The notes below the pieces were generated by a model. It was not told the origin of the DNA and made no database searches. It saw nothing but the letters and a program-made list of their open reading frames with translations. This document shows, one piece after another, positions 1 to 32,498 of a DNA stretch of 32,498 nt; the stretch's first letter is position 1; each line of letters starts with the position of its first letter. The position numbers were made by a program, and so were the translations under genes. This DNA comes from Elusimicrobiota bacterium (GTDB taxonomy: Bacteria > Elusimicrobiota > Elusimicrobia > Elusimicrobiales > Elusimicrobiaceae), in assembly GCA_029008615.1 (NCBI GenBank), contig JAQXJI010000026.1, forward strand, positions 1 to 32,498, given 5' to 3'.

Positions 1-163
1 AGTTCAGAAGATTCACCTGGGTCATAGCTTTGATGAATAGAAGATTCTTCACCGGATTTGGGAGTAACAATGTAGTCTAAAGGATTTCTGTAACCGGTGG
101 TGGGTACAAGATCCCCGTCCCCACTTCCTATCCAGTCGGTATTGGTATTTCTGTTTCGCCTGT
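1..163 (-). other. open frame without a start codon at the left edge
   Basis: On the minus strand a frame stays open from a stop near 164 to the window edge, encoding an Asn/Thr/Gly/Asp-rich stretch that contains DWIGSGDGDLVP and GYRNPLDYIVTP. It has no ATG, GTG or TTG, so it cannot be a complete gene as seen. It could be the remnant of a gene cut off on its 5' side, or chance. All three plus-strand frames close by position 80. I do not recognise the sequence. Confidence 0.15.
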
Positions 164-171
164 TTTAATTT

Positions 172-196
172 CCCGCGTAAGCGGGCGTTTTTTTGA
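172..196 (+). terminator. intrinsic terminator at left edge
   Basis: CCCGC, loop GTAA, GCGGG, followed by C, G and a run of seven T. It would end transcription coming from the left, before the TPR gene begins at 245. Confidence 0.7.
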
Positions 197-232
197 CGCT
201 TATTTTTTATGCTTATAAATCTTGCCAAATGA

Positions 233-238
233 TATAAT
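233..238 (+). promoter_or_regulatory. -10 box TATAAT directly upstream of the TPR gene
   Basis: A perfect TATAAT ends six bases before the ATG at 245 and no Shine-Dalgarno sequence precedes that ATG, so the transcript would start at or next to the start codon (leaderless). No convincing -35 is seen at 16-18 bp. Confidence 0.5.
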
Positions 239-244
239 TTATCT

Positions 245-2068
245 ATGTTATCAGGGCGTTTTTACTTTAGATATTTGCTTATTATTGCGCTTGCTTGCAT
301 TGTTTCCGCGGGCAGCCTTAATGCCGCATTGCCTAAATTTTTGGGCGGAAGCGGCGTAGGCGTAAAAGGCAATAAAGCTAACTTGGAAGATACTTATCCC
401 ACTTTTTGGGACAGCCTTATGAAAAGTCAATCCTACACCAATATGTATCAGGGAATAAAAGAGCTGAGCCTTTCCAAATATGCCGAAGCATCTAAATCCT
501 TTGCCAAAGCCGTAATAAAAAATCCTGATGATCCTTACCCTCATATATTTTTGGGGATTTCCCTTTATTGGCAGGGACAGGTTGATCAAGCTATGTCGGA
601 ATACAGGGCCGCTTTAAAGTTGGATAAAGACAATGCCCACGCGCATCAGCTTTTGGGCATAGCTTATGCTTGGAAGGGCGATATCAATTCTGCTTTAGCC
701 AGTTTTAAGGAAAGCATAGATATCAATCCCGACCGACCTGATAGCCAAATGAATATCGGCTCCACCTATGCCGCGCTCGGCGATTATGAGGAAGCTCTGT
801 TCCACTTCCGTAACGCCGTACGTTTGGATAAAACTCATCCCCTTTATCATTATCAGCTTGGTTCTCTTTACGAGGTTATGGGCCGGGATTCTTTGGCGGA
901 ATCTTCGTTCAAAAAAGCTTTAAGGCTTTATCCCAATTACGAGGAAGCCATTTTAGCTTTAGCCGTTTTGAGCGAAAAGCAAAATTCTTACACCAATGCC
1001 GAAATAAATTATAAAAAAGCTTTAAAAATCAAACCGGGCGACAGTGTAGCCCGTCTGCGTCTTGCCAATCTTTTGGCGCGCGCAGACAGAAAAAACGAAG
1101 CGGTGGAAATTATCAGCCGCGCGTTTTTGATATCGCCGCTTTCCGATGAAGGCCTGGCTCTTTCCATTTCTTATTCAGGCGGTGATGTTTCTCAAGCCGA
1201 CGGGGGAGAAAGCGAGGGAAAAAATCCTTCCGATGTAGAAAATGCGGAAAATAATTCTTTTAAAATACCGTCACCCGATCGTCAGCTTGAAAGTTTCAAA
1301 AAAAGATTGGCGCGTATTCCCGCCGATAAACTGGTAAATATAGATTTGGAAATTAATCTTGAACCTAAACTGCGCCCCTCCGAACTGTTGGAGGCTCAGC
1401 CTTCTGAGGGTGCAGCGGTTCCTATTGCCCAGCCTTCAAGGCTGCAGGCTTCTTTGGAAGCGGCGGAAAAGCAGGCCCTTACGCGTTCTTTCAGCCGTTC
1501 ATTTGCCCTAAGGCCTTCAACCGCGCAAGAACGTAAAGATTACTTGGACAGGATATTTAAAGGCTTAGCCGACGCTCTGGAAAGCGCATCTAAGGATTAT
1601 AACGTGCAAATGTCTATCCGCGGCGGTGCTGCCGTCAATGATACTTCCGTTTTAAAAAATAATTCAAACGCCAATACCAAGGCTTCATATAATCCTTATA
1701 TGGTGGGTAATGATATGGGCCTGTGGGTTGCGGGGAAAGGCTGGGTTAAGTATGTAAAGGAAGTCGGCGCGGAAATTTCCGCCCGTCTTAAAAGCGGCGA
1801 CGGCCGCGATTGGCTTGTAGCCGGGCTTTCGGCCCTTACTTTGGGGGAAGGCAAAGAAGCTTTGGAAGCGTTTACGCAGGCCTATTCCGCCGGGCTTAAA
1901 AACAATGACAAAACTTTACAGGAACTTTCCCTTTTGGGGCGCGGTACGGCTTATATAATTTTAGGCGGGGAGGAGGAAGCCCTTAAGGAATATGAAAAAA
2001 CGCTTCAGCTTAATCCCGAAAATAAAATAGCTTTGGAAAATAAAAATATATTGTTGAGTGAAAAATAA
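245..2068 (+). CDS. exported tetratricopeptide-repeat protein
   Basis: 607 aa. Residues 1 to about 27 form a Sec signal peptide (basic start, hydrophobic core, small residues before the cut), so the protein is probably periplasmic or envelope-attached. From about residue 60 to 300 there are consecutive TPR units with the usual pattern of a small residue at position 8, Ala at 20 and Pro at 32, as in LDKDNAHAHQLLGIAYAWKG. A charged, low-complexity linker follows (about 310-420), then a domain I do not recognise and one or two further TPR units near the C-terminus. TPR arrays are protein-docking scaffolds; the partner cannot be read from sequence. rsmA starts 2 bases after its stop, so the two are probably co-transcribed. 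There is no ribosome-binding site; see the -10 box at 233. Confidence 0.85.
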   Translation: MLSGRFYFRYLLIIALACIVSAGSLNAALPKFLGGSGVGVKGNKANLEDTYPTFWDSLMKSQSYTNMYQGIKELSLSKYAEASKSFAKAVIKNPDDPYPHIFLGISLYWQGQVDQAMSEYRAALKLDKDNAHAHQLLGIAYAWKGDINSALASFKESIDINPDRPDSQMNIGSTYAALGDYEEALFHFRNAVRLDKTHPLYHYQLGSLYEVMGRDSLAESSFKKALRLYPNYEEAILALAVLSEKQNSYTNAEINYKKALKIKPGDSVARLRLANLLARADRKNEAVEIISRAFLISPLSDEGLALSISYSGGDVSQADGGESEGKNPSDVENAENNSFKIPSPDRQLESFKKRLARIPADKLVNIDLEINLEPKLRPSELLEAQPSEGAAVPIAQPSRLQASLEAAEKQALTRSFSRSFALRPSTAQERKDYLDRIFKGLADALESASKDYNVQMSIRGGAAVNDTSVLKNNSNANTKASYNPYMVGNDMGLWVAGKGWVKYVKEVGAEISARLKSGDGRDWLVAGLSALTLGEGKEALEAFTQAYSAGLKNNDKTLQELSLLGRGTAYIILGGEEEALKEYEKTLQLNPENKIALENKNILLSEK

Positions 2069-2070
2069 TT

Positions 2071-2859
2071 ATGCGCAAATACGGACAGCACTTTTTGGTA
2101 AACAAAGGAATAATAGATAAAATAACCGATGCGGTTATAGACAATATGGAAGGTTCTTTAGTCGAAATCGGCCCCGGCAAAGGTGCGATAACTACTGCCC
2201 TTTTGGAGCGTGGCGTAAACAATTTTACTTTAATTGAAATTGACCCGGAAATGGCCTCTTATTTAAAAAGCAATCTGCCGGAATACGCGGAACTTGAAAT
2301 AAAAAATAATGATTTTTTGAAAGAAGATTTATCCTTTCTTCCTGAAGGCCCGGTAACTTTCGTCAGCAATTTACCGTATATAGACGCGGCGGAAATATTG
2401 CTTAAAGTTTTGTCCGTACCCTCCTTACACTCCGCCGTTTTTATGTTCCAACGCGAACAGGCCCAACGGTTAATCGCAAAGCCGGAAAGCAAACATTACG
2501 GCCCTTTATCGGTTTTGTTTCAGGCTTCGGCCTCGGCAAGAAGTATATGCCGCGTAAGCCCGGGCAGTTTTAATCCTCCGCCGAAAGTTGACAGCGAAGT
2601 CCTGCTTATTACGCCTGTCGGGCAAATAGAATTTAAATCGGATAAACATAAAGCAGATTTTACGGCTTTGGTAAAATCCGTCTTCGCTTACAGGCGCAAA
2701 ACCGTTCTTAACGCTTTATGCGAAGTCTTCAAAAAAGATAAAGAGTTATTGGGGCGGGCCTTGCAAAAAGCCGGGGTAAAAATATCCGCCCGCGCCGAGG
2801 AACTCAGCCCGCGCAAATACGCCGATTTGGCTTTAGCGCTTGACGGTATTATTTTTTAA
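2071..2859 (+). CDS. rsmA: 16S rRNA (adenine1518-N6/adenine1519-N6)-dimethyltransferase
   Basis: 262 aa, the normal length for RsmA (KsgA). It dimethylates two adjacent adenines in the 3' terminal hairpin of 16S rRNA during late small-subunit assembly, using S-adenosylmethionine. Visible landmarks are the N-terminal GQHFLVN block, the SAM-binding motif VEIGPGKGAITTAL (about residues 30-44) and the catalytic NLPY tetrad near residue 100; the small helical C-terminal domain is present. It lies 2 bases after the TPR gene with no good ribosome-binding site of its own, suggesting translational coupling. Its last 27 bases overlap the convergent serC-like gene on the other strand. Confidence 0.96.
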   Translation: MRKYGQHFLVNKGIIDKITDAVIDNMEGSLVEIGPGKGAITTALLERGVNNFTLIEIDPEMASYLKSNLPEYAELEIKNNDFLKEDLSFLPEGPVTFVSNLPYIDAAEILLKVLSVPSLHSAVFMFQREQAQRLIAKPESKHYGPLSVLFQASASARSICRVSPGSFNPPPKVDSEVLLITPVGQIEFKSDKHKADFTALVKSVFAYRRKTVLNALCEVFKKDKELLGRALQKAGVKISARAEELSPRKYADLALALDGIIF

Positions 2860-3993
2860 TTCTTTATAGATAAAATCTAAAGTTTTGCACAGTTTTTTAA
2901 ATTGGGCGCAGCCTTTTGCGTCTGTGAAAGGAAAGCAGCCTATCCTTAAAGAATTTTCTTTCACCGAAGAATATTTTTCTATTCCGTCGATTAGATTTGC
3001 CCGTTTTGTTGAGGATAAGGCTTTATTTATCTGCGTGTCTTTAATGTCAGGTGCCGTTATTTTTAAGGTCAGAGTGGTAAAAGAACGGTATTTTTCTTCC
3101 TCTATAAGCGGCGTCAGCCATCCGCTTTTTTTTGCGTAGTCCAAAACGGTTTTTGAGTGATTAAAAGTAAGCTTTTGCATATTTTTTAATCCGCCGTGTT
3201 TTAACATATAAGAGCAGGCTTTGCCTATCGCCCAAATCGTCGTATTGCAAGGCGTGTTAAAAGGCTGGAAGATTAAAGCTTTTTGCACCGCGCGTGACAG
3301 ATTTAAAAAATAAGGTATATTTTTTTTGTGTTCGGCGTCCAAAGCGCGTTTTACGGCGGCGGGGCTTAAAAAAATTACGCAGGTTCCGCCCGGCGCGCCG
3401 AAAGCTTTTTGCCCTGCAAAAAGCATTACGTCAAAACAACTCGGCAGAACTCTTGCCCCGGCGCAGGATGTCGCGTCCCAAGCTATAAGCGTATTTTTGC
3501 CTTTGTGCGCGCAGACGTCTTTTAATAAGGAATCTGGCAAGGCAAGGCCGGTGGAAGTTTCATTGGGCGTAAGCAAAACCAAAGAAGATTTTACGTTTAA
3601 TTTTTTTGCGCTTTCGGGTTTTTTATAATCAAAATCTACGAAATCTCTTTTTATGTTCGGCGGCAAAGCCCCGCATATTTTTTTGTTCCATAATTCGGAA
3701 AACGCCCCCAAATTTAACCCCGATACGCTTCCTTCGTTTAAGCTCCAAGCTACCGCGTCCATAGCGGCCGTAGCTCCGCCCGGGAAGAAAAGAACTAAAT
3801 AATCCTTAGGCAGTTTGAATAATTTTTTTAAGTTAAGCGCGGTCTTTGTATAGAGTTCCTTCGTTATAAACGGCGTTCTGTGCCGCCTTTCAAAAAGAGT
3901 TTCCGCAAGCGTAGTTTTGCGTACTTCTTCCAAGCCTTGCGCCGGGCCGGCGGCAAAGGTGGAAGAGGGTAAAAAACTTTGCGGTATCTTCAT
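2833..3993 (-). CDS. serC: phosphoserine aminotransferase-like, PLP-dependent class V aminotransferase
   Basis: 386 aa, fold-type I class V aminotransferase. It begins with an AAGPA block typical of SerC-type enzymes; PGGAT (71-75), TPNETSTG (142-149) and WDATSCAG (172-179) are phosphate- and ring-binding segments, and K196 in AGQKAFGAPGG is the expected Schiff-base lysine. SerC makes 3-phosphoserine from 3-phosphohydroxypyruvate and glutamate in serine synthesis. Related class V enzymes (alanine-glyoxylate type) cannot be excluded, but the NETSTG and GQKAFG blocks favour the SerC group. It starts one base after the ftcD stop with no clear ribosome-binding site, so the pair should be translationally coupled. 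Its 3' end overlaps rsmA by 27 bp. Confidence 0.8.
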   Translation of the reverse strand: MKIPQSFLPSSTFAAGPAQGLEEVRKTTLAETLFERRHRTPFITKELYTKTALNLKKLFKLPKDYLVLFFPGGATAAMDAVAWSLNEGSVSGLNLGAFSELWNKKICGALPPNIKRDFVDFDYKKPESAKKLNVKSSLVLLTPNETSTGLALPDSLLKDVCAHKGKNTLIAWDATSCAGARVLPSCFDVMLFAGQKAFGAPGGTCVIFLSPAAVKRALDAEHKKNIPYFLNLSRAVQKALIFQPFNTPCNTTIWAIGKACSYMLKHGGLKNMQKLTFNHSKTVLDYAKKSGWLTPLIEEEKYRSFTTLTLKITAPDIKDTQINKALSSTKRANLIDGIEKYSSVKENSLRIGCFPFTDAKGCAQFKKLCKTLDFIYKELKNNTVKR

Positions 3994-3994
3994 A

Positions 3995-4999
3995 TCAGGC
4001 GTTCATTGATTTAAGTTTAAATTCAAGAATGCGCTCGTTCATATTAAAAGGGCGAAGTTCGTCCAAACCGAGGTTTACTACGGCTTCGTTGATAACGTCC
4101 TTCATCGGCATTCCCATAGTTATTTTGCCTTTTTTGTTTAAGTAGAATTTGGCCGTATCAAGCATAAGATCTTTGGTTACAAGGCCGATAATTTCGCTGC
4201 CGGTTACTTTAACGCCGCGTTTTTTTGCTTCGGCGACGCAAGTTTCGTAAACAACGTATAAAGGCGTTCTCTTGTAGTCTTCCAAATTCATAGAGATTTG
4301 GCATTTCCCGTATTCTTCTATATACCAGCCTATCGCTTTTACGGCTTTTAAAATGCCGGTGCCGCTGTGATTTTTGCCGCTTTCGCGGATTACGGAGGCG
4401 ATTTCTTTGGCGACTGTTACGTCTTTGGTGTCCAAATTGACGTTATAGGCTATAAGGCAGTTCCTTGCGCCGATTGATATTGCGCCGGATTTTTTTACGG
4501 TGGCGTTATATGTATCCGGGCCGAAGTCCGGCGGAGTATTTTGCAATTTGATGGCCAAGTGCTCATACTCGCCGCTGCGTATATAAGATAAATCTTTACG
4601 CGCCAAAGTGCTTGCCGCATAGCCGTACAAATAAACCGGTATGCCAAGTTCCGCGCCTACTTGCGCGCCCAAATCCTGCGCTATTTCCACACAGTCTTGT
4701 ATATCGGCTTTGGCTATCGGTATAAACGGGCAGACGTCAACGCAGCCTAGGCGCATATGTTTGCCGTGGTGCTTGGACATATCAATAAGCTCATAACTTT
4801 TTTTTATGCAGGCGAAAGCCGCTTTTTTAACTTCCTGCGGCGTGCCCGCAAATGTTATGACGGTGCGGTTTACGTCATAACCGCTTTCCGCACCCAAAAG
4901 CTGAATATCCGCGCTTGATTTTACGGCTTCTATTATGGCTTTTATAATTTTTTTATCGCGTCCTTCCGAAATGTTCGGGACGCACGCTATCGTTGACAT
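3995..4999 (-). CDS. ftcD: glutamate formimidoyltransferase
   Basis: 334 aa, the formiminotransferase unit only. It transfers the formimino group of N-formimino-L-glutamate to tetrahydrofolate, the last step of one histidine-degradation route, feeding one-carbon units into folate. The N-terminal half starts with CVPNISEGRD (6-15) and contains GKHMRLGCVDVCPFIP (79-94), in which His81 matches the catalytic histidine of the family. The cyclodeaminase domain fused to it in animals is absent, as in most bacteria, and no cyclodeaminase gene is visible nearby. An AGAGGT-type ribosome-binding site precedes the ATG. The immediate neighbour serC also feeds one-carbon metabolism through serine, a reasonable but unproven link. 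Confidence 0.92.
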   Translation of the reverse strand: MSTIACVPNISEGRDKKIIKAIIEAVKSSADIQLLGAESGYDVNRTVITFAGTPQEVKKAAFACIKKSYELIDMSKHHGKHMRLGCVDVCPFIPIAKADIQDCVEIAQDLGAQVGAELGIPVYLYGYAASTLARKDLSYIRSGEYEHLAIKLQNTPPDFGPDTYNATVKKSGAISIGARNCLIAYNVNLDTKDVTVAKEIASVIRESGKNHSGTGILKAVKAIGWYIEEYGKCQISMNLEDYKRTPLYVVYETCVAEAKKRGVKVTGSEIIGLVTKDLMLDTAKFYLNKKGKITMGMPMKDVINEAVVNLGLDELRPFNMNERILEFKLKSMNA

Positions 5000-5032
5000 C
5001 TTTTTTACCTCTGTTGCTTAACTTAATTCTAA

Positions 5033-5038
5033 ATTATA
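5033..5038 (-). promoter_or_regulatory. candidate -10 box for ftcD-serC
   Basis: TATAAT on the minus strand inside the 71-bp gap between the methyltransferase gene and ftcD. A convincing -35 is lacking, so a promoter internal to the three-gene cluster is possible but unsure. The surrounding AT-rich run is nearly palindromic. Confidence 0.35.
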
Positions 5039-5070
5039 TATAATTTACGGCTGTTGCTGAATATCCGCAC

Positions 5071-5940
5071 TTAGTTTTTAACTATCCAAAAACTGCTTTC
5101 AAGCCCGCGCGGGTGGCACGGCGCAAAGATTTTATTTAATAGTTCAGGGTGCTCTTTCCTTAAATACGCGCTTGGGAAGACAGGCTTATAACCGCCCGAG
5201 GTAAGCAATACCGCCAAACAGGCCTGCTCGTTGAATGCCCACCAAAGCCAGTCTTCGTCTTGCGGGTAATCGTCCGGCAGGAATATGTCGTGGAAATGTA
5301 TGTAAACGCCTTTGGGCAGAGCGGGCAAAACTTGCAGGAGCAAAACTTCCAAATCCGTTCCGGGCATAAAAAGGTGGGAGGCGTCCACAAATAAAATATC
5401 CCCGGCCTTCAAGTCGCAAAGCAGAGAAAGGGGAACTTTGTCCAAAGTGCAGTTAAAAAATTTGCTGCAAAGTTTCGCTTCGCCGTGGAGTTCTTTTGGG
5501 TTGACGGAATATAAAAGAGTGTTTAGACCTTCGTCTTTGACGGCCTGCGCCAAAAATCTGGTGGAAAATCCTGTGCCGACTTCCACTATTTTGCTTGGCT
5601 TTAATTTTCGTACCAAAGTGTAGGTGATTGCGCCGTCAATTCCGCAGAACCAATCTTGGTTAAAACGCGGGGCGAGCGGCGTCAGCTTGGAACTTTTTTT
5701 GAAAGTTTCAAAAATTTTATTGTAAAGTTCCGCTTCCAAACAAAGCTTATGGAAAGAATCAATATTCTTTTCCAAAATCTTTTCTACGGCTTTAAGCGGA
5801 TATAAATCCGCTTTTCGGCAGTTGTCGTTTGCATAGGGGTACGGTATATAATATCCGTATTTTTTGCCGGGCAGCCCCAGCTGTTTTAAGACGGTGGCGC
5901 AGCCTTGGGCGGCGCGTTTTAAAAGTTTCTTTATTTTCAT
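5071..5940 (-). CDS. class I SAM-dependent methyltransferase (Methyltransf_24 type)
   Basis: 289 aa. The central part contains a Rossmann SAM-binding segment, KIVEVGTGFSTRFLAQAV (motif I, E-x-G-x-G-x-S/T), followed by an acidic GDILFVDASH (motif III region with an Asp-His pair) and YIHFHDIFLP, the usual pattern of the Methyltransf_24 family. Members methylate sugars, small molecules or envelope precursors; the substrate cannot be deduced. The N-terminal 70 residues are basic and have no signal peptide. It sits first in the minus-strand group with ftcD and serC and is divergent from cspA. The ribosome-binding site is weak (GGAAA). Confidence 0.75.
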   Translation of the reverse strand: MKIKKLLKRAAQGCATVLKQLGLPGKKYGYYIPYPYANDNCRKADLYPLKAVEKILEKNIDSFHKLCLEAELYNKIFETFKKSSKLTPLAPRFNQDWFCGIDGAITYTLVRKLKPSKIVEVGTGFSTRFLAQAVKDEGLNTLLYSVNPKELHGEAKLCSKFFNCTLDKVPLSLLCDLKAGDILFVDASHLFMPGTDLEVLLLQVLPALPKGVYIHFHDIFLPDDYPQDEDWLWWAFNEQACLAVLLTSGGYKPVFPSAYLRKEHPELLNKIFAPCHPRGLESSFWIVKN

Positions 5941-5977
5941 ATTTTTCCAAACAAGCGCAAAATTATATTATTTATTG

Positions 5978-5983
5978 TATAAT
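5978..5983 (+). promoter_or_regulatory. -10 box of cspA
   Basis: Perfect TATAAT about 67 bases upstream of the cspA start, giving a leader of about 60 nt. No clear -35. Confidence 0.5.
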
Positions 5984-5989
5984 TTAAGG

Positions 5990-6020
5990 GAGGATAAAAT
6001 CCTCTACGTCTCTTTGAGAC
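5990..6020 (+). promoter_or_regulatory. two tandem hairpins in the cspA leader
   Basis: GAGGAT-AAA-ATCCTC (5990-6004) and GTCTC-TTT-GAGAC (6008-6020) are two perfect small stem-loops in the 5' untranslated region. The ribosome-binding site AAGGAAG lies downstream and is not sequestered by either. Structured leaders are a known feature of cold-shock mRNAs; the role here is inferred. Confidence 0.55.
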
Positions 6021-6050
6021 TTAAAGTTAATAAACAAGGAAGTAAATGTA

Positions 6051-6254
6051 ATGGCAAACGGAAAAGTAAAGTGGTTTAATGATCAAAAAGGTTATGGCTT
6101 CATAACCCCTGAAGACGGTTCAAAAGATCTTTTTGTACACTATCAGGAAATTCAAGGCGACGGTTTCAAAACCTTAGCTGAAGGTCAGGAAGTAACCTTT
6201 GAAGTCGTAGAATCCGAAAAGGGTCCTAAGGCTGTAAAAGTCTCAAAGAAATAA
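6051..6254 (+). CDS. cspA: cold-shock domain protein (CspA family)
   Basis: 67 aa, a single cold-shock domain of standard length. The RNA-binding motifs RNP1 (KGYGFI) and RNP2 (LFVHY) are intact and the protein begins with the hallmark GKVKWFN. Family members bind single-stranded RNA and DNA, melt structure and keep translation going, often at low temperature. An AAGGAAG ribosome-binding site, two leader hairpins and a strong terminator make it a self-contained transcription unit. The symbol denotes the family; the paralogue number is not determinable. Confidence 0.96.
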
Positions 6255-6271
6255 AACACTTTTTTGACTAA

Positions 6272-6304
6272 AACCTCAGCAGCCTTTGGTTGCTGAGGTT
6301 TTTT
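6272..6304 (+). terminator. intrinsic terminator of cspA
   Basis: AACCTCAGCA paired with TGCTGAGGTT (10 bp) around a 9-nt loop, followed by a T run. Confidence 0.9.
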
Positions 6305-6325
6305 GTTTGCCTATGATGGAGAAGT

Positions 6326-7705
6326 ATGTCTAACGTATTTAAAATTTTAAAAAGCGATCAACCGGGTTCAATCGGTTTGTTACTGAGGATTGCCATTCCT
6401 CTGATAATAACAACCTCGTCGGCCAGCATAATGCAGTTTACGGACAGAATGTTCCTTTCCTGGTATTCCGCCGACGCTTTGGCCGCCTGCCTTCCGGCCG
6501 GTTTGATTTCTTTTTCTATGGTGTCTTTTTTTATGGGCACCTGCGGATATACAAGCGTATTCGTTGCAAATTATTACGGGCAAAAGCGTTATGCCAGGCT
6601 TAGCGTGGCTTTGTGGCAGGGTGTTTTGGTCGGGGCGTTTTTCGGTCTGATTATAGCGGCCTTGGTGCCGTTGGGCTTGTTTCTTATAGGGCTTTCTTCG
6701 CACGCGCCGGAAGTTAAAATTTTGGAAAAACAATATTTCTCCATTTTAACTTTATTCGGTGGAATTACGATTGTAAACAACGCATTGGCGGGCTTTTTCA
6801 GCGGGCAGGGCAAAACGGCAATTACTATGACGGTTAATATCATCGGAAATATTTTTAATATATTTCTGTCCTACATAATGATATTCGGCAAATATGGCTT
6901 GCCGGAAATGGGTATAAAAGGGGCGGCTTGGTCCACCGTGATAAGCGGCGTCAGCGTAACCGTAATTTTCTTTTGTATTTTATTCAGCCCGAAGGTTAAC
7001 TCCAAATTTAAACTCGGACGCTTGTTTGGTTTTAACAAACAGGCCGCTTTGCGGCTGATTAAATACGGCTTGCCGAACGGCTTTGGCTTTGCTATGGATA
7101 TTTTTTCCTTTTCGGTGTTTGCGTTTTTCGTAGGCAATATAGATAAAATATCTTTGGCGGCCAGCAACATAGTGATGACTTTGCAGTCCATAGTCTTTAT
7201 GCCGCTTATGGGCCTTGCCATAGCCACGCAGATACTTATGGGGCAGTATGTCGGGCGCAAACAGCCGGATTTAGGCGTAAAAACCACAAAAACCGCTTTA
7301 AAAACCGGGGCGTTTTATGTTATCTGCATAACGGCTGCTTTTTACTTTTTTCCGCATTTCTTTACGGGCTTTTTTGAAGGTAACGTAATAACGGAAGAGA
7401 TGGTTCTTATCCAGAAGCAAACTGTTCCGCTTTTGCATCTTCTCTGCATTTTTACTTGGGGCGATTTGACTTATCTTTGCTTCGGCGACGCGATAAGAGG
7501 CGCCGGCGACACCAAATTCCATATGAAAGCTATGATTTTCTGCGGGATAATGCTTGTACTTGGCAGTTGGTTGATAGTCGGTGTTTTAGGCGGGGGAATA
7601 ATTGCGGCGTGGACTTGGATTACAAGCTATGCCTGGCTTACCGGCATAATTATGGGGTGGCGGTTTTACAGCGGCAAATGGCGCAATATTGATATAACCA
7701 AATAA
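6326..7705 (+). CDS. MATE-family multidrug/sodium antiporter
   Basis: 459 aa, the usual size of the family, with about 12 hydrophobic segments in two similar halves. The N-terminus (IAIPLIITTSSASIMQFTDRMFLSWY) is the typical MATE first helix, with Asp in the TDRMF segment; the second half begins near residue 240 with LIKYGLPNGFG. MATE proteins expel cationic drugs and metabolites from the cytoplasm in exchange for Na+ or H+. The start is supported by GGAG five bases upstream. It is followed by a bidirectional terminator shared with convergent bioY. Confidence 0.9.
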   Translation: MSNVFKILKSDQPGSIGLLLRIAIPLIITTSSASIMQFTDRMFLSWYSADALAACLPAGLISFSMVSFFMGTCGYTSVFVANYYGQKRYARLSVALWQGVLVGAFFGLIIAALVPLGLFLIGLSSHAPEVKILEKQYFSILTLFGGITIVNNALAGFFSGQGKTAITMTVNIIGNIFNIFLSYIMIFGKYGLPEMGIKGAAWSTVISGVSVTVIFFCILFSPKVNSKFKLGRLFGFNKQAALRLIKYGLPNGFGFAMDIFSFSVFAFFVGNIDKISLAASNIVMTLQSIVFMPLMGLAIATQILMGQYVGRKQPDLGVKTTKTALKTGAFYVICITAAFYFFPHFFTGFFEGNVITEEMVLIQKQTVPLLHLLCIFTWGDLTYLCFGDAIRGAGDTKFHMKAMIFCGIMLVLGSWLIVGVLGGGIIAAWTWITSYAWLTGIIMGWRFYSGKWRNIDITK

Positions 7706-7720
7706 TCATTTAGGCAAAAT

Positions 7721-7750
7721 AAAATCCCCGGCTTTTAAACCGGGGATTTT
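7721..7750. terminator. bidirectional terminator between MATE gene and bioY
   Basis: AAAATCCCCGG / CCGGGGATTTT, 11 bp perfect, 8-nt loop, with a T run on both strands. The same hairpin type recurs at 12141 and 21100. Confidence 0.85.
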
Positions 7751-7766
7751 CATTAAATTTTTAGTT

Positions 7767-8273
7767 TTACCACTTTTTGATTTTTTTGGTTATGTAAGTT
7801 GCCAAACAAACTTTAAAAAGTCCGCCGAGCAGGAAAGGATAAAACCCCAACGCGAATGCGTGTTCGGTAAGCATCATAAGCCAAAGGCTGCCTGTAGTAA
7901 GGATTATAAGTTCGCCGGCGGTAAAAGCCAAGAAAGCCGTATAAACATTCTTTACTATTTTGGTTTCAAACAAATAACCTATAAAATAAGCCGCTATTAC
8001 AAAGCCCAAAAGGTAGCCGGCCGTAAACATACCGGCGTTCAGCACCGGCAGGCCCATAAGGCCCATAGCTATATAAGTCAGCACGGAAAGCGCGCCTTTT
8101 CTGCCGAGTGCGGCCGCCACCAACAGGGTTGCCAGCGTCTGCATTGTTACCGGCACAGGGTTAAAAGGCAAAAACATAGCTATTTTTGAAAGTAAAGCTA
8201 TAAACAGAGCCCCGCCGATTATGGCGGAAAGTTCCTTTGAAATTACGTTTTTTATCTTTTGTACAAATTCCAT
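7767..8273 (-). CDS. bioY: biotin transporter substrate-binding subunit
   Basis: 168 aa, about six hydrophobic segments. The block LPFNPVPVTMQTLATLLVAAALG near residues 34-56 and the GLMGLPVLNAG segment are diagnostic for BioY, the biotin-specific S component of ECF transporters. BioY works with the shared EcfA/EcfA'/EcfT module, not present in this window, or in some bacteria alone. The ribosome-binding site is AAGAGGA. No biotin biosynthesis gene is adjacent, so the cell may rely on imported biotin (inference). It is transcribed divergently from the 521-aa gene. Confidence 0.93.
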   Translation of the reverse strand: MEFVQKIKNVISKELSAIIGGALFIALLSKIAMFLPFNPVPVTMQTLATLLVAAALGRKGALSVLTYIAMGLMGLPVLNAGMFTAGYLLGFVIAAYFIGYLFETKIVKNVYTAFLAFTAGELIILTTGSLWLMMLTEHAFALGFYPFLLGGLFKVCLATYITKKIKKW

Positions 8274-8315
8274 TTTTAAAGTTTCCTCTTGTGCAAATGC
8301 TCTTTTAATATATTA

Positions 8316-8321
8316 TATAAT
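8316..8321 (+). promoter_or_regulatory. -10 box close to the start of the 521-aa gene
   Basis: TATAAT ends 11 bases before the ATG at 8333; no Shine-Dalgarno sequence lies between. This suggests a leaderless or nearly leaderless mRNA. Confidence 0.5.
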
Positions 8322-8332
8322 AAAATATAGAT

Positions 8333-9898
8333 ATGGTGAGTAAGCGCCTTTTAAAATTATTTTTGTGCGCGTGTTTGCTTTTGCTGTGTTCTTTTGCGGC
8401 GGACGCGGCCCTGTTTTCCGCGCCGGATAAAGCCTTTACGATAGATCTTCCTTCCGATTGGAAGACGTCTTCAAAAAAAGGCGCGGTGCTCTACGCTAAA
8501 AACGGAAAGGCGACTTTCCAAATAGACGCTTTAACAAAATGCGCGGATTTACCCTGCCTTGAGAGCGCTGTAAAAAAAGATATTTCTTCCGCAAAATCCA
8601 AAAAATTCAAAATACTGGTAAACACCTATACCGGCGAAACTATAAAAAGGACGGAGTTTTCCACCTCCGACCCTTTGCTCTCTTTTAATTTTACCGGCGG
8701 CGGGGCAGATTTTACTTACGGATATTTCCTGGCCGATTCCAAAGCTTATAAAGTGGAAATAAAAGGCCTGCCTTACGTCGAAGCCGATTTGATACTTTCT
8801 TTTATTTCGCCCGCACCTAAGCCGGTGGAGTTTGCCGGCGCGGACACCGCCGCGGAAATGACCGATTTGCAAATGGGCGATATTTCCATTGACGAACAGC
8901 CCTTGGTGGAGGAAGATGTCACCTCCATTTTAAATGACGCCGATTCATCCTTGGACGAAGCCCCCAAAACTTTAAAAGAAACGCCGAAGCTTCAAGCAAA
9001 GGAAGCTAAAGTAAAAATCAATTTAAAATCCGCAGGTTGGGCCGGAGGGCTGCTTGTAGCGGTAATGGTTTGCGTTTTATTGCTAGTTTGCCTTTTCGCT
9101 TTAAGATTATTCTTCCCGGCGAAACCCGTGAGAGCGCATTCAAATCCGCGTTCGGTTTATCCCGTACGAGGCAAAAGATTTTACGGCTCGCCGGATTTGT
9201 TTTTTAGATTTTATGATAATCAAGGAAACAATTTTATAACGACTTCTCCCCGTTGGGGCGGGATTTTTACGGGCCTTGGGCTAGCCGGGGCTTTGTTCTT
9301 TTTTCTGCTGAAAGTTTTGTTTATTTTCCTGATAACGGGCAATTACGTAAAGCTTCATCCCGTGCTTATAAACACCGCGCTTTCTTTGTGTTCTTTGTTT
9401 TCCGTTTTCGGCCTGCTGATATTCTGCGCGGGCGTTTTGACGACTTTCCTTTTCGCCTCAAAATTCTATTTTTACAGCGACAGAGGCTCTTTGGCTTTCC
9501 GTTGCGTGCGCCAAGGATTTTCTTTGGTTAAAGAGGAATACGCCGTCGCCAACGCCAAAAACGCAATAATCTTCCGTATCAGCCGCGATCGCTTCCGCCT
9601 TACTCGCCGTTGGACACTCTACTCTGGGGAAGATATTATCGCGCTTATTAGGGAAACTTCTCTTGTTAAATCTTTGCTGCGCAAATGCTGCGGGCATTTA
9701 TGCGGATTTTTAAGGACGGAGTATTCCATAAAAGGGCGGGTTGAATCTTCCGGCAGCGTTAAATATGAGAAGAACATCTTTACCAAACTTACCTGCGAAA
9801 TCGACAAGCCCGAAGCAATCGACAGCAAAATACTCATAATCGCCTGCGCCGTCATATCAATGCGCGACAGGGATAAATGGTATCCTTGGGTAAACTGA
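8333..9898 (+). CDS. exported/membrane protein of unknown function
   Basis: 521 aa. Residues 1-26 form a signal peptide ending in ADA. The exported domain (about 27-165) starts FSAPDKAFTIDLPSDWKT, a pattern seen in many extracytoplasmic PsbP/Mog1-like or DUF1795-like domains, but I would not name the family. An acidic linker (about 170-225) leads to a transmembrane segment near 235-258 (GGLLVAVMVCVLLLVCLFAL). Two more hydrophobic helices lie near 307-333 and 343-372, followed by a basic domain with WTLYSGEDIIALI and several Cys. The stop is 16 bases before the dacB start, so the two probably share an operon and an envelope role. I do not recognise a homologue. Confidence 0.8.
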   Translation: MVSKRLLKLFLCACLLLLCSFAADAALFSAPDKAFTIDLPSDWKTSSKKGAVLYAKNGKATFQIDALTKCADLPCLESAVKKDISSAKSKKFKILVNTYTGETIKRTEFSTSDPLLSFNFTGGGADFTYGYFLADSKAYKVEIKGLPYVEADLILSFISPAPKPVEFAGADTAAEMTDLQMGDISIDEQPLVEEDVTSILNDADSSLDEAPKTLKETPKLQAKEAKVKINLKSAGWAGGLLVAVMVCVLLLVCLFALRLFFPAKPVRAHSNPRSVYPVRGKRFYGSPDLFFRFYDNQGNNFITTSPRWGGIFTGLGLAGALFFFLLKVLFIFLITGNYVKLHPVLINTALSLCSLFSVFGLLIFCAGVLTTFLFASKFYFYSDRGSLAFRCVRQGFSLVKEEYAVANAKNAIIFRISRDRFRLTRRWTLYSGEDIIALIRETSLVKSLLRKCCGHLCGFLRTEYSIKGRVESSGSVKYEKNIFTKLTCEIDKPEAIDSKILIIACAVISMRDRDKWYPWVN

Positions 9899-9914
9899 AT
9901 TTTGCGGAGGTGTT

Positions 9915-11399
9915 ATGAAAACCGCCTTTCTGCTGTTAAGCCTTCTTTTTGCGCCGTTATGCCTTTTTGCCGCAACATTTTCGGAAATATCTTCCGTTTT
10001 TGACGGAAGCGAAACTTTAAAAAATGCCCAGTTTTCCGCCTATGCCAAGTATGTCGGCGGGGAGGAAATCGTCAGCATAAATCCGTCTTTGCGCCTTGCT
10101 CCGGCAAGCGTGCTTAAACTCTTTACCACCGCCGCGGCTTTTGATTTGCTCGGGCCGGATTTTACATTTGAAACCAAAATTTATTACAGCGGGGAAATCA
10201 AAGGTAAGAAACTTACCGGCGACGTCTATATTAAAGGCTCTGGCGATCCAACACTCGGCTCTCCGCGTTTGGCGTCCGTACCGGATTTGCCGGTCTTGGC
10301 CGAAAACTGGGCCAATCAATTTAAGGAAGCCGGTATAAATAAAATACAGGGCAATATTTATGTTGATAACTCCGTTTTCAGCGGGGTTTTGCTGCCTTGG
10401 CGCACCAGTTATCAAAATATCGGCAACTATTACGCTGCCCCGAGTGACGGCCTCAGTGTGCGCGATAATTCTTATGAAATTTACTTCGCCCCAGTTTCCG
10501 AAGACGGCGCAAAAGCCGAAATTTTAAGAACCGAGCCGGAAATGTCTAATTTAAGTCTGCAAAGTTATGTAAAGGGCAGTTCGGCGATTAAGGGGGAAAA
10601 CACCTTCGTCAATTTTGTTCCCGCCAGCGCAGAAGTGCAGATATTCGGCTCCATTCCTTTAACTTCAAATCCCGTAAAAATATCTGCCGCAATGCCCAGC
10701 CCGGCGGCTTTTATGGCGGATTATTTTAAACGCGCTTTGGAAGAGCACGGAGTGCAGGTCAAGGGTGCGGCTCTTTTAAAATCCCCGGAAACTTACGACG
10801 ACAAAACTTTGCTTTTCAGTTATTTTTCGCCTTCTTTGAAAGAAATAGTGGAATACACCAATAAGCGCAGTTTTAACCTTTACGCGGATACCGTTTTAAG
10901 GAGTTTAAGCGCTTATGGCGGCGGTTCGGGAAGCGCGGGGGAGGGCGTAAAAAAAGTAAAAGAATTTCTTGAAAGTATGGAAATAGATTCTTCCAACTTT
11001 GACGTGTTTGACGGAAGCGGCCTTTCCAGGGACGATATAATCGATTGCAAAATGACTGTCGATATGTTGGAAAAGATTTTGGAAAAGCCTTACGGCGAAA
11101 CTTTTATGCATACTTTGCCCGTCGCGGGAGATCCTGACGACGGCGGAACAATGTCCAGGCGGCTTAAATACAGCAGTGCGGCTTATGAGGCTTTTGTCAA
11201 AACGGGTTCTTTGGACAGGGTTCGCGCGGTGGCCGGATATACGAAAGATTATGCCGGGCGCAGAATAGTTTTTTGTTCCCTCGTAAATAACTATTACGGC
11301 AAAATGCGCCAAGTGGACGAAATACACGATGCTTTTATCGGGGGGCTTTCCGATATCGGCCTAAATAAGAAACCTGCCGCGCGCCAAGTCAAAAAATAA
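9915..11399 (+). CDS. dacB: D-alanyl-D-alanine carboxypeptidase/endopeptidase (PBP4 family)
   Basis: 494 aa with a signal peptide (residues 1-20). The three active-site motifs of class C penicillin-binding proteins are visible: SVLK (S65 nucleophile, K68), SFN (319-321) and KTG (429-431). The long insertion between the first two motifs (about 90-290, including GDVYIKGSGDPTLG and VDNSVFSG) is typical of PBP4/peptidase family S13. The enzyme trims terminal D-Ala from muropeptides and cuts cross-links in the periplasm. GGAGGT six bases upstream gives a strong ribosome-binding site. It follows the 521-aa membrane protein gene. Confidence 0.95.
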   Translation: MKTAFLLLSLLFAPLCLFAATFSEISSVFDGSETLKNAQFSAYAKYVGGEEIVSINPSLRLAPASVLKLFTTAAAFDLLGPDFTFETKIYYSGEIKGKKLTGDVYIKGSGDPTLGSPRLASVPDLPVLAENWANQFKEAGINKIQGNIYVDNSVFSGVLLPWRTSYQNIGNYYAAPSDGLSVRDNSYEIYFAPVSEDGAKAEILRTEPEMSNLSLQSYVKGSSAIKGENTFVNFVPASAEVQIFGSIPLTSNPVKISAAMPSPAAFMADYFKRALEEHGVQVKGAALLKSPETYDDKTLLFSYFSPSLKEIVEYTNKRSFNLYADTVLRSLSAYGGGSGSAGEGVKKVKEFLESMEIDSSNFDVFDGSGLSRDDIIDCKMTVDMLEKILEKPYGETFMHTLPVAGDPDDGGTMSRRLKYSSAAYEAFVKTGSLDRVRAVAGYTKDYAGRRIVFCSLVNNYYGKMRQVDEIHDAFIGGLSDIGLNKKPAARQVKK

Positions 11400-11402
11400 T
11401 GA

Positions 11403-11408
11403 TATAAT
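11403..11408 (+). promoter_or_regulatory. -10 box for the pyrR leader transcript
   Basis: TATAAT immediately after the dacB stop and 19 bases before the leader-peptide ATG. The matching -35 would lie inside the end of dacB and is not obvious. Confidence 0.45.
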
Positions 11409-11427
11409 AAAATATTGGAGGCGAGCT

Positions 11428-11490
11428 ATGAAACTTAAAATGCTTTGTTACGTATTCCGTATGAAAACGGCCGCCTTTTTATTTATATAA
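11428..11490 (+). CDS. 20-residue leader peptide upstream of pyrR
   Basis: A short frame with a strong GGAGG ribosome-binding site (11417-11421, six bases before ATG) encodes 20 residues starting MKLKML and ending AAFLFI. Its last codons are T-rich (TTT TTA TTT ATA TAA) and the TAA ends one base before the attenuator hairpin. A ribosome close behind RNA polymerase would cover the hairpin. This is the layout of UTP-sensitive attenuation described for enteric pyrBI. Function is inferred from geometry. Confidence 0.6.
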   Translation: MKLKMLCYVFRMKTAAFLFI

Positions 11491-11491
11491 T

Positions 11492-11519
11492 CCGCGCTTT
11501 TTACAGGTGCGGTTTTTTT
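11492..11519 (+). terminator. attenuator-type terminator before pyrR
   Basis: CCGCGCTT pairs with AGGTGCGG (8 bp including two G-T pairs) around the loop TTTAC, followed by seven T. It sits between the leader peptide and the pyrR ribosome-binding site (CAGGAG at 11525), so it can only act on pyrR itself. A competing antiterminator or a PyrR-binding loop could not be identified with confidence. Confidence 0.75.
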
Positions 11520-11538
11520 ATATTCAGGAGATTTAATT

Positions 11539-12081
11539 ATGCAAAAAGATATCGTAAGCGAAGCTTTAATGAGCAGGATTTTGGACAGAATCGCCAATGA
11601 AATCCTTGAAAGATATGAAGATACCAAAGACTTGTGCCTGGTAGGCATAAAAACGCGCGGCGTACATATCGCCAAAAGACTTCAAGACAAAATAGAAAAA
11701 TTTTCCGGCATTAAATTGCCTTTGGGCGAACTTGACATTACCCTCTACCGCGACGACCTTACCACCGTCGCCGCCGATCCTCAAATGAAAGCCGCCAATA
11801 TAGGTTTTGACATCAACGGCAAAAACATAGTTATCGTTGACGACGTCCTTTATACCGGGCGTACGGTGCGCTGCGCGCTTGACGCAATTATGGACTGCGG
11901 CCGCCCGCGCAAAGTTGAACTTATGGTTTTGGTGGACAGAGGCCACAGGGAAATCCCGGTAATGGCCGATTATATCGGCAAAACCGTAGTTACCGCCGAC
12001 GACGATATTATTCACGTCCACATTAAAGAGCACGACGGCGACGACAGAATCGTGCACAATATCGGCGGGCAGAAAAAGTAG
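11539..12081 (+). CDS. pyrR: PyrR: pyrimidine operon regulator / uracil phosphoribosyltransferase
   Basis: 180 aa, standard PyrR length. The PRPP-binding signature VIVDDVLYTGRTVR occupies about residues 98-111, with the upstream VGIKTRG loop (35-41) and LDITLYRDD (65-73) typical of PyrR rather than other type I phosphoribosyltransferases. PyrR binds the leader RNA of pyr genes in a UMP-dependent way and also makes UMP from uracil and PRPP. Here it stands alone: it follows dacB, has its own promoter, leader peptide and attenuator, and a terminator follows. No other pyr gene is in the window. Confidence 0.95.
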   Translation: MQKDIVSEALMSRILDRIANEILERYEDTKDLCLVGIKTRGVHIAKRLQDKIEKFSGIKLPLGELDITLYRDDLTTVAADPQMKAANIGFDINGKNIVIVDDVLYTGRTVRCALDAIMDCGRPRKVELMVLVDRGHREIPVMADYIGKTVVTADDDIIHVHIKEHDGDDRIVHNIGGQKK

Positions 12082-12100
12082 TTTTTTAGTTTTTATGTTC

Positions 12101-12130
12101 AAGGCTGGCGGTTAAACCGTCAGCCTTTTT
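12101..12130 (+). terminator. intrinsic terminator of pyrR
   Basis: AAGGCTG-G-CGGTT / AACCG-T-CAGCCTT, a long stem with one mismatch and a very short loop, followed by a T run. Confidence 0.85.
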
Positions 12131-12140
12131 TGCATAAAGA

Positions 12141-12170
12141 AATCCCCGGTATTTTTGACCGGGGAATTTA
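12141..12170 (-). terminator. terminator of the sulfatase-fold gene
   Basis: AATCCCCGGT / ACCGGGGATT around a short T-rich loop, directly downstream of the minus-strand gene. The T tract on the minus strand is interrupted (TTTCTTT). Confidence 0.65.
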
Positions 12171-12186
12171 GTTTGACAAATGCAAC

Positions 12187-13959
12187 TTATTTCTTTTCTT
12201 CTTCCGTTAATGCCGTATATAGCAGGGAAATCAAAGCTTTGTCTTCTTTCTTTGAAGAGTTAAGCGGCACGAATCTTGTTCCGCTTTCGTTTTTGACGGC
12301 GATATAATTATCCTTGATGTTAAATACGGTTCGGGGAGTGTTTTCAAAAATGCTGCGCCCGAACATACCTCTCGGCGCGGGTATACCGGCAAGGCCCAAT
12401 ATGGTAGGAGCGATATCCTGCTGTGATTTGAATAAATCCCGGCTAACGGCTTCCTTTATCGGCTTTTGGGATATAAATATCATTGGCACCTCGTCAAAAA
12501 CCGAACGGTAATTTTTAAACAGTCCGCCTGTATCCAGATTGGCGAAGAACGGATGATCCGCCGTAACTATCAGCAAAGTTCTGTCCTCAAAGAGCCCGGC
12601 TTCGTCCAAGGCCACCAAAAACAGGCTTAAATCGTAATTGTAATTGCCGAAAGCGCGCGGCATATTGGGGCGTTGATACAGTTTTTGCAAATCCTCGCCG
12701 TCTTCCGGGGTGGTAAGCGGCGGATATTCCTGCCCCAAATAATCATTCCTGCCCGTGGGCACGTGAGTATCCACGGTAAGAATGTCCATAAAAAGTTTAT
12801 CGTCTTTATGCTCTTTAAGATATTTTACGGCATAATCAAAAAGCTGCCTGTCCGTAAGGCCCCACCAAGCCACATAAGGGGCGTATTCAGGTTTGCTTTC
12901 AAAATATTTGGCGCCGTAAATTTCTTCAAATCCGGCCGATTTAAGGATGATATGTTCGTCCATATATTCTTCATTCGCGCCGCGCAGAAAGACGGTTTTA
13001 AAACCCTTATCTTTCAATATTTTTACCAATGACAGCGGATAATCATTGTTAAAACTGAGCTCGGCGTTTGGGTGGCCGGAAAAAATTACGCTCAGCCCGT
13101 ACAGGGTGGAAAGCGTAACCGATTTCAGCGAAGCATAAGGGTAACCCTCTATAAGCATATCAAAAGTGTCGCTGGCTTCGGATGGAACGGCGGGGTTAAA
13201 AGTCTTTATGAATTTATTGGAAAACGCTTCCGTAGTAAGCAGAATAATCCTGTCATACGTGTTCTGATTTACAAATTTTGTGGGCTTAAAAAGATTGTAT
13301 TTATCGGCTTCTTCTTTATCCGAGCCTTCAAGTTCTGCGGTTATTTTATACCTGGGTTTATCGGATATAAGTTCTTTTATGATTCCGGCGACGGTTGTAT
13401 CCATAAGATGTTCCGCAAAGAATACGTCCGCCCCTTTCATAAAGTTAAGCGGGGTAAGGATTGCCAACAGAACCAAAAGCACCGCGCAGAGGGCTATTCT
13501 TTTTGCACTGGCGTGCCGCCCCGGTTTGTGCCACATATTTTTTATAGCCAAAAAAGGGAAAACGTATAAAAAAATTAAATACAAGATAAGGCGTATATCC
13601 GATAGAAATTGATATTGCGCGCCGCCAAGGGTCATCAAATATTTTACGCCGAAGCGTTCTTTAAAATAAACCAGTAACACTATATCGGCCGATATCGTTA
13701 CGTAATATAAGAACATAACCAACGCAAAAATGCAGGCCCTTGTAAAGCCCATAACGTGCAGGAGGCTGATTATCAGCGATATGGTAAGAAATTCGACCGC
13801 GAATTTGTTTAAAGCGCCTATGGTGCAAGCCGTCCAAGTTAAAGCGTCCAGTTGGTAAAGGCCGGTAAAATAGAAAACTATGCCGGGCAGCGTAAGCAAA
13901 GCGAAAAGCCAAAAATCCTGCCTCAGCAAGGAAAGATACTTCTTAACGAACGAAAGCAT
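12187..13959 (-). CDS. sulfatase-fold membrane transferase (LtaS/MdoB-like)
   Basis: About 590 aa from the ATG at 13959. The N-terminal 190 residues carry about five transmembrane segments; the rest is an extracytoplasmic alkaline-phosphatase/sulfatase-fold domain. Visible elements are IILLTTEAFSNKF (metal-binding Glu region), a Ser/Thr-rich stretch VTLSTLYGLSVIFSGHPN where the nucleophile would lie, VDTHVP and VTADHPFF (Asp-His metal ligands). Relatives transfer phosphoglycerol or phosphoethanolamine to envelope glycans or lipids; the substrate here is unknown. An upstream in-frame ATG at 14028 is less likely because a TATAAT (13993-13998) lies between the two and GGGG precedes the inner ATG. 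Confidence 0.85.
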   Translation of the reverse strand: MLSFVKKYLSLLRQDFWLFALLTLPGIVFYFTGLYQLDALTWTACTIGALNKFAVEFLTISLIISLLHVMGFTRACIFALVMFLYYVTISADIVLLVYFKERFGVKYLMTLGGAQYQFLSDIRLILYLIFLYVFPFLAIKNMWHKPGRHASAKRIALCAVLLVLLAILTPLNFMKGADVFFAEHLMDTTVAGIIKELISDKPRYKITAELEGSDKEEADKYNLFKPTKFVNQNTYDRIILLTTEAFSNKFIKTFNPAVPSEASDTFDMLIEGYPYASLKSVTLSTLYGLSVIFSGHPNAELSFNNDYPLSLVKILKDKGFKTVFLRGANEEYMDEHIILKSAGFEEIYGAKYFESKPEYAPYVAWWGLTDRQLFDYAVKYLKEHKDDKLFMDILTVDTHVPTGRNDYLGQEYPPLTTPEDGEDLQKLYQRPNMPRAFGNYNYDLSLFLVALDEAGLFEDRTLLIVTADHPFFANLDTGGLFKNYRSVFDEVPMIFISQKPIKEAVSRDLFKSQQDIAPTILGLAGIPAPRGMFGRSIFENTPRTVFNIKDNYIAVKNESGTRFVPLNSSKKEDKALISLLYTALTEEEKK

Positions 13960-13992
13960 AATTACCCCGCTATATAAAAAAATGATAAAATA

Positions 13993-13998
13993 ATTATA
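13993..13998 (-). promoter_or_regulatory. -10 box of the sulfatase-fold gene
   Basis: TATAAT on the minus strand. A transcript starting from it would begin downstream of the ATG at 14028, which supports the start at 13959. Confidence 0.5.
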
Positions 13999-14051
13999 CA
14001 AAATGTAAATAGGCGTAAGAAGCGGCATAAACGGCCGCCAAGAGGTAAATT

Positions 14052-15797
14052 ATGGAAAATATTGAAACGAAACGTCATTCCTGTTCGCATATTCTCGCCG
14101 CGGCAGTACAGGAACTTTTCCCCGGCACCAAACTGGGAATAGGCCCGGCTATTGAAAACGGTTTTTATTATGATTTTTTGTCTGAACACAAATTCACTCC
14201 CGAAGATTTGAAAACTATTGAAGATAAAATGAAACAAATCGTAAAATCCAAACAGCCTTTTGTGCGCAAAGAAGTCAGCAAGGCCGAAGCCGAAGCTTTG
14301 TTTAAAAGCAAAGGCGAGGATTTTAAGGTGGAGCTTATTTCTGAATTACCCGACGGCGAAATAAGCGTTTATACCAACGGTTCTTTTACGGATTTGTGCC
14401 GCGGCCCTCACGTGGAAAACACCGGCTCGGTAAATAACTTTAAGCTGACGCATACGGCCGGCGCGTATTGGCGCGGCGACGAAAAACGCCCCCAAATGCA
14501 GCGCATATACGGTATAGCTTTTGAAACCAAAGACGAACTTAAAGCCTACGTCAAACAGCAGGAAGAAGCCGCCAAACGCGACCATCGCAAATTGGGCGCG
14601 GAATTGCAGCTTTTCAACATCAATGACGACGTCGGCCCCGGCCTTGTGCTTTGGCTGCCCAAGGGCGGTATGCTCAGGAAAGTGCTTGAAGATTGGATTA
14701 AAGACGAAAATTTAAAACGCGGCTACGGCATTGTAACCACGCCGCATATAGCGCGTTTGCATTTGTGGCAGAAATCCGGCCACGCCAATTTTTACAGCGA
14801 CAGTATGTTCAAACCGATAGAGGTGGACGAACAGAAATACCAGCTTAAACCGATGAACTGCCCTTTCCATATAGCTGTATACAATACCGCTTTGAGAAGT
14901 TACAGAGATTTGCCTTTGCGCCTTTTTGAACTCGGCACGGTTTACCGCTATGAACGCTCCGGCGTAATGCACGGGCTTTTGAGGGTAAGAGGATTTACTC
15001 AGGACGACGGACATATCTTCTGTGCGCCGGAACAAATCGAAAAGGAAGTGCAGGATTGTTTCAACTTTGCTATGCACATTATGAGAACTTTCGGTTTTGA
15101 AAAGTTCAAAGTGGAACTTTCCACCTGGGACGAAAAACACCCGGAAAATTATACCGGCAAATCGGAAGACTGGCACCGCGCCCAAGCCGCTTTGGAAGAC
15201 GTACTGAAACATAACAACATTCCCTATACGGCACACGCCGGCGAAGCCGCTTTTTACGGCCCTAAAATAGATATAAAACTTATTGACGCTATCGGCCGCC
15301 CGTGGCAGCTTTCAACGATACAGTTTGATTTTAACCTGCCTGAACGCTTTGATATAACTTACGTCGCGCCGGAAGGCCGCAAACGCCCGCTTATGGTTCA
15401 CAGGGCGATGCTCGGCTCGGTCGAGAGATTTATCGGTATTTTAATTGAGCATTACGCAGGGGTTTTCCCGTTGTGGCTAGCCCCGGTTCAGGCTAAGGTG
15501 CTTACTTTGACCGATGCCCAAGCGCCTTACGCAAAAGAAGTTTGCGCAAAGCTTACCGCCGCCGGTTTAAGGCCGGAACTTGACGACAGAGGGGAAAAAC
15601 TTGGCGCAAAAATCCGCCAAGCCCACTTGGAGAAAGTTCCCTACACCGTTATAATCGGCGCGAAGGAAGCTGCGGAAAATACGGTAACGGTTCGCTTAAG
15701 AAGCGGCAAGAATATCGAAGGCGTAAAGTTGGAAGATTTTATTGCCAAACTTAAGGAGGAATCCGAAAGCAGAAGCCTTGTCAACTTGTTTAACTAA
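14052..15797 (+). CDS. thrS: threonyl-tRNA synthetase lacking the TGS domain
   Basis: 581 aa. It charges tRNA-Thr with threonine. The protein opens directly with the editing (SAD) domain, whose HSCSH metal motif is at residues 9-13; the N-terminal TGS domain of about 60 residues found in E. coli ThrRS (642 aa) is missing. The catalytic core shows motif 2 (YRYERSGVMHGLLRVRGFTQDD), the GPKID block and motif 3 (HRAMLGSVERFIGIL); the anticodon-binding domain starts about residue 475 (WLAPVQAKVLTL). The AGAGGT ribosome-binding site fixes the start and no in-frame extension with a TGS domain exists upstream. Confidence 0.96.
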   Translation: MENIETKRHSCSHILAAAVQELFPGTKLGIGPAIENGFYYDFLSEHKFTPEDLKTIEDKMKQIVKSKQPFVRKEVSKAEAEALFKSKGEDFKVELISELPDGEISVYTNGSFTDLCRGPHVENTGSVNNFKLTHTAGAYWRGDEKRPQMQRIYGIAFETKDELKAYVKQQEEAAKRDHRKLGAELQLFNINDDVGPGLVLWLPKGGMLRKVLEDWIKDENLKRGYGIVTTPHIARLHLWQKSGHANFYSDSMFKPIEVDEQKYQLKPMNCPFHIAVYNTALRSYRDLPLRLFELGTVYRYERSGVMHGLLRVRGFTQDDGHIFCAPEQIEKEVQDCFNFAMHIMRTFGFEKFKVELSTWDEKHPENYTGKSEDWHRAQAALEDVLKHNNIPYTAHAGEAAFYGPKIDIKLIDAIGRPWQLSTIQFDFNLPERFDITYVAPEGRKRPLMVHRAMLGSVERFIGILIEHYAGVFPLWLAPVQAKVLTLTDAQAPYAKEVCAKLTAAGLRPELDDRGEKLGAKIRQAHLEKVPYTVIIGAKEAAENTVTVRLRSGKNIEGVKLEDFIAKLKEESESRSLVNLFN

Positions 15798-15816
15798 GCT
15801 TCTTTTTAAAGTTTTA

Positions 15817-15853
15817 AGGCCGCTGATTTTGTTAATCGGCGGCCTGTTTTTTA
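15817..15853 (+). terminator. intrinsic terminator of thrS
   Basis: AGGCCGC-T-GATT / AATC-G-GCGGCCT around a short TTGTT loop, followed by G and a T run. Confidence 0.85.
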
Positions 15854-15877
15854 TTCCGTTTTTTCGTCTGTTCGGGC

Positions 15878-15906
15878 TTGATTTATAAGGTTAATTGTTT
15901 TAAAAT
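15878..15906 (+). promoter_or_regulatory. promoter of the secreted thioredoxin-like gene
   Basis: TTGATT (15878-15883), 17-bp spacer, TAAAAT (15901-15906). Good spacing and four to five matches per box. Confidence 0.5.
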
Positions 15907-15940
15907 TAAGGTATAGCCCTGTTTGCGGGCGGGAGGTTTT

Positions 15941-16453
15941 ATGAAAAAGATTTCAAAATTGTTTGCATTTTTAATATGTTTGTCTGCATCTTGTGGAGTT
16001 TTTGCCGCACAGAGTTTCTCCGAGGTTAAAAACGGCAGTGTTTCCGAAACGGTCGCGGCTGCCCTCAGTGCGGCCAAAGCTTCGGCTGCCTCAGTTCCTT
16101 CTTCTCAGTATACTGTCTCTTCTTCATTAATAAAAGATATTACCGACGCCGATTTTAATAAGGAAGTCTTAAATTACAAAGGGGTGGTTTTGGTAGATTT
16201 TTGGCAAATTGGGTGTAACCCTTGCAAAAATATGCTTGCTTTAATTGAAAAGGTCGCCAAAGACTATAAAGGCAAAGTAAAATTCGTTAAGATGCGTGAG
16301 GATGTTTCCCAAGAAACTATTGACAGATATGAAATCCCTTCATCATATCCTTTTGTAGTTTTCTTTAAAAACGGAAAAGTAGAAGGCCATATAAGAGATT
16401 TTAAACCCTCATATGAAAGCAATATCCGCAATGCCCTTCAGAGCTTATTATAA
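15941..16453 (+). CDS. secreted thioredoxin-fold protein with CNPC active site
   Basis: 170 aa from the ATG at 15941, which has GGGAGGT directly upstream; a TTG further 5' is not needed. Residues 1-23 are a signal peptide ending in VFA. A Ser/Ala-rich linker follows, then a thioredoxin domain (about 65-170): VVLVDFWQIGCNPCKNM carries the redox pair C92 and C95, and YPFVVFFKNGKVEG is the cis-Pro/strand region. The usual WCGPC is replaced by GCNPC, so the Trp and the Gly are changed, which should alter redox potential (inference). It probably acts on periplasmic protein thiols. It has its own promoter. Confidence 0.88.
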   Translation: MKKISKLFAFLICLSASCGVFAAQSFSEVKNGSVSETVAAALSAAKASAASVPSSQYTVSSSLIKDITDADFNKEVLNYKGVVLVDFWQIGCNPCKNMLALIEKVAKDYKGKVKFVKMREDVSQETIDRYEIPSSYPFVVFFKNGKVEGHIRDFKPSYESNIRNALQSLL

Positions 16454-16480
16454 AAGGCTTCTTTCCAAATATATATTTTA

Positions 16481-16505
16481 AGGACCTAGGCCCAAAATAG
16501 GTCCT
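16481..16505 (+). other. perfect hairpin after the thioredoxin-like gene
   Basis: AGGACCTA / TAGGTCCT, 8 bp, 9-nt loop. No T run follows, so it may protect an mRNA 3' end or form a weak terminator. Confidence 0.45.
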
Positions 16506-16546
16506 ATTGCCCTTGTGTAAGCGTTAATTATCTTCTAATATTTTAT

Positions 16547-16657
16547 AAAAGCCGTTGATTTTTGTTTTATAAGGAGGCAGACCGAGCAGGACTTAATGGG
16601 ATAACCATACCCCATTTGACGACATCGCTTTAAGATATGCCGGCTTTTCTTGCATAT
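16547..16657 (+). promoter_or_regulatory. structured leader region upstream of the 271-aa gene
   Basis: Nested complementary segments: AAAAGCCG (16547-16554) with CGGCTTTT (16641-16648), AATGGG (16595-16600) with CCCATT (16611-16616), and a competing ATATGC/GCATAT hairpin (16635-16657). The last overlaps the first, so two folds exclude each other. It matches no riboswitch I know. Confidence 0.3.
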
Positions 16658-16712
16658 GATTACCGTGTTTTTAAGCCATAAAAATTACGATTAGCTAATG
16701 AGAGGCATTATT

Positions 16713-17528
16713 ATGAGAAAGTTCCTGTTTTGTTTAACTCTGTTGTTCTTACCGTTGTTTTTGTCTGCCCAAGGTAAACTGGCTGCGGAAGGCGCCAAAG
16801 CGGTTAAAGGCGGCAAAAGCGCTCTTTCCCTTACCAAAAAAGTAAAACTTCCGCGCGGCGCATCAAAACCCGTAAAATATGTAAAAGTAGCCTCATCCAC
16901 GAAAAAACTTTCCGAACTGGGGTTTACGGGCCCCGCATTTGCCGCAAGTCTTGAAAGAAATGCAAGAGTTTCCGAATTTCTCGACAGGGCTATTAACGCC
17001 AAAAGGATTGAGTCCGAACTAGCCGCGCTTAATTATAACCGCACTTTGGTGCCAATGCTCGCCAATCCCGCGGAAGCTTGGGGTTCTTACGGACGGATTA
17101 AAGGAATAGCTCGTATTGCCAAAAGCGACCCTAACATTATACGTCTTCAGCCCGCTTGGCACTCTATATGGAAATCGCAAGGTTTCAACGGCGCGCATCA
17201 TATAATGAATCAATACGCGATAAAACAAATTTGGCATACTTCGCCTTATGCCGGTCATATAGATTTCGGCTTGGTGACAAGAGATGCGCCCGCTATGTTT
17301 CATCCCTTCCACGGAAAGCCGGCTTTCGGTTATGTTTTTCACAATCCGGAAGTACAGGTTTCTTTGTATATGAGAGGCGGGGTAAAAGCCGTAATGGAAA
17401 ATCAGCTTATGCAGATTAATGCGATTAATATTGAATACGGCCTTCCGCAGCTTTCGGAAACTTTCCTCCAAAATACTATGAGGCGCGCCAAAAGTTGGGC
17501 CAAGGACTATAAATTAAGATGGCAATAA
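16713..17528 (+). CDS. secreted protein with an AHH-like His motif; function unknown
   Basis: About 271 aa from the ATG at 16713, which has GAGAGG eight bases upstream; the ATG at 16698 is an alternative. Residues 1-19 form a signal peptide. The N-terminal third is basic and rich in Lys/Ala. The C-terminal half contains GAHHIMNQY (160-168) and then FHPFHGKPAFGYVFHN (196-211). This spacing recalls the AHH/HNH-type nuclease toxins, where AHHI is followed by a Gly, an H-x-G-x-H region and a Tyr. That is a motif-level resemblance, not a demonstrated homology. No obvious immunity gene is adjacent. An alternative is a metal-binding envelope protein. Confidence 0.7.
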   Translation: MRKFLFCLTLLFLPLFLSAQGKLAAEGAKAVKGGKSALSLTKKVKLPRGASKPVKYVKVASSTKKLSELGFTGPAFAASLERNARVSEFLDRAINAKRIESELAALNYNRTLVPMLANPAEAWGSYGRIKGIARIAKSDPNIIRLQPAWHSIWKSQGFNGAHHIMNQYAIKQIWHTSPYAGHIDFGLVTRDAPAMFHPFHGKPAFGYVFHNPEVQVSLYMRGGVKAVMENQLMQINAINIEYGLPQLSETFLQNTMRRAKSWAKDYKLRWQ

Positions 17529-17538
17529 TAAAATAATT

Positions 17539-17567
17539 TTGAAAAAGAAGAATTATTTTGTTATAAT
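17539..17567 (+). promoter_or_regulatory. promoter of tRNA-Leu
   Basis: TTGAAA (17539-17544), 17-bp spacer, TATAAT (17562-17567). The best consensus promoter in the window, about 23 bases before the mature tRNA. Confidence 0.8.
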
Positions 17568-17590
17568 CTATATATAAAATTTAAGCAGTC

Positions 17591-17672
17591 GCGCGGGTGG
17601 CGGAATTGGTATACGCGTGCGTTTGAGGGGCGCATGCCTTACGGCTTGGGGGTTCGAGTCCCCCCCCGCGCA
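17591..17672 (+). tRNA. tRNA-Leu, anticodon GAG
   Basis: 82 bases. The acceptor stem GCGCGGG pairs with CCCGCGC, discriminator A. The anticodon stem TGCGT/GCGCA encloses the loop TTGAGGG, anticodon GAG, reading CUC and CUU. The T arm is GGGGG-TTCGAGT-CCCCC. A long variable arm is present, as expected for a class II tRNA. The 3' CCA is not encoded and must be added enzymatically. Confidence 0.96.
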
Positions 17673-17689
17673 GGAAGATTTATTAAATA

Positions 17690-17719
17690 AGATGTGCCTT
17701 TTAGGGCGCATCTTTTTTT
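17690..17719 (+). terminator. terminator of tRNA-Leu
   Basis: AGATGTGCC / GGCGCATCT (one G-T pair) with a 6-nt loop and seven T. Confidence 0.88.
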
Positions 17720-17781
17720 GTGTTTTATGGAACTTCCGGCCTGTATGGGGGATGTAAAGGCTTTAGCGTTAAACAAGATAG

Positions 17782-17843
17782 AAAAACTCCTTTTGCATAA
17801 AAGGTTGTACGTGCGGACAAGCACTTTGCAAAAGGAGTTTTTT
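17782..17843. terminator. long hairpin terminator downstream of the minus-strand TPR gene
   Basis: 16-bp perfect arms (17782-17797 and 17827-17842) of AAAAACTCCTTTTGCA and its complement around a 29-nt loop that holds a further GTGC/GCAC hairpin. It has T runs on both strands and begins right after the stop of the 451-aa gene. Confidence 0.75.
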
Positions 17844-17844
17844 G

Positions 17845-19200
17845 TTATTTTAATTCTTCTAAAATTTCGGCTTCTTCTTCCTCGGTTTCGGTCGGCGCGG
17901 CTTTTTGGGGCTTTGCCGATTGCGGGGCCGCTTGGGCTGCGGCGAGCTGCTTTCCTATTTTATTGACACGCCTTTGCGCCTTAGTAGCGTAGGCGTCAGC
18001 GGGATAGCTTACGATAAGCTTTTGATACAATTCTTTTGCTTTTTGATAATTTGCCAGCTTCTCGTTAATCATACCGGCTTCATACAAAGCTTTGGGCGTT
18101 TGCGCGGAAGAAGGATATTGCGCGATAATTTCCTCATAGGCTTTAAGTTCGCCGTAGTCGTCTTTAAGTTTATCGGAGTAAATCCCCGCCGCAAGCAATT
18201 TGCAATTTACGAATTTATTTTCGTCTTTGGCAAAAAGCTTTGCGGTTTTGTTTAGGGTATCCGTTGCTCCGGCGTAATCTTTCAGCTTTTTGTTTTGCAA
18301 ATCGGCTTTATAAAGTAAAGCTTCATAAGCTTTTGTACGTTGGCCGATTTTAAGGTAAGCTTCAGCCGCTTTTGTAATATTTTCCACAGCGGAAGTATAA
18401 TCGCGTTGGTTGTCATTCATTATCGCGATATGGTTATATGTAGTGGCTATTTCTATCGAGTTGGGAAAATTCTTTATAACCCCGTTGTAATAATACGCGG
18501 CCTGATTATAATCTTTAAGCTCGCCGGCGTAAATATCGCCGAGCATTCTTAAAGAAGCGGCTTTGTATTTTGTGGAAGGATAAATATCGTAAACTTTTTG
18601 ATATTGCATTATCGCCGCTTGATAATTTTTATTAAAGCGTTCCAAATCGCCAAGCATAAGTTCCATTTTATCTTTGTTGCCGTATACGGGGAAGCGCGCG
18701 AAGAAGCTTCTGTATTCGGCGTTTAAAGGTTCGTAAGAGCCCTTAATTTCCAATTTGGTGGCGGAAGAAAGGAACTCCGCCATTCTGGCGTCGGAATCTT
18801 TCGGTACGGATTTTATAGCGTAAGCTTTCTTTAAAGCTTCCCTTTCGGATTTCGGCATATTTTCCGTTACGGTATTAAATAAAGCCGCTGCCTGCGGAGC
18901 ATTGACGGAATTCGGAAATTCATATTTATGCCTGAGAAGCGTTACGAAAGCGGCCGGATATTTTTTTATCCTTACTTCCGTCCCGGCTTTAAGAACCAAA
19001 GCGTCGTCGGCCCCGGGCAAAGAATAATTTTTATCCAGCCAAGCGCTTAATTGATGGTCAAGGCTTTCAAGCAGTTTTTTATCTTCGCTTTGGGCTTGTT
19101 TTTTATAGAAGTTCAGTTCGGACAATGCGCTTTGCGCCGATAAATCCGCGGCGCAAAACAGGAATGCGGCCAATAAAAGAATATATTTTATCTTTGTCAT
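17845..19200 (-). CDS. exported TPR protein, BamD/YbgF-like
   Basis: 451 aa from the ATG at 19200; one codon upstream is a TTG. Residues 1-22 form a signal peptide ending in LSA. At least eight TPR-type units follow, many with the YxxVYDIYPSTKYxxxAxxxLG and YPxDAYATKAxxRVNKIG patterns of BamD/CpoB-like envelope proteins. The C-terminus is Ala/Pro-rich, then acidic (ETEEEEAEILEEL). Such proteins serve as docking surfaces in outer-membrane assembly or cell division; the specific role is not visible. It starts five bases after yajQ, whose end supplies the AGGTAA ribosome-binding site. Confidence 0.85.
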   Translation of the reverse strand: MTKIKYILLLAAFLFCAADLSAQSALSELNFYKKQAQSEDKKLLESLDHQLSAWLDKNYSLPGADDALVLKAGTEVRIKKYPAAFVTLLRHKYEFPNSVNAPQAAALFNTVTENMPKSEREALKKAYAIKSVPKDSDARMAEFLSSATKLEIKGSYEPLNAEYRSFFARFPVYGNKDKMELMLGDLERFNKNYQAAIMQYQKVYDIYPSTKYKAASLRMLGDIYAGELKDYNQAAYYYNGVIKNFPNSIEIATTYNHIAIMNDNQRDYTSAVENITKAAEAYLKIGQRTKAYEALLYKADLQNKKLKDYAGATDTLNKTAKLFAKDENKFVNCKLLAAGIYSDKLKDDYGELKAYEEIIAQYPSSAQTPKALYEAGMINEKLANYQKAKELYQKLIVSYPADAYATKAQRRVNKIGKQLAAAQAAPQSAKPQKAAPTETEEEEAEILEELK

Positions 19201-19205
19201 CAAAA

Positions 19206-19700
19206 TTACCTGTAATTAGTAAATTGCAGTTCAAGGCCGAAGTCCTTGCCTTTTAAAAGAGCTATTGTCTGCTGCAAAGCGTCTTTCGAGGCCGAGCTGA
19301 CCCTAAGTTGATCGCCTTGTATCGAGGCCGAAACTTTCAGCTTGTTTTCTTTTATAAGTTTGGTCATTTCTTTGGCTTTGTCGGCCGGTATGCCTTGCTG
19401 TATTTTAACTTCCTGCTTGGCTGTTCCGCCTAAAGCGGCTTCTATTTTCTGCGGCTGAAAGTTCTTTAAAGCCACTCCTTTTTTTGCAAGCCTCGTCAAA
19501 AGGATATCATATAAAGCTTTAACTTTATATTCGTCCGCGCAGCTGATTTTTATTAAATTTTCCTTGGATACAAGTTCCAAATTAGGGTTGGAACCTTTAA
19601 AATCGTATCTGTTGGTAACTTCTTTTTTTGCTACGCTGATAGCCTCTTCAATTAAATTTAAATCTACTTTTGATACTACGTCAAAAGAAAAATCCGCCAT
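19206..19700 (-). CDS. yajQ: YajQ family nucleotide-binding protein
   Basis: 164 aa, the exact family length. FSFDVVSKVDLNLIEEAI at the N-terminus, TNRYDFKGS (31-39) and the C-terminal VSSASKDALQQTIALLKG are the conserved blocks of YajQ (UPF0234/DUF520), two ferredoxin-like domains. Members bind nucleotides or tRNA, and in Xanthomonas and Pseudomonas the homologue binds cyclic di-GMP; the role here is unknown. GGAGGTG precedes the start. It forms a two-gene unit with the downstream TPR protein. Confidence 0.95.
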   Translation of the reverse strand: MADFSFDVVSKVDLNLIEEAISVAKKEVTNRYDFKGSNPNLELVSKENLIKISCADEYKVKALYDILLTRLAKKGVALKNFQPQKIEAALGGTAKQEVKIQQGIPADKAKEMTKLIKENKLKVSASIQGDQLRVSSASKDALQQTIALLKGKDFGLELQFTNYR

Positions 19701-19722
19701 AAAAGCACCTCCGTATGGTTCT

Positions 19723-19728
19723 ATTATA
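19723..19728 (-). promoter_or_regulatory. -10 box of yajQ
   Basis: TATAAT on the minus strand about 22 bases before the yajQ start; the -35 is weak. Confidence 0.45.
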
Positions 19729-19774
19729 GTATTTTAATCCGCTTTTTAACAGGCGCGTGCGCGCGCGTTTTCGT

Positions 19775-19803
19775 TTGCTTTAAAATATTTTAAAATGTAG
19801 AAT
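19775..19803 (+). promoter_or_regulatory. promoter of the nucleoside transporter
   Basis: TTGCTT (19775-19780), 17-bp spacer, TAGAAT (19798-19803). Confidence 0.45.
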
Positions 19804-19838
19804 GGATTTATAAAATTATCGTAAAGGAGAGTTCATCA

Positions 19839-21083
19839 ATGGCATATATTGCTGCTTTAATCGGCGTAGTCTTGTTTATTGCAATAGCCTACGTTTTCAG
19901 TTCCAACAGAAAAGCTATCAACTGGCGTACGATTTTGTGGGCTTTCGGCCTGCAAGTCGTTTTTGGCGTTCTAATTTTAAAGACTTCAGCCGGTGTTGCG
20001 GTCTTTGATTATTTAAACGACGCCATATTGAAAGTTCTTGACTTCCAAAAAGCCGGTGCGGAAATGGTGTTCGGCGGTTTGGCAAGCCAGGAAAAATTCG
20101 GTTATATCTTTGCTTTCCAGGTTATACCGACGATTGTTTTCTTCTCTGCCTTGATGTCTCTTCTGTATTATTTGGGCATAATGCAAAAAGTCGTTTATGT
20201 GTTTGCTTTGGTGCTTGGCAAGCTTTGCAAACTCTCAGGTGCGGAAAGTTTAAGCGCGGCGGCCAACATTTTCGTAGGTCAGACGGAAGCCCCGCTTTTA
20301 ATTAAGCCTTACGTCGAAAAAATGACTAAGTCCGAACTTATGTGCGTTATGACGGGCGGTATGGCTACCGTTGCGGGCGGCGTGCTTGCGGCTTATATCA
20401 TAATGCTTAAAGATACCGTCCCCGGCATAGCGGGCCACCTTATGGCCGCCAGCGTTATGGGCGCACCGGCCGGCGTAATGTTTGCGAAATTGTTGGTTCC
20501 CGAAACGGAAAAACCGGTAACTCTGGGCGTTGCCAAAATTGACTATAAAGACCCCAGCGCAAACGTGCTTGACGCGATTTCAAACGGCACTTCCACCGGC
20601 TTGCAGCTTGCTTTAAACGTTGCGGCTATGCTTATCGCTTTTACGGCTTTAATCGCTTTGTGCAGCGGCATAGTGGAATGGGTTACGGGCTGGTTCTTGG
20701 CTAAAGCTTTAACCATTGAACAGATTTTCGGTTATGTTTTTTCTCCTTTCGCTTGGCTTATGGGCGTACCCCCCAACGAAATGGTTTTGGCCGGTCAGCT
20801 TGTGGGGGAAAAGACGGTCCTCAACGAGTTTGTGGCTTACGCCAACTTCTCATCTATCCTTAACGCCGGTACCATTGAGATGAGCTTAAGAACTAAAGTG
20901 ATTTTAAGCTACTCGCTCTGCGGTTTTGCAAACTTCTCTTCCATCGGTATACAAATCGGCGGAATCGGGGCTATCGCTCCTTCCAGAAGGGCCGATCTTT
21001 CCCGCTTGGGCTTCAGGGCTTTGCTTGCCGGTTTGCTTGCGAGCTGCCTTAGGGGTATTATAGCGGGCATTTTGGTTCACTAA
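19839..21083 (+). CDS. nupC: concentrative nucleoside transporter (NupC/CNT family)
   Basis: 414 aa, about 8-10 hydrophobic segments, the normal bacterial CNT size. Diagnostic blocks are GQTEAPLLIKPYVEKMTKSEL near 146-166 (nucleoside-binding Q-T-E), GGMATVAGGVLAAYI, and EMSLRTKVILSYSLCGFANFSSIGIQIGGIG near 347-377. CNTs take up nucleosides by Na+ or H+ symport. GGAGAG precedes the ATG. It stands alone with its own promoter and a bidirectional terminator shared with lpdA; with pyrR nearby it suggests salvage of nucleosides (inference). Substrate range cannot be told from sequence. Confidence 0.93.
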   Translation: MAYIAALIGVVLFIAIAYVFSSNRKAINWRTILWAFGLQVVFGVLILKTSAGVAVFDYLNDAILKVLDFQKAGAEMVFGGLASQEKFGYIFAFQVIPTIVFFSALMSLLYYLGIMQKVVYVFALVLGKLCKLSGAESLSAAANIFVGQTEAPLLIKPYVEKMTKSELMCVMTGGMATVAGGVLAAYIIMLKDTVPGIAGHLMAASVMGAPAGVMFAKLLVPETEKPVTLGVAKIDYKDPSANVLDAISNGTSTGLQLALNVAAMLIAFTALIALCSGIVEWVTGWFLAKALTIEQIFGYVFSPFAWLMGVPPNEMVLAGQLVGEKTVLNEFVAYANFSSILNAGTIEMSLRTKVILSYSLCGFANFSSIGIQIGGIGAIAPSRRADLSRLGFRALLAGLLASCLRGIIAGILVH

Positions 21084-21099
21084 GTTCTTTCCATTAATA

Positions 21100-21132
21100 A
21101 AAAATCCCCCGGCTCTAAACCGGGGGATTTTT
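21100..21132. terminator. bidirectional terminator between nupC and lpdA
   Basis: AAAAATCCCCCGG / CCGGGGGATTTTT, 13 bp perfect, 7-nt loop, T run on both strands. Confidence 0.88.
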
Positions 21133-21152
21133 GTTGTCGGGATTTTCAAAGG

Positions 21153-22505
21153 CTATTTCAGCAAGGCTTCCTTTAAACTTTCGCTTACGGTCGGGTGGGC
21201 GAAGATAACCTTACCCGCCTCTTTTGCTTTTATTTTAAAAGACATTGCCATTAACGGGATATGTATCATTTCTCCCGCTCCGGGGCCGACTAGCTGCGCG
21301 CCCAAAATAAGTCCGGTTTCTTCGTCTTCAATAATCTGGGCGAAGCCTTCCGTTTCACCTTGCGCTACGGCCCTTCCGTTCGCTAGCATAAAACTTTTTT
21401 TGGCTCGTGCCTTATATCCTTGGGCGAGGGCTTTTTTTAAAGTCAGCCCGACGGAAGCGGCTTCTGGCCAAGTGTAGATTGCGCTTGGCACAAGGCTGTT
21501 GTCGTATTCGCCGGGCAGCCCCATAATATTTAAAGCGGCCGCTTCGCCCTGCGCGGTGGCTGCGTGCGCCAACTGGCAGAGGCGGTTTATATCCCCCGCG
21601 GCGTAAATATTCTCTTTAACCTGCATAGTTTTGGAATTTACTTTTATGCCTTTTGCGTCATATTCAACGCCTGCGGCTTCCAAATTAAGGTTTTGAAAAT
21701 CAGGCGTTCTGCCTACGGCCGCCAACACTAAATCCGCTTCAAGAGTTTGGCCGCCGGCCAAATGTATTTTTTTGACGCCGTTTTCCACGGTCATATCTTC
21801 GGCTGAAGTTGAAGTAAATATTTTAATACCGCGCTTTTCAAAAGACATCTTCAAAACTCTTGTAATACTTTCGTCTTCAAGCGGGAGTATGCTTGGGGCA
21901 AGTTCGACTATTGTTGTTTGTACACCCAAAGCGTTGAATATACAGGCAAATTCGCAGCCGATTACCCCGCCGCCTATTATTACTGCGCGCTTTGGCAGTT
22001 CCGTAATCGTAAAAATATTGCTATTGTCGTAAAGGTGTTCTTTGTATTTATTAAACGGCGGCGGATAAAACGCTTTTGAACCCGTCGCTATTATAACGGC
22101 GTCAAAAGTTTTTTCTTCCCCGTTGACTTTTACGGAATTGGGCGAAGTGAATGAGGCCTCCCCTTCAATATAATTTACTTTTGCCGCTTTAAACAAGGCT
22201 AACACTCCTCTTTGCAGTTTGTCTACCGCGGCTTGCCTGCGCGCCTGTATTTTGGAAAAGTCAAAAGAATTAAAAAATGCGTCGCCCGCTTCCGGGTTTG
22301 AGGAGAGAGCTTTTGCTTCTTTAACGGTATAAAATCTGTGTGCTGCGTCCAATAAAGATTTAGAAGGTATGCATCCGCAGTTTAAGCAAACTCCGCCGGC
22401 TTTGTTTTTTTCAACGACGGTAACTTCCGCCCCGAGTGCGGCCAATTTCAGCGCGGCGGGATATCCGGCCGGGCCTGAACCTATAACCAAAACTTTTTTA
22501 CTCAT
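21153..22505 (-). CDS. lpdA: dihydrolipoamide dehydrogenase (E3)
   Basis: 450 aa. FAD-dependent disulfide oxidoreductase: FAD-binding GSGPAGYPAA (9-18), redox motif CLNCGCIPSK with C40 and C45 as the disulfide and an extra C43, NAD-binding GGGVIGCEFA, second FAD motif YAAGDINR, and the C-terminal catalytic pair in AHPTVSE. The enzyme reoxidises dihydrolipoyl groups of 2-oxoacid dehydrogenase complexes or the glycine cleavage system. No E1/E2 or gcv gene is near, so its complex cannot be named. It is monocistronic as seen, starting after a GGGGGA ribosome-binding site and divergent from radC. Confidence 0.92.
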   Translation of the reverse strand: MSKKVLVIGSGPAGYPAALKLAALGAEVTVVEKNKAGGVCLNCGCIPSKSLLDAAHRFYTVKEAKALSSNPEAGDAFFNSFDFSKIQARRQAAVDKLQRGVLALFKAAKVNYIEGEASFTSPNSVKVNGEEKTFDAVIIATGSKAFYPPPFNKYKEHLYDNSNIFTITELPKRAVIIGGGVIGCEFACIFNALGVQTTIVELAPSILPLEDESITRVLKMSFEKRGIKIFTSTSAEDMTVENGVKKIHLAGGQTLEADLVLAAVGRTPDFQNLNLEAAGVEYDAKGIKVNSKTMQVKENIYAAGDINRLCQLAHAATAQGEAAALNIMGLPGEYDNSLVPSAIYTWPEAASVGLTLKKALAQGYKARAKKSFMLANGRAVAQGETEGFAQIIEDEETGLILGAQLVGPGAGEMIHIPLMAMSFKIKAKEAGKVIFAHPTVSESLKEALLK

Positions 22506-22540
22506 AAATCCCCCGTTTAAAATATTTTATGATAAAAGTA

Positions 22541-22546
22541 TATAAT
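22541..22546 (+). promoter_or_regulatory. -10 box directly before radC
   Basis: TATAAT ends six bases before the ATG at 22553 and lies inside the upstream extension beginning at 22529. It argues for the shorter radC start and a leaderless message. Confidence 0.5.
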
Positions 22547-22552
22547 ATTTAT

Positions 22553-23251
22553 ATGGAAAAACCCTCTTACAGCGGCCACAGAGCCAGATTAAGAAAGCGA
22601 TTTGAAAACGCCGGGCTTTCTTCTTTTTTGGAGCACGAAATCCTTGAGCTTTTGCTTACTTACGCCATAAGCCGCAAGGATACCAAGCCTTTGGCTTGGG
22701 CTTTGCTTAAAAAATTCGGCTCTTTAGGTTCCGTATTGGACGCCACCCCCGCCGAGCTTAGCGAAGTACCAGGCATAGGCAGGCAGAGCGCATTATTTAT
22801 CAAACTTGTAAGGGAGGTTATGCGTTTTTATTTCTTGGAGGAAGTCAAAAAACGCAAGGAAATCACAACGCCGGAAAATGTCGTAGACTTCTGCCGGGCC
22901 TCTTTGCAAGGGGAGCCTAACGAAGTCTTTGAAGTCATTTATCTTACCACCCGCAATACGGTTATAGGCGTTGAACGTATTTCCATCGGCACGATAGACA
23001 GAGCCAGCATATCCCCGCGGAAAATAATAGAACAGGCTTTAAAACGCCGCGCCGCCGCTTTAATTTTTGTGCACAATCATCCTTCCGGCGAGCCTGATCC
23101 TTCCGCCGAAGACAGAGCCCTTACCGAAACGCTTTCGCACATAGCCGCGCCTTTGGGAATAGCGGTTTTGGATCACATCGTTGTGGGCAAAGGCAAATTC
23201 TTTAGTATAAGGGCAAACAGTTTTATAAAAACCAAAAAGGAGAAAGTATGA
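22553..23251 (+). CDS. radC: RadC family JAMM/MPN+ protein
   Basis: 232 aa from the ATG at 22553 (MEKPSYSGHRARLRKRF, the usual RadC N-terminus); an upstream ATG at 22529 would add eight atypical residues. A helix-hairpin-helix region (VPGIGRQSA near residues 75-83) precedes the JAMM domain, whose zinc motif is HNHPSGEPDPSAED. Despite its name, RadC has no settled role in DNA repair; the domain suggests a metalloprotease or nuclease-associated function. Its TGA overlaps the ATG of the cysteine desulfidase gene (ATGA), so these two are translationally coupled. Confidence 0.94.
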   Translation: MEKPSYSGHRARLRKRFENAGLSSFLEHEILELLLTYAISRKDTKPLAWALLKKFGSLGSVLDATPAELSEVPGIGRQSALFIKLVREVMRFYFLEEVKKRKEITTPENVVDFCRASLQGEPNEVFEVIYLTTRNTVIGVERISIGTIDRASISPRKIIEQALKRRAAALIFVHNHPSGEPDPSAEDRALTETLSHIAAPLGIAVLDHIVVGKGKFFSIRANSFIKTKKEKV

Positions 23252-24534
23252 CTACTTTGCTTAAGCAGGTGCTTAAACATCAAGTATATCCGGCTATGGG
23301 CTGTACAGAGCCTGTTTCCGTTGCGCTTTGCGCCGCCAACGCTTCGGCTTTGCATAAAGGGCCTATAAAGAAAGCAGTAGTTGGGGTGGATTCCGCCACT
23401 TTCAAAAACGGCTTGGGCGTAAGAATCCCCAATACTAACGGCGAAAAGGGCAATCTTCTGGCGGCGGCTTTGGGGCTTTTGACGGCAAAACCGAAGCTCG
23501 GTATGGAAATACTTAAAGGAGTATCTGCCTCCGTTTTGCGAAAAGCCAAAAAAATGCTTGCCGATAAAGCCGTAACCATAAAAGTAAAGAATCAAAAAGG
23601 TTTTTATATAAAGACGGAAATACTGTTTGAAGACGGATATAAAACCAAGGCCGTAATAAGCGGATGTCATACGGCGGTAACTTATCTTGAAGACAACGGC
23701 CGCGTGCTTATAGACGCCAAGCCGGAAGTTAAAACCGGCAAAAGCGAAGGGAATTTTAAGAAGCTTTTGGCTAAATCTTCTTTGGCGGATTTGGTGCGTG
23801 AAGCACAAAACGCGGACGAAGAAGATTTGGCTTATATTAAAGAAGGCGCTTTAATGAATTTGGCCGCGGCCAAAAAGGGGGCGAATCTTAAAAAAGTGGG
23901 TTTTTATTTAAGCGAATTGGTAAAACTGCGAATGCTTGATAAGAACCTTATAAATTCCGCCAAGATATTGGCTTCCCAAGCGGCTGATGCCCGTATGGAC
24001 GGTATAGCAGTCCCGGTTATGAGCAGCGGCGAGAGCGGCAATCAGGGCATAGTGGCGGTACTTGTTCCTTATCACGTCGGGAAATGCCTGAAAATTAAAG
24101 AAGAAACTATTTTGCGCAGTATAGCTCTTTCCCATTTGCTTAACGGTTATGTAAAAGCTTTTACGGGCGATTTGGCCCCTATCTGCGGCTGTGCGATAGC
24201 CGCCGGCGTCGGGGCTTCCGCCGCGATAGTTTACCAGCAAAAAGGCGCAGACTTAAAAGCCATAACTTTAGCCATAAACAATATTATAAGCGATATCGGC
24301 GGTATGCTTTGCGACGGCGCAAAAAGCGGATGCGCTTTAAAAGTGGTAAGTTCCGTAGATTCCGCTTTGAGGGCGGCTTTTATGGGGGTAAATCATTACG
24401 GGATAACGGAAGTGGAGGGCTTTATCGGCAAAACCGCCGAAGCTACCATACAGAACTTAAGCCGTATTTCCACGGTCGGTATGGTTAAAGTGGATACCAC
24501 CATTGTAGACATAATGAAGAGCAAAACCAAATAA
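23248..24534 (+). CDS. cyuA: L-cysteine desulfidase family protein (UPF0597, CyuA/YhaM-like)
   Basis: 428 aa, full family length. MGCTEPVSVALCAA near residues 17-30, VMSSGESGNQGI (about 255-266), APICGCAIAAGVGASA (about 310-325) and MLCDGAKSGCALKVV (about 352-366) are the conserved blocks, holding the cysteines that bind an iron-sulfur cluster in this family. The enzyme converts L-cysteine to pyruvate, ammonia and sulfide, so it detoxifies or ferments cysteine; a related catalytic fold occurs in L-serine dehydratases. It overlaps radC by four bases and is followed two bases later by trmJ. The exact substrate (cysteine or another beta-substituted amino acid) is inferred. Confidence 0.88.
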   Translation: MTTLLKQVLKHQVYPAMGCTEPVSVALCAANASALHKGPIKKAVVGVDSATFKNGLGVRIPNTNGEKGNLLAAALGLLTAKPKLGMEILKGVSASVLRKAKKMLADKAVTIKVKNQKGFYIKTEILFEDGYKTKAVISGCHTAVTYLEDNGRVLIDAKPEVKTGKSEGNFKKLLAKSSLADLVREAQNADEEDLAYIKEGALMNLAAAKKGANLKKVGFYLSELVKLRMLDKNLINSAKILASQAADARMDGIAVPVMSSGESGNQGIVAVLVPYHVGKCLKIKEETILRSIALSHLLNGYVKAFTGDLAPICGCAIAAGVGASAAIVYQQKGADLKAITLAINNIISDIGGMLCDGAKSGCALKVVSSVDSALRAAFMGVNHYGITEVEGFIGKTAEATIQNLSRISTVGMVKVDTTIVDIMKSKTK

Positions 24535-24536
24535 TT

Positions 24537-25235
24537 ATGAATATCTCCGTTATATTAGTTCGCCCGAGAAACCCGCAGAACATAGGTGCGGCCGCGCGGG
24601 CTATGGGCAATTTCGGCCTTAGCGATTTAAGGGTTGTTGACCCTTATGAGCCAACTTGGCGGGAAGCCGTCTCCGCTGTTGGGGCGTATGAAATACTGCA
24701 CAATGCCAAATTATACTCTTCTTTAAAAGAAGCCCTTTTCGACGCCGATTTGATTTTGGCAACCACAGCTTTGAAAAACCGAAAAATCAATCAGGCAATA
24801 GCCTCCCTGCCCGATATAAGAACATATTTGGAAGAGAGCGACGCTGAAAACTGCGCGATAATTTTCGGCCCGGAAAAGACGGGCCTTTCGGCGGAAGATA
24901 TTTCTTTGGCGCACTGCGTGCTTAATATCCCCACTACCGCAAAAGTGCCTTCAATAAATTTGGCGCAGGCGGTTATTTTGTGCTGTTACGAACTTTCCAA
25001 AACGGAAAGTTCCGCACGGAAGGCAAAATTCAAAAAACCTTCTTTTAAAGAAGTGGAAATAGTGCAAAATAATGTGGAAAAGATGTCGGCTTTGCTTGAT
25101 TTGCCGCCGGTATTGGGGGAGAAAGTCCGCGCCCGCCGTTTGGCGGAATTGGCCTCAAAGCGTATGTTGGACAAGGAAGATTTATTTTTTATAAATTCAA
25201 TAGTAAACAAGATAATTTCAAAATTAGAGGAGTAA
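24537..25235 (+). CDS. trmJ: tRNA (cytidine/uridine-2'-O-)-methyltransferase, TrmJ type
   Basis: 232 aa, SPOUT methyltransferase. VILVRPRNPQNIGAAARAMGNFG (5-27), IIFGPEKTGLSAEDISLA (about 108-125) and IPTTAKVPSINLAQAV form the trefoil-knot SAM site characteristic of TrmJ, which methylates the 2'-OH of nucleotide 32 in the tRNA anticodon loop. The C-terminal helical extension (about 165-232) is also present. It starts two bases after the desulfidase gene without a clear ribosome-binding site. Confidence 0.9.
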   Translation: MNISVILVRPRNPQNIGAAARAMGNFGLSDLRVVDPYEPTWREAVSAVGAYEILHNAKLYSSLKEALFDADLILATTALKNRKINQAIASLPDIRTYLEESDAENCAIIFGPEKTGLSAEDISLAHCVLNIPTTAKVPSINLAQAVILCCYELSKTESSARKAKFKKPSFKEVEIVQNNVEKMSALLDLPPVLGEKVRARRLAELASKRMLDKEDLFFINSIVNKIISKLEE

Positions 25236-25238
25236 TTT

Positions 25239-25775
25239 ATGAAATATTTTTTAGTTTTTGTCCTTTTGGGTTTGTCTTTGGCCTCTTTTTGCCAAGAGGG
25301 GGACGAGCCGATTAAAAATGCTTCCGAAACGGAACAACCCGCCGCAGTATCATCTCAAATGCCGATAAAAGAGCCTTCCCTTGAAGAGTTTTTGAAACGC
25401 CAGGAAGAACTTTGGCTTCAGGAAAAGAAAAATTTAAAAGGGGAAGAAGCTTCCTCCTCAAGCGTAACCCTGCCTCCGCCGTCGGTTTTGACGGAGGAAG
25501 TTCAATCCGCAGAGGAAGAAGAAAAAAACGTCAAAACACCCCCGGAACCTAAAAAAGCGAATCAAATGTCCGCGCCTCGCAAAAAACAAAGCGGAGTTTC
25601 GTCTTTGCCGCAAAGCGTTTTAGAGCCTGAGGGGGAAACGCCGTCCGCTTCGGAACAAAAAACTGCGGAAGAAAGCTCTCCCGAAGAAAAAAATAATTGG
25701 CCCGCTTTCTTTAAAGGATGCGTTTTCGGCCTGCTTCTTGCCGCGGGCGTTTGGCTTCTGTCAAAGTACCAATAA
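25239..25775 (+). CDS. small acidic protein with signal peptide and C-terminal membrane anchor
   Basis: 178 aa, unrecognised. A signal peptide-like start (1-18) is followed by a Pro/Ser/Glu-rich, low-complexity stretch of 130 residues with no fold visible, then a C-terminal transmembrane helix (about 157-175, FFKGCVFGLLLAAGVWLL). It may be an extracytoplasmic spacer tethered to the inner membrane. GAGGAG gives a good ribosome-binding site. It lies three bases after trmJ, so it is the last gene of the radC-cyuA-trmJ unit; a weak promoter for buk overlaps its 3' end. Confidence 0.7.
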   Translation: MKYFLVFVLLGLSLASFCQEGDEPIKNASETEQPAAVSSQMPIKEPSLEEFLKRQEELWLQEKKNLKGEEASSSSVTLPPPSVLTEEVQSAEEEEKNVKTPPEPKKANQMSAPRKKQSGVSSLPQSVLEPEGETPSASEQKTAEESSPEEKNNWPAFFKGCVFGLLLAAGVWLLSKYQ

Positions 25776-25786
25776 TATGTTAAAAT
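25758..25786 (+). promoter_or_regulatory. candidate promoter of buk-ptb
   Basis: CTGTCA (25758-25763), 17-bp spacer, TAAAAT (25781-25786), leaving about 25 nt of leader before the AGGAG site of buk. The -35 lies in the preceding gene. Confidence 0.4.
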
Positions 25787-25817
25787 AGTATTAATAACGT
25801 CGCAGACAGGAGCTTTT

Positions 25818-26927
25818 ATGCCGAAAAATATTCTAGTAATCAACCCCGGTTCCACTTCCGACGATATCGGCTTTTACAGAGGTTTAAGGCCGGTTTTTGA
25901 AGTGAAACTTGAGTATTCACCTAAAGATCTTGCCCCCTATGCGAACAGAAATGTGGCCGAAATGGCCCCGATGAAAAAGAATCTTATTTTATCTTACCTT
26001 AAGAAAAATCATATAGATTTGAAAGAAATAGACGTAGTGATGGGCAGAGGCGGGCTTACCAAACATACCGAAGGCGGCACTTTTTACGTCAATGACGCTA
26101 TGCTTGCCGATTTGAAAAAGGGTTATTTGGGCGTACATCCCTGCAATTTGGGCGGGATACTGGCTAAGGCTATTGCGGACGAAGCCGGCTGTCCAGCTTT
26201 GATAAGCGATCCGGAAGTCGTCAATGAAATGTGGCCCGAAGCCCAATACACCGGTATGCCGGAACTGCACAGAATACCGATTTTCCACGCTTTAAGCCAA
26301 AGGCGCGTAGCGATACATACGGCAAAGCAGCTCGGCAAGAGATACGAGGACTGCCGTTTTGTTATAATGCACGCGGGCGGCGGGGTTACCTTCGGGCTTC
26401 ATATAAACGGCAAGGTTGTTGACGTAAATAACGGCCTTGACGGAGAAGGCCCGATGACTCCTCAGCGTTCCGGCACTTTGCCTACCGGCAATTTTATGCG
26501 CCTTTGTTACAGCGGCAAGTATACTTTGCCGGAAATGGCCCTTAAAGTAAAAGGGCACGGCGGTGTATGCGCTTATTGCGGCACGCATGACATTAAAGCT
26601 ATAATGCGTTTTATCGAAACGGGCGAAAAGGAAGAAAATTCCCCCATAACCTGCACTCGGGAAAAGGCCAAAGAAGTAATAGACGCTATGATATATCAAA
26701 TGTCCAAATACGCCGCTTATACGGCCGCGCCCGCTGAAGGCAATTTGGACGCGGTGGTGCTTACCGGAGCGGTTATGTACAGCGAATACATAAGGGAAAC
26801 GCTTAAAAAGAAAGTCGCTTGGCTTGCGCCTGTGTTCGTCTATCCCGGCAGCGACGAAAAAGCCGCTTTGAAAGAAGCCGCATTGCGCGCGCTTGAAAAC
26901 CCTTCGTTAATTAAAGAGTATAAATAA
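25818..26927 (+). CDS. buk: butyrate kinase
   Basis: 369 aa, ASKHA-fold acyl kinase. ILVINPGSTSDDIG (5-18) is the acetokinase-family phosphate motif; MGRGGLTKHTEGGTF (74-88), MHAGGGVTFGLH (about 183-194) and LDAVVLTGAVMYS (about 312-324) are further kinase blocks of the Buk type. It makes ATP and butyrate (or a branched-chain acid) from the acyl phosphate and ADP. ptb, which makes that acyl phosphate, starts ten bases downstream. The order buk-ptb is the reverse of the clostridial ptb-buk operon. Confidence 0.93.
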   Translation: MPKNILVINPGSTSDDIGFYRGLRPVFEVKLEYSPKDLAPYANRNVAEMAPMKKNLILSYLKKNHIDLKEIDVVMGRGGLTKHTEGGTFYVNDAMLADLKKGYLGVHPCNLGGILAKAIADEAGCPALISDPEVVNEMWPEAQYTGMPELHRIPIFHALSQRRVAIHTAKQLGKRYEDCRFVIMHAGGGVTFGLHINGKVVDVNNGLDGEGPMTPQRSGTLPTGNFMRLCYSGKYTLPEMALKVKGHGGVCAYCGTHDIKAIMRFIETGEKEENSPITCTREKAKEVIDAMIYQMSKYAAYTAAPAEGNLDAVVLTGAVMYSEYIRETLKKKVAWLAPVFVYPGSDEKAALKEAALRALENPSLIKEYK

Positions 26928-26937
26928 GGAGATTAGA

Positions 26938-27855
26938 ATGAAATTTAACAGCTTCTCACAGCTTATTGATATGGTAAAAGGCCAGTCCAACCGCGTAGTC
27001 GTGCCCGGCGCGAATAACGCCGAAGCCCTTACCGCGATTAAAATGGCCGATGACAAAGGCTTGATATCCGGCGGCATTTTGATAGGGCCGGTGGAACTCG
27101 TCAAAAAAATGATGGCGGAAGTCGGCTTGGCGGAAGACAAATTTGAATTTATTGAATGCACCGACGTCCCGACTATGTGCAATTTGGCCGTTGAACAAAT
27201 CGCCAAAGGCAAGGGCGACTTTTTGGTAAAAGGCCTTGTAGACACGAAATACTATATGAAAGCTATTTTAAACAAGGAAATGGGCCTTGTTCCGCAAGGC
27301 GCGCTTTTAACGCATTTCGTTTTGTTCAAAACCGATAATTTCCATAAAATGTTTGCCGTTACGGATTCGGCCGTTTTAATCAGCCCCACTTTGGAACAAA
27401 AAGCCAAAGCCATTAACAATGCCGTAACCGTTTTAAGAAAACTCGGCGTTGAAAGACCGAAGGTCGCCGTAGTTTGCCCCGTTGAAAAAGTGAACGAAAA
27501 AATCCCGTCAACGGTTGACGCTCAGGCTTTGGTTCAAATGAACAAAGACGGCTTAATCCCCAACTGCGTTGTTGAAGGCCCTTATGATATGTATATAACC
27601 TTCTCCAAAGAACGCGCGGCGGAAAAGGGCATTGCCAACGCGGAAGTTCCCGGCGATGCCGATCTTATCATCCTTCCGGATTTGGATGCGGCCAACCCGC
27701 TTTACAAAGCTTTGGCTTTCTTCGCCAAAGGTGTTGAAGCGGCCACTATTTTGGCCGGCCCGAATATCCCGGTAATACTGCCTTCAAGGGCGGATCATCC
27801 TTCGGTAAAGCTTAACGCGATTGCGCTTTGCTCTTATCTTAAAGACCAAAAATAA
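26938..27855 (+). CDS. ptb: phosphate butyryltransferase
   Basis: 305 aa, PTA/PTB family. VVVPGANNAEALTAI near residues 20-34, FLVKGLVDTKYYMKAILN (about 95-112) and the C-terminal LILPDLDAANPLYKAL and RADHPSVKLNAI are the conserved CoA- and phosphate-site blocks. It converts butyryl-CoA (or isobutyryl-/isovaleryl-CoA) and phosphate to acyl phosphate and CoA, feeding Buk. No butyryl-CoA synthesis genes are present in the window, so branched-chain acyl-CoA from amino acids is an equally good substrate. A ribosome-binding site AAGGAG is present and a terminator follows. Confidence 0.93.
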   Translation: MKFNSFSQLIDMVKGQSNRVVVPGANNAEALTAIKMADDKGLISGGILIGPVELVKKMMAEVGLAEDKFEFIECTDVPTMCNLAVEQIAKGKGDFLVKGLVDTKYYMKAILNKEMGLVPQGALLTHFVLFKTDNFHKMFAVTDSAVLISPTLEQKAKAINNAVTVLRKLGVERPKVAVVCPVEKVNEKIPSTVDAQALVQMNKDGLIPNCVVEGPYDMYITFSKERAAEKGIANAEVPGDADLIILPDLDAANPLYKALAFFAKGVEAATILAGPNIPVILPSRADHPSVKLNAIALCSYLKDQK

Positions 27856-27860
27856 AGTTT

Positions 27861-27885
27861 AAAGGGGGCTTAACCGCCCCCTTTT
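27861..27885 (+). terminator. terminator of buk-ptb
   Basis: AAAGGGGGC / GCCCCCTTT, 9 bp, 6-nt loop, short T run. The next gene starts only 13 bases later. Confidence 0.82.
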
Positions 27886-27897
27886 ATCAATAATAAA

Positions 27898-29151
27898 ATG
27901 CAAGGCTTTTTTAAGAATATTACGGAATATATAAAGTGCCGTCCGCTTTTGCGGGACGCGCTGCTTTATTTGCCTATTTTCTTAATAGTATGTTTGTTTG
28001 TCTTGCACGGTGTTAACAAGCATAAAGAATCCGTTGAAGCGGCAAACCGCCAGCAGGAAATTATCTTTAAAAAGTACGAAGGCAATTTAAAAAAGCATAT
28101 TTCCATACCTTTGCAGGAAGCCGGCCTTTCCAAAGAAAAGAGCCTGCAAATAGTAAATAAATTGGATACGGTTCTTAAAATGAACCGCCTTGCCCCGCGC
28201 GACAGATATCTGCTTACTTTGGACGAAGAAGGCAATTTTAAAATGCTTGTGGTTACCAAAGATTTTTCCCGTTATTATGTGGCTCAAAGCGGGGAGGGGC
28301 TTGTCGCCGGCATTATGGATATTTCCGTGGAAACGCGCCGGCGTTTTGCAAAAGGCGACATTGATTATACTTTGTTTAATTCTATGCAGGCTGAGGGCCT
28401 TAAGCCTTCTTTCATTTTGGATTTTACGGATATATTTTCCTGGGCGGTGGATTTTAATACGGAAACCAGAAACGGCGATAAATTCGCAATACTTTGGGAA
28501 GAAGATTTTACAAAAGCCGGCGATACTTTAAACGAAAGAATTTTAGCCGCATATTATGACGGCGGCGTTTCCGGCAAGAATTACGCCATACGTTTTGAAG
28601 ACGAATTCTATGACGAAAACGGCAAATTTACCAAAAAGATGTTCTTGAAATCCCCGATAAGCGTCAGGGGCGTAAGGATATCTTCGCGTTTTTCCAAAGG
28701 CAGAATGCACCCTATTTTAAGGATAAGGCGCCCGCATTTAGGCATTGATTATGCCGCACCCTCAGGCACCCCGGTGGAAGCCGTTGCCGACGGTGTGGTG
28801 CGCTCTAAGGGCTGGAAGGGCGGTTTTGGCAACTATATGGAGGTATATCACCCCAATAATTATGTAACTTGTTACGGACATTTAAAAGGTTACGCAAAAG
28901 GGATTGCCAACGGTGTTAAAGTCAAACAAGGCCAAACCATAGCCTATGTCGGCTCGACGGGGCTTTCAACCGGGCCTCATTTGGATTTCAGGATAAGGCA
29001 GAACGGAAAATATTTTGATTTTCTGACGACCAAGAACAGAAGTTCGGCCTCGCGGGAAATTCCCTCTTCAAAAAAGGCGGAATTTAATACAATAAAAGAT
29101 AAGTATTTGGAACTTCTTGAAAGCGGTCAAATTGAAAACGGCAAAAACTGA
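27898..29151 (+). CDS. membrane-anchored M23-family metallopeptidase (HxD variant)
   Basis: 417 aa. One N-terminal transmembrane helix (about 22-39), an extracytoplasmic helical/unknown region (40-265), then a LytM/M23 domain (about 270-380). H280 and D284 (HLGIDYAA) and H328 (CYGHLKGY) match the family; the last motif, usually HLHF, reads HLDF here, with H361 and D363. Such enzymes cut peptidoglycan peptides or act as inactive activators. The HLD form exists in other bacteria and Asp may still bind zinc, so activity is uncertain. No ribosome-binding site is visible and the start is close to the ptb terminator. Confidence 0.88.
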   Translation: MQGFFKNITEYIKCRPLLRDALLYLPIFLIVCLFVLHGVNKHKESVEAANRQQEIIFKKYEGNLKKHISIPLQEAGLSKEKSLQIVNKLDTVLKMNRLAPRDRYLLTLDEEGNFKMLVVTKDFSRYYVAQSGEGLVAGIMDISVETRRRFAKGDIDYTLFNSMQAEGLKPSFILDFTDIFSWAVDFNTETRNGDKFAILWEEDFTKAGDTLNERILAAYYDGGVSGKNYAIRFEDEFYDENGKFTKKMFLKSPISVRGVRISSRFSKGRMHPILRIRRPHLGIDYAAPSGTPVEAVADGVVRSKGWKGGFGNYMEVYHPNNYVTCYGHLKGYAKGIANGVKVKQGQTIAYVGSTGLSTGPHLDFRIRQNGKYFDFLTTKNRSSASREIPSSKKAEFNTIKDKYLELLESGQIENGKN

Positions 29152-29181
29152 TTTTAAAAATTATTTGGTAAGGATAAAATT

Positions 29182-29754
29182 ATGAAAAAAGTGGTTCTTA
29201 CAGGCGGGCCTGCAAGCGGAAAGACGACTGCTCTTTCCATCTTGAAGGAAGAATACGGTACGGATATAGAAGTAGCCGTAGAAGCGGCAACTTTGGTTTA
29301 CGGCGGCGGTTTTCCAAGGAACGATAACAGCCCAAGGCATACATATCACGCCCAACGCATTATTTACGCCACCACCAAAGAGCTGGAATCATTGGCGGAA
29401 GAAGTGAACAAAAACGCAAAAATCGTTTTGTGCGACAGAGGTTCTTTGGACGGAGCGGTATATTGGCCTTACGGGGAGGAAGACTTCCTTAAAACTATGG
29501 GCACTACGATTAAGGACGAGTACGCCAATTACTACGCTGTAATACATATGTCGCCACCGAAAGAGGCTAAATATTATCAGAATACAAAAGTCAGGACGGA
29601 GAGTTTGGAAAGAGCCCTTGAAGTTGACGAAGCTATTTTAAAATTATGGTCGGGCCACCCAAGACACATAGTTATCCCGGAAAGCAACGACTATGTAAAA
29701 AAGGCCCTTATCGTAAGGAAAGCCATAAGAAAAATAATTAACGGAGAGATATAA
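29182..29754 (+). CDS. AAA_28 family P-loop ATPase/kinase-like protein
   Basis: 190 aa. Walker A is GGPASGKTT (8-16); VLCDRGSLDGAVYWP (about 82-96) supplies the Walker B-like acidic site, and RTESLERALEVDEAILKLWSGHPRHIVI is the family's C-terminal signature. AAA_28 (NadR-like) proteins are small soluble nucleotide-binding proteins of mostly unknown substrate. AAGGAT precedes the ATG. It lies three bases before the SEC-C gene. Confidence 0.82.
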   Translation: MKKVVLTGGPASGKTTALSILKEEYGTDIEVAVEAATLVYGGGFPRNDNSPRHTYHAQRIIYATTKELESLAEEVNKNAKIVLCDRGSLDGAVYWPYGEEDFLKTMGTTIKDEYANYYAVIHMSPPKEAKYYQNTKVRTESLERALEVDEAILKLWSGHPRHIVIPESNDYVKKALIVRKAIRKIINGEI

Positions 29755-29757
29755 TCT

Positions 29758-30177
29758 ATGGTGTTTGATTTTTTATTTAAAAAGAAAAAAGAAGAAGAGG
29801 AAAAAGCCGCGGCCGGCGTTCCTTCGGCTTCCTCGGAGAAAAAGGAAGAAAAAAAAGCCAAAAAAGAGGGGAAAAAAGAAACCATTGAAGAGAGAATAGA
29901 AAGGGAAATGCAAGCCTTGCCCTCTTTTATAAGAAATAAAATTAAAGATCCGTCAATAAAGCAAAAATTTATTGAGCTTGCCAAACGTATGGAAAAGGAC
30001 GGCGTGGATATGAATTCCCCCAAGCAGATGAAAAAATGGGTAAAAGACCACGAAAAAGAACTTAAAAACGAACAGAACGGCAAGGTGGAAACGGTGGTAA
30101 AGGGGAAAGAACCCGGCAGAAACGATCCTTGCCCTTGCGGCAGCGGTAAGAAGTATAAAAAGTGCTGCGGAAGGTAA
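29758..30177 (+). CDS. SEC-C motif protein
   Basis: 139 aa. The N-terminal half is very rich in Lys and Glu (about 9-50), likely coiled or disordered. The C-terminal end is a SEC-C zinc motif, [19 protein letters not shown], with the C-x-C...C-C pattern found at the end of SecA and in many small proteins. Such motifs bind zinc and often contact SecB or the ribosome. TATAAT lies directly before its ATG, although it is probably co-transcribed with the AAA_28 gene. Confidence 0.85.
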
Positions 30178-30228
30178 GAAGTTTATTTTTAGTGCTTAAT
30201 CTGTTATAGCAGTTAAGCTGTAGAATTG

Positions 30229-30262
30229 AACACTCCCTCACAATTAGTGTGGGAGTGTTTTT
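30229..30262 (+). terminator. terminator after the SEC-C gene
   Basis: AACACTCCC-T-CAC / GTG-T-GGGAGTGTT around AATTA, one T-T mismatch, followed by T5. Confidence 0.88.
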
Positions 30263-30337
30263 GCGTTAGTAAATTTAAGTTAATTGAAATATAAGCTATA
30301 ATGTTTTTATAAAAATAATCTTAGTAATTAGTAGTAA

Positions 30338-30343
30338 TATAAT
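30338..30343 (+). promoter_or_regulatory. -10 box of the AT-rich lipoprotein gene
   Basis: TATAAT 22 bases before the ATG at 30366, within an AT-rich leader; the AAGGAAA ribosome-binding site follows. The -35 is weak. Confidence 0.4.
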
Positions 30344-30365
30344 TTGACTATAAAGGAAATATAAA

Positions 30366-31370
30366 ATGAAAAAAATAGTATTTTTGATTTCATTGTGTAT
30401 AACATTAACAGCCTGTGCCACACAAGGTGATTTGGTTGATTTAATTGAGCAAAAACGTAAAAAAACAGAGGTCGTGCAAGTTAATCAACAGGTTGAGATA
30501 TTTGATAAATTCTGTAAATATGCATTATCCCAAGTAGATGGTATTTCTTTGGAAAATAAGGATACCTTTTTTAATTCAATAATAGAAGACTATAAAGAAA
30601 AAAGTATTATTATTAAAAATCCTTCTCAGAAAAATGCTATTTTAATTAGACAAATAGTAAATGATGTGTATGATAAAATGAGTAATATGATTGATTTGGT
30701 TCAAGGGATAAATGGGGGCGAAAATGCATTTTTTACAAATCCTAAATATGAAGATGGCTCTGGGGAGAAAAAGAAAATTCCTTGCATATATAATAGCCGT
30801 AGCTATTGCAAGTCTTTATTTTTAGACTCTAAATGTTATTTGGAATTAGAAAGTAAGACAAATAAAATTACGGAGTTATTAGAAGAGTTAGCCTCTGCAC
30901 TGTATGATGTAGAAAAAAAAGAATTTGAGAAAAACTATGGGGAATATATGGGAGGAATAGAGCATTGTTATCCTGGATTGGGTGGAGGATGTTATACTCC
31001 ATTCAAAAAAGGGGCTTTGTATTCCGTATGGGGAATAATAAGGCAGGTTCTGCCAGACGGGTCTAGTATGTTATTGGGAGGAGAACCAATGTATGGCTAT
31101 ATTTCTAATATGATAATGCTACGCACTAAGAAAGCTACCGACCATGTTAATGGCGAGCCAGTTTCTTTGCCTTATGTAAGATATATTGGCACTTTTACAT
31201 ATACTACGGTTATGGGTGGAAGCAATACGGTTCATTCTTTTAGAGAAGTAAAATTCTCTCCTAAAAGTGGAAAATACTTATTTTTCCCAAAGAGAAGATG
31301 TCCAACAGATAAAGAGTTGAATTCTTTAGTTCAAAATGGAAAATGGTCGGGCAATAAGAGTTGTAAATAA
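30366..31370 (+). CDS. lipoprotein of unknown function, AT-rich
   Basis: 334 aa. A lipoprotein signal with lipobox LTAC puts the lipidated Cys at position 17. The body holds several Cys (IPCIYNSRSYCKSLFLDSKCYLE, HCYPGLGGGCY) that could form disulfides outside the cytoplasm, and aromatic-rich segments near the C-terminus. I do not recognise any domain. Base composition and codon choice (AAT, ATA, TTA, GAA) are clearly more AT-rich than in all upstream genes, suggesting recent acquisition. It is isolated between a terminator and a long repeat region. AAGGAAA gives the ribosome-binding site. Confidence 0.75.
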   Translation: MKKIVFLISLCITLTACATQGDLVDLIEQKRKKTEVVQVNQQVEIFDKFCKYALSQVDGISLENKDTFFNSIIEDYKEKSIIIKNPSQKNAILIRQIVNDVYDKMSNMIDLVQGINGGENAFFTNPKYEDGSGEKKKIPCIYNSRSYCKSLFLDSKCYLELESKTNKITELLEELASALYDVEKKEFEKNYGEYMGGIEHCYPGLGGGCYTPFKKGALYSVWGIIRQVLPDGSSMLLGGEPMYGYISNMIMLRTKKATDHVNGEPVSLPYVRYIGTFTYTTVMGGSNTVHSFREVKFSPKSGKYLFFPKRRCPTDKELNSLVQNGKWSGNKSCK

Positions 31371-31431
31371 TGCCTTTGTAGCCTTTTTTGTTGAAACAGC
31401 ATTCTATTTATTAAATTTATAAATCAAGTTC

Positions 31432-31661
31432 CGCACTTTGAGTGCGAGCTACTTTTCACATTGTAGAAAAGTAGCCAAAAGGCTATGGCTTCAGAATCGG
31501 CTAAAATAATATTTCCAAGGCCATGGCGGCAACTCGTAAAAAAATAATAAATGCGAAAAGCCGTCTTTATTTTTTTACTCAAACGTGCCAGTCTGGCTCG
31601 GACACATCGCCATAATTGGCATTCTAAAAAATACTATTTTAACAGCGCCGATGATGTCGCC
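31432..31661 (+). repeat. structured intergenic repeat, copy A
   Basis: About 230 bp with several hairpins in order: CGCACT-TTG-AGTGCG (31432-31446); GCTACTTTTC / GAAAAGTAGC (31448-31475, loop 8 nt); conserved AATCGGCTAA; AAGGCC and GGCGGCAACTC; GTAAAAAAATAA / TTATTTTTTTAC (31536-31547 and 31567-31578); TGGCATTCTAAAAAA (31617-31631); and AACAGCGCC. It aligns over its whole length with copy B in the opposite orientation. Confidence 0.75.
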
Positions 31662-31741
31662 AAAAAACGACACAACGAAAAACCTGCGGTTTATAGACGC
31701 TCCTGATAGTGGCGTAAACAGCAAAAAGTATTTAAGTTTTT

Positions 31742-31823
31742 GTAGGTCAGGCGGGGCGCCCAGGCCCTGGGTTCTACCTGACAAGGTAAATACCTTATTA
31801 ACGTCAGGCGTAGCCTGACCTAC
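31742..31823. repeat. palindromic REP-like cluster
   Basis: GTAGGTCAGGC (31742-31752) is the exact inverted copy of GCCTGACCTAC (31813-31823). Nested inside are CCCAG-GCC-CTGGG (31760-31772), AAGGTA-AA-TACCTT (31783-31796) and GTCAGGC-GTA-GCCTGAC (31803-31819). The whole can fold as one compound hairpin. Confidence 0.65.
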
Positions 31824-31877
31824 GATTATCTTTTACACGCTCACATACTCTCGGCTAGCACTTTTCCATATTTGGAT

Positions 31878-31965
31878 AAATTTAAGTTTTTTCTTCATTC
31901 GGATACCTCGCTCGCTCCGCTCGCGTAGCTGCAAGTATACCTCAATCAGAATAAAACTTAAATTT
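31878..31965. repeat. long-loop inverted repeat
   Basis: AAATTTAAGTTTT (31878-31890) and AAAACTTAAATTT (31953-31965) are perfect 13-bp arms around a 62-nt interior; similarity continues outward imperfectly (TTTTC...ATTTG on both sides). Confidence 0.6.
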
Positions 31966-32152
31966 CCCTCAAATCTGAAAAACCACGCCAGTCATATTCT
32001 CTCACGCTGTTTATTTTCGCGAAGATAAATTCTATTCAATAATAAACTGCTAACAGTAAAAAACTTACATAAAAAATTCTATTTTTAACATTTCTATATC
32101 TATACATACTCGGCTATAAAATTATTCCACAACTTTTAAAGCGTCAATGCAG

Positions 32153-32174
32153 GTCAGGCGTATCTTGACCTACG
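32153..32174. repeat. second copy of the GTCAGGCGTA palindrome
   Basis: Matches 31803-31824 at 20 of 22 positions (GTCAGGCGTA, then TCT instead of GCC, then TGACCTACG), in direct orientation. The palindrome is partly decayed. Confidence 0.6.
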
Positions 32175-32205
32175 TTTGTTTTATGTATTTATAGTAGTTG
32201 TTGTA

Positions 32206-32416
32206 TGGCGGCGTTAAGGCGCAGTTAACTTTCCTTTTTTTAGAATGCCAGAGCGGCGGATTGTGCGAATAAAAAATAACTGGCGGCAGTAAGCATTTAG
32301 TTATTTTTTATGAGTTGCCGCCGCGGCCTTAAAAAAGGGAAAGTTAGCCGATTTCGCAGCCTAGCTTTTTGCCTGCTTTTTAAGCGATGTAAAAAGCAGG
32401 ATGCGCACAAGGCGCG
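32206..32416 (-). repeat. structured intergenic repeat, copy B
   Basis: About 210 bp, inverted relative to copy A. Read on the minus strand it shows the same order: a short GCGC-rich hairpin (32401-32416), CCTGCTTTTTA / TAAAAAGCAGG (32400-32372), AATCGGCTAA, AAGGCC, GGCGGCAACTC, ATAAAAAATAACT / AGTTATTTTTTAT (32311-32299 and 32281-32269), TGGCATTCTAAAAAA (32250-32236) and AACTGCGCC. Stem sequences differ from copy A but pairing is kept. Confidence 0.75.
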
Positions 32417-32485
32417 TAAGTGTATATCTATAAAGAGAAATTCCTATTAATTAATGCGCTTTATGTAAGGCGAAAAATAAAACAG

Positions 32486-32491
32486 TTGACA
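32486..32491 (+). promoter_or_regulatory. -35 box at the window end
   Basis: A perfect TTGACA seven bases from the end; the -10 and the gene it serves would lie beyond the window. Confidence 0.35.
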
Positions 32492-32498
32492 TTGTTTT

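Follow-up and report, generated by a model that had tools for sequence, protein, structure and literature searches.

The question raised by this locus is what the two inverted, diverged copies of a non-coding repeat near the end of the window (the whole 32,498 nt stretch of Elusimicrobiota DNA that was analysed) are, and why their hairpins have changed in step. There is about an even chance, judged from sequence comparison, that copies A and B are members of a pan-bacterial, mobile-type superfamily that folds as one strand, most likely as an RNA with pseudoknots. The sequence-only reading in which they were noticed had aligned them from end to end, and this is borne out. Homology runs from approximately 31426 to 31672 in copy A and from 32421 to 32200 in copy B (E approximately 3e-11, far beyond chance), and the GC-rich parts align too, so the similarity is not confined to the AT-rich arms. 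The two copies are members of different subfamilies. A covariance model (R1), built from copies A and B and two near copies of B, matches copy A at 31431–31661 with 180 bits and copy B at 32207–32417 with 244 bits. The features of both copies are given in Table 1.

Table 1. Features of element copies A and B and of the spacer between them. The strand given is the one predicted to fold.
Feature	Position	Strand	Description
Copy A	31426..31672	-	Plus in the sequence-only reading; from alignment with copy B and loci L006 and L007
Copy A hairpin 0	31432..31446	-	CGCAC TTTGA GTGCG; from the sequence and the fold
Copy A hairpin 1 (pseudoknot stem S2)	31448..31475	-	31448-31457 pairs with 31466-31475; loop 31458-31465
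Copy A A-rich linker	31476..31481	-	On the minus strand U-rich L1, CUUUUG; could be the third strand in a triple helix with S2, judged from its position, its sequence and the parallel match to the purine strand of S2 across the family
Copy A pseudoknot strand GCTATG	31482..31487	-	Partner: loop 31459-31464, CATTGT; oppositions C-G, A-T, T-A, T.T, G-C, T.G; assigned from the sequence and the family-wide permutation test
Copy A long arm	31488..31661	-	Terminal and outer stems, asymmetric internal loop, inner stem; AACTC (31531-31535) faces CTCAAAC (31578-31584); inner stem 31536-31547/31567-31578
Spacer between the inverted copies	31673..32199		Short GTAGGTCAGGC palindromes and a palindromic repeat of ~165 bp
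Copy B	32200..32421	+	From alignment with copy A, L006 and L007
Copy B long arm	32207..32359	+	Inner stem 32269-32281/32299-32311; TTGTGCGAA (32261-32269) faces GAGTT (32312-32316), the complement of the AACTC / CTCAAACA type of loop
Copy B pseudoknot 5' strand CCTAGC	32360..32365	+	Pairs C-G, U-A, G-C, C-G with loop 32383-32389
Copy B U-rich linker L1 (TTTTTG)	32366..32371	+	Candidate triple-helix strand against S2 AAAAA
Copy B hairpin 1 (S2)	32372..32400	+	32372-32382 with 32390-32400
Copy B hairpin 0	32401..32417	+	ATGCGC ... GCGCGT

Every pair of the ten-pair stem of copy A (hairpin 1) is as had been claimed, and the three pairs said to have changed on both sides (31448/31475, 31451/31472 and 31457/31466) are C-G, G-C and T-A in copy B. 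The second stem, GTAAAAAAATAA/TTATTTTTTTAC in copy A and ATAAAAAATAAC/GTTATTTTTTAT in copy B, likewise agrees. That reading did not include the pseudoknot between loop and linker, did not treat the long outer arm as one unit, and noted neither the further copies nor the better pairing of the complement. On the plus strand of copy A the order is a GC-rich hairpin 0, hairpin 1, a linker CAAAAAG, a short GGCTA and the long arm. Hairpin 1 typically takes the form CTTACTTTTT, a 6-nt loop and AAAAAGTAAG. The sides of the long arm are hypervariable yet complementary, with a constant asymmetric loop near the tip (AACTCGC ... GCTCAAACA); the inner stem is long in copy A and has few bases in most relatives.

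The claim that folding of a single strand has been kept through compensatory change is supported by the larger alignment. When 33 related copies are aligned to R1, changes on both sides are seen in 61 of 69 pairs, 88.8% of pairing cells are paired against 43–51% with the partners slid, and the covariation score is 0.516 against 0.132 in shuffled alignments (0/500) and 0.074–0.106 in the slid controls; the related copies in these counts are not fully independent, and the pairing and covariation figures are somewhat inflated because the alignment was fitted to R1. Helix 1 of the model, which is hairpin 0, has two-sided changes at all 6 pairs, and in helix 2, hairpin 1, 95.2% of cells are paired; helices 3–9 are the long arm of copy A. 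The case for the fold rests on covariation, because the folding energies of A and B are only moderately low compared with shuffles (z approximately -2.8).

The hairpin 1 loop and a segment past the linker are complementary and make a pseudoknot. Four or more consecutive Watson-Crick pairs between loop and linker segment are present in 61 of 95 unique elements, against a mean of 26 and a maximum of 39 in 1000 permutations. The loop and segment sequences are CTTGAT/ATCAAG in the Bacteroidota, TCGCC/GGCGA in the Comamonadaceae, CGTGT/ACACG in Haemophilus and TGGCC/GGCCA in Methylophaga, and within one Flammeovirga genome the two sides switch together from GAT/ATC to GCT/AGC. Copies A and B have four Watson-Crick pseudoknot pairs each, with interior mismatches. 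Many Proteobacteria have a second pseudoknot, of hairpin 0 with the bases directly before hairpin 1 (GTGCG/CGCAC, GTTGCC/GGCAAC, TCGCT/AGCGA), which reaches at least four pairs in 24 of 37 cases with a permutation maximum of 13; it is not evident in copies A and B of the window.

Read on the complement, the order S1 - U-rich L1 - S2 - S1' - S2' is that of an H-type pseudoknot in which L1 crosses the deep groove of S2. L1 is a parallel image of the S2 purine strand, as in UUUUCUUUG / AAAAGAAAG, UUUCUUUUG / AAAGAAAAG and UUUUUCUG / AAAAAGAG. The parallel match score is 247, where the permutations have a mean of 222 and a maximum of 233 (0/2000), and the antiparallel match, at 224, gives no signal. 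Because L1 matches the purine strand in parallel and not antiparallel, a triple helix of L1 with S2 is a likely candidate structure, with four to five U.A-U steps in the window. Telomerase RNA, SAM-II and preQ1-II have H-type pseudoknots in which a U-rich loop 1 forms a triple helix. The element resembles these in the order S1 - U-rich L1 - S2, the A-rich purine strand and the predicted U.A-U triples, but is not homologous to them and is not a leader.

The alignments scored A.C and G.T oppositions alike, so a fold without strand preference would give the two in equal numbers. On the strand read earlier, hairpin 1 has 19 A.C and 1 G.T (p 4e-5). The long arm, with one element counted per locus, has 18 against 5 in pseudoknot-bearing elements and 37 against 23 in those with the arm only; the Elusimicrobiota elements have 10 against 2. 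On the complement the A.C oppositions are G-U wobbles, and since A.C outnumber G.T it is the opposite strand whose fold has been selected, minus for copy A and plus for copy B, with the qualification that part of the asymmetry could come from strand-biased C-to-T damage. The apical loop on this strand is UUUGAGC ... GCGAGUU, in which G.A oppositions occur in tandem. Of the earlier proposal that one strand folds as RNA or as ssDNA, the strand-specific fold stands, on the strand opposite to the one read; the wobbles, the pseudoknot and the triples point to RNA in preference to ssDNA.

The element is a unit of approximately 170–250 bp that carries no gene. If RNA is the folded form, it would be copied from the complement of the strand read earlier and folded as one strand. 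The 5' part of the product would be the long arm, with its complementary hypervariable sides and apical internal loop. The middle would be the H-type pseudoknot of S1, U-rich L1 and stem S2, with L1 lying along the purine strand of S2 in U.A-U and C+.G-C triples, and the 3' end would be a hairpin, engaged in the second pseudoknot in many Proteobacteria. The expectations for a structured RNA agree with what is found, namely covariation that includes the pseudoknot and tolerance of G-U on one strand.

Against RNA, no conserved promoter or terminator was recognised at the element. The strand asymmetry alone does not exclude ssDNA, since DNA too can form G.T wobbles, sheared G.A pairs and pyrimidine triplexes. 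It is possible, if rather unlikely, that the DNA strand which replication exposes has to fold, and that the folded strand is cut out and inserted by an HUH recombinase or another that acts on ssDNA, as for REPINs or IS200/IS605-type MITEs, the inverted pairs being the mobile unit. Strand specificity and the many intergenic copies would suit such an element, as would the predominance of one inverted-pair arrangement, since REPINs are inverted REP doublets (PMC3116915). The REP/REPIN systems with RAYT (TnpA-REP) are likewise non-coding intergenic hairpin repeats in many copies, with frequent inverted pairs and compensatory changes, and inverted doublets are over-represented here as they are there (11 of 15 pairs). 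A REP is defined by a GTAG tetranucleotide at one end of a palindrome of 20–40 bp (PMC3733652), and a GTAG-like tetranucleotide is found beside hairpin 0 in some members, including copy A. However, it is inconstant (GTAG in A, GCAG in B, GTAA or GTGA in others) and lies within the paired stem, and the element, at approximately 200 bp, has one or two pseudoknots, a candidate triple-helix linker and a conserved apical loop. The strong wobble preference of hairpin 1 is also more usual for RNA. The HUH transposase suggested earlier as a partner is not supported for the IS200/IS605 Y1 type: the Y1 transposase gene (Y1_Tnp, the RAYT type) is absent from the element's own genome and from 14 of 25 carrier genomes, and an IS200/IS605-derived element served by it in trans was rejected on this ground.

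Further copies were found both in the genome and in the relatives searched. Contigs C21 and C17 carry near-full copies of B at 93–95% identity, and several part-copies lie at contig ends, which suggests that the assembly breaks at the element and that the true copy number is probably higher than the approximately 12 found in this 1.66-Mb genome by the R1 search, a count in which some hits are one palindrome matched again on its reverse strand and two weak ones are doubtful. Within the phylum, R1 finds the element in 17 of 199 genomes at E 0.01. A strict motif finds it patchily in 65 of 341 Elusimicrobiota genomes, a lower bound because the copies in the window differ from this motif at the apex and are missed by it; the species of one genus (g2) have from 0 to 22 copies.

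Beyond the phylum, the apical 19-mer is present in at least 116 genome stretches from many phyla, including Proteobacteria, Bacteroidota and Nitrospirota, where by our own estimate chance would give approximately 8 over 257 Gb, both strands counted. Among the matches listed are Variovorax, Ralstonia, Haemophilus, Rodentibacter, Methylophaga, Iodobacter, Desulfuromusa, Flammeovirga, Flavobacterium, Parabacteroides, Sphingobacterium, Nitrospirales, Gastranaerophilales and others. Hairpin 1 and the linker, the pseudoknot domain, accompany the 19-mer at 45 loci among the matches listed; others, mostly of Clostridia and Patescibacteria, share the apex but consist of a longer arm alone. Single genomes hold 116 (a Flammeovirga), 48, 29 and 27 copies of the motif, and a reversed-pattern control gave 0. 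The arm-only relatives (L153, L155, L179, L185, L208, L240 and others), from Clostridia, Patescibacteria and some Proteobacteria, are very long hairpins with an apical AACTCGCTNCGCTCAAACA and no hairpin 1.

At the search sensitivity used, matches were found in 3 of 72,556 plasmid records and in no phage record. The Pasteurellaceae element matched no phage record, although prophage contigs have it, and one Pasteurellaceae copy had no match in E. coli. Viral contigs gave no match to a pattern of hairpin 1 on its own. Separately, L074-like and L083-like viral contigs carry the 19-mer but not the stems around it; its context there is fixed and phage-like, and the left flank varies.

This chromosomal distribution, together with a complex fold conserved across phyla, would be in keeping with an element that serves its host, as a processed or stabilising RNA or a terminator-like or nucleoid-associated repeat, selected by the cell and spread by ordinary duplication. 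Such a role is nevertheless improbable, given the patchiness between species of one genus, copy numbers from 0 to more than 100, and a position and orientation to genes that are not fixed. Copies are intergenic, without a constant orientation to genes. A terminator or leader role was rejected because there is no orientation bias.

The patchy occurrence between species of a genus, the like copies at unrelated intergenic sites in either orientation and the frequent inverted pairs argue for a non-autonomous mobile repeat, which would be spread by machinery acting in trans; we infer this mobility from the distribution and not from a seen insertion. Variovorax copies, for example, are alike within the element and have unrelated flanks. 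Fifteen close pairs lie within 1 kb, 11 of them plus-then-minus, 1 minus-then-plus and 3 in tandem (p 1e-4). Plus-then-minus is the arrangement of copies A and B, and the predicted 5' ends of the products would face each other. The two copies in a pair are often of different subfamilies, and the centre of a pair is often palindromic too; such spacers are also found in some Comamonadaceae pairs. More tentatively, and as something short of probable, hundreds of species would carry, in up to more than 100 copies, a mobile RNA of approximately 200 nt whose structure combines tandem pseudoknots with a triple helix in the major groove and a long hypervariable arm, served by a widespread RNA-recognising machinery.

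No clean empty site with a target duplication was obtained in any of the genomes compared, and a target duplication was established nowhere; the same genus offers no empty site, the region after 30191 being without counterpart in relatives. The apparently empty L013/L014 was rejected as evidence of an insertion with GCGCCTT duplication, as the A/B homology runs past that point, and a deletion between two GCGCCTT repeats is as likely. The B-type copies of this genome have longer flanks (promoter regions) in common, so duplication of larger blocks may explain its copies. No protein that might mobilise the element was found. Its own genome and 18 of 25 carriers lack reverse transcriptase, and a retroelement RNA (a retron or a group II intron derivative) was rejected. 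An integron attC site (core boxes RYYYAAC / GTTRRRY) was also rejected, by inspection, as the apex is conserved, the ends vary and there are no constant boxes.

Flammeovirga copies lie inside units of approximately 430–560 bp with terminal inverted repeats (TIRs), TGTAAACTAAATTTTCG / CGAAAACTTAGTTTACA. They are what would be expected were the structured part a passenger, with a role of its own, on TIR-bounded MITEs moved by DDE transposases, but elsewhere the best inverted repeats in the flanks barely exceed those of shuffled controls (mean difference 0.7), and this explanation is very improbable for the family. The TIRs and target-site duplication that mark DDE-type MITEs were not found, other than the TIRs of the Flammeovirga units. 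In Flammeovirga sp. EKP202 (L318–L337) the TIR-bounded units have two different right halves. The bacterial MITEs of the Correia/NEMIS, ERIC and RU type are, like the element, short, gene-less, dispersed and foldable; in the element, however, most copies are without TIRs and the internal structure is conserved, not the ends. It is well established that template switching corrects quasi-palindromes, and neutral quasi-palindromes perfected in this way at replication, their covariation mutational and not selected, would account for long arms that diverge freely yet stay complementary; this is the least probable explanation, as it cannot yield the asymmetric internal loop AACTC / TCAAACA conserved across phyla, the loop-linker pseudoknot covariation or the wobble asymmetry.

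The sequence-only reading knew no named family for the repeat, and none was found here. Rfam 15 has no family at the gathering score over the copies of the window or the copies in the loci searched, and lenient thresholds, for this genus as for others, gave no match to the element either. The open-access papers searched hold no description of the conserved strings, the keyword matches being surveys of REPs, MITEs and stem-loops, and a 2008 survey of stem-loop families has only a 31-bp uptake-signal family for H. influenzae; that the element is undescribed is only as certain as Rfam 15 and these papers make it. HEARO and the omega RNAs of IS605-type elements are large structured RNAs that reach many copies by membership of a mobile element. 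The element differs from these in having no Rfam match, no adjacent nuclease gene and another architecture. It is filed here as a new kind of dispersed structured element, REPIN-like in arrangement and structured-RNA-like in conservation, and is apparently an undescribed large family of folded repeats of approximately 200 bases between genes. If this is correct, a repeat family that ranks among the more widespread in bacteria has been left unnamed, its arms changing too fast for sequence clustering, and bacteria have a SINE-like, RNA-structured repeat. It would also point to a mover or RNA-binding protein to be sought in the strains with many copies. The element is a clear test case for the upkeep of strand-specific folds in dispersed repeats.

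Several other features of the window were noted. A possible lipoprotein gene of 334 aa at 30366–31370 has no Pfam match and no nucleotide counterpart in genomes of the same genus. The spacer holds, at 31845–32021, a different palindrome of approximately 165 bp (AAATTTAAGTTTT...AAAACTTAAATTT), with about 15 copies in the genome at 73–90% identity. Short REP-like palindromes of the GTAGGTCAGGC / GCCTGACCTAC type are found at 31741–31790, 31798–31825 and 32148–32175, and also adjoin the element copies L006, L007, L009, L010 and L013. A repeated block resembling a promoter, TTGACA and then a T-run, lies at 32420–32498 and is also seen in L006, L007, L008, L011, L013 and L014. Some copies of this block are without the element and many assembly contigs end inside it; it sits upstream of genes for pilins and cysteine-rich secreted proteins.
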